A stretch of DNA of 64,000 nt. It comes from Syntrophorhabdaceae bacterium (lineage in GTDB: Bacteria; Desulfobacterota; Syntrophorhabdia; Syntrophorhabdales; Syntrophorhabdaceae). The notes beneath the pieces are model-generated. The model searched no databases. It was not told where the DNA came from and saw nothing but the letters and a program-made list of their open reading frames with translations. The number at the start of each line of letters is the position of its first letter. The first letter of the stretch is position 1. Below are positions 1 to 64,000 of the stretch, one piece after another. Where the stretch lies: positions 1-64,000 of the forward strand of contig JAOAGQ010000008.1 in NCBI GenBank assembly GCA_026415675.1. The letters run 5' to 3'. A program made the position numbers and the translations under genes.

Positions 1-19
1 AGATGTGTATAAGAGACAG
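1..19. other. Tn5/Nextera mosaic-end adapter remnant (sequencing artefact)
   Basis: The first 19 bases read AGATGTGTATAAGAGACAG, the transposase mosaic end used in Nextera libraries. It sits exactly at the contig edge and is not genomic DNA. The coding frame of the adjacent gene should not be extended through it. Confidence 0.95.
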
Positions 20-980
20 GTTTCCATCTTGTGCAGTTCTCCAGTAGGAGCCAGCACCTGGGGCCGGGGTACCGAGCCATGGCCATGAATTCTGACCAAT
101 ATAGGAAATACCTGATAGGAACATGGCGTTTGTCTTGTCGCCCTTCTTTTCTGGGATTATAGGGATTAAGCCTCTCAAGCCCACAACCCAAGCATCGAGG
201 GTCTCTGTAACTTCACTTGCTGAGGCTGCTGCTGCCGTATTACCTATCTTCTTCTCTTTGCCGTATACAGCACCGAGACCGAACTTCAGCATATCGGGGC
301 CGATCTTACCGCAGGCCTCACTCTGGAAGGCGATCTCAGCCTGGAAACCAGGCCAGCCTGTTCTTCCATAGGAGATGTTTGCGCCTGTTGCACCTTCCTG
401 GTTTGTCATCTGGATGATACCTATCATGGTGTTGAAGTTCTTGTTCCAGTTGTACCTGAAGGCGACCTGCTCGGGACGGATACCGCCGATACCGGATGTG
501 GATGTGTGGTCCCCTGCAGTGATGAATGCCCTTGAGTAGAGATCGAGAGTCTGGGCGAAGAACTTACCTACGAGGAGCTCTGCATTGGGCCAGTTCAATC
601 TAATTGCCGCATACTGGATCTGGGCGGCACCGAAGGCATTACCTGTATTTGTACCCCTGAAATCTACCTGTACAAAACCTGATGTCTTGGCACCCCATAC
701 ATCGGGACCTTTGCCGAGTAAATTGATCGTTGACTCGGCAGGGGAGAACCTGAACATACCGTTTTCTGCCTGGATATCCGTTGCATTAGGTCTTGATTCT
801 CTACCCCATGTTCCGTGTACGATTGCGCCGTCATTGGCCGCTGTCCTTGAGAAATAGCCGAAGTTGAAGTTCGCCGCACCACCTACGGTTAGGTCAAACC
901 TGCTTGATACGCTTCCTGCATAGCTCATAACGGGCATGGCAAGAAAGAGCGCAAGCACAAAAACAATAATTCTCTTCATT
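20..980 (-). CDS. Porin-like outer membrane beta-barrel protein, 3' end missing
   Basis: A reading frame on the minus strand starts at ATG 980 and stays open to the adapter at base 19, so about 320 residues are present and the C terminus is lost at the contig edge. It starts with a clear Sec signal peptide (MKRIIVFVLALFLAMPVMS, then YA-G). The rest is rich in Gly, Asn, aromatic and alternating residues, with many short strand-like segments and few Cys, as expected for an outer membrane barrel. Phrases such as VQVDFRG, LLVGKFFAQT and VAFRYNW recall porins of Desulfobacterota. A strong Shine-Dalgarno (AGGAGG) lies just upstream and a consensus promoter at 1072-1100. The substrate is unknown. 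The porin assignment rests on composition and the signal peptide, not on a specific motif. Confidence 0.7.
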
Positions 981-1071
981 CCTACCTCCTTTTTATAGAT
1001 TTTAAACTTCCTTTCCTCTGATAACCTCAAAATATTATCTCTCACCTCCTTTATTAAAGATTTTTAATCTC

Positions 1072-1100
1072 TTTATAGCAACGGAGAGAAAAGTTGTCAA
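1072..1100 (-). promoter_or_regulatory. Sigma-70 promoter of the porin-like gene
   Basis: On the minus strand, TTGACA (1095-1100) is separated by 17 bases from TATAAA (1072-1077). The predicted start near 1065 gives a 5' leader of about 85 bases before the ATG at 980. A near-consensus promoter fits an abundant porin. Confidence 0.75.
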
Positions 1101-1118
1101 GAAAAAAATTAAAAAAAA

Positions 1119-2129
1119 TTAAGATTTGAGTTTAAAAAGCCTCCTTGCATTCCCTTCGAAGATTGCATGTCTTTCTTCAGGGGTGATATCGAGCCTCTCT
1201 ATGATCTCTATCGTCCATCTGATATAGGCTGAACCCCTCTCAGGGTCAAAGGGGGAGTCGGAGCCAAAGAGCACGTGATCTACCCCGAAGAAGGCAAGGC
1301 CACATTTCGTTGCAGGCATGGAGCCGAAGACCGCTGTATCCCCGTAGAACATCTTGAAATAGTCGTATGGTCTTTTTTTCAAGGATTTCAATAATTGGGT
1401 ATAATCCACGTCCGATGTCCTTGTGCCGAGCTGGTCCCAGCCGGGGCCCACCCTCCCCTCGAAATAGGGCACCATCCCTCCCAGATGGTGGGTGATAATC
1501 TTTATATCGGGGTGTCTGTCAAATAACCCTGCAAAGACAAGGTGTGCCATGGCAACGCTCGTCTCATAGGGCCAGCCGAAGGTCCACCAGATTTCATAGT
1601 GGCTCTTCGTCTCGCTCTTATAGTCGGGGAAGTCTGCCCCCCTTGCAGGATGGAGAAGGATGGGGAGGTCAAAATCTGCCATTAGGTCGAACAAAGGCAT
1701 GGTCTCGGGCTTATCGAGGGGTCTACCGTTTACATTACTGAATACCTGGACACCTACGGCCCCGAGTTCTTTTATCGCCCTCTGTGCCTCCTTTAATAAC
1801 CCTTCCGGGTCATTCATGGGAAGGGATGCGATAAATCCAGGGAAACGCTCAGGGTATTTGTTTACAAGCTCTGCCATACCGTCATTTGCGATCCTTGCCA
1901 TCTCCGTTGAGATAGGGGGTGGGCCAAAGGCCTCGATCGGGGGGGCCCCAAGGCATATGACCTGCACATATTCATCGAACATATCCATGATGCGGAACCT
2001 TTCATCAAGGTCAACGATGCAGGGTATCGCCCTCACCCTCTTGTGCATATCCTTGCCACTGGGGAGAACCTCAACCATCTTATCGAAATACACCTTAGGA
2101 AATATGTGATTCACAACATCGATCTTCAT
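1119..2129 (-). CDS. Amidohydrolase family 2 protein (ACMSD-like TIM barrel)
   Basis: A 336-residue protein of the amidohydrolase_2 family, which includes aminocarboxymuconate-semialdehyde decarboxylase and gamma-resorcylate decarboxylase. Family signatures are an N-terminal metal motif (here D4-V-V-N-H8-I-F-P), LLHPARG near residue 157, ITHHLGGMVPYFEGR near 215 and the metal-binding FGSDSPFD near 290. The usual HxH pair of the first strand reads V-N-H, so the first metal His is replaced; some family members show this. The substrate cannot be read from the sequence. Decarboxylation or hydrolysis of an aromatic or cyclic acid is possible. It stands alone behind its own promoter, between the porin-like gene and tRNA-Phe. 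An AGGAGG lies 12 bases before the ATG, which is long spacing. Confidence 0.8.
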   Translation of the reverse strand: MKIDVVNHIFPKVYFDKMVEVLPSGKDMHKRVRAIPCIVDLDERFRIMDMFDEYVQVICLGAPPIEAFGPPPISTEMARIANDGMAELVNKYPERFPGFIASLPMNDPEGLLKEAQRAIKELGAVGVQVFSNVNGRPLDKPETMPLFDLMADFDLPILLHPARGADFPDYKSETKSHYEIWWTFGWPYETSVAMAHLVFAGLFDRHPDIKIITHHLGGMVPYFEGRVGPGWDQLGTRTSDVDYTQLLKSLKKRPYDYFKMFYGDTAVFGSMPATKCGLAFFGVDHVLFGSDSPFDPERGSAYIRWTIEIIERLDITPEERHAIFEGNARRLFKLKS

Positions 2130-2167
2130 AGCCCTATAAAACCTCCTCTTTTAAATTTGATTTCCAT

Positions 2168-2196
2168 AATTTAGCCCCCGATAAAAAGGCTGTCAA
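2168..2196 (-). promoter_or_regulatory. Promoter of the amidohydrolase gene
   Basis: On the minus strand TTGACA (2191-2196) is followed after 17 bases by TAAATT (2168-2173), four of six matches to the -10 consensus. It diverges from the tRNA-Phe promoter about 70 bases away. Confidence 0.6.
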
Positions 2197-2259
2197 CCTT
2201 AAAATTTATGTTGAAATCTCAAAGTCTATCCTGCATATAAATTCAAAGCCATATAAATC

Positions 2260-2288
2260 TTGACACATACGGTGAATTATGGTTTAAA
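2260..2288 (+). promoter_or_regulatory. Promoter of tRNA-Phe
   Basis: TTGACA at 2260-2265, a 17-base spacer and TTTAAA at 2283-2288. The predicted start falls within a few bases of the mature tRNA 5' end at 2298, as is common for single tRNA genes. Confidence 0.65.
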
Positions 2289-2297
2289 TTAAATCAT

Positions 2298-2370
2298 GCC
2301 GAGGTAGCTCAGTCGGTAGAGCAGGGGACTGAAAATCCCCGTGTCGGCAGTTCGATTCTGTCCCTCGGCA
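2298..2370 (+). tRNA. tRNA-Phe (anticodon GAA)
   Basis: A 73-base cloverleaf. The acceptor stem GCCGAGG (2298-2304) pairs with CCTCGGC (2363-2369), discriminator A2370. The D arm is GCTC..GAGC. The anticodon stem GGGGA/TCCCC encloses loop CTGAAAA with anticodon GAA. The T stem GGCAG/CTGTC (one G-U pair) encloses TTCGATT. CCA is not encoded. It is a single tRNA with its own promoter upstream of the dcw cluster. Confidence 0.96.
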
Positions 2371-2484
2371 TATCTAAAACCTTCCCAAAAAACTGTTAAA
2401 AAGACCCCAGAGAGAACCAAAAAAGTTATATCTCCGATTTCCCCTTCCATGTAGTTATTCCATTGAGAATACTATAAAAATATC

Positions 2485-2512
2485 TTGACAAAATTACCAG
2501 TTATAGTATAAA
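2485..2512 (+). promoter_or_regulatory. dcw cluster promoter (Pmra)
   Basis: TTGACA at 2485-2490, a 16-base spacer and TATAAA at 2507-2512. The predicted start near 2519 lies immediately before the MraZ-type repeats and 30 bases before mraZ. No other strong promoter is apparent before ftsZ, so this may drive the whole 16-kb cluster. Confidence 0.7.
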
Positions 2513-2521
2513 TGTGTGAAG

Positions 2522-2546
2522 TGGGATAACGTGTTATATGGTGGGA
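2522..2546 (+). promoter_or_regulatory. MraZ operator repeats
   Basis: TGGGA occurs at 2522-2526 and 2542-2546, with a degenerate copy TGTTA at 2532-2536, giving three boxes on an exact 10-base period. Known MraZ operators are TGGGN direct repeats spaced by 5 bases. The boxes lie just downstream of the promoter and the last one doubles as the mraZ ribosome binding region, so autoregulation by MraZ is likely. Confidence 0.65.
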
Positions 2547-2549
2547 TAA

Positions 2550-2990
2550 ATGTTTGAAGGAAGATATGCCTGCACGTTGGACGATAAAAACAGGGTGAGC
2601 ATCCCTGCTAAGTTCAGAGAGGTGCTCTCCGCCAATTACGACATGACCTTAAAACTCACAAACCTCGACGGGTGTATCGCCGCATATCCCTCAAGGGAAT
2701 GGCAGGCGATAAAGGAAAAGATATCGAACTTCGGGGCCATGAGAAAAGAGGCGAGGGCCTTTTTGAGGTATTACTATTCGAGCGTTACAGAATGTCAGAT
2801 AGACAGACTCGGCAGGATACTCATCCCCCAGACACTGAAGACCGATGCAGACATAAAAAAGAATGTAATGATTGTAGGTATAGACAAAAAGATAGAGATA
2901 TGGGCACTGGAAAGGTGGGAAGACCTGGTTAAAAGGGCAACGGCCGACCCTGATCAGGTGGCAGACATAGTCTCTGAACTTGGTCTTTGA
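2550..2990 (+). CDS. mraZ: Transcriptional regulator MraZ
   Basis: A 146-residue protein at the head of the dcw cluster. It contains two SpoVT-AbrB-like beta-barrel repeats: MFEGRYACTLDDKNRVSIP at 1-19 and a second with QIDRLGRILIPQ near residues 81-92. MraZ binds TGGGN repeats upstream of its own gene and represses the cluster; such repeats are visible at 2522-2546. The length is normal. The start ATG is preceded by GGTGGG, which is also the last operator box. The stop TGA overlaps the rsmH start. Confidence 0.96.
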   Translation: MFEGRYACTLDDKNRVSIPAKFREVLSANYDMTLKLTNLDGCIAAYPSREWQAIKEKISNFGAMRKEARAFLRYYYSSVTECQIDRLGRILIPQTLKTDADIKKNVMIVGIDKKIEIWALERWEDLVKRATADPDQVADIVSELGL

Positions 2991-3856
2991 TGGATGTTAT
3001 CCATACACCTGTTCTCCTTGAGGAAGTAACAGCGAACATCATAAAAGACGATACAGAATTGCTTGTCGATGCAACAGTGGGAGGTGCAGGCCATTCTTAT
3101 CACATACTTGAGAAACACAGGGACATAAGACTCATAGGTATTGATATGGATGAGGTGGCCCTTGAGGTGGCCAGGGAAAAATTATCAGGATTTAAGGAGA
3201 GGGTAAGGCTTATAAGGGGAAATTTCAAGGATTTAAAGGGGCTACTTCAAGGACACGGGATATACGGTTTTGATGCGATAATATTCGACCTTGGTATATC
3301 TACCTTTCAGATTATGGGAAGAAGGGGATTCAGTTTCCACGATGATGTGTTTATGGACATGAGGATGGACATAAGAGAGAAGACAACAGGGTACGATGTG
3401 GTAAATTTTTACGATTTTAAAAGGCTTCTCTCGATCATAAGGGACTATGGAGAGGAGAGGAAGGCCCATAAGATAGCAAAGGCGATTGTGGAGGCAAGAA
3501 AGATAAAACCCATAAATACCTCATATGAACTGGGTCACATCGTATCGAGGGTAAAGAGAAAAACGGGGAAAATCCACCCTGCGACAAAAACATTTCAGGC
3601 CATAAGGATAGAGGTAAACAGGGAACTGGAAAACTTAAGAGAAGGCCTTCTCGGGGCTATAGAGATGCTGAACAAAGGGGGTAGGATAGGGGTAATCTCC
3701 TTTCACTCCCTGGAGGACAGAATCGTAAAGAATACTTTTAAAGACTCCCCATCCCTGGTTGTGATCACAAAAAAGCCTATCACACCAGGGAGGGAGGAAA
3801 TTGCGAGGAATCCCAATGCGAGGAGCGCAAAACTCAGAGTGGCGGAAAAACTATAG
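2990..3856 (+). CDS. rsmH: 16S rRNA (cytosine(1402)-N(4))-methyltransferase RsmH
   Basis: A 288-residue SAM-dependent methyltransferase (MraW) that modifies C1402 in the decoding site of 16S rRNA. It starts with HTPVLLEEV; the SAM-binding loop is DATVGGAGHS near residues 26-35, and FDLGIST and VISFHSLEDR are diagnostic. The ATG at 2990 overlaps the mraZ stop (TGATG), which implies translational coupling; a TTG three bases earlier is an unlikely alternative. It is the second gene of the cluster as usual. Confidence 0.95.
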   Translation: MDVIHTPVLLEEVTANIIKDDTELLVDATVGGAGHSYHILEKHRDIRLIGIDMDEVALEVAREKLSGFKERVRLIRGNFKDLKGLLQGHGIYGFDAIIFDLGISTFQIMGRRGFSFHDDVFMDMRMDIREKTTGYDVVNFYDFKRLLSIIRDYGEERKAHKIAKAIVEARKIKPINTSYELGHIVSRVKRKTGKIHPATKTFQAIRIEVNRELENLREGLLGAIEMLNKGGRIGVISFHSLEDRIVKNTFKDSPSLVVITKKPITPGREEIARNPNARSAKLRVAEKL

Positions 3857-3866
3857 AGGGAACGGA

Positions 3867-4172
3867 ATGGAAAGGATCGCCGTCTCGGTGAGAAGAAGTA
3901 AGAGGGAGCATGAGTATGGATTCTCCATCCTGATGGTTTTTCTTGCCCTTTTTTTATATCTCATCACCTCGTTCTATCTTAAAGGGGCATACAATGAGGC
4001 GAGGGAAAGATACATGGAGGCGTTAAAGGCACAGAAAATCCTTACAGAGATGAACGATGAGTTGAGAACGAAAAAATCGGTGATAACACAGAGGAGGTTT
4101 CTCGAGTTACAGGCCGGGGAGCGCCTCGGTTTGAGACATGCGAAAGAGGAAGAGGTTCTTGTATCGAGATGA
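3867..4172 (+). CDS. ftsL: Cell division protein FtsL (FtsL/FtsB-like)
   Basis: A 101-residue bitopic membrane protein between rsmH and the ftsI slot, the usual place of ftsL. A basic N terminus (VSVRRSKREHEYG) is followed by one transmembrane segment (SILMVFLALFLYLITSFYL) and a coiled-coil-like outer region with heptads, ending in LELQAGERLGLRHAKEEEV, typical of FtsL. FtsL forms a complex with FtsB and FtsQ that activates FtsWI. ATG 3867 has a GAGGGAACGG ribosome site; an upstream in-frame ATG at 3801 lies inside rsmH and is less likely. The gene overlaps the next by ATGA. Confidence 0.8.
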   Translation: MERIAVSVRRSKREHEYGFSILMVFLALFLYLITSFYLKGAYNEARERYMEALKAQKILTEMNDELRTKKSVITQRRFLELQAGERLGLRHAKEEEVLVSR

Positions 4173-5068
4173 ACAAAAGGGCTAACAGGAAGGCCTTTTT
4201 TGTCTGTATATCGATTTTTTTGGTTTACCTTTGGGTGGGGATGGGGCTTTATGAACGGTCTATATGGCAGAGGAACGCCTACGAGGGAAAGATAGGGGCA
4301 TCAAATATGGGTATGAATCTTAAAAGCGATATAAAAAAAGACGAAAAGAAAGAGATAGAACCTCTTACAACCAAAGTGGAGAAAGAGGGGGCTCGAGAGA
4401 GAAAACTGGTACGGAAAGAAGGGGGAGCAGAAATGGTAGAACCTTCTTATCTGATTTCCGTACCCTTTGTTCTTTTCGCTATAAAACAGAATCTACTCGA
4501 GAAGGATAGTCTTATACCCTCGAAAAAGGATGGCCCCAATAATATTTTAAGCTGGAAGAGGCCCCTCGATATTCTAAGAGAGAGAGACGATGAAGGTCTT
4601 ATAAACATCTCAAAGACAATAGGCTTAAAGAATATGGTTCGCCTTCTGAGAGAGGAAGGAGTGGAGGTGGAGGAGGGACTTTCCCCTGGAGAGATCATGT
4701 TGGGAAGGGGTTATGTGATCGAGAGGAATAAACTTCTGGGGCTATACAATAAATATGTAGGGGATGAGTACAGAAGCCTCTTTCCATATTCCTCAGGGAA
4801 TATGACGATAAGCAAAAAAGGAGGGGGATTCGAACTTGTCTCCTTAAAGGTTTTCCCCCAAGATGAAGGGGAACACAGGATAGACGGTTGGTATATGCCT
4901 GATGTGAGGGGGCTTCCATTGAAGACCGCCCTTGAGAGGCTCACCAATTATACGGATAACATAAGGATATACGGGTTCGGTATTGTGCAGGATCAGTTCC
5001 CAAAACCACAGGATAGGGTCTTACCCGATACGGTATGTATATTATACGGGAAAGGGGAAGGGAGATGA
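4169..5068 (+). CDS. Degenerate FtsI-like protein with PASTA domain (pseudo-transpeptidase)
   Basis: This gene occupies the ftsI/pbpB slot between ftsL and murE but encodes only 299 residues instead of about 550-650. Visible parts: cytoplasmic basic N terminus; transmembrane anchor around 9-26; a charged Lys/Glu-rich linker (40-90) where the pedestal domain should be; a segment 91-200 that aligns by eye with a transpeptidase core; and a PASTA domain from about 243 (MPDVRGLPLKTALERL) to the end. The catalytic motifs are gone: the EPGSTFK region reads E91-P-S-Y94-L-I-S97, so the active Ser is Tyr and the Lys is Ser. The SSN motif aligns to R139-D-D141. No clear KTG is seen, only KKGGG at 216-220. 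LGRGYVIERNKLLGLYNKY near 178 matches the conserved GxG..TPLQLA.AY helix. Overlap with ftsL (ATGA) and the uninterrupted frame argue that it is expressed. It may be a structural partner of the ftsW-slot protein. The alignment is manual. Confidence 0.7.
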   Translation: MNKRANRKAFFVCISIFLVYLWVGMGLYERSIWQRNAYEGKIGASNMGMNLKSDIKKDEKKEIEPLTTKVEKEGARERKLVRKEGGAEMVEPSYLISVPFVLFAIKQNLLEKDSLIPSKKDGPNNILSWKRPLDILRERDDEGLINISKTIGLKNMVRLLREEGVEVEEGLSPGEIMLGRGYVIERNKLLGLYNKYVGDEYRSLFPYSSGNMTISKKGGGFELVSLKVFPQDEGEHRIDGWYMPDVRGLPLKTALERLTNYTDNIRIYGFGIVQDQFPKPQDRVLPDTVCILYGKGEGR

Positions 5069-5085
5069 TGTTACCTCTCTTTTTT
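5058..5085 (+). terminator. Weak terminator or attenuator between the ftsI-slot gene and murE
   Basis: AAGGGAG (5058-5064) can pair with CTCTCTT (5075-5081), with one G-U pair and a 10-base loop. The stem is followed by a run of T to 5085. It overlaps the stop codon at 5066-5068. The stem is short, so partial termination at most is expected. Confidence 0.3.
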
Positions 5086-5102
5086 CGGGGAGTTAAAGGG
5101 GT

Positions 5103-6557
5103 ATGATGAAACTGAAAGAGCTCATACACGAGCTTCCCTACACAAGCATCGAGGGGGATCCTGATATAGATATCTCAAAAATAACCAAGGATTCCCGGGA
5201 AGTAGAGGAAGGGACCCTCTTTTTTGTAACCGGCAGCAACAAACTCTTCATAGAGGATGCGAAGAAAAGAGGTGCCTATGGGGTTGTAAGTAGTGAAAAG
5301 ATCAATATACCTTTTAAGTGTTCTATCATCACAGAAGACCCTGCGTATATGCTGGGCCATGTGGCATCGAGGTTCTTTGGTTATCCCTCAAGGGATATGT
5401 TCGTTGTCGGTATTACAGGTACCAACGGGAAGACGACAACAAGCTACCTCACCGAATCCATCCTGAAGGCAGGGGGAAAAAAGACAGGCCTTATAGGTAC
5501 CATAGCCTATCGTTTCAACGGGGAGGTAAGAAAGGCGGATAATACAACGCCAGGGGCGGAGACGCTCCACGGTCTACTGAAAGAGATGAGGGATTACGGT
5601 GTTGAGGATGTGGTTATGGAAGTTTCATCCCATGCCCTTGACCAGAAGAGGGTGGAGGGGATAGACTTCGATGTAGGGATATTCACAAACTTAACCCACG
5701 ACCATCTCGATTATCATCAAACGATAGAAAATTACATGAAGGCGAAGAGGCTTCTTTTTACATACCATCTCGATAGGAGTAAAAAGGCTGATAAATGGGC
5801 GATTTTAAACCTCGATGACCCCTATGTAGAGGCGATGAAGCCCGAAGGACATATAAAGACATTCTACTACAGTATCGAAAAAAAGGCCCATGCCCATCTT
5901 TTGGCCTATGAAGAGTCGATAGAGGGACTGAAATTAAAGATCTCCCTCATCGGTCATACCCTTTCTGCCTTATCCCCCCTCATAGGCATATTCAACGCCT
6001 CAAACATCCTCGCCTCATCCCTTGCCGGCTATGCAGCAGGTATACCTTTTGAGATGATTGTAAAGGGTATAGAGACCTTGCCAGGTGTGCCTGGTAGACT
6101 TGAGAGGGTAAAAAATGATAAGGGTATCTCTGTCTTTGTCGATTACGCCCACACCCCCGATGCCCTGAAAAACGTCCTTACCTTATTATCCCGTCTTAAG
6201 AAGGGCAGACTCATTGTGGTATTCGGATGCGGGGGGGATAGGGATAGGGCAAAAAGACCTTTGATGGGCGAGATCGCTACAAGGTACGGTGATCTTGTGA
6301 TCATCACATCGGATAATCCCCGAAGGGAAGACCCGGAAAAGATCATAGAGGAGATCAAAAAAGGGGTAAGGGGCAACAATTTTAAGGTGCTGGTCGACAG
6401 AAGGGAGGCAATCAAAGAGGGTCTAAATCTTACGGGTGAAAAAGATGTACTCCTTGTTGCAGGGAAGGGCCATGAGGACTACCAGATCATAGGGGAGAAG
6501 GTGTTCCCTTTCAGCGACCAGGAAACGATAAGGGAAATTTTGTCATGTGGTCTATAG
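5103..6557 (+). CDS. murE: UDP-N-acetylmuramoyl-tripeptide ligase MurE (meso-DAP type)
   Basis: A 484-residue Mur ligase that adds the third stem residue to UDP-MurNAc-L-Ala-D-Glu in the cytoplasm. The ATP P-loop GITGTNGKTTT is near residues 101-111. The substrate motif DNPRREDP near residue 404 is the DNPRxEDP signature of meso-diaminopimelate-adding enzymes. The length is normal. Two adjacent ATG codons (5103, 5106) are possible starts; the AAGGGG at 5096-5101 favours the second. The 3' end overlaps murF by 13 bases. All catalytic motifs appear intact, in contrast to the upstream ftsI-slot gene. Confidence 0.96.
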   Translation: MMKLKELIHELPYTSIEGDPDIDISKITKDSREVEEGTLFFVTGSNKLFIEDAKKRGAYGVVSSEKINIPFKCSIITEDPAYMLGHVASRFFGYPSRDMFVVGITGTNGKTTTSYLTESILKAGGKKTGLIGTIAYRFNGEVRKADNTTPGAETLHGLLKEMRDYGVEDVVMEVSSHALDQKRVEGIDFDVGIFTNLTHDHLDYHQTIENYMKAKRLLFTYHLDRSKKADKWAILNLDDPYVEAMKPEGHIKTFYYSIEKKAHAHLLAYEESIEGLKLKISLIGHTLSALSPLIGIFNASNILASSLAGYAAGIPFEMIVKGIETLPGVPGRLERVKNDKGISVFVDYAHTPDALKNVLTLLSRLKKGRLIVVFGCGGDRDRAKRPLMGEIATRYGDLVIITSDNPRREDPEKIIEEIKKGVRGNNFKVLVDRREAIKEGLNLTGEKDVLLVAGKGHEDYQIIGEKVFPFSDQETIREILSCGL

Positions 6558-7897
6558 AGGAGATTGTAAAGGCAGTAAATGGGATAGTTATAACCGTGGA
6601 ACAGGAAACATTTACCGGGATCTCAACCGATTCAAGGACCATAAAGGAAGGAGAGTTGTTCATACCTTTGAAGGGGGAGAGGTTTGACGGTCACGATTAT
6701 CTGGAAGGGGCCTACGCAAGGTCAAGAGGGGGGGTATTATGTGAAAAAAGCCAGGCCAAAAAGGCAGAGGGTATAAAGGGAACGGTAGTCCTTGTGGAGG
6801 ATACCCTCGATGCCCTCCTTGCCCTCGCAAAAAAGAGGAGAGAGAAAATAGATACCCCCTGTGTCGGTATAACAGGGAGTAACGGGAAGACAACGACGAA
6901 AGAGCTCCTTGTGAATATGACAAAGAGGGCTTTTTTCGTTCACTTCAACGAAAAGAACTACAACAATTTAATCGGGGTACCAAAGAGTATCCTCTCAATG
7001 GAAAAAAGGCCGGATCTATCGATTTTTGAGCTGGGGACAAATAGTAGAGGGGAGATAAGACGCCTCGCGGAGGTGGTAAAACCGGATGTGTCGCTTATCA
7101 CAAACATCAATCCTTCCCACCTCGAGGGCTTATCCGATATAAAAGGTATCCTTGAAGAGAAACTCGACCTGTTTAGGTTTACCGTGGAGGGAGGCCTGAT
7201 CCTTATAAATATGGACGATCCCCACCTCTCTTCGGTCGGTTATGATGACAGGCATAAAGCGGCAACATACAGTATGGAAAGACCTGCCGATTTTACTTTA
7301 GCCGTTGAAGAACATCTCGGATGGAATGGCTATGTACTCTCCTTAACCCATAAACATAAAAAGATTAAGGCAAAGACCTCCCTTCTCGGTAAACATAACC
7401 TTTATAACATCCTCGCCGCTTATGCCATAGCCTGTTCTGTTGAGACGCCCCAGCATGAGATAGAAGAAGGCATAGAGACCTTTGAGCCCTATGATATGAG
7501 GTTCAGGCCTGTTAAAACGAAAAGAGGTTACCTCCTGGTAGATGATACATACAACGCAAACCCCTCCTCTGTAAAATGGGCAGTAAAGACCATAACGGAG
7601 CTTCCCTGTCAAGGGAAAAGGATTGTCGTTCTTGGGGACATGAAAGAACTCGGGAGCCACACAGGGTACTACCACAGGGAAGTTATAGATTTTTTAAAAG
7701 GTTCAGGAATTGATGGGGTCTTTTTAACAGGGGAAGAGATGGGTAAGGTGTACGATAAAGGGAAGGGAATGCTCTATTTTGAGGATAAAAAAGAACTGAT
7801 AAGACACGTTCTGGAAAAAATCGAGGATGGAGATGTGGTCCTTGTGAAGGGTTCGAGGGCAGAACGGATGGATGAAATAGTGGAGGCCCTTAAATAG
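6545..7897 (+). CDS. murF: UDP-N-acetylmuramoyl-tripeptide--D-alanyl-D-alanine ligase MurF
   Basis: A 450-residue Mur ligase that adds D-Ala-D-Ala to the UDP-MurNAc-tripeptide. P-loop [13 protein letters not shown] is near residue 108. [11 protein letters not shown] and [12 protein letters not shown] are MurF signatures. It overlaps the end of murE by 13 bases and sits one base before mraY, consistent with a coupled operon. Length and motifs are normal. Confidence 0.96.
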
Positions 7898-7898
7898 C

Positions 7899-8975
7899 AT
7901 GTTATACCATCTCCTATACCCCTTACACAGCACGATCTTCGCCTTCAACGTCTTCAGGTACATCACCTTCAGAACCGTCCTTTCGATTCTCACAGCGCTC
8001 ATCATAAGTTTCTTTCTCACCCCTTACATGATTAGAAAATTCCATGAATGGAAGATTAAAAGCGACAAAAGGGAGGACGTGCCGGAGAGGCACGGGGAAA
8101 AGAGGGGTACCCCTACAATGGGGGGTTTTGTGATTCTTCTATCGACCATCATCCCCACCCTCCTATGGGCGGATTTGAGGAACTACTGGATCTGGATTGT
8201 TGTATTTACCCTCGTTTCATTCGGAGGTATAGGCTTTATCGACGATATCAAAAAGCTGAAAGGTAAAAACGGCAAAGGCATATCGGGGAAGACAAAGATG
8301 CTCCTCCAGATAGGTTTTGCCGCTATCATAAGCATCCTCATATACTCCCAGCAGGGCTTTATCACCTCCCTCATCGTCCCCTTTTTCAAGAATATAAGGC
8401 CTGACTTAAACGGCATATACATCATCCTCTCCGTAATCATCCTTGTCGGCGCATCAAATGGGGTGAATCTCACAGACGGCCTCGATGGTCTCGCCATTGG
8501 GCCTGTCCTTACGGTATGTTCCACATTCATGCTCTTTGCGTATCTTGTGGGGAATACGATATTTGCCCAGTATTTACAGATTTTTTATGTGAAAGGGGCA
8601 GGGGAACTCACCATACTATGCGGGGCTATGCTTGGAGCAGGCATAGGCTTTCTCTGGTACAACGCCTATCCTGCAGAGCTTTTCATGGGGGACACGGGCT
8701 CTCTCTCCCTCGGTGCGGGGCTTGCCTCCATAGCGATCATCATAAAACAGGAGATACTCCTTATGATTGCTGGCGGTATCTTCGTTATAGAAACATTGTC
8801 CGTGATCATCCAGGTCCTCTCCTTTAAATGGAGGGGAAAGAGGGTCTTTAAGATGGCCCCGATACACCACCATTTCGAGTTGAAGGGGTGGAATGAGGGG
8901 AAGATAGTGGTGCGATTCTGGATCATCTCTATCATCCTTGCCCTCTTTGCAATCAGTACGTTGAAGTTGAGGTGA
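7899..8975 (+). CDS. mraY: Phospho-N-acetylmuramoyl-pentapeptide-transferase MraY
   Basis: A 358-residue polytopic membrane enzyme that transfers phospho-MurNAc-pentapeptide to undecaprenyl phosphate, forming lipid I. Family signatures are [20 protein letters not shown] near residue 57, [17 protein letters not shown] (catalytic Asp region), [11 protein letters not shown] and the [13 protein letters not shown] histidine loop. About ten transmembrane helices. It lies between murF and murD as usual. Confidence 0.96.
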
Positions 8976-8982
8976 CGAAAGA

Positions 8983-10308
8983 ATGGGTATTCCTGAGCAT
9001 ATACTTATAGTGGGTTTAGGGGCAACAGGGATTGCTGTAGCAAAATTCCTCAACAGTTTGGGGAAGAAGATCGCAATCACCGATGAAAAAAAAGAGGAAG
9101 AGCTAAAACATGCCTTAAAAGAGCTTGAAGGCATTGGGTTTCAGGGCATGTTTGGTGGCCACAGGGAGGAAGACTTCCTCAAATACCCCATGATCATATT
9201 GAGTCCAGGGGTCGATTCCAACCTTCATGTGATAGGGGAGGCAAGAAGGCGGGGTATAAAAGTTGTGGGGGAGATTGAGCTCGCCTCTTGGTTTGTTGAG
9301 GAACCTATCATTGCCATCACGGGGACAAACGGTAAGACAACGGTCACATCCCTTATCGGGGAGATCTTCAAAGAGGCGTATGGGGATGTTTTTGTGGGGG
9401 GAAACATAGGAAACCCCCTTATAAACTACGTGATGGAAAAGGTAAAAAGGCCTTATATCATCCTCGAGATAAGTAGTTTTCAGCTCGAAACCATAGAACA
9501 TTTTCGTCCCGACACCGCGGTACTTCTCAATATCACAGAGGACCATCTCGATAGATACAGGAGTTTTTCCGAGTACGAGGAGGCGAAATATCGGATTTTT
9601 GAGAACCAAAGAGACGATAACTGGGCAGTGATAAACGAGGATATCCCCAGAAAGAGGGATTTGAAAGGGCATACCCTCTTCTTTTCCATGAAAAATACCC
9701 TTAAAGAGGGGGCATTTTACAGTGATGGCTTAATCCATGTGAGGTTAAAAGGGAAAGAGACCGTATATAGAAGAGATTTGTCCCCCCTTATAGGGGTGCA
9801 CAACACAGAGAACATAATGGCGGCCCTCATCGTGTCCCACATATACGATATCCAAAAAGAGGTGATCGAGGAGGTACTAAATAGATTTAAGGGCCTCCCC
9901 CACAGGGTAGAGCCGGTAAGGGAGGTGGGGGGAATCCGTTTCTATAACGATTCAAAGGCCACCAATGTGGATGCCACAAGAAGGGCCCTCCAGAGCATCG
10001 AGGGGAATGTGGTGCTCATCGCAGGGGGAAAGGATAAGATGGGCACATATAAGGTGTTGTCCGATGTTATGGGTAAGGTTAAGGCAATGGTGCTCATAGG
10101 GGAAGCCAAAGAGCGTATATTAAAGGAGATAGGGGGCTTAACGAAAACGTATACGGAAGAGACCCTTGAATCAGCGGTCAATACCGCCTTTAGGTGTGCT
10201 GAAAAGGGTGATATTGTCCTTTTCTCGCCGATGTGCAGTAGCTTTGATATGTTCAGGGACTATAAAGAGAGGGGAAACAGGTTTAAAGAGATCGTGGAGG
10301 GATTATGA
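8983..10308 (+). CDS. murD: UDP-N-acetylmuramoyl-L-alanine--D-glutamate ligase MurD
   Basis: A 441-residue Mur ligase that adds D-Glu to UDP-MurNAc-L-Ala. A Rossmann-like start (ILIVGLGATGIAVAKFL) is followed by ITGTNGKTTVTSL near residue 110, LEISSFQLE, NITEDHLDRY, and FYNDSKATNVDAT near residue 320. Length and motifs are normal. Its stop overlaps the start of the ftsW-slot gene by ATGA. Confidence 0.96.
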   Translation: MGIPEHILIVGLGATGIAVAKFLNSLGKKIAITDEKKEEELKHALKELEGIGFQGMFGGHREEDFLKYPMIILSPGVDSNLHVIGEARRRGIKVVGEIELASWFVEEPIIAITGTNGKTTVTSLIGEIFKEAYGDVFVGGNIGNPLINYVMEKVKRPYIILEISSFQLETIEHFRPDTAVLLNITEDHLDRYRSFSEYEEAKYRIFENQRDDNWAVINEDIPRKRDLKGHTLFFSMKNTLKEGAFYSDGLIHVRLKGKETVYRRDLSPLIGVHNTENIMAALIVSHIYDIQKEVIEEVLNRFKGLPHRVEPVREVGGIRFYNDSKATNVDATRRALQSIEGNVVLIAGGKDKMGTYKVLSDVMGKVKAMVLIGEAKERILKEIGGLTKTYTEETLESAVNTAFRCAEKGDIVLFSPMCSSFDMFRDYKERGNRFKEIVEGL

Positions 10309-11093
10309 GGACCGCGCTCTTTTTGATGCTTGGGGCCATGCTTTTGTACAGCCTCTTCCTAAAGGCGGATATCCCTTCCCTCTTTTTTGTCCTGTTGAGC
10401 GTCGGTATCTCCTACCTTATATACCGTGTCCCTGCAAGATATATCGTGGCGATGAAGTATCCTGTGATCTTTCTCCTCTTAAGTGTAACGGTACTTTTCC
10501 TTATATACCCCCATTTGAAACTCCCGGGCCCGATGGAAGGCTTATTGTTCTTCATCTCTTTCTACAGTGTATCCTATTTTCTCATCACCATAGATGAGAA
10601 GGAGAGGGGTCTATTCAAGGAGGCGACCGCCCTTTCCGTGGTCTTCCTCTGTTCTGCCTTTAATATGTCGATGGTGGGAAAGGCCGTCTTTATATTGCCT
10701 ATAGCCTTTGCCGGTCTTATATTTCTCTTTATCCTTGGGAAAAACAGGCTCCTTGTTGTCCTTGCCTTCCTCAGCTTAGTCGTTACCGGTCTTATGATCA
10801 ATAAAGGGGTGGCCCTCACAAACCCCAAGACCTCTTTGAACGATATGAACAGATACATGGTGCTCACAACTTCTTTTATATTCCTTATGATCGGCTTTGC
10901 GAGTTTTGTGAAAAGTAAGGAAGTTCTAAAAAAATTGAGCTTTTTCGGTTTTTTATATCTTGCGGTAGACATCATAATGACCCTTGCCTTAAAAATCTCT
11001 ATGGGCCTTCTCTATCAGCCCTTCTTGGCCCTTTTTGTACTGACCCCTCTGATCGGTGTCTCCATGAAGAGGGAGAGGGGGGCGGTCAAATGA
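10305..11093 (+). CDS. Degenerate FtsW-like membrane protein (pseudo-SEDS)
   Basis: This gene fills the ftsW slot between murD and murG, overlapping both by four bases, but encodes only 262 residues instead of about 370-400. About ten hydrophobic segments can be placed (near 1-19, 22-42, 46-71, 77-96, 107-124, 124-143, 147-164, 183-201, 209-232 and 234-254), matching the SEDS topology with the loops removed. Conserved SEDS motifs are missing: the QPDLGT region aligns to N120-M-S-M-V-G, and the catalytic HTDFIF..EE motif aligns to T-T-S190-F-I-F, with the Asp replaced by Ser and the EE pair by F-A. The large extracellular loop before it is reduced to about 18 residues (165-182). The terminal SMGLLYQPFLA recalls the TGxPLPFxS segment. 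FtsW normally polymerises septal glycan from lipid II; this protein very likely cannot. An unrelated membrane protein in this slot is the alternative. Confidence 0.6.
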   Translation: MRTALFLMLGAMLLYSLFLKADIPSLFFVLLSVGISYLIYRVPARYIVAMKYPVIFLLLSVTVLFLIYPHLKLPGPMEGLLFFISFYSVSYFLITIDEKERGLFKEATALSVVFLCSAFNMSMVGKAVFILPIAFAGLIFLFILGKNRLLVVLAFLSLVVTGLMINKGVALTNPKTSLNDMNRYMVLTTSFIFLMIGFASFVKSKEVLKKLSFFGFLYLAVDIIMTLALKISMGLLYQPFLALFVLTPLIGVSMKRERGAVK

Positions 11094-12172
11094 AAATCTT
11101 AATCAGCGCAGGGGGCACAGGGGGTCATATCTTCCCAGGGATAGCGGTAGCTGAGGCCTTTTCCTCGATGAAAGGTAGCTATGAGGTATTCTTTGTGGGA
11201 ACGAGGCAGGGGATGGAAAGCACTATCATCCCTTCATACGGGTTCAGGCTCCTCTTTGTTGAGGCACGCCAGTTTCTCGGCAGAAGCGTTTTGTACAGGC
11301 TTGCCACCCTCCTCTATCTGCTAAAAGGTATCTACACCTGCAAACGTTTGATAGGTAAAGAGAAACCCGATGCGATCCTCGGTATGGGGGGCTTTACCTC
11401 TGTCCCTGTTGTCTTTGCAGGGGTGATATCCGGTATCCCTGTCTTTCTCCATGAGCAGAACGTAGAACCGGGTCTTGCAAATAAAGTGCTCTCACGGTAT
11501 GCGAAAATGGTCTTTGTGAGCTTCCCCGAATCCGCCCGATTCCTTAAGGGAAAAAATATACATCATACGGGAAACCCTTTAAGGAAGGGGATAAGGAGAG
11601 GAAGGGAGGAGAAAAGAGGGGATGGACTTAGTATTTTCATATTCGGGGGCAGCAGGGGGGCAAAGAGGTTAAACAGTGTAGCGGTGGAAATGTTACCCCT
11701 TCTCGAGGAGAAAGGGGGCATATCCGTATACCACCAGACAGGGAAAGAGGATTTTGAGTGGGTCAAAAACGAATACAGACAGACAAAGATAAACTACGAT
11801 GTCTTTCCCTTTACAGAGAACATGGCAGACTATTATAAAAAATCGGATGTGGTTATATCAAGGGCAGGGGCATCCACCATATTCGAGCTTGCCTATTTTA
11901 AAAAGGCCGCAATCTTAATCCCCTATCCATACTCAGCCGGACAGCACCAATGGAAAAACGCCTCGTATGTGGAGAAAAAAGGGGGAGGGTATGTGATAGG
12001 AAACGATGAGGCCACAGGGGAGAGGGTTTTCAGGGCAATAAGACATCTCATAGAGAACCCTGAACTCATAAAGGAGATGGGACAAAACATGGGCAATCTG
12101 TATGTGGATGGCGCGGAAGAGAAGATCGCAACTTACATCATAGATTACGTGGGAGAGGGGGGTAGGGTTTGA
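11090..12172 (+). CDS. murG: UDP-N-acetylglucosamine--undecaprenyl-PP-MurNAc-pentapeptide transferase MurG
   Basis: A 360-residue GT28 glycosyltransferase that converts lipid I to lipid II on the inner face of the membrane. The N-terminal G-loop SAGGTGGHIFPGIA is at 6-19; ILGMGGFTSVP and FLHEQNVEPGLANK follow. The C-terminal donor site includes GGSRGAKRLN and SRAGASTIFEL. Length is normal. It overlaps the ftsW-slot gene by ATGA. Confidence 0.96.
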   Translation: MKILISAGGTGGHIFPGIAVAEAFSSMKGSYEVFFVGTRQGMESTIIPSYGFRLLFVEARQFLGRSVLYRLATLLYLLKGIYTCKRLIGKEKPDAILGMGGFTSVPVVFAGVISGIPVFLHEQNVEPGLANKVLSRYAKMVFVSFPESARFLKGKNIHHTGNPLRKGIRRGREEKRGDGLSIFIFGGSRGAKRLNSVAVEMLPLLEEKGGISVYHQTGKEDFEWVKNEYRQTKINYDVFPFTENMADYYKKSDVVISRAGASTIFELAYFKKAAILIPYPYSAGQHQWKNASYVEKKGGGYVIGNDEATGERVFRAIRHLIENPELIKEMGQNMGNLYVDGAEEKIATYIIDYVGEGGRV

Positions 12173-12198
12173 ACATCCAGGACAGGCAAGGAGAGGCT

Positions 12199-13581
12199 AT
12201 GGTATTCCACAAGATAGAAAAGATACACTTTGTGGGCATAGGCGGTGTAGGAATGAGCGGGATAGCAGAGGTCTTGATCAATCTCGGCTTCAGTGTTTCC
12301 GGATCAGACCTTAAAAGGACAGAGGCAACGGAGAGGCTCGAGAGGCTCGGGGCAACGGTCTTCTACGGCCATAGAAAGGAGAATGTCCAGGATGCGGATG
12401 TGGTCGTCATATCCTCGGCGGTGAGATCGGACAACCCTGAGATAGAGAGGGCAAAGGAACTATTCATCCCCGTCATCCAGAGGGCGGAGATGCTCGCGGA
12501 ACTGATGAGAATGAAGTTCAGTATAGCGGTGGCAGGTTCCCATGGAAAGACCACGACCACATCGATGGTATCGACGATCCTTGGAAGTGCTGGGCTTGAC
12601 CCTACGTGCGTGATAGGCGGGAGGCTCAATAGCTTAGGGAGCAATGCAAAACTCGGGGGTAGCAAATACCTCGTTGCAGAGGCCGATGAGAGCGATGGCA
12701 CCTTCCTCCTTTTATTTCCGACTATTGCCATCGCCACAAATATAGACCTTGAGCACCTCGACTTTTACAGGGACATAAACGATATCAAGGCGGCCTTTGT
12801 GGGCTTTTTAAATAAAGTGCCCTTCTACGGCCTTGACATTATATGTATAGACAACGGCAATATCCAGAGTATCATCCCCCAGCTCAAGAGAAGATACATG
12901 ACCTACGGTTTTTCTAAACAGGCGGATTTGAGGGCCGAAGGGATCGTTTACGAGGAATCCTCATGTACCTTCAGGGTGATATATAAAGGTTATGAGCTTG
13001 GCTCCATATTCCTGCCTTTTCCGGGGCTCCACAACGTGTCAAACGCCCTTGCCGCATGCGGGGTGGGGATCGAACTCGATATCCCCTTCTCGACCATAAG
13101 TGAAGCCTTGAAGGGTTTTTCAGGGATACAGAGGAGACTCGAAGTAAAATGGAACGGTGCCATAAAACTCATCGATGATTACGGTCACCACCCTACGGAG
13201 ATAAAGGCGACCCTTGCAACGGTGAGGAGGATGGCGAAGGGCAGGGTGATCGTTGCATTCCAGCCCCACAGGTACACGAGGACAAAGGCCCTGATGGAGG
13301 AATTCATCACCGCCTTCAATGAGGCGGACATCTTAATCGTTACGGAGATCTATGCCGCTTCAGAGGATAAGATAGAGGGCGTTACAGGGGCATCCCTCGC
13401 GGAGAGGATCAGGTTGAGCGGTCACAAGCATGTGGTCTTCGCCCCGACGAAAGAGGATGTGGCGGAGAGGATTCTGGATGTAGCAAAAGAGGGGGATGTG
13501 GTTGTAACCCTCGGTGCCGGAGATATAAACAGGATAGGGGACAGGTTGAAGGGGGAATGGGTAAAAAGGTATGGTGAATGA
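12199..13581 (+). CDS. murC: UDP-N-acetylmuramate--L-alanine ligase MurC
   Basis: A 460-residue Mur ligase that adds the first L-Ala to UDP-MurNAc. The N terminus KIHFVGIGGVGMSGIAEVL is typical, followed by AGSHGKTTTTSM near residue 112, the EADESDGTF motif and the DDYGHHPTEI motif near residue 330. The ATG at 12199 is chosen because AAGGAGAG lies 4 bases upstream and it gives the usual MurC start; a TTG at 12169 overlapping the murG stop is the alternative. It overlaps murB by 11 bases. Confidence 0.95.
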   Translation: MVFHKIEKIHFVGIGGVGMSGIAEVLINLGFSVSGSDLKRTEATERLERLGATVFYGHRKENVQDADVVVISSAVRSDNPEIERAKELFIPVIQRAEMLAELMRMKFSIAVAGSHGKTTTTSMVSTILGSAGLDPTCVIGGRLNSLGSNAKLGGSKYLVAEADESDGTFLLLFPTIAIATNIDLEHLDFYRDINDIKAAFVGFLNKVPFYGLDIICIDNGNIQSIIPQLKRRYMTYGFSKQADLRAEGIVYEESSCTFRVIYKGYELGSIFLPFPGLHNVSNALAACGVGIELDIPFSTISEALKGFSGIQRRLEVKWNGAIKLIDDYGHHPTEIKATLATVRRMAKGRVIVAFQPHRYTRTKALMEEFITAFNEADILIVTEIYAASEDKIEGVTGASLAERIRLSGHKHVVFAPTKEDVAERILDVAKEGDVVVTLGAGDINRIGDRLKGEWVKRYGE

Positions 13582-14488
13582 GAAGGTTTTGAAAGAGATG
13601 GGCCTCAGAGGGGCGATCCTTACGGATGTACCCATGAGGAGGTATACGACCATGAAGGTGGGGGGATGTGCCTCATACCTCATATACCCTGTTGATATAG
13701 AAGACCTCGCAAAGACCGTCCTCGTTCTAAAAGACCTCGAAATACCTTACCGTTTTCTGGGAAACGGCTCGAATATCATCGTCCACGATAACGGTTATAA
13801 AGGGGCGATAGTGAGGATCACGAGGATAAGGCAACTGAAGTACGAAAGAGGGGATGACTATACCACGGTCGAGGTCTCCGGGGGGTTTCCTTTGAGGAGG
13901 CTTATCAGGATCTTTGCGGATAAGTCATTGTCAGGCCTTGAGAGGATGTACTATATCCCCGGTACCTTAGGCGGTGCAGTCAAGATGAACGCAGGGAGTT
14001 TTGGTACATCCATATCGAAGGTATTGGTAGGGGCGTTGATGCTAAACGGTTCAGGAAAAACCTTTTGGTTAGAGGCAGAGGACATGGGCTTTGGCTACAG
14101 GAGCTCCTCTTTGAAAAAAGATGAGTGTGTGGTTATAGCCCGGTTAAGACTTACCCATAGGTCAAAGGATGAGATCAAAAAGAACATGGCATACGTGTAC
14201 AACGAAAGGTTGAGTAGACATCCGATGGAACTCCCCTCATCGGGTTCTGTCTTTAAAGCCGTTGAAGGAAGGCCTGCGTGGCATTATATCGAGGAGGCAA
14301 ACCTTAAGGGCTTAAAGTTAGGGGGGGCGATGGTGTCGGAGAAGCACGGTAACTTTATCGTAAATACAGGTTCCGCCACTGCCTCCGATATAGTGATGCT
14401 CATCGAAAGGATAAAAAAGGTGGTCTTTGAAGTATCGGGGGTCACCCTTGAAGAAGAGGTGGAGTTTTTGGGGTTTGAAGATAGATAG
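13571..14488 (+). CDS. murB: UDP-N-acetylenolpyruvoylglucosamine reductase MurB
   Basis: A 305-residue FAD enzyme that reduces enolpyruvyl-UDP-GlcNAc to UDP-MurNAc with NADPH. Motifs: TTMKVGGCASYLIYP near residue 26, LGNGSNIIV (FAD binding), YYIPGTLGGAVKMNAG near 120, the catalytic segment PSSGSVFKAV near 218 and the C-terminal EEVEFLG. It looks like a type II (short) MurB. It lies between murC and ddl. Confidence 0.95.
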   Translation: MVNEKVLKEMGLRGAILTDVPMRRYTTMKVGGCASYLIYPVDIEDLAKTVLVLKDLEIPYRFLGNGSNIIVHDNGYKGAIVRITRIRQLKYERGDDYTTVEVSGGFPLRRLIRIFADKSLSGLERMYYIPGTLGGAVKMNAGSFGTSISKVLVGALMLNGSGKTFWLEAEDMGFGYRSSSLKKDECVVIARLRLTHRSKDEIKKNMAYVYNERLSRHPMELPSSGSVFKAVEGRPAWHYIEEANLKGLKLGGAMVSEKHGNFIVNTGSATASDIVMLIERIKKVVFEVSGVTLEEEVEFLGFEDR

Positions 14489-14502
14489 ATTATGGGTGTA
14501 GG

Positions 14503-15402
14503 ATGAGGGATAAAAAAATAGGTATACTTATGGGCGGCATATCTTCAGAGAGGGATATCTCTATCAAAAGTGGAACCGCCGTCTATAACAGCCTTCAAAG
14601 GCAGGGATATAATGCGAAAGGTATCGATGTGGGTAGGGATGTTTGCGATACCCTTTTAAGAGAGAAGATAGATATCGCCTTCATAGCCTTACATGGGAGA
14701 TGGGGTGAGGACGGTACGGTCCAGGGGCTTCTCGAACTGATGGCCATACCTTATACAGGCTCGGGGATCGTAGGCTCCGCCATCTCTATGGACAAGATCA
14801 TAATGAAAAGGATGTTAAATGCTATTGGTGTGCCCACTCCGGAATATGAGGTGTCAACAGGTATTGGGGATATTAAACTCCCCCTGCCTTTTGTTGTAAA
14901 GCCTCCCTGCGAAGGGTCAACGATAGGGATATCTATCGTCAAAAGTAAAGAAGAGGTAGAAAAGGCAATCGAGACCGCCTTTCAGTACGACAGAAAGGTG
15001 CTCATAGAAAGATATATAGAAGGGGATGAAATAACGGTTGGGATCGTAAACGGTAAGATTCTCCCTGTGATACAGGTGGTACCGAAAAAGGGTTTCTATG
15101 ATTTTGAGGCCAAGTACACAAAGGGCATGACCGAATACGTGATCCCCGCGAGGATAGATGAAAAGGTTGATAGAGAGGCCAAAGAACTGGCCATCGCCAT
15201 ATATGAGGCATTTCAACTCTCCGGTTGTGTGAGGATAGATATGCTCGTTGAGAGGACGGAAGGGATACCCCTTGTGATAGATATAAACACATCCCCGGGC
15301 ATGACGGAGACCTCCCTTGTGCCCAAGGCATGGGCCCATCTCGGCGGTACTTTCGATGAACTCGTTGTAGAGATATTAAAGGGGGCATCGCTTAAGATAT
15401 GA
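14503..15402 (+). CDS. ddl: D-alanine--D-alanine ligase
   Basis: A 299-residue ATP-grasp enzyme that makes D-Ala-D-Ala for MurF. Motifs: LMGGISSERDISIKSG at 9-24, ALHGRWGEDGTVQGLLE near 63, PFVVKPPCEGSTIGI, and the metal-binding DINTSPGMTETSL near the C terminus. The ATG lies 14 bases after murB and the end overlaps ftsQ by four bases. Confidence 0.95.
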   Translation: MRDKKIGILMGGISSERDISIKSGTAVYNSLQRQGYNAKGIDVGRDVCDTLLREKIDIAFIALHGRWGEDGTVQGLLELMAIPYTGSGIVGSAISMDKIIMKRMLNAIGVPTPEYEVSTGIGDIKLPLPFVVKPPCEGSTIGISIVKSKEEVEKAIETAFQYDRKVLIERYIEGDEITVGIVNGKILPVIQVVPKKGFYDFEAKYTKGMTEYVIPARIDEKVDREAKELAIAIYEAFQLSGCVRIDMLVERTEGIPLVIDINTSPGMTETSLVPKAWAHLGGTFDELVVEILKGASLKI

Positions 15403-16100
15403 AAAGGATCATCCACTTTCTCTTCATCATCCCGGTCTGCATCATCTCCATGTTTACCATGATATACATCTTCTCCCAGGAAGAACCCCTGTTCCACATA
15501 AGAAATCTGAAGGTCAACGGGATTCAACAGTTAAAAGAGGCGGAGGTGATAAAGAGGATAAGCCCCTTGCTCGTAGGAAATATATTCAGGCTTGATGCGG
15601 AGAAGGTAAGGGAGGCGATCGTATCCCATCCCTATGTGAAGGACGTGAGGATAAAGAGGGTCTATCCTTTTTCGGTACTTGTAGATGTTGTTGAGAAGAA
15701 ACCATCGGCCCTGTGGGTTGACGGGCATGGCGTCATCAGAATACTCGACGAGGATGGTGAACCTTACAGGGTATTCTCGAAAAAAGAGGGTAAAGGCCTT
15801 ACCATCATTACCGCGGAGAAACAATCCGAGGCAAAGAGGATATATATAGAGATGATGGACTGGATCAAGGATGGGGTGATAAAAAGGGAGGAGATCTCTC
15901 AGGTTGTCGTAAAGGAAGGGGATGTTATCTTATTTGGAACGGACGATGCCGTTGAGGTGATCCTCGGTAAAGAAGACTTAGAGGCAAGGCTCAAAAGGGC
16001 GAGGGCAGTCCTTGAGGATGCAAAAAAGAGGGGGCTTATGATCAGGTGCATAGATGCACGATTTGAGAAAGGTGCGATTATCGAGGAAAGGAAGGGCTGA
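15399..16100 (+). CDS. ftsQ: Cell division protein FtsQ
   Basis: A 233-residue bitopic protein. A short cytoplasmic tail and a transmembrane segment (IHFLFIIPVCIISMFTMIYIF) are followed by a POTRA domain (HIRNLKVNGIQQLKEAEVI through KRVYPFSVLVDVVEKKPSALW) and the FtsQ beta domain. FtsQ scaffolds FtsLB at the septum and normally controls FtsWI. Its persistence next to altered FtsW/FtsI-slot genes suggests the complex still assembles. It overlaps ddl by ATGA and precedes ftsA by 2 bases. Confidence 0.92.
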   Translation: MKRIIHFLFIIPVCIISMFTMIYIFSQEEPLFHIRNLKVNGIQQLKEAEVIKRISPLLVGNIFRLDAEKVREAIVSHPYVKDVRIKRVYPFSVLVDVVEKKPSALWVDGHGVIRILDEDGEPYRVFSKKEGKGLTIITAEKQSEAKRIYIEMMDWIKDGVIKREEISQVVVKEGDVILFGTDDAVEVILGKEDLEARLKRARAVLEDAKKRGLMIRCIDARFEKGAIIEERKG

Positions 16101-16102
16101 CT

Positions 16103-17350
16103 ATGACAAGGGATGAAGATCTTCTCGTAGGTGTTGATATAGGGACTACAAAAATCTGTGTTGTGGTCGGTAAGGTAGTGGAAAATAACGTGAGTATCAT
16201 AGGCATAGGCTCCCATCCATCCACAGGCTTGAGAAAGGGTGTTGTTGTAAACATGGACAGTACGATCAACTCCATAAAGAAGGCCGTAGAAGATGCAGAG
16301 TTGATGGCAGGGGTGAAGATAGACAGTTGCTATGCTGGCATAGGGGGGGCCCATATAAAGAGCTTTAACAGTAACGGCGTTGTCGCCATAAAGGAGAAGG
16401 AGGTAAGGCCTGACGATATAGCAAGGGCAATAGATGCCGCAAAGGCGATAGCGATCCCTGCGGACAGAGAAATCCTCCACGTGATACCCCAGGAGTTTAT
16501 CATAGATGACCAGGACGGGATAAAAGACCCCATAGGGATTACAGGGGTGAGGCTTGAGGTGAAGGTGCACATCGTAAGCGGAAGCGTATCCTCCGTTCAG
16601 AATATAATAAAATGTTGCCGCCTCGCCGGCCTCAACGTGGATGACATAATTCTCGGTCAGCTTGCCTCATCGGAGGCAGTTTTGAGTCCTGAAGAGAAGG
16701 AGATAGGCGTGGCCCTTGTGGATATGGGAGGGGGAACCTGTGATGTAGCCGTATTTGCAGGGGGTAGTATCAAGTACACATCCGTTTTGCCCTTTGGAGG
16801 CAACAACATAACGAACGATATAGCGATAGGATTGCGGACCCCGCTGGAAGATGCGGAGAAGATAAAGAAAAAGTACGGCTGTGCCCTCTCAAGGATGGTA
16901 GAGGCGAACGAGATGATAGAGGTACCCAGTGTGGGGGGTAGAAAGCCGAGGGCATTAAACAGGAAGACCCTTGCGGATATCGTGGAGCCCAGGGTGGAGG
17001 AGATATGTTCCATGATATACGCCGAGATAAAGAAGTCCGGATACGAAAAGGTCCTTGCCTCGGGAGTGGTTATTACAGGAGGGGGTTCAAACCTTGAAGG
17101 GCTCCCGGAACTCTCGGAGAGCATATTCAACCTTCCTGCCCGCAGGGGTTCGCCCATAGGTGTTACAGGCCTTGTGGATGTGGTGAATAACCCTATCTAT
17201 GCAACGGGGGTAGGGCTAATCCTGTACGGATTTAGACATCAACCGTTGAGAAAAAAGAGAAAACTGATGCAGGGGAAGTCTTTTAAAAGGATATTAAACG
17301 GAAAAGGACTCATCAACAGGATGAGGGAATGGTTTAAAGAAATTTTTTAG
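16103..17350 (+). CDS. ftsA: Cell division protein FtsA
   Basis: A 415-residue actin-like ATPase that tethers FtsZ to the membrane. Phosphate motif GVDIGTTKICVVVG is at 9-22; the 1C domain follows with VKVHIVSGSVSSVQNI, and LVDMGGGTCDVAVF and VITGGGSNLEGLPEL are the other nucleotide motifs. The C terminus MREWFKEIF is an amphipathic membrane-targeting helix. It lies between ftsQ and ftsZ. Confidence 0.96.
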   Translation: MTRDEDLLVGVDIGTTKICVVVGKVVENNVSIIGIGSHPSTGLRKGVVVNMDSTINSIKKAVEDAELMAGVKIDSCYAGIGGAHIKSFNSNGVVAIKEKEVRPDDIARAIDAAKAIAIPADREILHVIPQEFIIDDQDGIKDPIGITGVRLEVKVHIVSGSVSSVQNIIKCCRLAGLNVDDIILGQLASSEAVLSPEEKEIGVALVDMGGGTCDVAVFAGGSIKYTSVLPFGGNNITNDIAIGLRTPLEDAEKIKKKYGCALSRMVEANEMIEVPSVGGRKPRALNRKTLADIVEPRVEEICSMIYAEIKKSGYEKVLASGVVITGGGSNLEGLPELSESIFNLPARRGSPIGVTGLVDVVNNPIYATGVGLILYGFRHQPLRKKRKLMQGKSFKRILNGKGLINRMREWFKEIF

Positions 17351-17360
17351 GAGGTGTTAA

Positions 17361-18515
17361 GTGAGCATGGTATTCTACATGGATGAGGGAAACGGTTTTT
17401 CAGCGAAACTCAAGGTAGTGGGTGTAGGTGGTGGAGGCTGCAACGCTATTAACAATATGGTAAATGCAAACGTCCCGGGGGTGGAGTTCATAGCGATCAA
17501 CACGGACGTAAAATCTTTAAACGCCTGTAAGGCCCCGGTAAAGATACAGATAGGGAGTAAACTGACAAGAGGTCTCGGGGCCGGGGCAAACCCTGAAGTA
17601 GGTAAAAAGGCCGCCCTCGAGGATATAGATAAGATTTCAGAGCATCTAAAAGGGGCGGATATGGTCTTTATCACCTGTGGTCTCGGAGGTGGTACCGGAA
17701 CAGGGGCATCCTCTGTGGTGGCCGAGGTATCGAAAGAGCTTGGGGCCCTGACCGTGGCCATTACCACAAAACCTTTTGCCTTTGAAGGAAAAGACAGGAT
17801 GAAGCAGGCTGAATACGGGGTCTCCCAGTTGAAGACAAGGGTCGATTCATTGATCACCATCCCCAATCAGAGGTTGATGTCCATTGGGGGTAAACATATG
17901 ACGATCGTGGAGGCATTCAAGAGGGCGGACGAGGTCCTTTTAAATGCGGTAAGGAGCATATCCGATTTGATCGTAGGTTCAGGTTATGTAATCGTCGATT
18001 TCGCCGATGTAAAGACAATAATGAGCGAGAGGGGTATGGCGATCATGGGGATTGGAGAGGCCTCGGGGGAAAACAGGGCAAGGGATGCGGCACAGAAGGC
18101 CATATCGAGCCCTTTGCTCGAGGATATCTCAATCCACGGGGCACGGGGGGTTCTCATAAATGTCACAGGGAATAGCGATATGAGCCTCCATGAGGTACAT
18201 GAAGCATCAAGCCTGATACAGGAACAGGCCCATGAAGATGCAAAGATCATATGGGGGCTTGTGTACGACGATTCTATGGAGAACTCGATGCGGATCACCG
18301 TGATAGCCACAGGTTTTGAAGAAAAGGCAGCTGTAGAAGAAGACGAAACGGAGGCGATAAAGAGCGGGAGGCTTTTCGAGGCAGGAAGGATGCCCTCTTT
18401 TGTGAATACGAAGGGCTCTCTTGACTATAAGGACATAAAGTCGAAGAGTGATGTGATGGATCTCGATGATGAGCGGTTCTTCATACCGACATACTTGAGA
18501 AAGCAGGCGGATTAA
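17361..18515 (+). CDS. ftsZ: Cell division GTPase FtsZ
   Basis: A 384-residue tubulin-like GTPase that forms the Z ring. Motifs: [13 protein letters not shown] near residue 22, the GTP signature [13 protein letters not shown] near 108, and NADEV-like [10 protein letters not shown] (T7 loop region further on). A short linker ends in the conserved peptide [10 protein letters not shown] that binds FtsA. GTG at 17361 follows AGGAGG (17349-17354) by 6 bases; an ATG at 17367 is possible. It ends the dcw cluster, 15 bases before the convergent lnt. Confidence 0.97.
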
Positions 18516-18530
18516 AGGGTGGGGGATCCA

Positions 18531-20081
18531 TTATAAGGGTTTACGCCTTTTATAAGCATAAAACCCCATGAATAATACCACCCCCCCCAGAAAAAGGGTG
18601 CAGCAGAGGATGAAGTAATCGCCCCCCCTCACATAAAAGGTGAGGGTCTCTTTCATCGAAAAGGGTGCAGAGAGGGTCGTCTCAACAAAAAGGTCTGTCT
18701 TACTCAGGATACGGCCCCTGTGGTCTATAACCGCGCTTATCCCCGTATTGGCTGCCCTTAGGACGTATCTGTCTGTCTCTATGGCCCTGAAAATGTAGAA
18801 GGCGAGATGCTGGTAGGGGGCCGAGGTCTTCCCAAACCAGGCATCATTTGTGATGTTTACAAGGAGTTGTGCCCCCCTTCTCACCGTCTCGTTCGTTATG
18901 TATGGGAATATACCCTCATAGCAGATGATGACGCCAATCTTTCCTATAGGGGCAGAGATGGGGTTATGGTTACTCCCGGGATGAAAATCCCCTCCTGCTG
19001 CGGTTATCTTTGTAAGAAAGGGGAAGTATTCGATAAGGGGGGTATACTCACCGAAAGGAACGAGGTGGACCTTGCTGTATGTGCCCTTAAGAGTCCCATC
19101 GGGCCCGTAGAGATAGGCGGTATTAAAATAACGGTTATATATCTTCATGACAGAGCCAAAGAGGAGGTGTGTTTTGATTTTGGCCGTCAAATCTTCGATC
19201 AGACCTTTCACCTTTGTCTCCTCGTTGAAGGCAAGGGGTATAGCCGTTTCAGGCCAGACAACGATATCCCCGCTTAAGCCTGACCTGATGGTCCCCTCCA
19301 CGTGTTTCATTATCGTCTTTAACCTGAAGGCTTCGTCCCATTTCACATCCTGAGGTATATTTCCCTGGACGATAACCGCCTTCAGACTCCCCTTCTCCCC
19401 ATCTTTTAACCTCTCATACCCGTAGAAAAGGGATAAGAGGTAAAATCCCGCGATGATGAAAGTTGTTATGAAAAACGCCTTCCTCTCTTTAGGCCCCCTT
19501 CTGTTTACCCCTTTCCTTACGAAAAGTTTCATCGATTCGAATAGAATAGAGTTTATCCCGACGATGAGGAAGGAGATAAAGTAAGGACCTGTAATGGATG
19601 TGACCTGTATTAGAGGGAGGAAGTTGTGTTGCGAATAGGCCATAAGAGACCAGGGGAAACCGGTAAGTATTATACCCCTTAGATATTCAAGGATAACCCA
19701 GGTAAAGGGGGCGGTGATGAAGGCCGGTATGGAAACTTTTTTGTAGAGCCACGAAGTGGTAAGGGCAAAAAGCCCTATATAAAGGGCCATATATAGAACG
19801 AGTAGAAGCATTATGGCACAGCTCGTAACCATATCTAACCCGCCGTATCTGTTCATGGCAATCACAACCCAGTAGATCAGGCCCAAATACGCAAAAACAC
19901 CTGTGATAAAGCCTTTCAGAAAATCTCGACCTTTATCCTCCCCCCTTAGGGAGACAAAAAGGGGGATTAAAGCAAAATAGGCGGCAGGGGAGATAGAGAG
20001 GGGAGGTTGACTTATGATGATGAGTATACCGGAGAGGAAAGGAAGGAAAAAAGGTCTAAGAGAACCTTTCTCTTTCCCCAT
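18531..20081 (-). CDS. lnt: Apolipoprotein N-acyltransferase Lnt
   Basis: A 516-residue inner membrane enzyme that N-acylates the lipoprotein Cys. About six N-terminal transmembrane helices precede a periplasmic nitrilase-like domain with the catalytic triad Glu (VVWPETAIPL), Lys (KVHLVPFGEYTP) and Cys (ICYEGIFP), then a last helix near the C terminus. Length is normal. The start abuts the ybeY stop with no gap. It faces ftsZ. It fits the diderm envelope and the lipoproteins seen elsewhere in the window. Confidence 0.95.
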   Translation of the reverse strand: MGKEKGSLRPFFLPFLSGILIIISQPPLSISPAAYFALIPLFVSLRGEDKGRDFLKGFITGVFAYLGLIYWVVIAMNRYGGLDMVTSCAIMLLLVLYMALYIGLFALTTSWLYKKVSIPAFITAPFTWVILEYLRGIILTGFPWSLMAYSQHNFLPLIQVTSITGPYFISFLIVGINSILFESMKLFVRKGVNRRGPKERKAFFITTFIIAGFYLLSLFYGYERLKDGEKGSLKAVIVQGNIPQDVKWDEAFRLKTIMKHVEGTIRSGLSGDIVVWPETAIPLAFNEETKVKGLIEDLTAKIKTHLLFGSVMKIYNRYFNTAYLYGPDGTLKGTYSKVHLVPFGEYTPLIEYFPFLTKITAAGGDFHPGSNHNPISAPIGKIGVIICYEGIFPYITNETVRRGAQLLVNITNDAWFGKTSAPYQHLAFYIFRAIETDRYVLRAANTGISAVIDHRGRILSKTDLFVETTLSAPFSMKETLTFYVRGGDYFILCCTLFLGGVVLFMGFYAYKRRKPL

Positions 20082-20606
20082 CTATCGATCCCCCTTATTC
20101 GATTGAAGGGTTTTTTTCTCAAGGAGTTCAATGTACGTCCCCCGTGATTTGATGAAAGAGAGGAGTTTTTTCTCCATATACCTCATCCTCCTCGCCTCTT
20201 TCTTATCTTTTTCATGGTCGTAGCCGAGGATATGGACGATACCGTGTACGATAAGGGCAAAAAGCCTCTCATAGAAAGCACATTGAGCATCTATCGATTC
20301 TTCCTCTGCCCTCTCAAGGGAGATCACGATGTCCCCTATCAACTCTTTCTCCCCCTCTCCATCATGGGGGATCGATGGACTGAACCCATCTCCCGACGAA
20401 AGATAGGAGAAGGAGATTACATTTGTTGCGCGGTCTTTATCAAACCATCTCTTATTTATCTTTTTGATCTGGTTGTTGTTAACAAAAAAGAGGCTCAGTT
20501 CCCTATCCTTGAGCCCTAAATAGGTGAGCAAGTCTTGGATAATCCCTTTTATTCTCTTTTTGTCCGTTTTTATTAACTTTTGTGAATCTCTTATGTGTAC
20601 CGTCAT
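20082..20606 (-). CDS. ybeY: Endoribonuclease YbeY (rRNA maturation factor)
   Basis: A 174-residue UPF0054 protein. TNVISFSY and the zinc motif HGIVHILGYDHEKDK (HGxxHxxGYDH) are diagnostic. YbeY acts in 16S rRNA 3' maturation and ribosome quality control. The start MTVHIRDSQK matches the family N terminus but lies 104 bases inside the end of the upstream HD-domain gene in another frame, an unusually long overlap. The order phoH, HD protein, ybeY is common in bacteria. Confidence 0.95.
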   Translation of the reverse strand: MTVHIRDSQKLIKTDKKRIKGIIQDLLTYLGLKDRELSLFFVNNNQIKKINKRWFDKDRATNVISFSYLSSGDGFSPSIPHDGEGEKELIGDIVISLERAEEESIDAQCAFYERLFALIVHGIVHILGYDHEKDKKEARRMRYMEKKLLSFIKSRGTYIELLEKKTLQSNKGDR

Positions 20607-22209
20607 ATTCAGACCTTTCAGGGTATTCGATCCTCTGGTGGAATACGCCTATCAATATCTTTATAAAGCTCTTCTGGATCGCATGGAGATCCTTTAAGGT
20701 GAGTTCACACTCATCTAACTGACCATCGAGAAAGATGTTCTCTATCACACTCTGTACGTGGGTTTCTATCCTCTTTGGTGTAGGTTCAGAGAGAAGCCTC
20801 GATGAGGCCTCCACGGCATCTGCCAGCATCACGATACCTGCCTCTTTTGTCTGTGGTTTAGGCCCCGAATACCTAAAATCCTTCTCTTCCGTTACGTGGA
20901 GTTCGGGGTCCTCCATCTGCTTTGCCCTGTTGTAAAAATAGGTGACGAGACTTGTGCCGTGATGTTCCTTTATGATGTTTGTTATCTTTTCTCCGAGTCT
21001 GTATCTTTCTGCGAGCTCTACCCCTTCCTTCACATGGGAAAGTATGATAAGGGCGCTCATATTGGGCGATAAAGACTCATGGGCATCCTCATAACCCTTT
21101 CTGTTTTCTATAAAATAATGGGCCATCTTCATCTTTCCTATATCGTGATAATAGGAAGCGACCCGGGCAAGAAGGGGGTTTGCCCCGATACTCTCCGCCG
21201 CAGCCTTTGAAAGGTTTCCTACGAGTATGCTGTGATGGTACGTCCCAGGGGCATTTACCATCATCTCTTCGAGGAGAGGGTGTTCGAGGTTTGTAAGTTC
21301 AAGAAGTTTTACATCCGTTGTATAACCAAAGATGTGTTCTATAATCGGGAGAATACCGAGGGCGATGAAACTGCTTCCTATGCCTCCGAGGAGTATGAAA
21401 AGGCATTTGATATGGATATTCGATATGCTCAATTTTTCAAAGGGTGTAAATATAAGGGCAATGATACAGAGTATAAGGGAGGTGTATAACCCTGCCTTAA
21501 GTATAGCGTTTCTGTTCTCGCACCGTCCGGAAAAATAGGAGGAGAGTATGCTCCCGGATAAGGCAAAGATCAGAGTGGTAATACCTGGTTCAAAGGCAAG
21601 ACCCATAATCACAGAAAAGAGTATGGAAAATAGCAAGGATGCCTCGGAGAAGAGAACTATCCTCATCACCATACCGAAGAGTACATAGGGCATAACAAAA
21701 GAGAGTTCTGAAGAGTAGGTTTCAGATAAATTTTTTGAGAGCAAGAATAAGGCCTTACAGAAAAGCACTGTGAAAGCGAGGAAGCCTGTACTGAATATGA
21801 GGTCTTTCTCCGATATATGAAACTTTTTGATATTCTTACCGCCGTTTTCGTATAGGATAAGGGTGAAGGCCATTATAAAGAGCGTAAGGAAGATAAACCT
21901 GTATACCATCCTTTCTCGGGCAGGCTCCAAACTCTTCAATGCGTATAGTTTGTTGAGGTGCTCCTCCCCTATTTTTTCCCCCTCCCTTATGATCATCTCC
22001 CCCTTCTTCAGGGTGATATCCATGTCGGGGAGATAGGTATCGGCAGGGGATTTTATATTCTCCCGGGCAATGTCTCCTGAATGGTATTCTGTATAGGTGA
22101 CCGGCATCTTGAAATTGATGATGGCCGAGATGACGAGAGAGAAGAGGAGAATAATCAGGTACGGTCTTAGCCATCTATACGATGGAGGTTTATCCTTTTC
22201 GCCCTGCAT
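20503..22209 (-). CDS. 7TM HD-domain phosphohydrolase (PgpH/YqfF family)
   Basis: A 568-residue membrane protein: one N-terminal helix, an extracytoplasmic region (about 35-100), a bundle of about seven helices (100-290) and a cytoplasmic HD domain with ASYYHDIGKMKMAHYF near residue 350 and EHHG near 405. PgpH proteins hydrolyse cyclic di-AMP, so that is the likely role, though the substrate is unproven here. The family normally ends near IEYPE; here about 35 more residues, basic and of low similarity to anything I know, run on and overlap ybeY. The start overlaps phoH by 20 bases. Confidence 0.9.
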   Translation of the reverse strand: MQGEKDKPPSYRWLRPYLIILLFSLVISAIINFKMPVTYTEYHSGDIARENIKSPADTYLPDMDITLKKGEMIIREGEKIGEEHLNKLYALKSLEPARERMVYRFIFLTLFIMAFTLILYENGGKNIKKFHISEKDLIFSTGFLAFTVLFCKALFLLSKNLSETYSSELSFVMPYVLFGMVMRIVLFSEASLLFSILFSVIMGLAFEPGITTLIFALSGSILSSYFSGRCENRNAILKAGLYTSLILCIIALIFTPFEKLSISNIHIKCLFILLGGIGSSFIALGILPIIEHIFGYTTDVKLLELTNLEHPLLEEMMVNAPGTYHHSILVGNLSKAAAESIGANPLLARVASYYHDIGKMKMAHYFIENRKGYEDAHESLSPNMSALIILSHVKEGVELAERYRLGEKITNIIKEHHGTSLVTYFYNRAKQMEDPELHVTEEKDFRYSGPKPQTKEAGIVMLADAVEASSRLLSEPTPKRIETHVQSVIENIFLDGQLDECELTLKDLHAIQKSFIKILIGVFHQRIEYPERSEYDGTHKRFTKVNKNGQKENKRDYPRLAHLFRAQG

Positions 22210-23188
22210 CTTCTGATACCCCTTTGTTTCTCTTTTTCTCGTATGCCTTTATGATCTTTTGAACGAGGGGATGTCTTACCACATCCCTCTCGGAGAAATA
22301 GACGAACTTTATCCCCTTGATCCCCTTTAAAACATCCTGTATATCGACAAGGCCACTTGATCTTTTATCGGGAAGGTCTATCTGCGTTATATCCCCCGTG
22401 ATAACCGTTTTGGAAGAGAACCCAAGCCTTGTAAGGAACATCTTCATCTGTTCGGTCCCTGTATTCTGCGCCTCATCGAGGATGACAAAGGCATCATTCA
22501 GTGTCCTTCCCCTCATAAACGCAAGGGGGGCGATCTCTATGATCCCCCTTTCCAAAAGCCTCGTTGCCCTTTCCATATCGAGCATATCATAGAGGGCATC
22601 ATAGAGAGGCCTCAGATAAGGGTTTACCTTCTCATACATCGTACCGGGGAGGAAACCGAGCTTTTCCCCGGCCTCGATCGCCGGCCTTGCAAGGATGATT
22701 CGGGAGACCTCCTTTTTGTAAAAGGAAGAGAGGGCCATTGCCATTGCAAGGTAGGTCTTACCCGTCCCGGCAGGCCCTATCCCTATCACCATATCGTATT
22801 TTTTTATCGCCTCGATATAGGATGTCTGGTTTTTGCTTTTAGGAACGATCGATTTTTTTGACGGAAGGATATATATGTGGTTCTTATCCAACTCTTCCTG
22901 AGATACATGGGACCGGGTTACATAGAGTACCGCATTGTCTATATCGGAGGGTTTTATAGGGAGTCCCCTTCTTATTACGTTCTGAAGCTCTTTCAAAACG
23001 ATGTTCGTGTTTTCTACATCACCCTTGTCCCCGAAAATCGTTAAATGATTTCCCCTTACGCTCGCCTTTATGTTGAAATATTTTTTAAGGTATTTGATAT
23101 TTTCGTCTCTCGGGCCAAATAAGCTTCTTGCCATATTTATATCGTCAAAGGCAAGCCTTAGAAACCCTTCTTCAACTTTGTCTTCCAA
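22190..23188 (-). CDS. PhoH family ATPase (PhoH-like)
   Basis: A 332-residue protein with an N-terminal KH-like segment (IKASVRGNHLTIFGD) and a C-terminal PhoH helicase-like ATPase with Walker A GPAGTGKTYLAMAMA near 138 and Walker B FVILDEAQNT near 235. PhoH2-type proteins next to ybeY are linked to RNA metabolism. The best start is TTG at 23188: AGGAGG lies at 23203-23208, 14 bases upstream, and no ATG or GTG lies between. First gene of the phoH, HD, ybeY, lnt operon. Confidence 0.92.
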   Translation of the reverse strand: MEDKVEEGFLRLAFDDINMARSLFGPRDENIKYLKKYFNIKASVRGNHLTIFGDKGDVENTNIVLKELQNVIRRGLPIKPSDIDNAVLYVTRSHVSQEELDKNHIYILPSKKSIVPKSKNQTSYIEAIKKYDMVIGIGPAGTGKTYLAMAMALSSFYKKEVSRIILARPAIEAGEKLGFLPGTMYEKVNPYLRPLYDALYDMLDMERATRLLERGIIEIAPLAFMRGRTLNDAFVILDEAQNTGTEQMKMFLTRLGFSSKTVITGDITQIDLPDKRSSGLVDIQDVLKGIKGIKFVYFSERDVVRHPLVQKIIKAYEKKRNKGVSEDAGRKG

Positions 23189-23233
23189 TATGTCTCTTAT
23201 GTCCTCCTAATGCGTTATTCCAATCGTGTATCC

Positions 23234-23242
23234 ATTATACCA
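23234..23242 (-). promoter_or_regulatory. Extended -10 promoter of the phoH operon
   Basis: On the minus strand the sequence TGGTATAAT is a perfect extended -10 element (23234-23242). The -35 region is poor, as is usual for extended -10 promoters. The predicted start is near 23227, about 40 bases before the phoH TTG. Confidence 0.55.
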
Positions 23243-23280
23243 TATAATCGAATCTATTGCATAAAATACCTTCTAACCCC

Positions 23281-23634
23281 TTATGGGTGAGACTTGTCAT
23301 CTACAATGGAGAAGAGGGGCTCACTCACAAAACTGCTGTGGCATACGGGGCATTTACTCGGCTTTGAGAAACGTTCCCTCTTTTTAAAGACAAAACCACA
23401 TTTTTCACATCTCGAGGGGATGATCTTTATGCTTTGATGGTTTTTCCTTATGGATATCTTTATATGCTCGAAATGATCGAGCACTTCCTTCTCCGGTATC
23501 TTAAGATAGGTGGAAAGGTCTCTGCTCGATAGGACGTGTTCCTCCAGGAGGGCTATAAGATACTGTCTTATCGTGTTCTCCCTCGCCACCTGTCCCTTTT
23601 TTTCCATAGAACCATTGCTTTTATAATGGGACAC
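23281..23634 (-). CDS. HTH plus zinc-ribbon transcriptional regulator (COG3357-like)
   Basis: A 117-residue protein. Residues about 15-70 form a winged-helix-like DNA-binding region (IRQYLIALLEEHVLSSRDLSTYLKI..EVLDHFEHI). The C-terminal part has a four-Cys zinc ribbon, CEKCGFVF near 75 and CPVCHS near 96. This arrangement matches the predicted HTH/Zn-ribbon regulators that are mostly archaeal. The start is a GTG at 23634, 6 bases after the ahbC stop; an ATG at 23607 (MEKKGQ) is possible. Cotranscription with ahbC suggests control of heme biosynthesis or iron, but the target is not visible. Confidence 0.7.
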   Translation of the reverse strand: MSHYKSNGSMEKKGQVARENTIRQYLIALLEEHVLSSRDLSTYLKIPEKEVLDHFEHIKISIRKNHQSIKIIPSRCEKCGFVFKKRERFSKPSKCPVCHSSFVSEPLFSIVDDKSHP

Positions 23635-23640
23635 GAGGTT

Positions 23641-24822
23641 TTACCCGATCTCCTCGTCGGTTAAGTAACACTGAGGGTCCTCTCCCCAGATATCCCCTGT
23701 TGCCGCTTCAGCTCTAACCCTGAAATTCCCTCCACATACGGAAAGCCATCTGCACTTGGAGCATCTACCTCTTACGAACTCTTTCTTCCTCTTCAATTTC
23801 GCCATAAGTTCGTCTGTGGTATCCATCCATATCTCACTGAAAGGTCTCTCCCTTACATTCCCAAAACTATAGTGCCGCCAGAACTGGTCAGCATGGACAT
23901 TGCCCTCTTCATCCACACAGGCAATACCTACCCCTGATGCATTGCCCTCGTTCATCAGAAGGAGTTTATATACCTCTTCGGCCCTCTTCCTGTCCTCTTT
24001 CAGTAACCTCAAGTATATATAGGGACCATCCGCATGGTTATCGACCGTCAGGACCTCGATGGGCCTTCCTCTGTCGAAAAAGGTTTTTGTACGGTCGAGG
24101 ATGTAATCTACCACTTTTCTCGTCTCCCCGGGGGATAAATCCTCGTTTATCAACTTTGACCCCCGTCCTGCATAGACGAGGTGGTAGAAGCATACCCGCT
24201 CTATCCCCTCTTCTTCTATGAGGTCAAAGATCTTTGGTATCTCCATATAATTCCTCTTGTTTATGGTGAACCTTAAACCGACCTTAATACCTGCCCTTTT
24301 TGCGTGTCTTATACCTTCTATGGCCCGTTCAAAGGCATTTCTTACACCCCTAAACCTATCGTTTATCTCCCCTATACCGTCGAGGCTTACCCCGATGTAG
24401 GAGAGGGATAACCTCTGGAATATCTTCGCCTTCTCCTCCGTGATCAACGTACCGTTTGTGGAGATCACCGCCCTCATCCCCTTTTTCACCGCATGGTCTA
24501 TCAGATCAGGAAGGTCTTTCCGCAAAAGGGGTTCCCCTCCTGAGAAGAGTATGACAGGGGAGCCAAATTCTGCAAGGTCCTCTATAAGCTTCTTCCCCTC
24601 TTCTGTCGATAGTTCCCGACCCCTGTAATCCTCCCCTTCAGCAAAGGCGTAACAGTGAACACACTTAAGGTTACACCTCTTCGTCATATTCCAGACCACA
24701 ACAGGTTTCTTATCCTCAGAAAACTGGAGGAGATGGGAGGGGAGTTTAGAAGATTGCCTTCCGTATCTCAATGGATCCGATGCCTCAACGGCCCCGCAGT
24801 ATAGTTTTGATATGCCGATCAT
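23641..24822 (-). CDS. ahbC: 12,18-didecarboxysiroheme deacetylase AhbC (radical SAM/SPASM)
   Basis: A 393-residue radical SAM enzyme of the siroheme-dependent heme pathway used by sulfate reducers, some other anaerobes and archaea. It removes the acetate side chains of didecarboxysiroheme to give Fe-coproporphyrin. The N terminus MIGISKLYCG..SDPLRYGR is characteristic of AhbC. The SAM cluster motif is C50-NLK-C54-VH-C57; SGGEPLLR follows. A SPASM-type Cys cluster is at the C terminus (CSKCRWLSVCGG). AhbA/B/D are not in the window. No ribosome site is visible; a TATAAT lies three bases before the ATG, suggesting a leaderless or near-leaderless mRNA. NirJ or AhbD are alternatives but fit the N terminus less well. 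Confidence 0.82.
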   Translation of the reverse strand: MIGISKLYCGAVEASDPLRYGRQSSKLPSHLLQFSEDKKPVVVWNMTKRCNLKCVHCYAFAEGEDYRGRELSTEEGKKLIEDLAEFGSPVILFSGGEPLLRKDLPDLIDHAVKKGMRAVISTNGTLITEEKAKIFQRLSLSYIGVSLDGIGEINDRFRGVRNAFERAIEGIRHAKRAGIKVGLRFTINKRNYMEIPKIFDLIEEEGIERVCFYHLVYAGRGSKLINEDLSPGETRKVVDYILDRTKTFFDRGRPIEVLTVDNHADGPYIYLRLLKEDRKRAEEVYKLLLMNEGNASGVGIACVDEEGNVHADQFWRHYSFGNVRERPFSEIWMDTTDELMAKLKRKKEFVRGRCSKCRWLSVCGGNFRVRAEAATGDIWGEDPQCYLTDEEIG

Positions 24823-25004
24823 GCCATTATATTGTGCATAAAAAAGTTAAATGTCAATGGGGAATTTATAAACAAAAAGACAAAAGAAAAGAGAGAAGTG
24901 TGACGAATGTCATTTTTTTATTATAGCCCCTCTGGTATAAAAAAAGGACAAACAAAAACATATGTGGTTACAGGGAGGGGAGTGGCCAGCCTCAAAATAG
25001 ACTT
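24823..25004. promoter_or_regulatory. Intergenic region upstream of ahbC
   Basis: AT-rich, no gene seen. On the minus strand TATAAT is at 24826-24831 and TTGACA at 24852-24857, but the spacer is 20 bases, longer than usual. An inverted repeat TGTGAC-GAAT-GTCA at 24899-24912 resembles a CRP/FNR-family half-site plus degenerate half. Another TATAAT-like element sits near 24919. Any regulation is a guess. Confidence 0.35.
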
Positions 25005-25697
25005 TTATATGTAACCGTACTCTCTTTGAAACTCAATACAGCTTTCGAGGTACCTCTTTACGTTTCTTTTTGGCCAGAAAACCCCTGAATGGCCGTCACA
25101 TAGAATATCACCGTTTAAGGATAAGAGTCTTTTTACAGAGCGCATCCATGCCTTTGGGTCGCAGTCGAATTCTCGCAACAAAGGGGCGGATATATCCTGG
25201 ACGAAGAGTATCCTCGTATCATCGATATCAGTGTATATAGAGATGGATCCCGGGGTGTGCCCCGGCGTATGGACATAGGTGAGGCTTCCCTCTCCGAAGG
25301 ACATCTCCTCTTCCTCCCCCTTTAGTTTTATGTCTATGGGTAAGGGTATCAAATCAAGACCAAAACAGAAGGCGGCGGTGAGCCTCTGATCCCCCCTCTC
25401 CACTATTTTTGCGTCAAGTTCGTGCATAACGAGTTTTGAACCGTATCTCTCCCTGAAATAGAAGGCCCCTCCGATATGGTCCACATGGCAATGGGTAAGT
25501 ATGATATGGGAGATGTCATCAGGGGTAAGACCTAATATGCGGATGTTCTCTTTAAGACTGTCTATACTATACCCGAGTCCCGAGTCTATCATAACGGGTA
25601 TTCCCACATCTATTAGATAGACGGCCCCATCCCTTGAATCCGTTATTCCATTGCCCCCTATCTGATATACGCCTTCGATGATCTTTCTCGGTGCCAA
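25005..25697 (-). CDS. MBL-fold metallo-hydrolase
   Basis: A 230-residue metallo-beta-lactamase fold hydrolase. The metal motif is H69-C-H71-V-D73-H74, with HTPGHTPGS near 141 and DGHSG near 200. Such proteins include glyoxalase II-like thioesterases and other hydrolases; the substrate is unknown. The start is a TTG at 25697 with AAGGGG six bases upstream. It diverges from the rhodanese-ferritin gene. Confidence 0.85.
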   Translation of the reverse strand: MAPRKIIEGVYQIGGNGITDSRDGAVYLIDVGIPVMIDSGLGYSIDSLKENIRILGLTPDDISHIILTHCHVDHIGGAFYFRERYGSKLVMHELDAKIVERGDQRLTAAFCFGLDLIPLPIDIKLKGEEEEMSFGEGSLTYVHTPGHTPGSISIYTDIDDTRILFVQDISAPLLREFDCDPKAWMRSVKRLLSLNGDILCDGHSGVFWPKRNVKRYLESCIEFQREYGYI

Positions 25698-25740
25698 AAT
25701 GCCCCTTTCTGTTAAATTTTGTTTTTCTGTATTCCGCTAT

Positions 25741-25777
25741 ATTATAGTACAACACACAGCCCTTTATGTTGTATAAT
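25741..25777. promoter_or_regulatory. Divergent -10 elements
   Basis: TATAAT on the plus strand at 25772-25777 ends six bases before the ATG at 25784, so transcription should start at the start codon (leaderless). On the minus strand TATAAT lies at 25741-25746 for the MBL gene. Neither has a good -35 box. Confidence 0.5.
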
Positions 25778-25783
25778 TTAATT

Positions 25784-26593
25784 ATGGTAAAGGGTATAGA
25801 TGCCGATGAGGCAAGAAAGCTTTTAGAACAAAACCCCGATATTAACCTGATCGATGTAAGGCAGCCCGAAGAGTATAAAGAGGGCCATATACCAGGGGCA
25901 ACGCTTATCCCCCTGCCGGAACTCCCCGACCGTCTAAATGAAATAGATAGGGATAAGACAATTGTTGTTTACTGCAGGTCAGGGAGAAGGAGCCTTGCCG
26001 CTTCCCAGCTTATATCGAATGTGATTGAAAAAGATATATACAACATGGAAGGGGGGATACTCGCATGGAGCGGTCTTAAATCTAAAGGGACTATCGATGA
26101 GGGGATTAAGATATTCGCCGGGGTTGATGACCCTGAGGAGATCATTTCTCTCCTTTATTCCTTAGAGGAGGGTTCGAGGGATTTCTACCTATCCATAGCG
26201 GATAATTTTAAAGAAGAGGACAGGAAAAGAATATTCATCGACCTCGCAAGGGATGAGGAGAAACACATGGGGATCATATCCCGATGGTCTAAGACAAAAC
26301 TCCCACCAAGAGAAGCGATGTTTATGGAATCGGGCATATCGGTTCGGGACACCATAGAGAGGGTAAAGAAAGAGGGGGAGGGGATTATAGAGATCCTTGA
26401 ACTTTCGATGGGGATAGAAATAAACGGGATAGACCTCTGTATGCTCCTTTTGAAAAAAGGGAATATAGGTATATCAAGGGAGGTCCTCCTTAAAATTATC
26501 GGGGAGGAGAAAGGCCATATTAGAAAACTATCAAAGCTTATAACAGAGGGGACCGGTGAACCCCTTCCCCATTTTTTTGAACCAAAGGGTTAA
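25784..26593 (+). CDS. Rhodanese domain fused to ferritin-like (rubrerythrin) domain
   Basis: About 269 residues from ATG 25784. The rhodanese domain (1-100) has the active loop YC64-RSGRRS and DVRQPEEYKEGHIPGA. The C-terminal ferritin-like domain (about 115-265) has two EExxH-type motifs, DEEKH and EEKGH, plus helix glutamates in LEEGSRDFY and ELSMGIEING, fitting a di-iron site. The fusion is seen in anaerobes and suggests sulfur transfer or persulfide handling coupled to peroxide or redox defence; the exact role is unknown. An in-frame ATG at 25766 overlaps the TATAAT and is unlikely. Confidence 0.85.
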   Translation: MVKGIDADEARKLLEQNPDINLIDVRQPEEYKEGHIPGATLIPLPELPDRLNEIDRDKTIVVYCRSGRRSLAASQLISNVIEKDIYNMEGGILAWSGLKSKGTIDEGIKIFAGVDDPEEIISLLYSLEEGSRDFYLSIADNFKEEDRKRIFIDLARDEEKHMGIISRWSKTKLPPREAMFMESGISVRDTIERVKKEGEGIIEILELSMGIEINGIDLCMLLLKKGNIGISREVLLKIIGEEKGHIRKLSKLITEGTGEPLPHFFEPKG

Positions 26594-26656
26594 ATCTCTT
26601 GATAATCTTCCATTTATAAAGTAATTTTTCTGTGACTTAAAAGAAGAGGAGGAAGG

Positions 26657-28360
26657 ATGCTTTTTTCCAGGATGTTCATGCCCACGATGAAGGAGATACC
26701 GAAAGAGGCAGAGGTCGTAAGCCACAGGCTTATGCTGAAGGCGGGCTACATAAGGAGGCTCTCTTCAGGTATTTACACCTGGCTGCCCCTGGGCCTTAAG
26801 TCTGTCCGGAAGGTGGAAAATATCATAAGGGAAGAGATGAATAAAAAGGGGGCCCAAGAAATCCTCATGCCCCTTGTTCAACCAAAGGAATTGTGGGTTG
26901 AGAGTAAAAGATGGGATAAATACGGTAAAGAACTCCTAAGATTTGTAGACAGAAACGAGAGGGAGTTGTGCCTTGCCCCCACCCACGAAGAGGTGGTTAC
27001 AGACCTTGTAAGACGGGAGGTGCGGTCTTATAAGGATCTGCCCCTTAACCTCTATCAGATACAGACAAAATTCAGGGATGAGATAAGGCCGAGGTTTGGG
27101 GTCATGAGGGGCAGGGAATTCACGATGAAGGATGCGTACAGTTTCGATGTGGATGAAGAAGGGGCAGAGAAGAGTTATATGGCGATGTTTGATGCGTATA
27201 CAAATATATTCAAGAGATGTGGTTTACTCTTCAGGGCGGTTGAGGCAGATACTGGCCCGATAGGGGGGAATTTTTCCCATGAGTTTATGGTCCTTGCAGA
27301 GACAGGGGAGGATATCATCATATCCTGCGATACCTGCGACTATGCGGCAAATCTGGAAAAAGCAGAATCCGCTCCTGTAAGAAAGGCCCCCTCAACAAAA
27401 AAGGGGGTATTTAGAAGGGTTGAGACCCCGGGGATGAGAAGGGTTGACGAAGTATCCTCTTTTCTTAATACACCCGTGGATAGGCTTTTAAAGACGATCG
27501 TGTATAACACGGATAAGGGGATAATAGGTGTCCTTGTGAAGGGGGACAGGGAGATAAACGAAACGAAATTGAGAAACCTCCTCGGCCTTGAATATTTAGA
27601 CCTCGCCGATTCGGTGACGATCGAGGAGACGACCGGAGGTCCCCTTGGGTTTACAGGACCTGTTGGTCTTGGTATACCCCTATATGCAGACAGGGATGTG
27701 GAGTTCATGGAGGATTTTGTCGTGGGCGGAAACGAAAAAGATGTCCATTTAGTGGATGTAAACCCCGGGGATTTCTCTGTCCGTGGTTATTTTGATCTTA
27801 AATTCGCCCGGGAGGGTGATTTATGTCCCCGGTGCAACGGAAGACTTGTCTCCACAAAAGGCATCGAGGTGGGCCATATCTTCAAACTGGGGCTGAAGTA
27901 CAGTGTGGCGTTGAATGCCAAGTTTCTCGATAAAGAGGGGAAGGAGAGGTATATCGTCATGGGTTGTTACGGTATCGGTGTAGGTCGAACCGTTGCAGCG
28001 GCGATCGAACAGGGTCATGATGAAAATGGGATCATCCTCCCTATGGCTGTTGCCCCCTTTGAAGTGGATGTCCTCCCTGTAAATAGCTCCCATCAGGAAA
28101 GTATGGAACTCGCAAATAGAATCTATAATGAACTCCTCGAAAGGGGTATCGATGCGGCAATGGATGATCGGGATGAGAGGCCGGGGGTAAAGTTCAAAGA
28201 CTGCGACCTCATAGGCATACCCCTCAGGGTAACCATAGGGGAGAAGAACCTGAAAGAGGGTTTGGCAGAGATAAAACTAAGGAGAGAGAAGGATTCTATA
28301 AAAGTAAAAAAAGAAGAAATCGTGGAGAGGGTGGTAGATTATGTTAAACGGTTTAAGTGA
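26657..28360 (+). CDS. proS: Prolyl-tRNA synthetase (bacterial type with editing insert)
   Basis: A 567-residue class II aminoacyl-tRNA synthetase. Motif 2 RDEIRPRFGVMRGREFTMKD is split by residues of the active site near 138-158; motif 3 GIGVGRTVAAAIEQ is near 441. The YbaK-like insertion domain (about 225-385), which edits mischarged Ala-tRNA-Pro, is present, as is the anticodon-binding domain at the C terminus. GGAGGAAGG precedes the ATG. The end overlaps the M24 gene by 20 bases. Confidence 0.97.
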   Translation: MLFSRMFMPTMKEIPKEAEVVSHRLMLKAGYIRRLSSGIYTWLPLGLKSVRKVENIIREEMNKKGAQEILMPLVQPKELWVESKRWDKYGKELLRFVDRNERELCLAPTHEEVVTDLVRREVRSYKDLPLNLYQIQTKFRDEIRPRFGVMRGREFTMKDAYSFDVDEEGAEKSYMAMFDAYTNIFKRCGLLFRAVEADTGPIGGNFSHEFMVLAETGEDIIISCDTCDYAANLEKAESAPVRKAPSTKKGVFRRVETPGMRRVDEVSSFLNTPVDRLLKTIVYNTDKGIIGVLVKGDREINETKLRNLLGLEYLDLADSVTIEETTGGPLGFTGPVGLGIPLYADRDVEFMEDFVVGGNEKDVHLVDVNPGDFSVRGYFDLKFAREGDLCPRCNGRLVSTKGIEVGHIFKLGLKYSVALNAKFLDKEGKERYIVMGCYGIGVGRTVAAAIEQGHDENGIILPMAVAPFEVDVLPVNSSHQESMELANRIYNELLERGIDAAMDDRDERPGVKFKDCDLIGIPLRVTIGEKNLKEGLAEIKLRREKDSIKVKKEEIVERVVDYVKRFK

Positions 28361-29543
28361 AGGGGAATTAACGCCGAGAGAGGAAGTCTTAAGGCGCATA
28401 GATGCCCTAAGGAAAAGGATGGTCGAACATGGTCTGAACTATGGGATCATTATCCAGAACGTGGATATGTACTATTTTGCAGGCACCCTCCAGAAGGGTC
28501 TACTCTTTATCCCCATAGAAGGAGAGCCATTACTCTTTATTGAGCGAACCCTGGAGAGGGCACGATACGAGTCCCCAATAGATGTGATCCCCATCAGAAA
28601 GGATAGGGATGTGAGGGAGATCATCGATGGAAAGGGGATACTTAAGGGACAGGGAGGGATGGAATTGGATGTTGTTCCTGTAACCCTCTTTGAACGCTGG
28701 AAGAATATACTCGGTTTAGGGATGGTAAAAGATATATCACCCCTTATAAGGGATGTGAGGATGATAAAGAGTCCTTTCGAGATAAAACAGATAAAAAAAT
28801 CGGGGGAGATTATCACAAGGGTATTTGAGAAGGGTAGAGAAATCATAAAGGAAGGTATGAGCGAAATGGAGATCGGCTCACTCCTCGAGTTAGAAGGGAG
28901 AAAGGCAGGCCACCAGGGTTTCTTGAGGATGAGAGGCCTTAACCAGGAGATGATGAGCACCTATGTTACCCACGGTATCTCAGGGGTAATCCAGTCCCAC
29001 GGGGATGTACCCATCTCAGGGGTGGGGGTCACCCATGCCATAGCCCAGGGCCCCTCCTTAAACAGGGTTAGAAAGGGTGTACCTGTCCTTATCGATTACG
29101 GTGGAGGTTACAACGGCTATATAACGGATGAAACAAGACCTTATGTGATAGGGGAGATGAAGGACATCTTCAAAAAGGCATACGATGTGGCAAGGGAGAT
29201 CGTCGATGAAACCCTTTCGGTATTGAAGGAAGGGGTAAACGGAACGGAGATCTTCGATATGGCCTTGAAAAAGGCAAAAAAAGCCCGTATGGAGGAGTAT
29301 TTCATGGGTTATGGCCCAACAAAGGTGAGTTTTATAGGTCATGGCCTGGGCCTTGAGATAAACGAACTACCGGTCATCACCCCGAGGCACAACATACCTT
29401 TAAAGGAGGGCATGGTCTTTGCCTTTGAACCGAAGTTTGTGATCCCCGGGGAAGGGGCCATAGGTATAGAGATAGACATAATCGTGAGGAAAGAGAAAGC
29501 GGAGAGGGTAACGGACTTCCCCCTCGATGTCGTCTATATCTGA
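28341..29543 (+). CDS. M24 family metallopeptidase (Xaa-Pro aminopeptidase-like)
   Basis: A 400-residue pita-bread peptidase with a creatinase-like N-terminal domain (1-160) and a catalytic domain. Metal ligands can be placed: Asp in LIDYGGGYNGY, Asp in TDETR, His in FIGHGLGLEI, Glu in FAFEPKFV and Glu in GIEIDI. Such enzymes remove N-terminal residues before proline. It overlaps proS by 20 bases and its 3' end overlaps the convergent lpxH-like gene by 10 bases. Confidence 0.87.
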   Translation: MLNGLSEGELTPREEVLRRIDALRKRMVEHGLNYGIIIQNVDMYYFAGTLQKGLLFIPIEGEPLLFIERTLERARYESPIDVIPIRKDRDVREIIDGKGILKGQGGMELDVVPVTLFERWKNILGLGMVKDISPLIRDVRMIKSPFEIKQIKKSGEIITRVFEKGREIIKEGMSEMEIGSLLELEGRKAGHQGFLRMRGLNQEMMSTYVTHGISGVIQSHGDVPISGVGVTHAIAQGPSLNRVRKGVPVLIDYGGGYNGYITDETRPYVIGEMKDIFKKAYDVAREIVDETLSVLKEGVNGTEIFDMALKKAKKARMEEYFMGYGPTKVSFIGHGLGLEINELPVITPRHNIPLKEGMVFAFEPKFVIPGEGAIGIEIDIIVRKEKAERVTDFPLDVVYI

Positions 29544-30256
29544 TCGTACCTTCTCAGGTTGAAACCCGATTTTGTCGTATACTCCACATAGGTACGCTCG
29601 TTGATGATATCCCCTGTATTTAGATAGAACCTCTTCTTCCCCCCTTCTTCGTACTCCATCGCGTCGGCGATATGGGAATGGGCGAGGATAATCCCATCAT
29701 AACCCTCCCTCAACTTTTTCATCGCATACCTCCTGTAAAAATTCCTGAAGTATATCCTTTTCTCCCCTGTAAAGACCTTGTTCTTCTTCGAGAAAAAGAA
29801 ACCGGCGACCTCTGCTATCCTCCATGTGAGAAAAGGGCCCAGGATATCCATGATGGATTGGGTGAAACGGGTCTTAACCAAAGAATGGAGCATATCCCTT
29901 CTTATCTCGTATCCGTGGGCGATATATACCTTTTTCCCTTCCACATCCATATTCAGGCTATCAGCGTACTCTCCCCCTGTGTATGTCCTGAAATATTTCC
30001 CCATGTTGAACTCATGGTTCCCTTCAATAAAATAGAGCCTCTTTCCTGCCCCTACCAACACCCTGAATTTATCGAGGACATCCCTGTACCAGGGGTAAAT
30101 GTAGTTCTCGTATCCGTGGTAGAATTCGAAGAGGTCTCCAAGGATATAGATACCGTCGGCATCCATACAGACATCATCGAGAAAATGAAGTACAAGGGAT
30201 ACCCTGTCCCTGCTTTTCCTCTTTAGATGGGCATCTGAAAAAAAGATGAGTTTCAT
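29534..30256 (-). CDS. Calcineurin-like phosphoesterase, probable LpxH-type UDP-2,3-diacylglucosamine hydrolase
   Basis: A 240-residue metallophosphoesterase. Metal motifs: SD-AH at 7-10, GDLFEF at 40-45, GNHEF at 79-83, AHG near 117 and AHSH near 200. GDLFEF is typical of LpxH, which makes lipid X in lipid A synthesis. The following motif reads HGYEI where LpxH usually has HGD, so the assignment is tentative. The ATG at 30256 overlaps the rfbD stop (ATGA); an upstream start at 30337 lies in rfbD and is rejected. Last gene of the accD-to-lpxH envelope operon, which supports a lipid A role. Confidence 0.6.
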   Translation of the reverse strand: MKLIFFSDAHLKRKSRDRVSLVLHFLDDVCMDADGIYILGDLFEFYHGYENYIYPWYRDVLDKFRVLVGAGKRLYFIEGNHEFNMGKYFRTYTGGEYADSLNMDVEGKKVYIAHGYEIRRDMLHSLVKTRFTQSIMDILGPFLTWRIAEVAGFFFSKKNKVFTGEKRIYFRNFYRRYAMKKLREGYDGIILAHSHIADAMEYEEGGKKRFYLNTGDIINERTYVEYTTKSGFNLRRYDQI

Positions 30257-31092
30257 GGGGTATTTATAAGATAGGCCCTTAATGCGTCCTGCCAGCTTCT
30301 CAACGAGATACCCGTATCCCTTTTCAGTTTTGTACAATCGTAGACGGAGTTGGAAGGCCTCTTTGCTTTTCTATTTAATCTGTCCGATGTGATCGGGTTA
30401 ACCTCTGCGTCTATTTTTAGGAGAGAGAATACCTCCTTTGCAAACTGAAACCAGGTGCATGACCCGCTATTGGCTACATGGTATATCCCGGAGAGCCCTT
30501 TCTCGAGAAGTTTTTTGATCGGCAGAACCACATCAGGGGCGTATGTGGGAGAACCCTTTTGGTCGTCTACGACCTCTATTCTGCCCCTTTCCTTTGCCAG
30601 CCTGACGACCTTTGTGATAAAGTTTTCCCCTCCCTCCCCGTACAACCATTCAAGGCGAACGATAAGGGCGGAGGGGTTTATTTTCAATACCTCTACCTCC
30701 CCTTGGAGTTTTGTCCTGCCATATACGGAGAGGGGGTTTGGTTCGTCTTCCTCCTTATACGGTGTATCTTTAGTCCCATCAAAGACGTAGTCTGTGCTTG
30801 TATGGAGCAGTTTTACCCCGTACCTCTCACAGAGACGGGCGAGTTTTGAAGGCCCCTCGCAGTTTATCCTCCATGCCTTTTCGACTTCGACCTCACAACC
30901 ATCCACATCGGTATACGCCGCAAGGTTTATAACCGCATCGGGTCTGTGAATACGGATGAACTCTTCCCCCTGACCCTCATCCGTAATATCCCATTCCTCG
31001 ATATCGGTAAAGATAAGACTATGCTCTTTTCCTATCTGGGCCTCTATGTTTCTCCCGAGAAGGCCCTTGCCTCCCGTAACAAGTATCTTCAT
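30253..31092 (-). CDS. rfbD: dTDP-4-dehydrorhamnose reductase
   Basis: A 279-residue extended SDR (RmlD) that completes dTDP-L-rhamnose synthesis using NAD(P)H. N-terminal GGKGLLGRNIE is the nucleotide motif at 7-17; NLAAYTDVDGCE, HTSTDYVFDG and the active YGRTKLQGE (YxxxK) follow. It overlaps rfbB by four bases upstream and the lpxH-like gene downstream. Confidence 0.93.
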   Translation of the reverse strand: MKILVTGGKGLLGRNIEAQIGKEHSLIFTDIEEWDITDEGQGEEFIRIHRPDAVINLAAYTDVDGCEVEVEKAWRINCEGPSKLARLCERYGVKLLHTSTDYVFDGTKDTPYKEEDEPNPLSVYGRTKLQGEVEVLKINPSALIVRLEWLYGEGGENFITKVVRLAKERGRIEVVDDQKGSPTYAPDVVLPIKKLLEKGLSGIYHVANSGSCTWFQFAKEVFSLLKIDAEVNPITSDRLNRKAKRPSNSVYDCTKLKRDTGISLRSWQDALRAYLINTP

Positions 31093-32093
31093 CTGTTTTT
31101 ATACATAAGATCATAGTACGCCATATACTCTCCCTTTTTTATCCTCTCCCACCATAGCCTGTTCTCCATATACCATCTCACCGTCTCCTCCATGCCCCTT
31201 TCAAAATCTGTCATCAAAGAAAAGCCGAGTTCCCTTTTTATCTTTGTCATATCTATCGCATACCTCCTGTCGTGTCCTGGTCTATCCTTTACAAATCTGA
31301 TGAGGGACTCGGGCTTGCCGAGGACCTTAAGGATCAGCCGTACGATCTCAATATTTGTCATCTCCCTTTCGCCCCCTATGTTATAGACGTTACCGGGTAT
31401 CCCCTTGTGGAACACGAGATCTATGGCCCTGCAATGGTCCGAAACATGTATCCAGTCCCTTATATTCAACCCATCGCCGTACACGGGGAGTTCCATATCG
31501 GCCATCGCATTTGTGATCATAAGGGGTATGAGCTTTTCGGGAAACTGGAATGGGCCGTAATTGTTGGAGCAACGGGTAATCGTGACAGGCAGGCCATATG
31601 TTTTATAGTAAGCCATGACGAGCATATCTGCGGATGCCTTGGAGGCAGAGTAAGGGCTGTTCGGGGATAAAGGGGTGTCTTCCTTAAATTTTCCTTCCTT
31701 ACCGAGAGAACCATAGACCTCATCCGTCGATATCTGGACAAACCTTTTCACCCCCCATTTCTTTGAGGCCTCAAGGAGGTTGAATGTTCCATTGATGTTT
31801 GTCTTTATAAAGGCATCGGGATCCACGATGCTCCTATCCACATGGGATTCTGCGGCGAAGTTGATGACCCCATCGATGCCGGAAGAGAATATTCTCTCGA
31901 GATCCTCTCCGCTCGCTATATCCCCTTTTACGAACGTGTACCTCGGATCAGACTCTACGGTTTTCAAATTTTCAAGGTTCCCTGCGTAAGTGAGTTTATC
32001 GAGGTTTATAATCTCATACGGGTATTTTGAGAGCATGTAGTGGATAAAATTACTCCCTATAAAACCGCATCCCCCTGTGACGAGCAACTTCAT
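31089..32093 (-). CDS. rfbB: dTDP-glucose 4,6-dehydratase
   Basis: About 334 residues. Extended SDR (RmlB) with GGCGFIGSNF near 7-16, NFAAESHVDRSI, STDEVYGSLG, and the active YSASKASAD motif. It converts dTDP-glucose to dTDP-4-keto-6-deoxyglucose. ATG 32093 is preferred because AGGAAGG lies 9 bases before it; another in-frame ATG at 32102 is too close to that site. It follows rfbC by one base. Confidence 0.95.
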   Translation of the reverse strand: MKLLVTGGCGFIGSNFIHYMLSKYPYEIINLDKLTYAGNLENLKTVESDPRYTFVKGDIASGEDLERIFSSGIDGVINFAAESHVDRSIVDPDAFIKTNINGTFNLLEASKKWGVKRFVQISTDEVYGSLGKEGKFKEDTPLSPNSPYSASKASADMLVMAYYKTYGLPVTITRCSNNYGPFQFPEKLIPLMITNAMADMELPVYGDGLNIRDWIHVSDHCRAIDLVFHKGIPGNVYNIGGEREMTNIEIVRLILKVLGKPESLIRFVKDRPGHDRRYAIDMTKIKRELGFSLMTDFERGMEETVRWYMENRLWWERIKKGEYMAYYDLMYKNR

Positions 32094-32094
32094 A

Positions 32095-32550
32095 TCAGCC
32101 ATCCTTCCTTTCCCATGAGTAGGGTATGTTATTTATATGGGGATCGATCCTGAACTCATCAGGATTTTCCCTGTTGTAGGGCTCTGTAGGTATATTTATC
32201 ACGATTGCCTCGTCAACGCTTATACACTTCCAGCCGTGGTATACCATTGAAGGTACTTTGATAAGGCACGGGTTAAACTCCCCTATGAAAAACTCATCTA
32301 TCTCCCCCCTTGTTGGTGAGCCTTCCCTGTCATCGTAGAGGACGAGCTTCAGCATCCCCTTTATACATACGATAAAGTCGTCCTGTATTTTATGGTAATG
32401 CCAGGCCTTAACAACCTGGGGGTATGTCGTTGTCATATAGACCTGCCCGAATCTTTCAAATATCCCCTCGTCGGACCTTAATATCTCCATCAGCCTTCCC
32501 CTCTCATCGGGGATCACTTTAAGGGGCTTTATAACCACATCCTTTATCAT
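32095..32550 (-). CDS. rfbC: dTDP-4-dehydrorhamnose 3,5-epimerase family protein
   Basis: A 151-residue cupin of the RmlC family, shorter than the common 180-residue form. PDERGRLMEI and KAWHYHK (catalytic His region) and a jelly-roll core (GMLKLVLYDDREGSPT) fit the family. It should epimerise dTDP-4-keto-6-deoxyglucose, as it lies between rfbA and rfbB. A sugar 3,4-ketoisomerase of the same fold is possible. Confidence 0.8.
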   Translation of the reverse strand: MIKDVVIKPLKVIPDERGRLMEILRSDEGIFERFGQVYMTTTYPQVVKAWHYHKIQDDFIVCIKGMLKLVLYDDREGSPTRGEIDEFFIGEFNPCLIKVPSMVYHGWKCISVDEAIVINIPTEPYNRENPDEFRIDPHINNIPYSWERKDG

Positions 32551-32566
32551 CGCTCCTCCTTGATCT

Positions 32567-33313
32567 TCATGCCCTGTCTTCGGGGTCTACATTGTTGGCC
32601 CCTGTCTGGGAGACGAGTAGGTTAGCCCTCAATAGGGATTCAAAGGTCCCTGCATCCGTCCACCAGCCCTTGAGCATCTCCCATGTCATCTTTCCTTCCC
32701 GTATATATGCGTTATTTACATCGGTAATCTCGAGTTCCCCTCTGTCCGAAGGTTTTAAGGTCTTTATGATATCGAAGACCCTTTCATCGTACATGTATAT
32801 GCCTATGACGGCGAGATTGCTTCGGGGTTTTTTCGGTTTCTCCACGATCTCCACTATCCTCCCTTCCTGCATATAGGCAACCCCGAACCTCTCAGGATCC
32901 GGTACCTCTTTTAAGAGTATCTTTGCCCCTTCTTTCTGTTTTTCAAAATCCCTGACCGCCTTTATGATATTCCTTTCAATGATATTGTCCCCGAGGACAA
33001 CGCAGATCTTCTCCCCTTCCGCAAAATACTCGGCGAGGGATAGGGCATCCGCAATTCCCCCCTCCCCTTCCTGGTATGTATAGTTCATATGCTTTAAGCC
33101 AAACTCTTTACCGTTGCCGAGTAGCCTCAAGAAGTCTCCTGCGTAATTTCCCCCTGTAACCACCATGATATCGGTGATGCCGGCGTTTATCAACGTCTCT
33201 ATCGGGTAATAGATCATGGGCTTGTTATATATAGGCAATAGATGTTTGTTTGTAATCCTTGTAAGGGGACTCAGTCTTGTACCAAGTCCTCCTGCGAGTA
33301 TGATCCCCTTCAT
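32567..33313 (-). CDS. rfbA: Glucose-1-phosphate thymidylyltransferase
   Basis: A 248-residue nucleotidyltransferase. N-terminal GGLGTRLSPLTRITNKHLLPI is split by a 20-residue stretch typical of RmlA; YPIETLINAGI, VVLGDNI and ELEITDVNN follow. It makes dTDP-glucose from glucose-1-phosphate and dTTP. The C-terminal region of the long RmlA form (about 290 residues) is missing. First of four contiguous rhamnose genes. Confidence 0.9.
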   Translation of the reverse strand: MKGIILAGGLGTRLSPLTRITNKHLLPIYNKPMIYYPIETLINAGITDIMVVTGGNYAGDFLRLLGNGKEFGLKHMNYTYQEGEGGIADALSLAEYFAEGEKICVVLGDNIIERNIIKAVRDFEKQKEGAKILLKEVPDPERFGVAYMQEGRIVEIVEKPKKPRSNLAVIGIYMYDERVFDIIKTLKPSDRGELEITDVNNAYIREGKMTWEMLKGWWTDAGTFESLLRANLLVSQTGANNVDPEDRA

Positions 33314-33335
33314 CGAACTCCTCCTTTTCTTTTCA

Positions 33336-35417
33336 TCAATACGGTCTATCCAGGAAGGTATCCTGCCTTGATGTTATGCCTGTTAAGTCAAAGGATAGCC
33401 TGAATGTGGTATCCCTTGGCCTTGTGGACTGTATAAGGGTTAGGGCAATGGCCCAGCAGCCGGGATGGTATCTGATCTGGTACAGGTTATCTATCCATGT
33501 TCCATCCTTAAAGGAGTACCTGATCTGGTACCTGCCGTCGAAGTCCCTGTATGTACCACCGATATCGGTATATATCTCGTTTGTCAGGTCTTTGGTATAA
33601 CTATGGGTGAGTCTTAAGAAGTACACCTTAGGGATCGTGTGGGAAAGGGTATTCCTTATAATCCTTAGCCCTTCTCCATGGGTATTGAAGATACTCTCGT
33701 TTATATAGATCAGACTCGTGGTCGGGTATGCGGTGAACCTCGCCTTTATGTCAGAAAACCTGCTTCCAGAGCCCTCGTATAGGATGGAGGGCCTTAAGCT
33801 ACCGGATAGACCGTACGTCTGCGATATCTCCAAGAGGGAGATTTCCCTGAAGCTCGATGGGGTGATGGCGTTCATGTAATGGTTGATCCCGTATGTTATA
33901 GTGTTCGTCTGATAGAGCCTGTCGTAGGGGTCTATATAGGGGAGGTCCCTTAATGATGTGTTCGGTATGAAGGTATACTTTACCTGTGGCTTAATAAGGC
34001 TTTCGATGTCGCCGAGATTCAATAACCCTGTTTGGTAATTCTTTATAAAATGGGCATTCATATCCCCTTCTATCTTCGCCGTCTGTCTCAGCTTTATCTC
34101 ATTTTCCTCTTTTGTCGCCTTATTGATAAAATATCCAGTCTCATAGAGGGTCCCGCCAACAAGAAGGTTGATCCCGTTGAAAGAAAGAGGTACCCTGACG
34201 CTTGGTTCGACACCCATCCTCGTAAACCTATCACCCTTTTCCCTATAGAAGTTCGTGTATGTGCCGTTTAGGTTCGTGTAAAGCCTATCTTTTAAAAAGG
34301 GGATATACTCTGTGGAGAAGGATGCAAAAGGGAGGTATTTGAATGTGTTATCGTTATTCTTCTGGGTTAAACTCTTAAAATAGGACATCTCGTATGTGAG
34401 TATCGATTTGTTGAACGGTTTTTCGATAAAACCCGTGGATTTTAAAAGGTTTTCGCTCCTCTCATAGGTGGTCACACCGAAATCTTTCATGAAATCACTG
34501 TCCGATACATGGTTCCCCCTGATTTTAAACGTCACATCCCTGTAAGTCTGTTCGTGTTGCCCTTTTATCTGGTATCGGGTGCCATCGTATTTCCTGTCCT
34601 CTATCACAGATCCAAACCATGAGCCTTTCAGATCGTCCCTCAAGGCATAACGGAATTCTGTTCCTGGTTTTATCCCCCTCTGCCCTATATAATCTATATT
34701 GAATGTCGCATCCTTATCCTTTGAGATCGCCCAGAAATAGTAATTCTTTATTATCGGACCATCCCTGCTTGAAAGTCTCAGTTCGGGCAAGAGAAGGCCG
34801 GACTGTCTCTCCGATTTTACGGGGAATATACCCCAGGGGATGTAAAAGACGGTGATATTCTTTATCTTGAACCTCGTTCCCCTTGTCCTCGCATACCCTT
34901 CCACGGTCATCTTCACATCCTTTGAGGCGAGTTTCCATGCAGGCCTCTCCCCTTCGCATGTCGTGATCTCCCCTTCTGTTATACGGTATTCCGACTCCCC
35001 TGTCTTCTCTATCTTATCCCCGACTATCGTAAAATTTCCTTTCTTGATAAAGATGTGCCCGTTTTCTATATTCCCGAGCTTTGTGGCCATGTTTAAGTAA
35101 AGCCTCTCGCACTGGAGTACATCCTCCTCTTCCTGAAAGACCACACCCCCCTCTGCAAATATCTCTTTCGTGTTATCATTGAAGGTAACGGTGTCTGCCT
35201 TCAGCAATCTCCCCCCCTCTCTTACCTCTACCTGGCCTTTCGCAATATATATGCCCTCCTCCTTTTTTTGCTCAAGATAAAGGGCCTCTATATCCACAGG
35301 TCCTGTAGGCCCTTTGGGAGAGGGGCCCCGGGCGAAATCTCTTCCGTATGTAAAACCGGACAGGGATAGGATAAAGATGATCGAAATCGTGACCAGAAGA
35401 CCTTTAAAATATTTCAT
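33336..35417 (-). CDS. lptD: LPS assembly protein LptD
   Basis: About 693 residues. A signal peptide (YFKGLLVTISIIFILSLSGF) precedes a LptA/OstA-like periplasmic domain (about 45-180: VEVREGGRLLKADTVTFND, GHIFIKKGNFTIVGDKIEK) and a large beta barrel to the C terminus ending in an aromatic residue. ITVFYIPWGIFPV and RQSGLLLPEL are typical of LptD. It inserts LPS in the outer membrane. ATG 35417 is chosen over one at 35438 because it starts at the signal peptide. It overlaps folC by 14 bases. Confidence 0.92.
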   Translation of the reverse strand: MKYFKGLLVTISIIFILSLSGFTYGRDFARGPSPKGPTGPVDIEALYLEQKKEEGIYIAKGQVEVREGGRLLKADTVTFNDNTKEIFAEGGVVFQEEEDVLQCERLYLNMATKLGNIENGHIFIKKGNFTIVGDKIEKTGESEYRITEGEITTCEGERPAWKLASKDVKMTVEGYARTRGTRFKIKNITVFYIPWGIFPVKSERQSGLLLPELRLSSRDGPIIKNYYFWAISKDKDATFNIDYIGQRGIKPGTEFRYALRDDLKGSWFGSVIEDRKYDGTRYQIKGQHEQTYRDVTFKIRGNHVSDSDFMKDFGVTTYERSENLLKSTGFIEKPFNKSILTYEMSYFKSLTQKNNDNTFKYLPFASFSTEYIPFLKDRLYTNLNGTYTNFYREKGDRFTRMGVEPSVRVPLSFNGINLLVGGTLYETGYFINKATKEENEIKLRQTAKIEGDMNAHFIKNYQTGLLNLGDIESLIKPQVKYTFIPNTSLRDLPYIDPYDRLYQTNTITYGINHYMNAITPSSFREISLLEISQTYGLSGSLRPSILYEGSGSRFSDIKARFTAYPTTSLIYINESIFNTHGEGLRIIRNTLSHTIPKVYFLRLTHSYTKDLTNEIYTDIGGTYRDFDGRYQIRYSFKDGTWIDNLYQIRYHPGCWAIALTLIQSTRPRDTTFRLSFDLTGITSRQDTFLDRPY

Positions 35418-36669
35418 CCAGCACCTTCTTGGCCTCACCGATTGTAAAAAAGGAGCCGGTCACTACGATAAGATCTTCCTTTGAAGCCATTGATCTTGCA
35501 ATGGTAAGGGCCTCTTTTATATTGCCCGTTACTATCCCTTTATCCGATAAGCCCCCTATTTCCCGGGGGTCAAGGGCCCTCGGCACATCCGGTCTTGTGA
35601 GGATCAGAATATCAGAGATAGATGAGATGATCTCGAGCATTCCTCTATAATCTTTATCTTTCATCACGCCGAATATCAATATTTTCTTTTTGTCCCTGTA
35701 ACGGTTTGAGATAAACCTCGAAAGGGTAATTGCCCCGTCTACGTTATGGGCACCGTCAAGGATAAGAAGGGGTTCCCTTCTCACCACCTCCAGTCTGCCA
35801 GGCCATTTAACATTACCCAGCGCCTCCCTTAAAACCGATTCCCCCACAGGAAAACCTTTGGTTCCAAGAATTTCTATGGCGCAAAGGGCAACCGCTCCAT
35901 TCTCTATCTGATGGTCTCCCATGAGGCTTATACGGAGGTTCTCGTATGTATTATAGAGGCCTTTGTAAGTAAAAAGACCGTCCCCTGTCCTTTTATATTC
36001 GAAATCCCTGTGGAGGAGATACATTCTGGTATCAAGTTTACTACAGGTTTCCTCAATCACATCCTTCGGAACCCCTGTGACCCCTGTAACCAGGGGGATA
36101 CCCTCTTTTATTATGCCTGCCTTCTCCCTTGCGATGGAAGATATGTCATCCCCGAGGTAGTCCATGTGGTCATATGCTACATTGGTTATTACACTCAAAA
36201 GGGGTTTTATCACATTCGTCGAGTCGAGCCTCCCCCCTAAACCCACCTCGATCACCCCTATATCCGTCTTCTTTCTTCTAAAATATTCAAAGGCAAGGGC
36301 GGTTGTAAAATCGAAGAACGTAAAAAACCTCCCCTTATCTTCTTTCTCCACTTTTTCTCTTATAAATCCTGTGAGATGGACTACCTCATCCTCCCCGATC
36401 TCTTTACCGTCTACCCTTATCCTTTCCGTAAACGATATGAGATGGGGGGATGTATATTTGCCCACCCTGTATCCTGCTTCCATGAGTATGGTTTCGATAA
36501 TGGTGGCAACGGAACCCTTTCCGTTTGTCCCCCCAATGTGGATCGTCTTTATGGACTCGTGGGGATTCCCTATGAGCCCTAATATCCATCGGATATTATC
36601 GAGTCCCAGGAGTATACCTGACTTTTCAAGGCTGTAAAGATAGTTTAACGTTTCAGAATAGTAAGCCAC
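35404..36669 (-). CDS. folC: Folylpolyglutamate synthase / dihydrofolate synthase
   Basis: A 421-residue Mur-ligase-like enzyme that adds glutamate to folates. P-loop HIGGTNGKGSVAT near 44-56, YTSPHLISFTERI, GVIEVGLGGRLDSTN and LDGAHNVDG are diagnostic. Folate polyglutamylation supports C1 metabolism. It lies between accD and lptD in the same operon. Confidence 0.94.
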   Translation of the reverse strand: MAYYSETLNYLYSLEKSGILLGLDNIRWILGLIGNPHESIKTIHIGGTNGKGSVATIIETILMEAGYRVGKYTSPHLISFTERIRVDGKEIGEDEVVHLTGFIREKVEKEDKGRFFTFFDFTTALAFEYFRRKKTDIGVIEVGLGGRLDSTNVIKPLLSVITNVAYDHMDYLGDDISSIAREKAGIIKEGIPLVTGVTGVPKDVIEETCSKLDTRMYLLHRDFEYKRTGDGLFTYKGLYNTYENLRISLMGDHQIENGAVALCAIEILGTKGFPVGESVLREALGNVKWPGRLEVVRREPLLILDGAHNVDGAITLSRFISNRYRDKKKILIFGVMKDKDYRGMLEIISSISDILILTRPDVPRALDPREIGGLSDKGIVTGNIKEALTIARSMASKEDLIVVTGSFFTIGEAKKVLDEIF

Positions 36670-36713
36670 TTAACAGTCCCTGGGTTTGATATTCCCTATC
36701 CAAAATAAGACCC

Positions 36714-37580
36714 TCAGAGGATGAGGGATAGAATTCTATAGATCCCCTGCTTTAACTCTTTTCTCGGTAGTATCATATCGATCATGCCGTGTTCCAAGAG
36801 AAACTCGGCCCTCTGGAAACCAGAAGGAAGCTCCTCTTTGATCGTGTCCTTTATCACCCTTGGCCCTGCAAAGCCTATCATGGCCTTTGGCTCAGCGATG
36901 ATAATATCCCCCAGCATCCCCATGCTTGCGGTCACACCACCTAAAGTTGGGTCTGTCAATACCGTTATATAGGGTATACCTAAAGATTTCAGTCTATATA
37001 TTGCCCCTGACACCTTTGACATCTGCATAAGGGACATGATACCCTCCTGCATCCTCGCCCCCCCTGAGGCGCAGAAGACGAGAACGGGCTTTTTCTCTCT
37101 TGTACCGTCTTCAAGAATTCTTGTGACCTTTTCACCCACAACAGAACCCAAGCTACCACCCATGAAAGAGAAATCAAAAATGGCCGCATAGACCTCTATA
37201 TCCTTAATCTTGCCTTTGCCGCAGACCATCGCATCGAGCCTCTTTGTGCTCTCCTGGGTTTCAATGAGCCTTGCCTTATAGGGTTTTGTATCCTTGAATT
37301 TAAGGAAATCAACGGGCCTTATTTTCCCATAGAGCTCGACAAAACTATTCTTCTCAAAGATTAAGGAGATCCTCGTCTCTGTGGACACGGGAAAATGGTA
37401 ATAACATTTGGGGCACACATGGAGGTTTCTCTCCACCTCTTTTCTGTAGAGTAACTCCTGACATGAACTACACTTGATCCAGAGGCTCTCATCCTTTTCC
37501 GCCTTTTTTATCTCCCGCTGGATATCGATCTGTTTATGCGGTTTTATCTCTTTTTCCTTCTTTCTAAAAAAACCCATCAT
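36714..37580 (-). CDS. accD: Acetyl-CoA carboxylase carboxyltransferase subunit beta
   Basis: A 288-residue subunit that, with AccA, transfers CO2 to acetyl-CoA for fatty acid synthesis. The zinc ribbon uses C37, C40, C56 and C59. The crotonase-like core includes GGSLGSVVGEKV, CASGGARMQEG and LTDPTLGGVTASM. AAGGAG precedes the ATG. First gene of the envelope operon that runs to the lpxH-like gene. Confidence 0.96.
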   Translation of the reverse strand: MMGFFRKKEKEIKPHKQIDIQREIKKAEKDESLWIKCSSCQELLYRKEVERNLHVCPKCYYHFPVSTETRISLIFEKNSFVELYGKIRPVDFLKFKDTKPYKARLIETQESTKRLDAMVCGKGKIKDIEVYAAIFDFSFMGGSLGSVVGEKVTRILEDGTREKKPVLVFCASGGARMQEGIMSLMQMSKVSGAIYRLKSLGIPYITVLTDPTLGGVTASMGMLGDIIIAEPKAMIGFAGPRVIKDTIKEELPSGFQRAEFLLEHGMIDMILPRKELKQGIYRILSLIL

Positions 37581-37625
37581 TTACTCCTTGAAATTTGATT
37601 AGAAAACTACCAAAATAAGTACATC

Positions 37626-38237
37626 ATGTCAATAAGAAGGGTATGGATCACCTCCGATGTTAAACTTGAAGGCATCCTGAACGAAAAGAGTAGAGAAAAG
37701 GGGGTCCTCATCTGCCACCCTCACCCCCTGTACGGTGGGAGCATGGACAACAATGTGGTCGATGCGATGGAGAGCGGGTTTTCTAAAGTGGGTTATACAA
37801 CCTTAAGGTTCAACTTCAGAGGGGTTGGCTTAAGTGAAGGGTTCTATGACGATGGGGAGGGAGAGGTAAAGGATGTGATAGCCTCTTTAAAATTCTTAAA
37901 GGATCTACTTGAGGGAGGGGCATCCATCGTCCTGGCAGGATACTCCTTTGGTGCATGGATAGCAAGTAAGGCCGTTCTTGGAGAGGAAGGGGTTGAGACC
38001 CTCTTTCTCGTTGCCTATCCGTTCTCCCGTTATGAGGCAAAGGAGATAAGGGAATGGAGGAAGAAGATATATCTCATAGGGGGAGAGTACGATGAGATAT
38101 CCCCGCTGCCTCTTTTGATGGGATATTACAGGGAACTCCCTGTACTGGAAAAACATATTAAAATCATCCCAACAGACCATTTCTTCTGGGGAAAGGAAAA
38201 GGAGATTGTGACCTTTATAGAGGAGAATTTTAAATGA
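37626..38237 (+). CDS. Alpha/beta hydrolase
   Basis: A 203-residue serine hydrolase-like protein with CHPHPLYGGSMDNNVV near 28, FNFRGVGLSEG near 60, the nucleophile elbow GYSFG near 104, Asp in GGEYDEI and His in PTDHFFWG. This set matches small hydrolases annotated as dienelactone hydrolase-like or alpha/beta hydrolase of COG2945. Substrate unknown. No ribosome site is visible before ATG 37626. It ends 5 bases from the convergent phosphorylase gene. Confidence 0.82.
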   Translation: MSIRRVWITSDVKLEGILNEKSREKGVLICHPHPLYGGSMDNNVVDAMESGFSKVGYTTLRFNFRGVGLSEGFYDDGEGEVKDVIASLKFLKDLLEGGASIVLAGYSFGAWIASKAVLGEEGVETLFLVAYPFSRYEAKEIREWRKKIYLIGGEYDEISPLPLLMGYYRELPVLEKHIKIIPTDHFFWGKEKEIVTFIEENFK

Positions 38238-38242
38238 TGGTA

Positions 38243-39004
38243 TTACCTTATTCCCTCGTCGTATATAAACCGGATAAGCCTTTCCCTCCCTTGCCTTAAG
38301 GCCTCTGTGTTAAACCCAGGGGCCCAGTTATAACCACTAAAAACATCGGAAACAATGAGAAAGGCGATACCTGACAACCCCTTATATTTTATCACCCCAT
38401 AGAAGGAAGAAACCTCCATTTCAACACCCAGTATGCCCTCTTTCCTATACCTTTCGACCTTTTCTTTTGTCTCTCTGTATATTGCATCGCAACTCCACAC
38501 AATACCTTTATAAAACGGATAATGCCCTACCTTTACGCACCATTCATCAAACCATTGAGACTCTATAATCCTTAGCTCCCCTTCCCCCTCTTTCAGGGGC
38601 AGATAGTGATAGGAGAGACCATCCTCCCTTAGCGCTCCCTTTGCCAGGATCACATCACCTACTCCTAATGTCTCATCAATCCCCCCGCAGTAACCGATAA
38701 GGATAAACTCTCTCACGCCGAAGGCGGAAAGTTCTTCAACGAGGGCCCCTATATTTGGACCGCCATAAAATACCCTTGTAACGATTGTAAGTGAGTCTTC
38801 AAATATGTATATCTTCCTGAATCTTGACCAGGCATCGATTTGGGCATGTCTTTTTGTTTTTAAGAGAAGATCCATATCCCCCTTTGTAAAGAGAACGATA
38901 GCCCTATCGGGGAGGAAAAGCTCCTCATCCCTCCTCTTTGTCAATGTCTTCACCATTTCCCGGGGGGTTAAAAGAGAGGGGGAGGGATCAAAAAACCCTT
39001 TCAA
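38243..39004 (-). CDS. Nucleoside phosphorylase family protein
   Basis: A 253-residue protein of the PNP/UDP phosphorylase family. Features: FYGGPNIGALVEEL near 98, FILIGYCGGIDETLGVGDVILA near 117, and LGVEMEVSSFYGV near 190 (ME-E nucleoside-binding motif). Likely purine or uridine nucleoside phosphorolysis for salvage. The start overlaps the HIT gene by 17 bases. Confidence 0.8.
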   Translation of the reverse strand: MKGFFDPSPSLLTPREMVKTLTKRRDEELFLPDRAIVLFTKGDMDLLLKTKRHAQIDAWSRFRKIYIFEDSLTIVTRVFYGGPNIGALVEELSAFGVREFILIGYCGGIDETLGVGDVILAKGALREDGLSYHYLPLKEGEGELRIIESQWFDEWCVKVGHYPFYKGIVWSCDAIYRETKEKVERYRKEGILGVEMEVSSFYGVIKYKGLSGIAFLIVSDVFSGYNWAPGFNTEALRQGRERLIRFIYDEGIR

Positions 39005-39479
39005 TAAACTTTTCCCTCAACTTCCTGTATGTTTCATCTATATGCTGGGATATCACCCTTGTCTCGCCGATCACCGCCATAAAATTCGAATCACCGAACC
39101 ATCGGGGTACCATGTGGACATGGACGTGCTCTTCGAGACCGGCGCCTGCGGCCCGCCCGAGATTGATCCCGATATTTATGCCATCGACATTAAAGGCATC
39201 TTTGAAGATTGAGGTCATGATCTGGGTGAGGGTCATTATATCAAGGAGCTCTTTCTCGGTTAGACCTTCAAAAAGCCCCGTGTGCCTCACGGGGACAACC
39301 ATTATATGGCCGTTTGTATAGGGGAATTTGTTCATGATCGCAAAGGCCTCCCCCCTCCTCCCAATCACCATCATCTCCTCGTCTTCTTTAGGGTCAACGC
39401 AGAGGAAGCACCTTTTCTCCCCTTTTGTTTTTGTACTGCTTATATACTCCATCCTCCAGGGTGCCCAGATTCTTTCCAT
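38988..39479 (-). CDS. HIT family nucleotide hydrolase/transferase
   Basis: A 163-residue histidine-triad protein. N-terminal IWAPWRMEYI and a CFLC motif are typical of the Ap4A phosphorylase-like HIT group. The triad is HVHVHMVPRW near 118-127. Probably hydrolyses or phosphorolyses dinucleoside polyphosphates. It follows the HNH gene by one base. Confidence 0.88.
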   Translation of the reverse strand: MERIWAPWRMEYISSTKTKGEKRCFLCVDPKEDEEMMVIGRRGEAFAIMNKFPYTNGHIMVVPVRHTGLFEGLTEKELLDIMTLTQIMTSIFKDAFNVDGINIGINLGRAAGAGLEEHVHVHMVPRWFGDSNFMAVIGETRVISQHIDETYRKLREKFIERVF

Positions 39480-39480
39480 C

Positions 39481-39999
39481 TCAATCCCTCATAAAGATAT
39501 AATCCCTCCAGTGCTCCGGGGGCATCCTCACCCCCATATGGAGCATGAAAAGGTAAAAACCGTTTGGTCTTGAAGGCCTCTTTTTCGGATACATATCCAC
39601 TTCTTCGGGTAGTTTGTCCGCCTTTTTCAGGTTACACTTTATACAGCATGTGACGATGTTCGTCCATTCCGTAACACCCCCCTTAGATCTGGGGATGATG
39701 TGGTCACAGGTTAGGTGTTTTGGATCGAACCTCTCCCCGCAGTACTGACAGGTATGGTCATCCCTCAAGAAAATATTCTTCCTTGAGAATTTCACATTCA
39801 CATGGTTACTTTTCACATACCTTTTTAGTCTCACCACGGCCGGGAGTTTTACGTTCATGGATACACCCTTTATCTCCCTCTCATACTCCTTTATCACCTG
39901 TACCTTATCGAGGCATATAAGGGTTATCGCCTTTTTCCAGGGGAGAACATTTAGAGGTTCGAAGGTGGTATTTAAAAGCAGGGTCTTATCCATAGCCAT
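39481..39999 (-). CDS. HNH endonuclease domain protein
   Basis: A 172-residue protein with LLLNTTFEPLNVLPWKKA at the N terminus and an HNH nuclease core: CQYCGERF near 83, CDHIIPRSKGG near 96 and NIVTCCIKCN. This housekeeping-type HNH protein is common in bacteria; its role is not defined. No intron, intein or restriction partner is seen. Start at ATG 39999; ATG 39993 is equally possible. Confidence 0.83.
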   Translation of the reverse strand: MAMDKTLLLNTTFEPLNVLPWKKAITLICLDKVQVIKEYEREIKGVSMNVKLPAVVRLKRYVKSNHVNVKFSRKNIFLRDDHTCQYCGERFDPKHLTCDHIIPRSKGGVTEWTNIVTCCIKCNLKKADKLPEEVDMYPKKRPSRPNGFYLFMLHMGVRMPPEHWRDYIFMRD

Positions 40000-40027
40000 T
40001 TGAAATTAACGTTTTCCATACCCTTTG

Positions 40028-40882
40028 TCAAGGCTTCTCCTCAGTCGTTGACACCACACCCCTTTGAAGGACAAAACCTAACCACCCTCCCTTCTTTTTC
40101 TCTGCAACAGGGATGAAGGGCTTCATGTATGAGAGAACCTGTTCTCTTTCACCATTTAGGATACCTGAGATCACAATCGTCCCCTTTTCTTCACATTTTT
40201 TAACAATATCCTGGCCGTATAGACTAAAGGTCCTTATATCGAGGTTTGCGAGGATGGTACTGTATCTGTGGTTTATCCCATTCAAACTCCCCTGTATAAC
40301 ATCGATGTTATCGAGAGCATTGAGGGATATATTCTTTCTGGTGGCCTCTACTGCCTCAATATCTATATCAAGGGCGGTGACACGCCTTGCCCCGAGGATA
40401 GAGGCATATATGGAGAGTATACCCGAACCGCAGCCCACATCGAGGACATCCCTGCCCTTCATGTCGAGAGCCCCCATCAGGGTTATCATTATTTTGGTCG
40501 ATTCATGTCTCCCTGTCCCAAAGGCCATCCCCGGTTCGATGACGATCGTATCCTTTCCTTTTTTTCTTCTGCTCCACGGGGCGATAATATGGATACCGTT
40601 TATCTCTATGGGTCTGAAATACCTCATCGTTAAGGCCTTATAGTCCTTTTTCTCTTCCTTTACTATGCGGATATCCTTTATCTCGACACCCAATCCCTTT
40701 ATTTTTTCAATATATGTTTTACCATCCTCGGGATACGCCTTTATCACCACATCGTCCCCAAAATCCTCTATCCACAGTCCTTGATTTAAAACCCCAGTGT
40801 ATAGCTCCTCCCTTAGAATCTCCTCAATACCCTTTGGGACAATAGCATCAACCCTTATATAAAAGTCTTTTTCCCTCTTCAT
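40028..40882 (-). CDS. prmA: Ribosomal protein L11 methyltransferase PrmA
   Basis: About 284 residues. An N-terminal substrate-recognition domain precedes a SAM methyltransferase domain with PGMAFGTGRHEST near 135, LDVGCGSGILSIYA near 157 and ILANLDIRTF (NxxPY-like). It trimethylates ribosomal protein L11. ATG 40882 has GAGG eight bases upstream; the upstream TTG at 40888 is less likely. It follows the regulator gene by about 13 bases. Confidence 0.93.
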   Translation of the reverse strand: MKREKDFYIRVDAIVPKGIEEILREELYTGVLNQGLWIEDFGDDVVIKAYPEDGKTYIEKIKGLGVEIKDIRIVKEEKKDYKALTMRYFRPIEINGIHIIAPWSRRKKGKDTIVIEPGMAFGTGRHESTKIMITLMGALDMKGRDVLDVGCGSGILSIYASILGARRVTALDIDIEAVEATRKNISLNALDNIDVIQGSLNGINHRYSTILANLDIRTFSLYGQDIVKKCEEKGTIVISGILNGEREQVLSYMKPFIPVAEKKKGGWLGFVLQRGVVSTTEEKP

Positions 40883-40895
40883 AGCCAAGCCTCTA

Positions 40896-41771
40896 CTACA
40901 TATTTTCCGGATAAAGGATGCTGCCGATGCGGGATGTATCGTAACCCCTGAAATCTTTTATATAATGCATAATTGTCGACTGATCAAAAAAAGATAGGAA
41001 TCTCTTTACGTTAGCACTAAAGAAGCGATCTTCCGGAACTACCAGATCGAACCTCTCGTCAAACATGGGGATGAAACCAAGACCGAGAAGGGATGCGATA
41101 TACATAATCCCAAAAGAGGCATCCCCCTCCCCGTTTAATATGGATAATCCTGCCTCGAGATGGGAATTGACCTCTCTATTATAACCATCTATGGAAGAAG
41201 GCTCTATATTTCTCTCGGCTATGAGAAAGTCAAAGAGGAGCCTCGTTCCTGACCCTACATTCCTATTCACAAACCTTACCCCTTTTGTCGCCAAATCTTC
41301 AAAACCACGGATACCCCTGGGGTTATTTCTCTGAAGATAGAGACCCTGTTTTCTATAGAATAGATGTATCACCACATACCCATCCTTTGAAAGGTACCTT
41401 TCTATGTAGGAAAGGTTATACGCCTTCTTTTCGACATCGAGGATGTGTACGGAAGACATGGTGGCCCCTGCCTTTTTTAGGATTTTTAATCCGTTTATGC
41501 TTCCAACCGGGGCATAGTAGACAATAGGGGTGTGCATAGAGTTGTACACATCTATGATCTTTCTCAGGAAGACATCATCGCTTCCCGCGATCAGTATATT
41601 TTCATCCCTTACGGTGCGCTCTAAAATCCATCTATCGATTATCTCCCTTGAAAAGGCGATCTTCCCCCCTATCTTAAGATACGGAAGTTTCCCCTCTTGG
41701 ACAAGCTTATATACATTCTTCTCGTTTATCTTAAGATAGTTGGAGAGTTCCTTTGCTGTTAGTATCTCCAT
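40896..41771 (-). CDS. HTH regulator with periplasmic-binding-protein-like domain
   Basis: About 291 residues from ATG 41771. Residues 1-51 are an excisionase/MerR-like helix-turn-helix (LTAKELSNYLKINEKNVYKL.. KIGGKIAFSREIIDRWI). The rest resembles the PBP-like ligand-binding domain (PF12727 type) with RFVNRNVGSGTRLLFD near 170 and GEGDASFGI near 218. It is probably a one-component sensor of a small anion or acid. It diverges from the SDR operon with ATGTAC-type operators in between, so it is the best candidate to control the TRAP/CoA-ligase regulon. Its own promoter places -10 seven bases before the ATG. A longer start at 41900 runs across that promoter and is rejected. Confidence 0.75.
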   Translation of the reverse strand: MEILTAKELSNYLKINEKNVYKLVQEGKLPYLKIGGKIAFSREIIDRWILERTVRDENILIAGSDDVFLRKIIDVYNSMHTPIVYYAPVGSINGLKILKKAGATMSSVHILDVEKKAYNLSYIERYLSKDGYVVIHLFYRKQGLYLQRNNPRGIRGFEDLATKGVRFVNRNVGSGTRLLFDFLIAERNIEPSSIDGYNREVNSHLEAGLSILNGEGDASFGIMYIASLLGLGFIPMFDERFDLVVPEDRFFSANVKRFLSFFDQSTIMHYIKDFRGYDTSRIGSILYPENM

Positions 41772-41778
41772 AACCCCG

Positions 41779-41807
41779 ATTATATATGAAAAATTTAGGT
41801 TTTTCAA
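41779..41807 (-). promoter_or_regulatory. Promoter of the HTH/PBP regulator
   Basis: On the minus strand TTGAAA (41802-41807), 17 bases, TATAAT (41779-41784). The start codon follows seven bases after the -10 element, so the mRNA should be leaderless or nearly so. Confidence 0.65.
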
Positions 41808-41848
41808 CGAATCTTCCCAGTTGAGGCGTAAGCCGCACCACATTTTCC

Positions 41849-41877
41849 TTGACAAGAAATTTATGTACAAATATGAT
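41849..41877 (+). promoter_or_regulatory. Promoter of the SDR/enoyl-CoA hydratase/CoA-ligase operon
   Basis: TTGACA at 41849-41854, 17 bases, TATGAT at 41872-41877. The predicted start near 41884 lies inside the ATGTAC repeats. A leader of about 80 bases precedes the SDR gene, which has AAGGAGG. Confidence 0.7.
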
Positions 41878-41905
41878 AAAAAATGTACCGACATGTACAT
41901 ATAAA
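41863..41905. promoter_or_regulatory. Operator cluster of ATGTAC repeats
   Basis: ATGTAC occurs at 41863, 41883 and 41893, phased at 20 and 10 bases, so all lie on one helix face. The first is inside the promoter spacer, the others at the start site. The 20-base segment 41886-41905 (TACCGACATGTACATATAAA) recurs with one mismatch at 48997-49016 beside the cyclase/TRAP promoter. Position suggests repression. Confidence 0.6.
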
Positions 41906-41966
41906 CATAGGATTAATAGCCTATAGAATTAAAGGGGTTAATTAAAAATATAAGGAGGGTAAAGAA

Positions 41967-42767
41967 ATGATGAGATTAAAAGAAAAGGTGGCGATCGTAA
42001 CAGGGGGAGGCAAGGGGATAGGAAAGGCCATTGCCCTTGCCTTTGCTGAGGAAGGGGCAAAGGTTGTTGTGGCGGCAAGAACCTTACCGAAACTCGAGGA
42101 GACGGTGGAAGAGATCAAGAGGCTCGGTGGACAGGCAAAGGCGATACAGACGGATGTGAAGGAGGAAAAACAGGTGGAGAGGATGGTTTCAGAGACAGTG
42201 GATACCTTCGGACGGATAGATATACTCGTAAACAACAGCGGTATAGGGGGCCCAACGGCAAGGGTCGTGGATATGAACCTCGATGAGTGGAACGAAGTGA
42301 TAGCCCTCGATTTAACGGGGAGTATGCTGTGCTGTAAACATGTGCTGAAGTATATGATACCCCGAAAAAGCGGGAATATCATCAATATAGGCGCAGAGGG
42401 AGGCAGGGCAGGAGACGGAAGGGCAGGTTATCCCATGAGGAGTCCTTACTGCTGTGCAAAGATGGGTGTTATAGGACTTACAGAGACCCTGTCCATAGAG
42501 GTGGGGGAGTTTAATATAAGGGTGAATGCCATAAGCCCTGCTGCGGTCCGGGGTGAAAGGATCATAAATGTCGTCAAGGGAAGGGCACAGGCAACGGGTG
42601 TTCCCTTTGAAGAACTCATGGCAAAGATAGTACAGAACTATTCCTTGGGTCGTATGACTGAAGAGAGGGAGGTGGCATCCGTTGCCGTCTTTCTCGCCTC
42701 GGACGAATCGAGCGCGATCACAGGACAGACGATCGTCTGCCATTGCGGACAGCATATAGTCCATTGA
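41967..42767 (+). CDS. SDR family oxidoreductase
   Basis: A 266-residue classical short-chain dehydrogenase. Cofactor motif TGGGKGIGKAIA at 13-24, NNSGIGG near 91, active YCCAKMG (YxxxK) near 156 and the S/T partner region NIGAEGG. Probably oxidises or reduces a hydroxyacyl-CoA or cyclic alcohol in the pathway shared with the next two genes. ATG 41967 is preceded by AAGGAGGG. Gap of 24 bases to the next gene. Confidence 0.9.
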   Translation: MMRLKEKVAIVTGGGKGIGKAIALAFAEEGAKVVVAARTLPKLEETVEEIKRLGGQAKAIQTDVKEEKQVERMVSETVDTFGRIDILVNNSGIGGPTARVVDMNLDEWNEVIALDLTGSMLCCKHVLKYMIPRKSGNIINIGAEGGRAGDGRAGYPMRSPYCCAKMGVIGLTETLSIEVGEFNIRVNAISPAAVRGERIINVVKGRAQATGVPFEELMAKIVQNYSLGRMTEEREVASVAVFLASDESSAITGQTIVCHCGQHIVH

Positions 42768-42791
42768 GCCCTAAATGAAGAGGAGGTAAAT

Positions 42792-43565
42792 ATGTCAACA
42801 ATCGAATATGTAAAAGAAGACAGGATCGCTATCTTTAGGCTCAATAGGCCGGATAAACTGAATGTCCTCAACGTGGAGGCCATGAAGGCATTTACAGAGG
42901 CTTTAATCGATTTCCGTGATGACGATCATCTCTGGGTGGGTATAATCACAGGAACGGGGGATAAGGTCTTTAGCGCAGGAGTCGATGTGGAGGATTTTCT
43001 GGGGATGGTAGAGAAGACTACGGAACATAAATGGAGGAGACCTACGGCGATTATGCGGGATTTAAGGATATTTAAGCCCCTGATCGCCGCCTGTAATGGA
43101 TTGACAATCGGCGGGGGCCTCGAGATCTCCCTCGCCTGCGATATCATGATAGCCGCTGAAAATGCCCGATTTGGCCTCCCTGAAGTGAGGGTGGGTGTCT
43201 GCCCTGGAGGAGGAGGTACCGTGAGACTACCCCGTACTGTCCCGAGGAGGATAGCGGCAGAGATGCTATTCACAGGGAAATTTATAGACGCTGAGGAGGC
43301 ATACAGGATCGGCCTTGTAAATAAGGTTGTACCCCTTGATAGGCTCATGGAGGAGGCAAAAAAGATGGCAGAACTGATATGCGAAGCATCACCCCTTGCC
43401 GTCCGTTACGCAAAAGAGTTGATGATAAGAGGTATGGATTTGCCCCTGGATGAGGCCTTAAGGCTTGAGGACGATTTTCAGACCCTTATCATGAGAACCC
43501 ACGACTTTAAAGAGGGGATCAAGGCATTCAAGGAGAAGAGGAAACCCAGATGGGAATTAAAATAA
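42792..43565 (+). CDS. Enoyl-CoA hydratase/isomerase family protein
   Basis: A 257-residue crotonase. Both catalytic glutamates of enoyl-CoA hydratases are present: GGGLE near 106 and LPEVRVG near 132. The oxyanion-hole segment FSAGVDVEDF is near 58. It could hydrate an enoyl-CoA or open a ring; the neighbouring SDR and CoA ligase place it in CoA-thioester catabolism. AGGAGG precedes the ATG. Confidence 0.92.
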   Translation: MSTIEYVKEDRIAIFRLNRPDKLNVLNVEAMKAFTEALIDFRDDDHLWVGIITGTGDKVFSAGVDVEDFLGMVEKTTEHKWRRPTAIMRDLRIFKPLIAACNGLTIGGGLEISLACDIMIAAENARFGLPEVRVGVCPGGGGTVRLPRTVPRRIAAEMLFTGKFIDAEEAYRIGLVNKVVPLDRLMEEAKKMAELICEASPLAVRYAKELMIRGMDLPLDEALRLEDDFQTLIMRTHDFKEGIKAFKEKRKPRWELK

Positions 43566-43585
43566 GATGAGAAGGGGTGTGTTAT

Positions 43586-45196
43586 ATGAAAAAGAGATAC
43601 ATATTAAAAGAGCTATCCCGTTACAACACGGGCATATATGCGGATGTGATATACAGGAATGCCCTTTTATACCCCGATGAGATGGCGATCAAATACGGGG
43701 ATAAATCCGTTTCATTTTCCAAGTTTAACGACCGTGTAAATGCTCTGATACATGGCCTATGCTCTATGGGTGTGAAGAAAGGGGATGTCTTGGGTATACT
43801 CTCCTGGAACTGTCTTGAGTATGCAGACTTTTACGGTGCATGTATGAAGTTCGGTTTCATTTCATCCCCTTTTAACCCGAGACTAAAGGAAGATGAACTG
43901 GACTACCTCATTAACTACTCTCAATGTAACACCCTTTTTGTGGCAGATGAATTTGTAGAACTTATTGACCGTATCAGACCGAGGATAAAAAATGTGAAAA
44001 GATTTATATCCCTCGGGGAGGCGGAGGTACCGGGTATGGTATCTCATCATAAGATTATAAATACCTTTTCTAAAGAAGAACCTCACGTGGAGGCCCAGGA
44101 AGATGACCCCGTATTTCTATTTTATACGAGTGGAACAACAGGCGTACCGAGGGCTGCTGTTTATACTTTTAGGCAGGCGATAGATGATACGAGGAGGTTT
44201 GCCATTGCCTTGAGCCTAGAACAGGGGGATAAGCACATCCAGATCATGCCTTTATTCCATATCGGGGGCACGAAAAACTTCTGGGGATATTTCTATGTAG
44301 GGGGTAGCAATGTGATCATGCCGCAGAAGTCTTTCGACCCTGCCGCAACTTTGAAGGCGATTGAGGATGAGAGGGCAACGGACATACACATAGTGGCCAC
44401 ACACCTTGCCGCATTCCTTGCATTGCCCGATGTCGACAAATACGATCTATCGAGTCTCAAACGTATGTTCTATGCGGCATCACCCATGCCTACGGAGCTT
44501 CTGAAAAGGGGTATGGAGAAATGGGGGCCTATCTTTATCCAGTTTTACGGCTCAACAGAAAACGGCCCCAACGTCACCATGCTCTCGAAGAAACAGCACG
44601 ATGTAATAAGAAAGCCCCCTGAGGAGCAGAAAACCCTTGCCTCCTGTGGTTTCCCCCATATAGGTGTCCATGTGAGGATAGTCGATGATAAGGGTATGGA
44701 TGTTGAACCACATGTGGTTGGAGAGATCATAGTGAAGAGCAAGGCCGTTCCCACTGAATGGTGGCATAAACCTGAAGAGAGCGCAGAAACTTTTGTTGAC
44801 GGCTGGGTCCATACAGGGGATATGGGACGGTACGATGAAAATGGATATATCTATATTGTCGATAGAAAGAAGGATATGATCTGCTCGGGGGGTGAGAACA
44901 TCTATCCCCGGGAGGTAGAGGAGGTTTTATATCAGCACCCTGCTGTACAGGAGGCGGCGGTCTTCGGCATCCCCGACGATTACTGGGTGGAGAAGGTCCA
45001 TGCAGCCATCGTCTTGAAAGAAGGGGTAAAGGTAGAAGCCCAGGAGATCATAGAATTCTGTAAAGAGAGGATAGCCCGGTACAAGGCGCCAAAATCCGTA
45101 GAATTTATGAAGGCCCTTCCGAAGACCCCGTCAGGTAAGATCTTAAAGAGGGAATTGAGGGATAGGTATTACGAAGGGAAGGAGCGAAAGGTTTAG
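43586..45196 (+). CDS. AMP-dependent acyl-CoA synthetase/ligase
   Basis: About 536 residues. ANL-family adenylating enzyme: P-loop FYTSGTTGVPRAAV near 180, FYGSTENGPN, the A5 motif, GWVHTGDMGRYDENGY near 405 and the C-terminal catalytic Lys in TPSGKILKREL. It activates a carboxylic acid, presumably the TRAP substrate, to its CoA thioester. ATG 43586 has GAAGGGG upstream; a GTG at 43577 is an alternative. Its stop TAG overlaps the stop of the convergent dctM. Confidence 0.92.
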   Translation: MKKRYILKELSRYNTGIYADVIYRNALLYPDEMAIKYGDKSVSFSKFNDRVNALIHGLCSMGVKKGDVLGILSWNCLEYADFYGACMKFGFISSPFNPRLKEDELDYLINYSQCNTLFVADEFVELIDRIRPRIKNVKRFISLGEAEVPGMVSHHKIINTFSKEEPHVEAQEDDPVFLFYTSGTTGVPRAAVYTFRQAIDDTRRFAIALSLEQGDKHIQIMPLFHIGGTKNFWGYFYVGGSNVIMPQKSFDPAATLKAIEDERATDIHIVATHLAAFLALPDVDKYDLSSLKRMFYAASPMPTELLKRGMEKWGPIFIQFYGSTENGPNVTMLSKKQHDVIRKPPEEQKTLASCGFPHIGVHVRIVDDKGMDVEPHVVGEIIVKSKAVPTEWWHKPEESAETFVDGWVHTGDMGRYDENGYIYIVDRKKDMICSGGENIYPREVEEVLYQHPAVQEAAVFGIPDDYWVEKVHAAIVLKEGVKVEAQEIIEFCKERIARYKAPKSVEFMKALPKTPSGKILKRELRDRYYEGKERKV

Positions 45197-46512
45197 CGGG
45201 ACCCTGTTATACCGGGGAGGAAGAGTGCTATTTTAGGGAATGCCATGATGAGGGCCATGGCGGTAAGACTGCAAAAGATGAAAGGAATGGCTGCCTTGTA
45301 TACATCGCCCATAGTGGTATCTTTGGTGGCCACTCCTTTCATCACAAAGAGGCTTACACCGAAGGGGGGTGATATCCCTGCTATCTCTATGTTTATAAGA
45401 TAGGTAACGGCGAACCAGACATCGTCATATCCAAGCTGCCTCACCACAGGGACGAATATGGGCAGGGTAATCATCATGATGGAGACTACATCCATAAGAC
45501 ACCCGAGAAAGAGGATGATAAGCTGCATAAAGATGATCACCATGATGGGGGGTACCGGAAGGTTTGTAGCAAACTCCGCCAACCCTGCACTCGCCCCGGT
45601 GAATGCTAGGATCTGGCTGAAGGCCTGGGCTCCCCCTATTATGAGAAGTATCATACCAGTTACCGTAAGAGAAGATGTGGTGGATCTTTTAATCACATCC
45701 CAACTGAGCCTTTTATAAAAGGCGGCGAGTATACATGTTCCTATAGCACCACATGCTGCAGCCTCGGAGGGGGAGGCAATACCGAGAAACATAAGACCAA
45801 TAACAGAAAATATAATAAAGCCCTGGGGGAGTACATATTTTACCGTATCCCTTACCTTCTCCGATAGTGGCACCTTTTCCACATCATAGACAGGGGCCAT
45901 ATCGGGCTGAAGGGTACATCTGATGATGATGTATGCAGCCATGATAGCGGCGACAAGAAGACCGGGCAGTATTATGCCGATCAAAATTCTACTGATGGAT
46001 ATCTCCCCTATGGCCCCACATAAGACGGCCAGGGCAGACGGGGGTATGAGCATGGCAAGGCCACCGCTACCGAGAATGGGCCCTAAACTCATCGGTTTCT
46101 TATAGCCTTGAGCTTCCATCTCCGGAACAAGGGTTGAACCCAGCATGGCTACAGAGGCTATGCTTGTCCCGGTAAGGGTTGAGAGCAAGGTACCTGAGGC
46201 AACGGCAAGGAGGGAGAGTCTCCCGGGGATTCTCCCCATCCATTTTCCTATGACATGAATAAGGGTAGGGGCGATCTTCGACTGGAACATCACCTCTCCC
46301 ATGAGGATAAAGAGGGGGATGGGCAGGAGGATAAAGCTGTTTAGGCTTGAATATAAAGAATTGATGAGATTATGTAGCCCCATCACCCCGCCGAAGAGAA
46401 GATACATGCCCAGAACGTTTATGATGAAGAAACAGAGGGCAATGGGCATCCCCGTTGCCATCAATACCAGTAAAGTTCCGAATATCACGACAAGCACCGT
46501 ATGCCATTCCAT
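45193..46512 (-). CDS. dctM: TRAP transporter large permease (DctM)
   Basis: A 439-residue membrane protein with about 12 helices. Signatures: FILLPIPLFILMGEVMF near 57, GTLLSTLTGTSIASVAMLGS near 107, and the PPFGVSLFVMKGV segment near 370. It forms the transport channel of a Na+-dependent TRAP system with the DctQ and DctP genes upstream. Its stop TAA (45193-45195) overlaps the convergent CoA-ligase stop. Confidence 0.94.
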   Translation of the reverse strand: MEWHTVLVVIFGTLLVLMATGMPIALCFFIINVLGMYLLFGGVMGLHNLINSLYSSLNSFILLPIPLFILMGEVMFQSKIAPTLIHVIGKWMGRIPGRLSLLAVASGTLLSTLTGTSIASVAMLGSTLVPEMEAQGYKKPMSLGPILGSGGLAMLIPPSALAVLCGAIGEISISRILIGIILPGLLVAAIMAAYIIIRCTLQPDMAPVYDVEKVPLSEKVRDTVKYVLPQGFIIFSVIGLMFLGIASPSEAAACGAIGTCILAAFYKRLSWDVIKRSTTSSLTVTGMILLIIGGAQAFSQILAFTGASAGLAEFATNLPVPPIMVIIFMQLIILFLGCLMDVVSIMMITLPIFVPVVRQLGYDDVWFAVTYLINIEIAGISPPFGVSLFVMKGVATKDTTMGDVYKAAIPFIFCSLTAMALIMAFPKIALFLPGITGSR

Positions 46513-46538
46513 AGATGTTATCCCCTTAAGTCTGTATC

Positions 46539-47081
46539 CTATACCTCAAATTCTGCCTTTATTATTCTCTCCCACCCCTCTTTTTTGATACCCCCTTCTC
46601 TCCACAACCTGTAATATTCTACCGTTCTTATCAAGAACTGTACGGCAAAGATAAAGCATCCAAAAGGGATGATGGCTATAATGGGTGTTCTCGGTAGCAT
46701 AAGTATCGTCGGTGTCCTGTTCCCTAACCAGGATATGGTGGTCAATAACCCTGTTACCGCTACCACTATCATCACAAAGGCCCCTGTCAGGGAGGTCAAT
46801 AAATTTATCAATGCCTGGTTTTTTGGTTTTAACCTTTCCACAATGAGGTCCATCTTCACATGGGCATCCCTTCTTAATACCCATCCTGCCACCATAAAGG
46901 GCACCCAAAGTATGATGATACTTGAAATCTCCGGCACCCAGGTCGTGGGTCTACCGAGGTATCGGGAAACAACCTCTATGTTTACTATGATCATCTGACC
47001 CCAGAGGAGAATCCCTGCCAAAACCATGATCATATCCGTAAGGAGATTCCAGAAATGAATGAACTTCTTCGAAATTCCCAT
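46539..47081 (-). CDS. dctQ: TRAP transporter small permease (DctQ)
   Basis: A 180-residue protein with four hydrophobic helices. VEVVSRYLGRPTTWVPEIS near 32 and the AHVKMDLI motif near 74 are typical of DctQ. It bridges DctM and DctP. It is 15 bases after dctP and 26 before dctM. Confidence 0.9.
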   Translation of the reverse strand: MGISKKFIHFWNLLTDMIMVLAGILLWGQMIIVNIEVVSRYLGRPTTWVPEISSIIILWVPFMVAGWVLRRDAHVKMDLIVERLKPKNQALINLLTSLTGAFVMIVVAVTGLLTTISWLGNRTPTILMLPRTPIIAIIPFGCFIFAVQFLIRTVEYYRLWREGGIKKEGWERIIKAEFEV

Positions 47082-47096
47082 GATAATCTATCTCGA

Positions 47097-48113
47097 TTAT
47101 CTCTGTTTCTGCTTTAAGAGTTGTTTCATCTTTGCCATAGCCTCCCCTGGTTGTCTTTCCTCAGCGTATTTCCATGCCCCTTCAGTAGAGGCATCGACAA
47201 ACCATTTCGCCACATCCGGGGCAAGGTTTATGATTTTAGGGCCAGCACCTGTGAATTTTTTCAGAAATGCATTTCTCTGCTCGAGTTCGTATGGGGCAAA
47301 TTTTGCCTCGTATGCAGCCATTTCATGGATCAAAAGCTTCTGTAAATCTGAAGGTATGGTGTTCCATTTTGCGAGATTTATGGGTATGGCAACAGAACTC
47401 CGCCAGAACCCCGGCTGGATCACATATTTTGTCACCCCCTGGAGTCCATAGGCCATTGCAATATACAGGGAAGTGCTCAGTCCGTCAACGGTTCCCCTTT
47501 CCATTGCCGTATTATATTCCGTTGTCTGGAGGGTGGAGGCTACAGCCCCTAATTCCCTGTATTGGCCGTGAAAAGATGTTGTTCCCCCGAGCCTTAAACC
47601 TTTGAAGTCTGCTGGCTTTTCTACGGGCTTATTCAAAAACATGATAAAATAACCATGTTCCGTTGCCTCACCCCTTCCCAGATAGAAGAGGCCGGCCTTT
47701 CTGTATAATTCGTTTATCGCCTCATATACTCCGTTTTTTCTCTCTTCAGCGGCAGAGAACGGGGAGAGATGGGTAACCCCGATGCCGGGGACTAGGTCTT
47801 CAAAAAAGGCATTGGGGATACAGGCCATATCTATTGTGCCATTTTTAACGGCAATACCGAGATTGAAAGGCGGTATCACCTCGGGCCCCCCTTTTACATT
47901 TATCACAAGTCTCCCCTTTGCAATCTGATTTACCCTGTCGAAGAACTCCTTCTTTATATGCTGAAATTCGACCACATTGGCTGCAGGGGCAAAAGAGACG
48001 AAGTTCAAGGTAATGGGTTTCCCTGTCTGGGCGGTAACGGTCACAGGGTTGATGATGAAAATAATGGTGATTAAAGGTAAAACAATACTTAAAACCCACT
48101 TACACTTCTTCAT
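47097..48113 (-). CDS. dctP: TRAP transporter substrate-binding protein (DctP)
   Basis: A 338-residue periplasmic solute-binding protein with signal peptide (WVLSIVLPLITIIFIINPVTVTA). DctP features: GRLVINVKGGPEVIPPF, DFKGLRLGGT and the ligand Arg in this region, and GTVDGLS near 214. It binds an organic acid and delivers it to DctQM. AGGAGGG precedes the ATG. It follows the cyclase gene by 65 bases. Confidence 0.92.
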   Translation of the reverse strand: MKKCKWVLSIVLPLITIIFIINPVTVTAQTGKPITLNFVSFAPAANVVEFQHIKKEFFDRVNQIAKGRLVINVKGGPEVIPPFNLGIAVKNGTIDMACIPNAFFEDLVPGIGVTHLSPFSAAEERKNGVYEAINELYRKAGLFYLGRGEATEHGYFIMFLNKPVEKPADFKGLRLGGTTSFHGQYRELGAVASTLQTTEYNTAMERGTVDGLSTSLYIAMAYGLQGVTKYVIQPGFWRSSVAIPINLAKWNTIPSDLQKLLIHEMAAYEAKFAPYELEQRNAFLKKFTGAGPKIINLAPDVAKWFVDASTEGAWKYAEERQPGEAMAKMKQLLKQKQR

Positions 48114-48178
48114 GGTAACCCTCCTTTTATGTTTATGTTAAGTTAAATATGTGCTTATTTATTCCCGCTTATCCATCA

Positions 48179-48952
48179 TCAGAGTATGGCCACGGCCCTT
48201 ACCCAAGCACCCCCTGCCTTCGGGACCTTGATCGGGAAGACGGCAACTTTAAAACCATACGGTCTTGGTATCTTATCGAGGTTCGTCAGATTTTCAATAT
48301 GGCAATACTCCTTCTCTTTTCCTGCAAAGTGGGCAGCCCAGATCCTACCCTTTATGCCCTTCTTCACCTCTTCGACCATCACACTAAAAGGTCTGTCCCA
48401 CCCCCATGCGTCTATGCCCATGACCTTTATACCCTGATCTATAAGCCACAGGGTAGATTCCCTTGTGTTGCCTGGATGCATGTTGGGGTATTCAGGCGTG
48501 CCATAATATCTGGAGGCCCCTGTCATTACAAGGACGATATCGAATGGCTTTAACCTGTAATCTATCTTTTCGAGGGCCTTTTTATAATCATCGATCCCGA
48601 TTTCATCCCCCGGTCTTTTGTTGGTAAAATCAAGGACAACACCATCTCCAAAGCACCACTCAAGGGGTACCTCGTCTATCCTTTTTGCCGGCCTCCCCTC
48701 CGATAAAGGTCCGTAATGGTATGGTGCATCGAGGTGCGTGCCGCTATGGGTTGTGAGTGTAACAAACTCAACGGCTGCAAAGCGGCCCTCGGGTAAATCC
48801 TCGGGAGATATACCGAAAAAGGCCCCATCCCTTTTTGCCCCTTCTTCGTGGGAACTATATTCGATCGTGACCTTGAGCATCGCTTCAGGCGGGGTTGGGA
48901 GAATGGGCACGCTTAAGTCTATGATCTCTTTTCCGTTTATCGTCCTTCCCAT
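48179..48952 (-). CDS. Cyclase family hydrolase (kynurenine formamidase-like)
   Basis: A 257-residue protein with the family motif HSGTHLDAPYHYG near 69 and DLSVPI near the N terminus; HxGTHxDxP binds metal. Members hydrolyse N-formylkynurenine, cyclic amides or related bonds. In this operon it precedes the TRAP genes, so it may act on the imported compound. Its promoter contains the shared operator at 48997-49016. Confidence 0.85.
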   Translation of the reverse strand: MGRTINGKEIIDLSVPILPTPPEAMLKVTIEYSSHEEGAKRDGAFFGISPEDLPEGRFAAVEFVTLTTHSGTHLDAPYHYGPLSEGRPAKRIDEVPLEWCFGDGVVLDFTNKRPGDEIGIDDYKKALEKIDYRLKPFDIVLVMTGASRYYGTPEYPNMHPGNTRESTLWLIDQGIKVMGIDAWGWDRPFSVMVEEVKKGIKGRIWAAHFAGKEKEYCHIENLTNLDKIPRPYGFKVAVFPIKVPKAGGAWVRAVAIL

Positions 48953-48996
48953 ATGTTTTCCCCCTTTAAAATTATTTTAAAGTAAAGCTGATTTTA

Positions 48997-49016
48997 TACC
49001 GACATGTAAATATAAA
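48997..49016. promoter_or_regulatory. Second copy of the shared operator
   Basis: TACCGACATGTAAATATAAA matches 19 of 20 bases of 41886-41905. It lies immediately downstream of the cyclase -10 element, covering the predicted transcription start. This ties the cyclase/TRAP operon to the SDR/CoA-ligase operon. Confidence 0.6.
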
Positions 49017-49019
49017 TTT

Positions 49020-49048
49020 ATATTATTTGATTGGGTTATTTCTGTCAA
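49020..49048 (-). promoter_or_regulatory. Promoter of the cyclase/TRAP operon
   Basis: On the minus strand TTGACA (49043-49048), 17 bases, TAATAT (49020-49025, four of six matches). The start would lie within the shared operator. The remainder to 49264 is AT-rich, with no gene seen. Confidence 0.6.
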
Positions 49049-49264
49049 CAAAAATTTTAGGAATTTTTTATATGTTCAATAGCCATTTCTTCCGATGAGA
49101 AGGTTTGATAATAGAAATTTAAAAAAACAGGGGGACATAAAAACGCATTTTTGATGTTCATGGGTTGGTTATTTGAAACGAGAAGGAGGTTGCGAGTTTA
49201 TTAAAAGTTTTTTGAGAATGTAGGGACTTGACAAGTATTGTATATTTTTAATAGAGGTACTCGT

Positions 49265-50326
49265 ATGGAAGGGACAAGGAGGGGTTTTCTAAGGTATTGC
49301 CTTTTATCAATATTACCTTATTTTATCCATACCGATAGAGCCGTTTTTGCCTTATCCGAGAAGAACCGGTCCGTTAAGGGTAAAGAAGATAAGGCCAAAG
49401 AGTTTGAACCATCCTATTTAAAGCTACATAGAAGCGGAGAGCTTAAAAAAAGAGGGGAAAGGTTGTGGGAATCGATGGGCAGTTGTAATCTCTGTCCGAG
49501 GGGGTGTGGTGTAAACAGACTGAAAGGCGAAAAAGGATTCTGTAATGCGAACTCTCAACTCATGGTATCGGCATTCCACCCCCATTTTGGTGAGGAGAAA
49601 CCTATCACGGGATGGAATGGTTCCGGGACTATCTTTTTCACCCATTGTAACCTTCGCTGTGTCTACTGCATAAACTGGGAGATAAATCACGAAGGCAGAG
49701 GGGAGGTAGTTACAATCGAACAACTGGCTGAAATGATGCTTGGTCTCCAGAAGATAGGTTGTCATAATATAAATCTTGTTACCCCGACCCATTATTCCCC
49801 CCATATATTGCTTGCAGCGGATATGGCAGCGGCAAAGGGTTTGAGGTTGCCCCTGCTTTATAACTCGTCAGGATGGGAGAAACTCGATGTCCTTAAAATT
49901 TTAGACGGTGTGGTAGACATATACCTTCCAGATTTTAAATATTCAAACGGAAAAATGGCCTCTAAATATTCATCAGGGGCAGACACATATCCGGGTATAA
50001 CAAAGATAGCCATATCGGAAATGCATAGACAGGTAGGGGTGGCAAGGCTCGAGAAGGATGGGTTGATAAAAAAGGGTCTTATAATACGCCACCTCGTACT
50101 CCCCAACAATGTCAGTGGCACAAGAGAGGTCCTACACTGGATTGCGAACAACCTTCCAAAGGATACATACGTAAATTTAATGTCCCAGTATACCCCTCAG
50201 TATAAGGCATTCCAATACCATGAGATATCAAGAAAGATAACGAGAAAAGAGTATAACGATGCGATAAAATGGGCAAGAGAATTCGGCCTTATAAACCTCG
50301 ATATCCAGGGTTACTATTTCATATAG
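49265..50326 (+). CDS. Radical SAM protein (PflA-like, COG1313) with Tat-like N terminus
   Basis: About 353 residues from ATG 49265. The radical SAM cluster is C128-NLR-C132-VY-C135. Further Cys at 74, 77, 81 and 93 (CNLCPRGCG..C) are typical of this PflA-like group. VTPTHYSPHI and DIYLPDFKY are family segments. The N terminus TRRGFLR at 4-10 followed by a short hydrophobic stretch resembles a twin-arginine signal, odd for an enzyme that needs cytoplasmic SAM and reductant. AGAGGT precedes the ATG. Substrate unknown. Confidence 0.8.
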   Translation: MEGTRRGFLRYCLLSILPYFIHTDRAVFALSEKNRSVKGKEDKAKEFEPSYLKLHRSGELKKRGERLWESMGSCNLCPRGCGVNRLKGEKGFCNANSQLMVSAFHPHFGEEKPITGWNGSGTIFFTHCNLRCVYCINWEINHEGRGEVVTIEQLAEMMLGLQKIGCHNINLVTPTHYSPHILLAADMAAAKGLRLPLLYNSSGWEKLDVLKILDGVVDIYLPDFKYSNGKMASKYSSGADTYPGITKIAISEMHRQVGVARLEKDGLIKKGLIIRHLVLPNNVSGTREVLHWIANNLPKDTYVNLMSQYTPQYKAFQYHEISRKITRKEYNDAIKWAREFGLINLDIQGYYFI

Positions 50327-50367
50327 TCAGTCTAAGAAAAAGGGCAAAAAGGGCTGAAAGAGTCCCT

Positions 50368-50592
50368 TTAGACCACTATTACCCTATCCGCATCGGGTAG
50401 ATTCAGAACAAATTCTTTCACCTCATTGAATTCCGAGTCTTTTAGGTCCACCCCTCTTTCAACCCTTAAAAGACCTTGACCTTCTGGCCTGTCGGCGGGG
50501 AAGACAAAGTCTATGTGATTCTCCCTCACGCTTATATAGGTCAATGCCTTCATGTTTATAATGTACCCCTTTATCCTTATGAATTCTGACAT
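50368..50592 (-). CDS. Small hypothetical protein downstream of the RND pump
   Basis: A 74-residue soluble protein, MSEFIRIKGYIINMKALTY at the start, with mixed alpha/beta character and no Cys or His cluster. I do not recognise a family. A good ribosome site (AAGGGGG, six bases before ATG) and a 12-base gap after the RND gene argue that it is real and part of the efflux operon. Confidence 0.6.
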   Translation of the reverse strand: MSEFIRIKGYIINMKALTYISVRENHIDFVFPADRPEGQGLLRVERGVDLKDSEFNEVKEFVLNLPDADRVIVV

Positions 50593-50604
50593 CTATACCC
50601 CCTT

Positions 50605-53600
50605 TTATTCTTCTGTCCGCACAAAACGGAAAAGTAAAGGCATGACAAGCAAAATGACAACGGTGCCGATGAGCATGCCTCCCACCACAACAATGGCGAG
50701 GGGTTTTTGAATTTGACTTCCCACCCCGTGGGCTATTGCAGCAGGGAGAAGCCCAAGGGATGCGGTTAGACCCACCATTAGAATGGACCTAAATTTTTCT
50801 CTGACCGTCTCAACCGTTGCTATAAATCTATCCTTTTTCTCCTTATAGACCTCGATATAGTGCCTGATAAGGATGCAGGTCTTGAACGTTGATATGCCGA
50901 TTATAGATATGAAACCCACGATTGCGGAAATACTCAAGGATTGGCCTGTGAGAAGGAGGCTCATGAGACCCCCGAAGACCGCGCACACAGGGGCAACGAT
51001 CGTGAGAAGGGTATTTACCATGTTTCCGTGGAATATATAGAGCATTATGATTATAAGGAAAATGGCCATAGGAATGGAGAAATAGAATCTCCTGAACGCC
51101 TCCTTCATCTCGTTGAACATGCCGCTCCACTCCATAAAATACCCTTCAGGCATCTTCACATTCTCCGCCTCTTTCTGGGCCTTGGCCACAGTACCCCCTA
51201 AGTCCTTTGAGGTCACCCTGAACTTTATCGGTATAAAGCGTTTATGGTTCTCCCTGAAGATAGTGGAAGCCCCTGTATCATACCTCACCGTTGCAACCCT
51301 TGATAGGGGGACAACCCCTCCTCCTGGGAGCACAATGGGTATGTGGGCAATCTTTCCCGGTTCGTTTTTGTACTCAAAGGGGAAGCTGACAAGGAGGGCA
51401 AAATTCCTGTCCCCCTCAATTACCTGACTTGCGATTTTACCTCCCAGTGCTGCAGAGACCATATCGAGGACCTCCTGCACGCTTAAACCCACCGCCGCTG
51501 CTTTCTCTCTGTTTACCTCTATCAGCAGGTTTGGCTGGCCCAATTCTTTATATATACCCACATCGCCTATCCCTTCTATATGTTCTATCCTTGCCTTCAC
51601 CTCTTTTGCTATCCTGTCGAGTTCATGGAGGTTATCCCCAAAAATCTTTATGGCATTCTCACCCCCTTTTACCCCTGAACTCTCCTCTTCGAGGTTGTCC
51701 TGCATATACTGGGAAAGGCTTATCGTGGCGTTGGGTAATAAAGGCAACAATTTCTGCCTTACCTCATCCTCAAGCTGTTCTTTTGTGATGGGCCTCTTCC
51801 AGTTGTTATAAGGATGGAGGTTCATATAATACTCAGTGTTAAAAGGCCCTGAAGGATCAGTGCCATCCTCCGGTCTACCAACCCTGACCGCGACCGACTT
51901 TGCCTCGGGGAACTCGATCAAGATATCCCTTACCTTTTTTGCATATTCGTGTGTTTTACTAAGGGATATGGAATAGGGGAAGGTGATCCTGATATAGATA
52001 TTCCCCTCATCCATTTTAGGGAGGAACTGGGTGCCAATGATTGAGAAGCCTGCAACCAACCCGCCGAGTATTATACACGATAGTACTATAAGTAGTGTCC
52101 TCGATTTTTCCAGTAGGAGCATTACGACCTTTGTGTAATAGTCGCTCATGGTTTCGACAAACCTGAACCCCTTTCCCTCATGGCCTTCAAGGAAGGTATG
52201 TATCGATGCGATGAGATAGGTAAAGGTGAGGATGAGGGTGAAGATCAGGGCGTAGGAATAAGTCTTTGCCATCGGGGAGAATATCTGTTTTTCCGCACCC
52301 TTCATCGTAAAAATGGGGAGGAAGGCCGCAACGATAATGCAGACGAGGAGGATAATAGAGGCCCCCACCTCTTTCGTTGCCTTAATTAAAGACCTCTCCT
52401 GTATTCCCTTTGCCTGTCTTCCGTTTACAGCACCGTACTTTCTCTCTACCCTGATGTAGTTTTCGGTAAGGACGAGGGCAATGTCTGCTATAATCCCGAA
52501 ATCTATAGCACCTATGGAAAGGAGGTTTGCCGAATCTCCCTTGAAGACCATAACCGCAAGGGTGATGGCAAGGGATATGGGGATCACAAGGGCCGTCATG
52601 ATCGCTGCCCTTATATTTCCAAGAAAGACAAAGAGTGTGATGGCCACAAGGGCAATCCCCATCGAAGCCGATTCAATAACCTTTTTTATCACGGTTGTAA
52701 TGAGGTCCCACCTCTCATAGTAGGGTATCAGTTTGATACCTTTGGGCAGAATCTTCTCGTTTAGTTCCGCTATCTTTCCTTTTATCGCCTTGATGGAGGG
52801 TATACTCTTCTCCCCCCTTCTTAAGATCACGTTCCCCATCACCACATCGTCGTTTTTGTTGAATATGACGATCCCCGTTCTCGGTATGTTTCCCAGGCTC
52901 ACTTTGGCAATATTCTTTATGAGGATGGCCTTTCCGTTCTTGTACATAACAACATTGTTCTCTATGTCCTCTATGTTTTTTATAAGACCTATCCCCCTTA
53001 CCATGTAATACTGGTCCCCGAGTTCTACTGTCCTCCCCCCTACATTTACGTTCGATTTTGCGAGGGCCTCTATCACCTGCGATAATGTGATCCCGTATTT
53101 TATCAGTTCTTCTGGGATTACCTTGACCACATATGCCTTGATAAATCCCCCATAGCTTGCCACATCTTCAACACCCTGGGCTGTCCTTATATAACGTCCT
53201 ATGGTCCAGTCCTGAAGGGTCCTTAACTCCATCAGGTTGTTAGAACCTGCGACGATATACTGCATTACCTCCCCCATTGCCCCTGCTATGATATTTGCCT
53301 GTACCCCGTCGGGGAGTGTTATCCCTGCAAGCCTGTTGATTACTTCCTGTTTGGCCTCCCTGTATGTCACATCATAGGTGAACCTGCACTTTATATTGGC
53401 AAGACCATAGATGGATATGGAGTTCATCCTCGTCATGCTCCTCATGCCGGCAAGACCTACCTCCAGAGGTATCGTGATCCGTCTCTCCACCTCTTCCGCG
53501 GATTTACCCTCATAGATGGCGACTATCTCTATGCTCGGGGCAGAGGGATCAGGGAAGGCCTCAACGTTTAGATCCTTAACGATAAAAAGAGAGGTGGCGA

Positions 53601-53667
53601 ATATGGTGAGGATCAGAATCAGGATGATCGTGCTATGGGTTGATACAAAAACGGTGAATCTTCTCAT
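50605..53667 (-). CDS. CusA/CzcA-type heavy metal RND efflux pump
   Basis: A 1020-residue inner membrane RND transporter with 12 helices and two large periplasmic domains. The central helix reads DFGIIADIALVLTEN, keeping the D..D..E proton-relay pattern of CzcA-type (divalent cation) pumps. Start MRRFTVFVSTHSTIILILI; the fold repeats near 820. It overlaps the adaptor gene by four bases. Metal identity is inferred only. Confidence 0.92.
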   Translation of the reverse strand: MRRFTVFVSTHSTIILILILTIFATSLFIVKDLNVEAFPDPSAPSIEIVAIYEGKSAEEVERRITIPLEVGLAGMRSMTRMNSISIYGLANIKCRFTYDVTYREAKQEVINRLAGITLPDGVQANIIAGAMGEVMQYIVAGSNNLMELRTLQDWTIGRYIRTAQGVEDVASYGGFIKAYVVKVIPEELIKYGITLSQVIEALAKSNVNVGGRTVELGDQYYMVRGIGLIKNIEDIENNVVMYKNGKAILIKNIAKVSLGNIPRTGIVIFNKNDDVVMGNVILRRGEKSIPSIKAIKGKIAELNEKILPKGIKLIPYYERWDLITTVIKKVIESASMGIALVAITLFVFLGNIRAAIMTALVIPISLAITLAVMVFKGDSANLLSIGAIDFGIIADIALVLTENYIRVERKYGAVNGRQAKGIQERSLIKATKEVGASIILLVCIIVAAFLPIFTMKGAEKQIFSPMAKTYSYALIFTLILTFTYLIASIHTFLEGHEGKGFRFVETMSDYYTKVVMLLLEKSRTLLIVLSCIILGGLVAGFSIIGTQFLPKMDEGNIYIRITFPYSISLSKTHEYAKKVRDILIEFPEAKSVAVRVGRPEDGTDPSGPFNTEYYMNLHPYNNWKRPITKEQLEDEVRQKLLPLLPNATISLSQYMQDNLEEESSGVKGGENAIKIFGDNLHELDRIAKEVKARIEHIEGIGDVGIYKELGQPNLLIEVNREKAAAVGLSVQEVLDMVSAALGGKIASQVIEGDRNFALLVSFPFEYKNEPGKIAHIPIVLPGGGVVPLSRVATVRYDTGASTIFRENHKRFIPIKFRVTSKDLGGTVAKAQKEAENVKMPEGYFMEWSGMFNEMKEAFRRFYFSIPMAIFLIIIMLYIFHGNMVNTLLTIVAPVCAVFGGLMSLLLTGQSLSISAIVGFISIIGISTFKTCILIRHYIEVYKEKKDRFIATVETVREKFRSILMVGLTASLGLLPAAIAHGVGSQIQKPLAIVVVGGMLIGTVVILLVMPLLFRFVRTEE

Positions 53668-54743
53668 GTTTTCTCCAAATCCATGGCCGTTGCCACGATC
53701 TCTTCCCCATCGGAAATACCTTGTACGGCCATCAGTTTTCCCGGCATCTCTTTGACCGGTTTTATTTCTTTCATCTCATGCCTGCCCTCTCTCGATACGA
53801 CATAAACATAAAACCTTCCCTCTTTGTAAATTACTGCCGACTGAGGGACTACGGGGTAAACCTTTTTCTCCCCCTCGATTTTTAGCTGGAGAAACATGTT
53901 CTGCTTGAACAAGTGTTTCCTATCGAGGATCTTTATAAAGGTCTTTACTGTTTTCAGATCTATGTCCGACACATCGCTCACATATGTTACAACCCCTTGA
54001 AAAGGTATATCGGGAAATGTATCCGTATAAAATGTGACCTTACTCCCTTTTCTCACCCTCTGTATATCCGTATCGTAAATATTGGCGACCACAATGATAT
54101 TTCCGGGGTCTGCGATCGTCATAAGGGGGGTTGACACATCGACCCTATCCCCCACATGGGTCTGTATATCCGCGATATAACCGCTCATCGGCGACTTTAT
54201 AAATACCGTATCTATCCTGTGCTGCCCCTTCTCAATGAATTCATCTTCTACAGAGAGGCCATAGATATGCAGTTTTTTTCTCTGCCCTTCTGCAATGGCC
54301 TTCAACTGTATCAGGTTTGACTCGCTGTTTAGTAGTTCGTTCTTTGTTATGGCACCGATTTCGAAGAGTTGCCTGTTAAGGTTGTATATGCGTTCTGCCT
54401 GTTTTAGCTGGGTTAATGTGGAGAGATAGCCCGAGTATGTGTCTGTCACATCGGGGCTTGTTATGGCAATCAGAAGTTGCCCCTTCTCCACCCTGTCCCC
54501 AACCTTCACGTATACCCTGTTTACGATGCCTGCAAGATGGGGTAGTATTTTTGAGGCACCCTCTATATCGGGCTGAATGCTCCCCGTTGCCTCGATGTAT
54601 GTTTTTACCTCTGTGGATGTCACCTTATATATCTTTGTCTCCTGTTTTGTCTCTACCTTCTTTGCCTTTCCTTCCTTGCTGCAGCCAATTCCTGTAGTAA
54701 GGACGGCTACTATGATAAACGCTGTAATGATACCCTTTGTCAT
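53664..54743 (-). CDS. RND efflux periplasmic adaptor (membrane fusion) protein
   Basis: A 359-residue adaptor. An N-terminal lipoprotein-like signal ends in TGIGC. A split biotinyl-lipoyl domain (AGIVNRVYVKVGDRVEKG near 71; SPMSGYIADIQTHVGDRV near 175), an alpha-helical hairpin between them and a beta barrel follow. It links the RND pump to TolC. Overlaps both neighbours by four bases. Confidence 0.92.
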   Translation of the reverse strand: MTKGIITAFIIVAVLTTGIGCSKEGKAKKVETKQETKIYKVTSTEVKTYIEATGSIQPDIEGASKILPHLAGIVNRVYVKVGDRVEKGQLLIAITSPDVTDTYSGYLSTLTQLKQAERIYNLNRQLFEIGAITKNELLNSESNLIQLKAIAEGQRKKLHIYGLSVEDEFIEKGQHRIDTVFIKSPMSGYIADIQTHVGDRVDVSTPLMTIADPGNIIVVANIYDTDIQRVRKGSKVTFYTDTFPDIPFQGVVTYVSDVSDIDLKTVKTFIKILDRKHLFKQNMFLQLKIEGEKKVYPVVPQSAVIYKEGRFYVYVVSREGRHEMKEIKPVKEMPGKLMAVQGISDGEEIVATAMDLEKT

Positions 54744-55987
54744 CTTATCTCTCCTGTGTACACCTTTATGAGGTCTCTATGTATGGCCGCCTGGATCATA
54801 GCCTGATGGTATTTTGTGGTGAATTCCCTGTATGTCTTATGGGTGTCGAGAAGCTCAAGGACATTGATGCCCCCCAAGGAAAAGGCCTTTTCGCTGTTTT
54901 TTAGTAGTTCTTCCATCTCATCCCTCTGTACCCTGTATGAATCGAATATCTTGATGGCGGTTCTATAGTTGTTCAATGCCTGTGTTATATCGAGTTGAAT
55001 CTGCCTTTTTACCCGTTCTATCTGGATTTTGATCTGGCTATTCTCCGCTGTCCTTTTTAGTATCTCCCCCTGGTTCTGGTAAAAAAGAGGTATATTTACC
55101 GCTATGCCTGCACCGTAACCTGTGTTCATCTGAGGCCCGTACCCGCCGTATTCTCCCCCCACCGTTATATCCGGTACCCGTTGCCTCTTTGCAAGCATTA
55201 AGGCATACTCAGAAGCCTTATGCTGCCTCTGAAGGGAAAGGAGGTCAAACCTATTGTTGTACGCTACCTCCAATAGTTCGTTCTCTCCATAAGACGGGAA
55301 ATCTTCCCTCACCTCTTTTTTTGACGGTCTATATACCGAATCTGTACTTATAAGAAGGTTGAATGCGGCAATTTCGTTCTTATATTGGGCCTCGAGCGAG
55401 GCAAGGGTATTCTCAATGTCGATCCTTGCAATTTTAAGTTTTGTGTAGTCTATAAGGGAGAGGAATCCTGCCGAATGCCTCATCTTTCCTATGGATAAAA
55501 CCCTGTCGAATCTTGCGAGTTCTTCCTTTGCCATATCCCTATTTAATTCGTTTAAAAGGACATTGTAGAAATGGGTGTAAAAACCGATTAGAAGTGTTCT
55601 CACTGTATCTTTATGTGCCAGCCTTGTCGCCTCTAGCATCTCATTTGCCGACTGGATACGAAGCCCTCTCTTTCCCCCGAGTTCGATCAATTGGTCGAGC
55701 CTGTATATGATCTGCGTATTCTCCCCCCTTGATAGACCGGGCTTAAGCCCTGTGTAGTTGACTGATAGGCTTGGGTTGGGAACAATACGGGAGGCGACAT
55801 AGTCTCCATAAGCCTTATCTATCTCGTAACGGTTGATGATAATGTCGTAATTGTTCTTATAGAATAGTTCCAGGGCGTGATTAAGGGTGATCTCTTCACC
55901 GTAGACAAAACAAGGTATGAATAAAATAGAAGAGATGATAAAAAATATTATTGTATACAATATCTTATTCCTGTCATACATATTCAA
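54740..55987 (-). CDS. TolC family outer membrane efflux protein
   Basis: A 415-residue protein with signal peptide (LYTIIFFIISSILFIPCFV) and two TolC repeats rich in helix and coiled coil (AKEELARFDRVLSIGKMRH; NSEKAFSLGGINVLELLDT). It forms the outer membrane channel. TTG 55987 has AAAGGA eight bases upstream; ATG 55981 is the alternative. Confidence 0.88.
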   Translation of the reverse strand: MNMYDRNKILYTIIFFIISSILFIPCFVYGEEITLNHALELFYKNNYDIIINRYEIDKAYGDYVASRIVPNPSLSVNYTGLKPGLSRGENTQIIYRLDQLIELGGKRGLRIQSANEMLEATRLAHKDTVRTLLIGFYTHFYNVLLNELNRDMAKEELARFDRVLSIGKMRHSAGFLSLIDYTKLKIARIDIENTLASLEAQYKNEIAAFNLLISTDSVYRPSKKEVREDFPSYGENELLEVAYNNRFDLLSLQRQHKASEYALMLAKRQRVPDITVGGEYGGYGPQMNTGYGAGIAVNIPLFYQNQGEILKRTAENSQIKIQIERVKRQIQLDITQALNNYRTAIKIFDSYRVQRDEMEELLKNSEKAFSLGGINVLELLDTHKTYREFTTKYHQAMIQAAIHRDLIKVYTGEIR

Positions 55988-56023
55988 AATAGTAATCCTT
56001 TCGTTATTTATTAAGAGAAAAAA

Positions 56024-56323
56024 TCAGATAGAGGACAAAAAAGGGGGACCTCGGCATACATATCTGAATGTAGCGAGGATGCCGCTATTCGTTGATTTTT
56101 CAAAATTGGAGATAAAACCTGAGGAAAGATAAAATTCTGTATCGTTCGCAAAGATACTACGAACGGCCAGTTCTATATTGCTTTCAATACAGGTGGGGCA
56201 CCTTGAACGTAGACTCCCTTTGTTGCCTCCCTGATTATATTCTACAGTGAGTATAGAAAAGGAGAAGACAACAAAGACTATCAGAGAGACTATTTTTACA
56301 AACCTTAACACAGGATAGCTCAT
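56024..56323 (-). CDS. Small exported CPTC-motif protein, first gene of the efflux operon
   Basis: A 99-residue protein from ATG 56323, chosen because AAGGAAGAGG lies directly upstream; a longer frame starts at 56374. Residues 8-27 (FVKIVSLIVFVVFSFSILTV) are a signal or anchor. A CPTC motif follows at 42-45 and another Cys near 88. No family recognised. It ends 36 bases before tolC, so a periplasmic metal-binding or redox role in efflux is plausible but unproven. Confidence 0.5.
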   Translation of the reverse strand: MSYPVLRFVKIVSLIVFVVFSFSILTVEYNQGGNKGSLRSRCPTCIESNIELAVRSIFANDTEFYLSSGFISNFEKSTNSGILATFRYVCRGPPFLSSI

Positions 56324-56629
56324 CCTCTTCCTTTTATCATAACGGTGAGTAATATACAACAAAAAGAAAGGCACGTAAATATAACAATAAATTCAAAAGG
56401 ATTTAAGCTAAGTTTTACTTATCCCGGACGCAAAGGTAGGCGAGTCCCCATCTCATCCGGAGTATTTTTGTCTTCAGATATGAGAGGATAATCTATCCTA
56501 ATAAGAACGTTCTATATAATGAACATATATTAAATGCAAGCTATTTTAACGAAATACGATATTAAATCCAAGAATCTCATTACTACACGTTAATATTGAC
56601 AAAAAAAATAACATCGAATAAAAAATATC
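56324..56629. other. Intergenic region with inverted repeats and possible structured RNA
   Basis: No gene seen. Near 56422-56462 GGAC(56426-56429) can pair with GTCC(56444-56447) around GCAAAGG, which recalls the GGACGCAAAG half of GEMM (cyclic dinucleotide) riboswitches, but the rest of that aptamer is not evident. AGGATA-ATC-TATCCT forms a hairpin at 56485-56499. AGAACGTTCT (56504-56513) is a 10-base palindrome directly before TATAAT at 56515-56520. Confidence 0.3.
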
Positions 56630-56659
56630 TTGACAAAAGCAGTTAACATAAACTATAAT
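56630..56659 (+). promoter_or_regulatory. Promoter of the polyferredoxin-MetV operon
   Basis: TTGACA at 56630-56635, 18 bases, TATAAT at 56654-56659, both perfect. A second TTGACA lies at 56596-56601. The predicted leader is about 55 bases. Confidence 0.75.
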
Positions 56660-56720
56660 AGTATAAAATGGTCACTATACAGAACATCGTAGGGTGAGAA
56701 AAAAGGGTAAGGAGAGAAAG

Positions 56721-57230
56721 ATGGATGTAGCAGCAAAGAACAAAATGTTGATGATCGATCCTTTGAGGTGTAATGGCTGTAAGGAGTGTGAGAACGCTTG
56801 TGCCATAGCCCATGCAGGAAACAGGAAGATAGCGAGGAAACGGATCGAAGTGTTGAGCCTGTCAAAGGAAGAACATGTTTATGTTCCAAGCACCTGCAGA
56901 CAGTGTACCGAACCTCCCTGCATGACTGTATGTCCAAGGAAGGCGATAAGCCGGGATTCTACGCTCGATAGGGTGGTTATCGATACTAGGCTATGTGTTG
57001 GCTGTATGATGTGTGTTTCTGCATGTCCGACAGGTTCAATGGCTTTTGCCCAGGATCTGGGCCTTCCTTACAAATGTGACCTCTGTGATGGAGACCCAAA
57101 GTGTGCAAAGGTATGCGAACCAAAGGCAATCACATTTATAGACCATGTGAGGGCCCATTATCCAAAGATCAGAGAATCTGCAAGAAATATGCTTGGTTAT
57201 CCCTCAAGACCGAGACATGGCAATATGTAA
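56721..57230 (+). CDS. Polyferredoxin electron-transfer subunit (HycB/CooF-like)
   Basis: About 169 residues with sixteen Cys in four [4Fe-4S] sets: CNGCKECENAC, CRQCTEPPCMTVCP, CVGCMMCVSACP and CDLCDGDPKCAKVC. This matches HycB/CooF/DmsB-type subunits that wire dehydrogenases. AAGGAGAG precedes ATG 56721; an in-frame GTG at 56694 is less likely. The first gene of a three-gene operon ending in a MetV-like protein. Confidence 0.85.
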   Translation: MDVAAKNKMLMIDPLRCNGCKECENACAIAHAGNRKIARKRIEVLSLSKEEHVYVPSTCRQCTEPPCMTVCPRKAISRDSTLDRVVIDTRLCVGCMMCVSACPTGSMAFAQDLGLPYKCDLCDGDPKCAKVCEPKAITFIDHVRAHYPKIRESARNMLGYPSRPRHGNM

Positions 57231-57258
57231 AATTAGAGAAAGGGGGAAGGGGTTTAAG

Positions 57259-57678
57259 ATGAGTCTTTTTAAAGTGAACGAAAAATGTAACGGATGTTTA
57301 TCCTGTGTACAGAATTGTCCTGCCAGCGCCCTGAGATACCAAGACAGAGGCAACCAGAGAAAGATACTCCATAATATGGGCCTGTGTGCGAGATGTGGAA
57401 ATTGCTGGAGGATATGTCCGCAAAAGGCTATTGAATTTGGTGAGCTTTTAAAGGGGCAATGGGAAGAGGTGGTAAATATGGAACTGGTACGTTGTATCGT
57501 ATGTGGTTCCCCTCTTTATACGGCAAAGCTGAAGAATACCATTTCAGAGAAGGTTGAGTATAAGATGGAATCCCTCTGTCCTGAGCACAGAAAGACAAAT
57601 CTATTTAATATATGGCATCGTCTTTCTCCAAAAAGGGAATCAAAAAGGGTAGAGAGCTATGATTACAGGGAAGCTTAA
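57259..57678 (+). CDS. Two-cluster ferredoxin with C-terminal Cys pair
   Basis: About 139 residues from ATG 57259 (AAGGGG upstream). Two [4Fe-4S] motifs, CNGCLSCVQNCP and CARCGNCWRICP, then a CIVCG..CPEHR segment resembling a zinc ribbon. It overlaps the MetV-like gene by 20 bases. Likely passes electrons between the polyferredoxin and the MetV-like protein. Confidence 0.82.
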   Translation: MSLFKVNEKCNGCLSCVQNCPASALRYQDRGNQRKILHNMGLCARCGNCWRICPQKAIEFGELLKGQWEEVVNMELVRCIVCGSPLYTAKLKNTISEKVEYKMESLCPEHRKTNLFNIWHRLSPKRESKRVESYDYREA

Positions 57679-58342
57679 GCCTTTTGAAGAGATATACGCT
57701 TCTATAGAGAAATTTAAAAACATACTCGTTGTTGGATGCGGCACCTGTGTTTCTGTCTGTCTGTCCGGGGGTGATAGAGAGGCCCAGATCCTGGGAAAGG
57801 AGATCATGTCCCGAAAAGATGAGAAATGCCCCGAGCGTATCGTAAACATCAAAACCATCCAGAGACAGTGTGAAAAAGATTTTATAACGGATTTTTTTGA
57901 GGTCCCTGAAGGAACCGATGCAATTCTCTCCCTTGCCTGCGGTGCAGGGGTGCAGACCGTGGCAGAGGTATTTAAAGACTTACCTGTACTGCCTGCCCTT
58001 AACACGACCTTTCTTGGTGCCCTTGACGAATATGGTCTCTGGAGAGAAAAATGTCATGGTTGTGGGAGTTGTCTTCTCGCCCATACGGGGGGTATCTGTC
58101 CCATAGCGAGGTGTGCCAAGAGTATAATGAACGGCCCGTGCGGGGGCTCTACAAACGGTAAATGTGAGATAGGTAACGGCATTGACTGTGCGTGGCAGCT
58201 TATAATCGACCGTCTAAAGGCGCTGGGGAGACTCGATGAGTACGGCAAAATTTTCCCCTTCAAGGATTGGTCTACAGATAGAGGTTCAGGTCCCAGGTCC
58301 ATGCAGAGGACGGCAAACGACCCCTTTCAGGAAGCAAACTAA
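57659..58342 (+). CDS. MetV-like protein (methylene-THF reductase C-terminal domain)
   Basis: A 227-residue protein with GCGTCVSVCLSGGDREA near 26, CHGCGSCLL near 132, CPIARCAKSIMNGPCGGS near 147 and CEIGNGIDCAWQLI. These are features of MetV, the zinc/iron-sulfur partner of MetF in anaerobes of the Wood-Ljungdahl type. MetF itself is not next to it; the next gene is the convergent katG. Together with two ferredoxins it may form a ferredoxin-linked methylene-THF reductase module whose catalytic subunit lies elsewhere. Confidence 0.8.
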   Translation: MITGKLKPFEEIYASIEKFKNILVVGCGTCVSVCLSGGDREAQILGKEIMSRKDEKCPERIVNIKTIQRQCEKDFITDFFEVPEGTDAILSLACGAGVQTVAEVFKDLPVLPALNTTFLGALDEYGLWREKCHGCGSCLLAHTGGICPIARCAKSIMNGPCGGSTNGKCEIGNGIDCAWQLIIDRLKALGRLDEYGKIFPFKDWSTDRGSGPRSMQRTANDPFQEAN

Positions 58343-58418
58343 TCCCTATCCTTAATTTTTATGTTTTCTCCGTATTAAGAACCGTTTATAGCGATTATAC
58401 CTTACATGCCATCTACCC

Positions 58419-60572
58419 TTATAAATCGAAACGGTCCAGGTTCATCACTTTAACCCAGGCATTTATAAAATCATGTACAAACTTCTCTTTGCCGTCTATT
58501 GCCCCGTAAACCTCACAGACAGACCTAAGTTCATTGTGGTGCCCGAAGATAAGATCCACCCTTGTGGCGTTCCATTTTAAACCCCCGGTCTTTCTATCCA
58601 ATCCTTTATACAAATAATTGTTATTATCCGCCGGTTGCCACTCGACCCCCATATCGAGGAGATTGACAAAGAAATCGTTGGAGAGTGTCCCGGACTTATC
58701 TGTAAAAACACCGTAGTTCGTGTATCCGTAGTTTGCGCCCAAAACCCTAAGCCCCCCTATTAACACCGTCATCTCCGGAACCGTAAGACAGAGTAACTGG
58801 GCCTTATCCACAAGGAGGTACTCGGCAACGGCTTTATCAGGTGCGTTCATATAGTTTCTAAAACCATCGGCCATAGGCTCCATAGCGGAGTAGAAATATA
58901 CGTCTATCTGCTCCTGGGATGCATCGACCCTTCCAGGGGTAAAAGGTACGGAAACATCAAAACCTCCCCTTTTTGCCGCCTCCTCAATGGCCGCACACCC
59001 TCCGAGGACGATCAGGTCTGCGATGGATACTCTTTTGCCGTCTTTCGCCCCCCTGTTAAAGTCCTCCTGTATCTTTTCATACACAGAGAGTACCTTCTTT
59101 AGGTCATCGGGGTGGTTTACCAACCAGTCCTTCTGTGGTAAAAGGCGTATACGGGCCCCGTTTGCCCCACCTCGTCTATCGGAGTCACGGTATGTTGAGG
59201 CAGATGACCATGCTGTGTATACGAGTTGTTGTATACTTAAAGATGAGGCGAGTATCTTCTTTTTAAGCTCTTTAATATCCTCCTCGTCGATTAAACCGTA
59301 ATCCCTTTTAGGTAGTGGATCCTGCCAGATGAATACCTCGTCAGGTACCTCAGGTCCGAAGTAGCATTCCCTTGGACCCAGATCCCTGTGTACCAGTTTG
59401 AACCATGCCTTTGCAAAGGCTTTTTCAAACTCTTTAGGGTTTTGTAGAAAACGCCTTGCGATCTTCTCGTACTCAGGGTCAAACCTTAAGGCAAGATCCG
59501 CGGTAAGCATCATCGGTGGGTGCTTTTTATTAGGATCATGGGCATCGGGGATGATATGGGGTGCGTTCTTTGCGACCCATTGGTTTTTTCCTGCAGGGCT
59601 TTTTGTCAATTCCCATTCAAAGTTAAAAATGAAATGGAGGTAACTGATCCCGAATTTCGTCGGGGTAGAAGACCAGGCAAGTTCAAAGCCCGAGGTGTAT
59701 GTATCGGGGCCCTTTCCAGTATTGTATGTGTTTTTCCAGCCAAGCCCCTGTTGTTCTACCGGCGAGCTATCGGGGTCTGGACCCACATAGGTATCCGCAC
59801 AGGCACCATGACATTTACCGAAGGCGTGGCCCCCTGCAATTAAGGCAACGGTTTCTTCATCATTCATCCCCATACGGCCAAAGGCAACCCTTATCTGTTT
59901 CGCCAATAATGCAGGATCAGGGTTTCCTTCAGGGCCTTCAGGATTAACATAAATAAGACCCATTTCCGTTGCCGCAAAAGGTTTTTCTAATTCCCCTTCT
60001 TTAAAACGTCCTTTCCCGGATAACATCTCCTGCTCGGGTCCCCAATCGGCCCCCTCATCGGGCTCCCATATGTCCTCTCTCCCTCCACCAAATCCAATGG
60101 TATTGACCCCCATCGATTCCAGGGCAACATTCCCTGCCAGGATAATTAAATCTGCCCAGGAGAGTTTACGGCCGTATTTCTGTTTTATCGGCCATAATAG
60201 ACGAATCGCTTTATCGAGACTCATATTATCGGGCCAGTCGATCCTTGGGGGAAGGCGTATGTCACCACTTCTTGAACCGCCACGCCCGTCGTATATCCTG
60301 TAACTCCCCGCACTGTGCCAGGCAAGACGGATAAACAGAGGGCCATAATGACCGAAATCTGCAGGCCACCATTCCTGAGATTTCACCATAAGCTCAGCGA
60401 GATCTCTTTTTACTTCAGAAAGGTTTAAACTTTCGAATTCCTTTTTATAATTGTAGTCTTTACCATAGGGGTTATTAAAAGGAGCGTTCTGCCTTAAAAT
60501 CTTCAGGTTTAATCTGTTGGGCCACCAATCGGTAATCCATCTTTTATTCTTGTTCCCGATATTCTCTTCCAT
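58419..60572 (-). CDS. katG: Catalase-peroxidase KatG
   Basis: About 717 residues, bifunctional heme enzyme. Distal site R82-LA-W85-H86 (RLAWHSAGS), Tyr in [10 protein letters not shown] and Met in FGRMGM for the Trp-Tyr-Met adduct, and the proximal His in [10 protein letters not shown] are all present, as is the inactive C-terminal repeat. ATG 60572 follows AAAAAGGAGGG; a longer frame from 60668 covers the leader and is rejected. Promoter and operator at 60679-60720. Its presence in a probable anaerobe suggests exposure to oxygen. Confidence 0.96.
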
Positions 60573-60678
60573 TTTACACCCTCCTTTTTGTTTAATAAGT
60601 TTTAAAAAAGATACAATATTATTACAAGCATTTTTAAAATGCCTATTAAAAAAGAGCATTTTTAACAAACTAAAATCA

Positions 60679-60706
60679 TTATTAAATAGGAATCTATCAT
60701 TAATAA
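60679..60706. promoter_or_regulatory. AT-rich inverted repeat over the katG start
   Basis: TTATTAAATAG and CTATCATTAATAA form an imperfect palindrome that overlaps the katG -10 element and start site. It resembles PerR/Fur-type AT-rich boxes but is not an exact match. Confidence 0.4.
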
Positions 60707-60720
60707 GGTAAAAGTGTCAA
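60691..60720 (-). promoter_or_regulatory. katG promoter
   Basis: On the minus strand TTGACA (60715-60720), 18 bases, TAGATT (60691-60696). A leader of about 110 bases contains a small hairpin GCATTTT..AAAATGC near 60628-60642. Confidence 0.6.
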
Positions 60721-60811
60721 GCAAAAACAAAGAAAGGTCAACGTATGGGTCTAACCTAATGTTTAAAAGGAAAAACCTCTCGCTTAAAAAACCCACCCAA
60801 TTTTTTTGAAT

Positions 60812-60841
60812 TTGACATTATTCGCAAAGATAGCTTATAAT
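60812..60841 (+). promoter_or_regulatory. Consensus promoter of the lipoprotein gene (leaderless)
   Basis: TTGACA at 60812-60817, 18 bases, TATAAT at 60836-60841. The ATG at 60849 is seven bases after the -10, so transcription should begin at or one base before the start codon. No Shine-Dalgarno is present. Confidence 0.75.
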
Positions 60842-60848
60842 CAGTTAA

Positions 60849-62096
60849 ATGAAAAAACAGTTGATACTCATTATAATATCATCCCTTATGATTGCCTCGT
60901 GCAGCATATGGCCTTTTTCTTCAAAAAAGGAGACCCCTTCCGACAGGAAGGTTGCAACAAAAAAGGATGTAAAAACCGAGGGCATGGAAAAGGTGGAGGA
61001 TACCGCCCCTAAGCCCGGGGACATAAAGGTCATAGACGGCGTAGAGTATATATATACGAGTAACAGAAGATACCTCCTCACCCCTTATGAGCCCGAGTAT
61101 ATCTGGGTGAGAAAAGACCAGTATAACCCGAGATTGGGAGAAAATTTACTTACAGGTGGTGCCGCAAGGAGGGAGAGGGAGGAGGTAGAGCGGAGGATAA
61201 GCCGTCTTGAGGAGGACCTTAAAAAGAAGGGTCTTTCACAGCAGATGGTATATCCTTACCAGATCGCAAGTCTGCCGCAGGGTGCAGGTATGGTGCCCGT
61301 TCAGTCTATCCCTACCTTTACATTTAATTATCCCTCTCCGAAGATGAAAAGAAAAGTGATCGTTCTCCCCCTTGAGGATTTGACGAACTACAAAAATGAG
61401 GGATTGGGAGAACTCGCCACAAAGAGGCTTATATCGAGGCTTGAAGGAACCGGGGCGATCATCTGCATAGACCCAAACACCATATCGGATAAAAGCATCT
61501 CAACGGAGAGGAACGCTTTAAAGAGTATCAGTGAACTCTATGGGATCCAGGCGGTTCTAAAGGGAAGTATATCCGATGTGTTTACGAGCTCATCGAAGAT
61601 CGAGGGTAAGGATGAAAAGGAGACATCCTTTGCCATGTCGAAGATTTCAATCGACATATTCAGCACGGACACAGGTACAATCCTTAAACAGTTATCCGGG
61701 AGAAACCCTATCTCTCTAACAAGAGAAAAGGGGGAAATGAGCACTGAGAAGGCAAAGATCAGGGCTATAGACCTTGCGATAGAGATGATAGCGGATGATC
61801 TTCTGAAAGCGGTACTGACAATAGATTGGCATGCCCGGGTAGCGTCGATAGAAGAGGGAAAGGTTTACATAAATGCAGGCAGACTCTCGGGATTGGATAA
61901 GGGAAACCTCCTCGATGTCTATGAGCCAGGGGAGGAGATAATAGATACAAAGACAAAAATGCCCCTCGGCAGAACAAAGGGGAAGTATAAAGGGGAACTC
62001 GAAATCGCAGAATTATTCGGTATAGACGCATCCCTGGCAAAGATAAGGAAAGGGAGCGATTTCTCACCAACGGACCTTGTGTATTTCAAGAAGTAG
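60849..62096 (+). CDS. Lipoprotein with CsgG/LpoB-like and FlgT-C-like domains
   Basis: A 415-residue lipoprotein with lipobox IAS-C18. After a charged, coiled region (100-130) comes a CsgG-like domain (VIVLPLEDLTNYKNEGLGELATKRL is its first part, near 170-195). The C-terminal 90 residues (VYINAGRLSGLDKGNLLDVYEPG) resemble the FlgT C-terminal domain. Likely an envelope protein in the outer membrane or periplasm; exact role unknown. It starts right behind a consensus promoter. Confidence 0.75.
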   Translation: MKKQLILIIISSLMIASCSIWPFSSKKETPSDRKVATKKDVKTEGMEKVEDTAPKPGDIKVIDGVEYIYTSNRRYLLTPYEPEYIWVRKDQYNPRLGENLLTGGAARREREEVERRISRLEEDLKKKGLSQQMVYPYQIASLPQGAGMVPVQSIPTFTFNYPSPKMKRKVIVLPLEDLTNYKNEGLGELATKRLISRLEGTGAIICIDPNTISDKSISTERNALKSISELYGIQAVLKGSISDVFTSSSKIEGKDEKETSFAMSKISIDIFSTDTGTILKQLSGRNPISLTREKGEMSTEKAKIRAIDLAIEMIADDLLKAVLTIDWHARVASIEEGKVYINAGRLSGLDKGNLLDVYEPGEEIIDTKTKMPLGRTKGKYKGELEIAELFGIDASLAKIRKGSDFSPTDLVYFKK

Positions 62097-62116
62097 CGAT
62101 TTACCAGATCATAGAA

Positions 62117-62683
62117 CTATTTCACAAGGCTTAGAACAGATCTGAATTCGTCTGTTCCTGCCACTTTCAAGATCTCATAGATAAACGTCTCGGTGGAAGA
62201 GATGGTCACATTGGATCTTGCCATCCTGTCGATGGCAATTCTCCTATTCTCTTCAACCCTTGAAGAGACGGCATCGGCAATTACATGGACATTATAACCG
62301 CAGGAGCAAGAGGCGTAGATCGCTGTCTGTAAAACGCATATATGGGCCTCGACACCTGATACAATGAGGGTTTTTCTCTTTAATGCTTCGATGGAGGAGG
62401 TGAAGGCTTCATTAAAAAAACAGTTAAAATGGAGTTTTTTTATCGGATCTATCCCGGGGATTTCATTTTTTATCTCCGGTATTGTTGAACCGAGCTTCTC
62501 CTGCTCTGTAAGAACCATGGGGATACCCGTTATTTTTGCAAATTTTACGAGACGGAGCATATTTTGGACTATGCCCTCTCTATTCGAGATAACGGGCAAT
62601 AGTTTCTCCTGTGCATCAATGATTACGAGAACCGCATCTTCCCTTCCAATTAGACCGTTAATATATTTTTCTTTATCTGACAT
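62117..62683 (-). CDS. Isochorismatase family hydrolase
   Basis: A 188-residue cysteine hydrolase. Catalytic Asp in VIIDAQEKL near 24, Lys in the PIKKLHFN segment near 82 and Cys in GVEAHICVLQTA near 116. Members act as nicotinamidases or other amidohydrolases; the substrate is unknown. Last gene of the MBL, hpt, flavodoxin operon. Confidence 0.87.
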   Translation of the reverse strand: MSDKEKYINGLIGREDAVLVIIDAQEKLLPVISNREGIVQNMLRLVKFAKITGIPMVLTEQEKLGSTIPEIKNEIPGIDPIKKLHFNCFFNEAFTSSIEALKRKTLIVSGVEAHICVLQTAIYASCSCGYNVHVIADAVSSRVEENRRIAIDRMARSNVTISSTETFIYEILKVAGTDEFRSVLSLVK

Positions 62684-62724
62684 ATGGCTACCACCTGTGA
62701 GTATTATTTTAAAGCATCCCTCTT

Positions 62725-63207
62725 TTAGCCTTTCATCTTTTTTACAAGGGAGGCAACCCTTTTTCCAAGCTTTCTTGCGTTCTGTAAGGTCTTTTCATCG
62801 GGCATGCCTGTTGAGGCAACACCATAGTGGCCTGTGGCGTCTAAAGGGTCTCCCACAACAATCATACCGTATATCAGCATGGCCTGGAGAATAGAAAAGA
62901 TCGTCGTCTCTTTCCCCCCTGTTAAATCTCCAGAAGTTGTAAAGGCCGCACCTATTTTGTCTTCCATCTGCCTCCTGATCCCCACAAAATTATCGAAAAC
63001 TGCCTTCATCTCCGCCGCCATAGAGCCGAAATAGACCGGAGAACCTGCAATCAAACCATCGGAAGCGATAAAATCATCCTTCGTTACATCCTGTACAGGC
63101 TTTATGATACAGTTCACCCCTTCTATCTCCAGAACGCCTTTTCCTATCTCCTCGGCAAGCCTTTTGGTTTTACCTGACCTTGAGTGATACATGATAAGTA
63201 CCTGCAT
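62725..63207 (-). CDS. Flavodoxin family protein (WrbA-like)
   Basis: A 160-residue flavodoxin-fold protein. FMN phosphate loop SRSGKTKRLAEE at 9-20, GSPVYFGSMAAEMKAVFDN near 56 and TSGDLTGGKET near 91. WrbA-type proteins are NAD(P)H:quinone reductases. AAGGAGG precedes the ATG. Confidence 0.87.
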   Translation of the reverse strand: MQVLIMYHSRSGKTKRLAEEIGKGVLEIEGVNCIIKPVQDVTKDDFIASDGLIAGSPVYFGSMAAEMKAVFDNFVGIRRQMEDKIGAAFTTSGDLTGGKETTIFSILQAMLIYGMIVVGDPLDATGHYGVASTGMPDEKTLQNARKLGKRVASLVKKMKG

Positions 63208-63225
63208 TTTTCTCCTCCTTTTAAG

Positions 63226-63747
63226 TCAGACCCTTTCTCCTTCGAGTACACAAATATAGGGAAGGTTTCTATATTCTTCTGCATAATCGATACCGTAACC
63301 TACAACAAAACCGTCCTCAATGGTAAAGCCCACATAGTCTCCTTCCACCGGAACCTTACGCCTTGCCCGTTTGTCGAGAAGGGCACATATTTTTAGGGAT
63401 TTTGGCCTTCTCTCTTCAAGGATATCCTTTATTTTTTTGAGGGTGAGGCCTGTGTCTATAATGTCTTCTATGATAATCACATGCTTTCCCGAAATGTCAA
63501 CCTCAATATCTTTCATTATCACCACATTGCCTGTTGTTGTTGTCCCGGAACCATAGGAGGCAACCCTCATGAAGTCTATTTCAACAGGATTCTTTATCTT
63601 TCTTATAAGGTCAGAGGCAAACACGAAGGAGCCTTTCAAAAGGCAGATAAAGATGATCTTCTCCATATCGTAATCGGCCCCTATCAGGGATGCGAGCCTT
63701 TTTACAGCACCCTCTATCTCCTCTTTTGTAAACAGTATCTTGAGCAT
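63226..63747 (-). CDS. hpt: Hypoxanthine phosphoribosyltransferase
   Basis: A 173-residue PRTase that salvages hypoxanthine or guanine to nucleotides. PRPP motif VIIIEDIIDTGLTL near 90, FICLLKGSFVFASDL near 33 and the C-terminal IDYAEEYRNLPYI are typical. Start lies 6 bases after the MBL gene stop with no clear ribosome site, suggesting coupling. Confidence 0.94.
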   Translation of the reverse strand: MLKILFTKEEIEGAVKRLASLIGADYDMEKIIFICLLKGSFVFASDLIRKIKNPVEIDFMRVASYGSGTTTTGNVVIMKDIEVDISGKHVIIIEDIIDTGLTLKKIKDILEERRPKSLKICALLDKRARRKVPVEGDYVGFTIEDGFVVGYGIDYAEEYRNLPYICVLEGERV

Positions 63748-63753
63748 GTTTTT

Positions 63754-64000
63754 TTACAGGGCGTGTTCTAATACAACGATTTCACTCTGTGGGGGAAGGG
63801 TATCCTTTTTTATGACATACTCGCTCCCCTTTACCCTTTTTACATTGCCCTTATCTTTTATAAAATCCTCAACAGGGGCTATGGGGAATTGACACTTTTC
63901 TGTCTTGTAATGCATTGGTACTGTTAACAGAGGTTTGAGCGTATCCATCACCTTTGTTGCGGTTTTGGCATCTATCGTATAATATCCTCCAACAGGGATT
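63754..64000 (-). CDS. MBL-fold hydrolase (UlaG-like), 5' end outside the window
   Basis: Only the last 81 codons are present; the frame is open to base 64000. PVGGYYTIDAKTA and LTVPMHYKT match the C-terminal part of L-ascorbate-lactonase-like (UPF0173) metal-dependent hydrolases. The catalytic His/Asp motifs lie beyond the edge. It is upstream of hpt in the same operon. Confidence 0.72.
   Translation of the reverse strand, partial: IPVGGYYTIDAKTATKVMDTLKPLLTVPMHYKTEKCQFPIAPVEDFIKDKGNVKRVKGSEYVIKKDTLPPQSEIVVLEHAL

What the first reader, a model, noticed from the sequence alone, without database searches (positions are those of the whole stretch)
4169..5068. A transpeptidase-like protein that lost SxxK and SxN but kept PASTA
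The EPGSTFK box aligns to EPSYLIS (Ser to Tyr94, Lys to Ser97) and SSN to RDD at 139-141. The pedestal domain is replaced by a charged linker. The GxG..QLA.AY helix and a C-terminal PASTA domain remain. Retained PASTA suggests that binding to peptidoglycan or lipid II-like ligands is still selected.
Basis: partly seen in the sequence, partly recalled or inferred. Interest (0 to 1): 0.75.

Follow-up and report, generated by a model that had tools for sequence, protein, structure and literature searches.

The report
Division transpeptidase without its active site
In a whole order of bacteria the enzyme that normally cross-links the wall of the dividing cell has lost its active site yet is kept and conserved, next to a shrunken protein where its partner enzyme should be, which suggests that it has a structural job in division that is separate from catalysis.

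Summary
The 299-aa ORF sits in the ftsI slot of an otherwise normal dcw cluster. It keeps a TM helix, a compact remnant of the transpeptidase fold (model residues 85-231 align to FtsI/PBP transpeptidase domains, Z 11.3, 144 residues) and a PASTA domain, but lacks the pedestal, SxxK, SxN and KTG. It is present in 44 of 44 genomes of its order (Syntrophorhabdales, inferred from named relatives) and under purifying selection. The ftsW slot holds an equally conserved 262-aa protein that Pfam does not recognise; its N-half looks FtsW-derived, the rest is unproven. The window's genome has one SEDS protein (RodA) and one pedestal-bearing class B PBP (PBP2), both with mreBCD. Across the phylum, 37 of 37 genomes examined with no FtsW between murD and murG have a dcw FtsI without any of the three motifs; 32 of 32 with FtsW keep all three. 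Phylogenetically these are only one to three events. Best reading: a non-catalytic FtsI kept as divisome scaffold or sensor, the septal wall being made by RodA-PBP2 or class A PBPs. FtsW absence in two related groups is in print; the coupled FtsI decay was not found in my searches.

The parts
4169..5068 (+). pseudo-FtsI, 299 aa: TM helix, disordered charged linker, reduced transpeptidase-fold domain without SxxK/SxN/KTG, PASTA
4175..4240 (+). predicted N-terminal transmembrane helix (residues 3-24)
   Evidence: helix 3-24 in the model; N-terminus highly conserved
4256..4426 (+). charged low-confidence linker (residues 30-86) in place of the pedestal
   Evidence: pLDDT under 50 at 30-86; PF03717 absent
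4430..4846 (+). transpeptidase-fold remnant (residues 88-226)
   Evidence: pLDDT of most 10-residue blocks 82-95, Z 11.3, profile match
4439..4459 (+). EPSYLIS, position of the EPGSTFK (SxxK) box, residues 91-97
4583..4591 (+). RDD, position of the SxN motif, residues 139-141
4895..5053 (+). PASTA domain (residues 243-295)
3801..4172 (+). ftsL-slot ORF (123 aa; probable start ATG near 3867), no Pfam family over cut-off
   Evidence: position between rsmH and ftsI
10305..11093 (+). ftsW-slot protein, 262 aa, 10 predicted helices, no Pfam or NCBIfam family; probable reduced FtsW
5103..6557 (+). murE
   Evidence: Pfam Mur ligase domains and cluster order
8983..10308 (+). murD
   Evidence: Pfam MurD N-terminal and Mur ligase domains
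11090..12172 (+). murG
   Evidence: Pfam glycosyltransferase 28 domains
15399..16100 (+). ftsQ (POTRA and FtsQ/DivIB C-terminal domain)
16103..17350 (+). ftsA
17361..18515 (+). ftsZ

Best explanation
The ORF is the ftsI gene of the dcw cluster after loss of its enzyme: a pseudo-transpeptidase. Shown: it matches FtsI in position, PASTA and residual fold; all three catalytic motifs, the pedestal and part of the domain are gone; it is kept under purifying selection throughout the order; no other FtsI-type class B PBP and no recognisable FtsW were found in the window's genome, while FtsZ, FtsA, FtsQ, RodA and PBP2 are there. Inferred: it works as a non-catalytic part of the FtsZ divisome. Its TM helix would bind the reduced ftsW-slot protein and/or FtsL, and its transpeptidase-like fold and PASTA would sit on nascent septal peptidoglycan or on partner proteins to place or license another synthase. 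The septal wall itself would be made by RodA-PBP2 or by the class A PBPs; the data do not say which.
For: 44 of 44 order genomes carry it; dN/dS about 0.10-0.26 in seven pairs (from dN and dS). Fold and PASTA. No invariant Ser, Cys or Lys in the domain (K130 and K131 are nearly invariant). PF03717 exactly once in 44 of 44 order genomes, in the window's genome in PBP2. Own genome: one SEDS, placed with RodA by a starred branch, next to PBP2 and mreBCD. Phylum-wide coupling of FtsW absence and motif loss, 37/37 against 32/32. Precedents: in S. aureus PBP1, loss of the PASTA domains stops division while loss of activity gives a different phenotype (PMC9426605, abstract); C. difficile divides without a canonical FtsW/FtsI pair, using a class A PBP (PMC10693644, abstract and passages).
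Against: No expression, interaction or localisation data. The 37/37 against 32/32 pattern reduces to few evolutionary events (three changes on the tree, three independent pairs, sign test not significant), and uniting the order with the other FtsW-less lineages is only marginally disfavoured (p-AU 0.07). Ligand binding by this PASTA is untested. In another FtsW-less family (f30) most members gave no listed PASTA match and one (G167) no FtsI match at all, so a PASTA scaffold is not universal there.
Confidence: 0.7

Rival explanations
1. A pseudogene: the gene is simply decaying after FtsWI became dispensable.
For: Fast evolution, with the pedestal and part of the domain lost; in one genome (G012) the ftsW-slot gene is split by a stop.
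Against: Found in 44 of 44 order genomes with a conserved N-terminus, EP box, helix and PASTA; dN well below dS in all seven pairs.
Confidence: 0.04
2. It was captured by the elongation machinery: a regulator that brings RodA-PBP2 to the division site, so that one SEDS-bPBP pair serves both elongation and division.
For: RodA-PBP2 is the only SEDS-bPBP pair found in the window's genome and lies with mreBCD; the same context with intact PBP2 motifs in three other FtsW-less genomes.
Against: No interaction data; class A PBPs are present as well (two PF00912 matches in the window's genome).
Confidence: 0.3
3. Septal peptidoglycan is made by a class A PBP, as in C. difficile, and the pseudo-FtsI positions that enzyme.
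For: Transglycosylase domain PF00912 in the window's genome and in nearly all FtsW-less genomes (G132 had none); C. difficile precedent.
Against: Class A PBP numbers are not raised in FtsW-less families (one copy in every f66, f80 and f94 genome searched, 13 of 13).
Confidence: 0.3
4. It still catalyses, with another nucleophile.
For: The fold is kept around the old cleft.
Against: No invariant Ser, Cys or Thr in the domain; the KTG region is missing.
Confidence: 0.02

Closest known systems
FtsI / PBP3 with C-terminal PASTA (e.g. the intact dcw FtsI of related families; PBP2x of S. pneumoniae)
   Same: dcw position before murE, TM anchor, transpeptidase-type fold, C-terminal PASTA
   Different: no pedestal, no SxxK, SxN or KTG, transpeptidase domain about half size
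S. aureus PBP1 (PASTA-bearing division PBP with an essential function besides catalysis)
   Same: PASTA; precedent for a structural division role separable from activity (PMC9426605, abstract)
   Different: S. aureus PBP1 is catalytically active and its activity is also essential there
C. difficile divisome without canonical FtsW/FtsI (PMC10693644)
   Same: division without the canonical pair; [quoted passage not shown]
   Different: there the dcw pair was repurposed for sporulation; here the dcw FtsI lacks its active site and FtsW is reduced or gone
FtsW-less dcw clusters reported for Thermodesulfobacteria (PMC8871954) and Desulfobulbaceae (PMC7873302)
   Same: no ftsW in the cluster
   Different: the passages I saw do not mention loss of the FtsI active site; in the order studied here a reduced protein remains in the ftsW slot

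Membership tests
FtsI (division class B PBP) | dcw position between ftsL and murE | tested here: met
FtsI (division class B PBP) | penicillin-binding transpeptidase fold | tested here: met
   reduced: residues 85-231, Z 11.3, 144 aligned, rmsd 3.4
FtsI (division class B PBP) | SxxK, SxN and KTG active site | tested here: not met
   contrast with intact FtsI
FtsI (division class B PBP) | PBP dimerisation (pedestal) domain PF03717 | tested here: not met
FtsI (division class B PBP) | beta-lactam binding and transpeptidase activity | not testable with these tools
   needs purified protein
PASTA domain | Pfam gathering score 23.2 | tested here: not met
   18.4 bits
PASTA domain | profile match to the PASTA of FtsI | tested here: met
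   probability 96.6, E 5.7e-10
SEDS/FtsW (262-aa protein, 10305-11093) | PF01098 match | tested here: not met
SEDS/FtsW (262-aa protein, 10305-11093) | position between murD and murG | tested here: met
SEDS/FtsW (262-aa protein, 10305-11093) | ten transmembrane helices | tested here: inconclusive
   ten helices, but mean pLDDT 48.6
SEDS/FtsW (262-aa protein, 10305-11093) | sequence homology to FtsW | tested here: inconclusive
   full profile 29.8 against FtsW, 16.0 and 15.2 RodA, 14.8 MraY, reversed 18.0, shuffle max 23.9 of 60; C-terminal part 14.5, no signal. An earlier MraY decoy set scored 25.0

The most novel reading that the evidence does not exclude
Large lineages of FtsZ-dividing bacteria have done away with the septal SEDS-bPBP synthase: FtsW is lost or reduced whenever FtsI loses its active site, yet the dead FtsI is usually kept as a conserved, non-catalytic divisome part, while RodA-PBP2 or class A PBPs build the septum. 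This would show that FtsI has a structural function separable from catalysis that evolution keeps on its own.
Probability: 0.6. Interest if true: 0.9.

Novelty: new variant of a known kind. Interest (0 to 1): 0.8.

Why it matters
FtsW-FtsI is described as considered universally essential for septal peptidoglycan synthesis (PMC10693644, abstract). A clade that keeps FtsI only as a pseudoenzyme separates its structural role from its enzymatic one in nature, makes the question of what FtsI does besides cross-linking directly testable, and asks which synthase can take over septation. The coupled loss across the phylum suggests that FtsW and the active site of FtsI are under selection as one unit.

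Tried and rejected
Rejected: assembly or frameshift artefact (found in 44 of 44 order genomes). Rejected: a second FtsI elsewhere in the genome; PF00905 over its cut-off hits only PBP2 and two proteins in frames of 650 and 707 aa, the fourth weak hit being a DacA-like carboxypeptidase by its sequence, PF00912 gives two hits and PF03717 one. Rejected: that the sole SEDS protein is a relocated FtsW; it groups with RodA.

Inconclusive: homology of the C-terminal half of the ftsW-slot protein to FtsW; its model was too weak to search with. Class A PBP counts do not discriminate between the two candidate septal synthases. Number of independent events: three changes on the quick tree, but joining family f20 to the big FtsW-less clade is not rejected (p-AU 0.618) and joining the order to it only marginally (0.0696). 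The first genome-contig scan with P0001 found nothing.

Literature searches that found no report of the coupled FtsI decay: (open-access library only; hits read as listings except those named here). Papers seen as passages: PMC7873302, PMC13248872, PMC8871954; as outline with abstract, and passages: PMC10693644; as outline with abstract: PMC9426605.

Rows dropped: of 78 genomes outside the order whose dcw stretch went into the table, 69 entered the 37/32 count; seven had FtsI but no readable ftsW slot in the stretch (G241, without motifs; G354, G090, G115, G101, G261 and G308, with motifs, G308 scored by eye because the pattern missed its EPGSTTK) and two had no FtsI row (G107, whose stretch begins within the cluster, and G167). 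Four further outgroup FtsI of alignment A4 (G046, G047, G049, G055; all three motifs present) were not in the table, because FtsI and the slot lie on different stretches.

Full report
1. What is there. The window begins with a dcw cluster: tRNA-Phe, mraZ, rsmH, an ftsL-slot ORF, the ORF in question (4169-5068), murE, murF, mraY, murD, an unrecognised 262-aa ORF (10305-11093), murG, murC, murB, ddl, ftsQ, ftsA, ftsZ (mraZ, rsmH, murE, murD, mraY, murG, ftsQ, ftsA and ftsZ were checked with Pfam, the others are named by position and sequence).

2. The observation. The motif substitutions are as described: EPSYLIS at 91-97 and RDD at 139-141. Pfam sees only a PASTA domain, below its cut-off (18.4 against 23.2 bits), but a profile of 38 orthologues matches the PASTA of ten intact FtsI of the same phylum with probability 96.6. 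A profile of residues 86-215 matches their transpeptidase region collinearly, score 30.2; none of 100 column shuffles reached it (max 25.1).

3. Fold. AlphaFold on 13 sequences gives a TM helix (3-24), a disordered linker (30-86), a confident domain (about 88-226) and PASTA. Foldseek finds PBP2x first and E. coli PBP3 sixth (E 8.1e-5 and 3.8e-4). VIA-align gives Z 11.3, 144 residues, rmsd 3.4 to 3.7 for 85-231; all 50 rows listed are PBPs or proteins titled peptidoglycan synthetase or glycosyltransferase. The tool warns that Z under 13 can be unspecific for helical bundles; this domain is mixed, and the sequence profile agrees independently.

4. Distribution. Of 60 genomes (own and relatives) 44 are of the order; all 44 have the protein. 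Two of the 16 others match, weakly and only in the PASTA part. The 262-aa protein is in 44 of 44 and in 0 of 16 outside; in G012 it is split by a stop.

5. What else the genome has. PF01098 hits once, RodA; it groups with RodA of other families, not with dcw FtsW (starred branch of 99), and lies with PBP2 and mreBCD (Pfam of RodA and PBP2; mreBCD named by sequence and position). In the order 41 of 44 genomes have a single PF01098 match; G009 and G018 have an extra distant SEDS protein, in G009 next to a class B PBP and a Ser/Thr kinase, and G039 a second fragment. PF03717 occurs exactly once in 44 of 44 order genomes; of the 16 outside, 12 have two, one three, two one, one none. PF00912 (class A PBP) hits twice in the window's genome.

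6. Selection. In seven pairs of close relatives dN is 0.011-0.177 and dS 0.114-1.128 for the pseudo-FtsI, and 0.026-0.117 and 0.141-0.867 for the ftsW-slot protein: purifying selection, not a pseudogene.

7. Beyond the order. The phylum search with the orthologue profile (395 genomes) listed full-length relatives only in the order (17 of 17 order genomes in that sample), but also PASTA matches in unusually short FtsI frames; reading them showed more FtsI without any catalytic motif. PF01098 counts showed many families with a single SEDS protein. I then read the cluster in single-SEDS and two-SEDS genomes (scripts). Result: of 69 genomes outside the order with both FtsI and the ftsW slot readable, 37 of 37 without a SEDS gene in the slot (15 families) have none of the three motifs, and 32 of 32 with a SEDS gene there (25 families) have all three. 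Genomes were chosen by SEDS number and by PASTA or FtsW coordinates, not at random. Motifs were scored by regular expressions. In three of the FtsW-less genomes the sole SEDS is RodA near mreB and an intact PBP2 (in G057 RodA is split over two frames).

8. How many events. On a tree of 79 genomes from five Mur proteins the FtsW-less state, the order included, needs three changes, each with the same change in FtsI; three independent pairs cannot reach significance. Uniting f20 with the main FtsW-less clade is not rejected, and uniting the order with it only marginally disfavoured. So one to three joint events; the coupling is striking but not statistically proven.

9. The ftsW-slot protein. Ten helices are predicted, as I recall for SEDS proteins, but at low confidence. 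Its profile matches FtsW in the N-terminal half (full profile 29.8; RodA 16.0 and 15.2, MraY 14.8, reversed 18.0, shuffles at most 23.9 of 60), not in the C-terminal part. An earlier, smaller MraY set scored 25.0, so the support is moderate. It most likely descends from FtsW; the large loop that bears the catalytic Asp in SEDS proteins (recalled) has little room between helices 7 and 8 of the model.

10. Mechanism. Shown: dead active site, kept fold and PASTA, selection, no other FtsI found. Inferred: scaffold or sensor in the divisome. S. aureus PBP1 shows that PASTA of a division PBP can be needed for septum progression (PMC9426605, abstract), and C. difficile shows division with a class A PBP when no canonical FtsWI exists (PMC10693644, abstract and passages). 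Which synthase works here is open.

11. Novelty. FtsW absence is noted for Thermodesulfobacteria (PMC8871954, passage) and four Desulfobulbaceae genomes (PMC7873302, passages). I found no mention of FtsI losing its active site together with it in ten searches of an open-access library; a subscription paper on the dcw cluster was not held.

Noticed in passing
L206, L276, L289, L292 (family f30): The FtsI-slot proteins are 324-392 aa; G410 has a PASTA match, whereas G070, G340 and G374 were not among the listed matches; in G167 (L282) no FtsI was detected at all.
   Followed up: partly
L180 4792-7979, L181: G009 and G018 carry an extra SEDS protein (458 and 470 aa); in G009 it overlaps a 677-aa class B PBP frame and lies near a Ser/Thr kinase; the two SEDS form a long separate branch.
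   Followed up: partly
L217-L224, L231, L233, L234, L240, L241, L243, L280, L286, L290, L291: murE and murF appear fused in one frame of about 980-1050 aa in several FtsW-less families.
   Followed up: no
L293 5156-6285: RodA of the closed genome G057 is split over two frames (156 and 206 aa), although it is the only SEDS gene found.
   Followed up: no
L136 1980-2701: In G012 the ftsW-slot gene is split by a stop into 150 and 86 aa.
   Followed up: no
L160 (G053): The dcw FtsI of G053 is split over two frames with the PASTA part in a 225-aa ORF, although FtsW is present.
   Followed up: no
window 3801-4172: The ftsL-slot protein matches no Pfam or NCBIfam model over its cut-off.
   Followed up: no

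What the first reader, a model, noticed from the sequence alone, without database searches (positions are those of the whole stretch)
10305..11093. A minimal ten-helix SEDS-like protein with loops stripped and the catalytic Asp changed to Ser
In the ftsW position, ten hydrophobic segments in 262 residues align by eye with FtsW: QPDLGT becomes NMSMVG, TDFIF..EE becomes TSFIF..FA (Ser190), and the large outer loop shrinks to about 18 residues. This would be the smallest SEDS relative I am aware of.
Basis: partly seen in the sequence, partly recalled or inferred. Interest (0 to 1): 0.75.

Follow-up and report, generated by a model that had tools for sequence, protein, structure and literature searches.

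The report
Stripped-down FtsW paired with dead FtsI
In one order of bacteria (Syntrophorhabdales), the two enzymes that normally build the wall at the division site appear to have lost their active sites but been kept as shrunken, conserved proteins, which suggests that the division machinery needs them for something other than catalysis.

Summary
The ORF is real: 262 aa, overlapping murD and murG in the ftsW slot of a dcw cluster. It is conserved in all 44 Syntrophorhabdales genomes searched and is under purifying selection. No sequence family matches it. AlphaFold (pLDDT 90) gives ten TM helices, and the best PDB matches are FtsW and RodA structures. A cleaned FtsW profile shows weak but above-chance similarity over TM2-TM5. 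It is best read as a degenerate FtsW.

The "catalytic Asp to Ser190" claim fails. Ser190 is mid-TM8 and not invariant. The loop that carries the Asp is deleted.

The larger find is the partner. The ftsI slot (4169-5068) encodes a 299-aa relic: a TM helix, a truncated transpeptidase fold without SxxK, SxN or KTG, and a PASTA domain. The genome's only canonical SEDS-bPBP pair is RodA-PBP2. Two class A PBPs are also present.

In 13 other Desulfobacterota families ftsW is gone altogether and the ftsI-slot protein again lacks all three motifs. On a dcw-gene tree they lie apart from this order, so the catalytic pair was lost at least twice.

Best explanation: a non-catalytic FtsWI scaffold in the divisome, with septal wall made by RodA-PBP2 or class A PBPs. 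Loss of active sites follows from sequence; the scaffold role is inferred.

The parts
10305..11093 (+). Xw: 262-aa ten-TM degenerate SEDS (FtsW-slot) protein
   Evidence: ORF; family in 44 genomes; AlphaFold pLDDT 90.5, pTM 0.88; Foldseek PDB best matches FtsW/RodA
10662..10679 (+). residues 120-125 NMSMVG, TM5-TM6 loop, positional counterpart of QPDLGT (Asn120 38/38, Gly125 33/38)
   Evidence: model topology, column counts
10803..10841 (+). residues 167-179, TM7-TM8 periplasmic loop; in SEDS proteins this is the long ECL4 that carries the catalytic Asp; here reduced to 13 residues
   Evidence: landmark distances in RodA/FtsW
10842..10913 (+).
   Evidence: Ser190 column variable
10968..10970 (+). 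Asp222 in TM9, invariant in 38/38
4169..5068 (+). Xi: 299-aa degenerate FtsI (ftsI slot): TM helix, linker, truncated transpeptidase fold without SxxK/SxN/KTG, PASTA
4427..4843 (+). Xi residues 87-225: truncated penicillin-binding fold; EPGSTFK reads EPSYLIS, SSN reads RDD
   Evidence: hhalign score 33.0 vs column-shuffles 14.3 +/- 2.7, max 24.1; Foldseek class D beta-lactamases and PBP3/PBP2x
4886..5065 (+). Xi PASTA domain (residues 240-299)
   Evidence: hhalign to FtsI PASTA E 3.6e-12; Pfam PASTA in 11 of 13 members
3867..4172 (+). ftsL (ATG start at 3867 inside the longer TTG ORF 3801-4172)
   Evidence: sequence, orthologous short TM proteins in the same slot
8983..10308 (+). murD
   Evidence: orthologues in the same slot
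11090..12172 (+). murG
15399..18515 (+). ftsQ, ftsA, ftsZ: rest of the divisome present

Best explanation
Xw (10305-11093) is the in-place descendant of FtsW, and Xi (4169-5068) the in-place descendant of FtsI. Both have lost their active sites. Xw keeps the ten-helix SEDS membrane body but has lost the periplasmic loops that form the glycosyltransferase site (ECL2 and ECL4 cut out, QPDLGT and SYGG motifs gone). Xi keeps the membrane anchor, a truncated transpeptidase fold without nucleophile, SxN or KTG, and the PASTA domain. They persist because the pair still has a non-catalytic job: probably a membrane-embedded scaffold that ties FtsQ/FtsL/FtsA/FtsZ to the septal wall, with PASTA as the wall-binding part, and recruits or licenses the enzymes that do the synthesis, RodA-PBP2 and/or the two class A PBPs. 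Shown: gene positions, loss of motifs, SEDS-like predicted fold, conservation, absence of any other SEDS or class B PBP except RodA-PBP2 in this genome. Inferred: that Xw and Xi bind each other, the scaffold role, and which enzyme makes the septum.
For: Slot and synteny identical to FtsI/FtsW-bearing Desulfobacterota. Fold: and Foldseek. Weak FtsW-specific profile match over TM2-TM5 (RodA alone not significant). Xi-FtsI profile match E 1e-9, with the transpeptidase part alone above all 100 shuffles, and a penicillin-binding fold. Motif loss in Xi. One SEDS match per order genome, with three exceptions that show a second match; RodA beside PBP2 in the mre operon of this genome; two class A PBPs. 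Xw and Xi present in all 44 order genomes; dN/dS 0.09-0.25. Association: FtsW-positive lineages read have intact FtsI motifs (6/6); FtsW-less lineages read have none (14/14 clusters). Literature: dominant-negative FtsW variants blocked in wall synthesis still localise and bind partners (PMC8765783); S. aureus PBP1 PASTA domains are needed for septum progression and bind wall (PMC9426605); C. difficile divides with a class A PBP and no canonical FtsW/FtsI (PMC10693644).
Against: Pfam, NCBIfam and PDB sequence searches give no SEDS match for Xw. Foldseek E-values are weak (best 9e-3). The profile match covers only the N-terminal half; C-terminal segments are not above controls. No interaction, localisation or activity data exist. 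Invariant Asn120 and Asp222 could mean some retained chemistry.
Confidence: 0.72

Rival explanations
1. Xw is an unrelated ten-TM protein that took over the ftsW slot (non-orthologous displacement); its resemblance to SEDS proteins is convergent packing of ten helices.
For: No Pfam/NCBIfam/PDB sequence match; C-terminal half shows no profile signal; Foldseek E-values weak.
Against: The top Foldseek matches are almost all SEDS, TM-score 0.53-0.60 against at most 0.30 for all other listed matches; FtsW profile score 33.4 against a maximum of 22.9 in local shuffles, collinear from TM2 to TM5; the partner slot holds a clear FtsI relic.
Confidence: 0.13
2. Xw is still an enzyme or lipid II handler: a minimal glycosyltransferase or lipid transporter with a relocated site built around invariant Asn120 and Asp222.
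For: Asn120, Asp222, Lys105 and Tyr52 are invariant in 38 sequences; purifying selection.
Against: ECL2 and ECL4, which carry E. coli FtsW K133-Q147, R243, R246 and D297 (PMC8765783), are missing; the partner transpeptidase lacks its motifs; RodA remains as an intact SEDS.
Confidence: 0.1
3. Xw and Xi are functionless remnants held only by operon context on the way to full loss, as in the lineages where murD abuts murG.
For: Full ftsW loss occurs in other lineages of the phylum; Xi shrinks to 248-254 aa in family f3.
Against: Intact frames across the order apart from scattered, possibly assembly-related breaks, dN/dS 0.09-0.25, invariant residues and conserved length.
Confidence: 0.05

Closest known systems
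FtsW (SEDS glycosyltransferase, PF01098) and FtsI/PBP3 (class B PBP)
   Same: Same dcw slots, ten-TM SEDS fold for Xw; TM anchor, transpeptidase-fold core and PASTA for Xi; FtsL/Q/A/Z present.
   Different: Xw lacks ECL2, ECL4 with the catalytic Asp, QPDLGT and SYGG, and is about 100 residues shorter; Xi lacks SxxK, SxN, KTG and the N-terminal pedestal.
Clostridioides difficile non-canonical divisome (PMC10693644)
   Same: No canonical FtsW/FtsI; RodA-PBP2 and a class A PBP remain.
   Different: There the dcw-encoded SpoVE/SpoVD are active sporulation enzymes; here the dcw-encoded pair has lost its active sites.
Desulfobulbaceae and cable bacteria lacking ftsW (PMC7873302)
   Same: ftsW reported absent in the same phylum.
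   Different: That paper treats FtsI as present and active; the FtsW-less Desulfobacterota lineages read here have FtsI without catalytic motifs. Syntrophorhabdales keeps an FtsW relic.
Staphylococcus aureus PBP1 (PMC9426605)
   Same: Non-catalytic divisome role of a class B PBP through PASTA domains.
   Different: S. aureus PBP1 is an intact enzyme whose activity also matters.

Membership tests
SEDS (FtsW/RodA/SpoVE, PF01098) | Match to the family profile | tested here: not met
   No Pfam or NCBIfam SEDS match for Xw or 28 relatives at E up to 10
SEDS (FtsW/RodA/SpoVE, PF01098) | Profile-profile similarity to FtsW | tested here: inconclusive
   Score 33.4, E 9e-4, probability 23%, 0/30 local shuffles reach it, TM2-TM5 only; RodA alone not significant; an earlier profile with mis-framed rows gave 23.2
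SEDS (FtsW/RodA/SpoVE, PF01098) | Ten-TM SEDS fold, N and C termini inside | tested here: met
   AlphaFold model, Foldseek matches FtsW/RodA with TM-scores 0.53-0.60; positive residues on the expected inner loops
SEDS (FtsW/RodA/SpoVE, PF01098) | Long ECL4 with the catalytic Asp (TDFIF), QPDLGT, SYGG | tested here: not met
   Loop 167-179 only 13 aa; motifs absent
SEDS (FtsW/RodA/SpoVE, PF01098) | Lipid II polymerase activity | not testable with these tools
   Needs biochemistry
FtsI / class B PBP | Transpeptidase fold | tested here: met
   Truncated fold: Foldseek OXA class D and PBP3/PBP2x, E about 1e-4; profile score 33.0 vs shuffle maximum 24.1
FtsI / class B PBP | SxxK, SxN, KTG motifs | tested here: not met
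   EPSYLIS, RDD and no KTG; motifs absent in all 13 members
FtsI / class B PBP | C-terminal PASTA as in FtsI of this phylum | tested here: met
   E 3.6e-12; Pfam PASTA in 11/13

The most novel reading that the evidence does not exclude
The septal synthase FtsWI was turned into a catalytically dead pair at least twice in Desulfobacterota. In Syntrophorhabdales both partners survive as a mini-SEDS plus mini-pseudo-FtsI; in a separate, larger group of families FtsW is gone and only pseudo-FtsI remains. These bacteria divide with FtsZ/FtsA/FtsQ but make septal wall with RodA-PBP2 and/or class A PBPs directed by the dead scaffold.
Probability: 0.6. Interest if true: 0.85.

Novelty: new variant of a known kind. 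Interest (0 to 1): 0.73.

Why it matters
FtsWI is described as universally essential for septal wall synthesis. An order that has kept shrunken, active-site-free versions of both partners, under purifying selection, would separate the structural role of FtsWI from its catalysis by natural experiment, and would show which part of each protein the divisome needs. It also predicts that RodA-PBP2 or class A PBPs can serve division in this phylum. Syntrophorhabdus aromaticivorans, a named species of the order with a strain on record, would be a place to test it.

Tried and rejected
Ser190 as the mutated catalytic residue: rejected, it sits mid-TM8, is variable, and the spacing to the TM9/TM10 landmarks is wrong. 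Pfam, NCBIfam and PDB sequence searches for Xw: nothing. The first profile comparison used an FtsW alignment with three mis-framed rows and missed the signal; it was cleaned and repeated with controls. Segment-wise profile tests of TM5-TM6, TM7-TM8 and TM8-TM10 gave nothing convincing above controls. Search of viral structures: no match. A canonical second SEDS or FtsI elsewhere in the genome: none. Uniqueness of FtsW loss to this order: rejected, other families lost it too.

Full report
Observation. The window holds a complete dcw cluster: mraZ, mraW, ftsL, [ftsI slot], murE, murF, mraY, murD, [ftsW slot], murG, murC, murB, ddl, ftsQ, ftsA, ftsZ. The finding is the ftsW-slot ORF, 10305-11093, 262 aa, called Xw here. 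It overlaps murD and murG by four bases each. The finding does not mention the ftsI-slot ORF, 4169-5068, 299 aa, called Xi here.

Distribution. Xw has no Pfam or NCBIfam match, even at E 10. It has homologues in the window's genome and all 43 order-level relatives. None of the 285 other genomes of the phylum has a convincing one; the only non-order hit is a 50-residue match at E 3e-4. Public records of the same proteins are named Syntrophorhabdaceae, Syntrophorhabdales, Syntrophus or Deltaproteobacteria MAGs, so I take the order to be Syntrophorhabdales. Xi is found in the same 44 genomes; outside the order its profile matches little more than the PASTA region of FtsI. Close pairs of Xw have dN/dS 0.09-0.25. 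Invariant residues in 38 sequences include Tyr52, Pro69, Lys105, Asn120 and Asp222.

What Xw is. AlphaFold with 29 sequences gives pLDDT 90.5 and pTM 0.88, with ten TM helices: 2-17, 23-41, 51-67, 75-94, 103-123, 127-144, 147-166, 180-203, 207-228, 239-253. Positive residues fall mostly on the loops expected to be cytoplasmic in SEDS topology (sequence). Foldseek against the PDB returns 8p1u FtsW, 6bas RodA, 8tj3 RodA, 8bh1 FtsW, 6pl6 and 6pl5 RodA with probability 0.87-1.00 and TM-score 0.53-0.60. No other listed match exceeds 0.30. E-values are weak (best 9e-3), which I put down to the missing loops. Profile comparison to a cleaned FtsW alignment scores 33.4 (E 9e-4). Local-shuffle controls average 15.7 with a maximum of 22.9, MraY scores 18.4, reversed controls 17.6-19.5, and RodA alone 18.9. 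The aligned stretch runs collinearly from TM2 into the loop before TM5, and its largest gap falls on ECL2. C-terminal segments are not convincingly above controls. Together with position this favours descent from FtsW, but sequence alone would not prove it.

The Ser190 claim. In SEDS proteins TDFIF lies in ECL4 before TM8, and in every RodA/FtsW read here with both motifs it is 79 residues before SYGG. In Xw, Ser190 is ten residues into TM8, its column varies (S, A, P, T, C, G), and the whole TM7-TM8 loop is 13 residues. The Asp-bearing loop has been removed. E. coli FtsW active-site positions lie in ECL2 (K133-Q147), ECL3 (P196-G199), ECL4 (R243, R246, D297) and ECL5 (G371, G381) (PMC8765783). 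Xw lacks the first and third regions and has none of the motifs of the others.

The partner. Xi aligns to FtsI with E 1e-9. The PASTA part alone gives 3.6e-12. The transpeptidase part alone scores 33.0 against column shuffles of 14.3 +/- 2.7, maximum 24.1. Its model (pLDDT 75.5) matches class D beta-lactamases and the PBP3 and PBP2x transpeptidase domains at E about 1e-4. At the SxxK position it reads EPSYLIS for EPGSTFK, at SxN it reads RDD, and there is no KTG; none of the 13 members has these motifs. It is a truncated transpeptidase without an active site.

What is left to make the septum. The genome (99% complete) has one canonical SEDS, RodA, beside PBP2 in an mreB-mreC-mreD-mrdA-rodA operon, and two class A PBPs. 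Order genomes show a single PF01098 match except three with a second one: G009 and G018 (an extra divergent SEDS-PBP pair) and G039 (a 92-residue C-terminal fragment).

Context in the phylum. Most other families have two SEDS genes; many have one. In 26 of 29 genomes with at most one full SEDS match that were read at murG, no SEDS lies between murD and murG. In 14 such dcw clusters, from 13 families, the ftsI-slot protein lacks SxxK, SxN and KTG, and some are shortened to 340-453 aa. Six FtsW-type lineages have intact motifs. Where the remaining SEDS was inspected in four FtsW-less families (f20, f31, f78, f94) it is RodA beside PBP2. A concatenated dcw-gene tree, midpoint rooted, puts Syntrophorhabdales apart from the FtsW-less group, with FtsWI-bearing lineages between them. 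The FtsW-less group has support 84 without f20 and 38 with it. So the catalytic pair was lost at least twice, if losses are not reversed. Absence of ftsW from Desulfobulbaceae was reported before (PMC7873302). I found no report of a dead FtsI or of Xw in the library searched.

Mechanism. The most likely role is a non-catalytic FtsWI scaffold. Dominant-negative FtsW variants that block wall synthesis still reach the septum and bind FtsI (PMC8765783). PASTA domains of S. aureus PBP1 are needed for septum progression and bind wall (PMC9426605). C. difficile shows a class A PBP can be the septal synthase without canonical FtsW/FtsI (PMC10693644). Which enzyme does it here is not known.

Limits. 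No interaction or activity data; the models are predictions; the sequence evidence for Xw as a SEDS member is partial; the phylum survey read 20 FtsI slots outside the order, not all; the paper library is open-access only.

Noticed in passing
L131-L144 (dcw clusters of families f17, f20, f30, f31, f56, f62, f65, f66, f78, f80, f85, f94, f102): ftsW absent (murD next to murG) and the ftsI-slot protein without SxxK, SxN or KTG; a second, separate case of catalytic FtsWI loss in the phylum.
   Followed up: partly
L084 and L085 (genomes G018, G009): Two genomes of the window's family carry an extra divergent SEDS (458-470 aa) next to a class B PBP with PBP_dimer_2 and transpeptidase domains; possibly acquired.
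   Followed up: partly
L131 (G070), 7152-8171: The ftsI-slot protein is only 340 aa and no longer matches an FtsI profile built here; the most eroded case seen.
   Followed up: no
L070-L072 (family f3), Xi genes: Xi is shortest here (248-254 aa) and the old EPGSTFK region is no longer recognisable.
   Followed up: no
G052, G085, G134, G157: Genomes with no SEDS match at all; may be assembly gaps.
   Followed up: no
L073 (G012), 2879-3600: The Xw homologue of G012 is split by an ambiguous stretch (X residues) and a frame change; probably an assembly fault.
   Followed up: no
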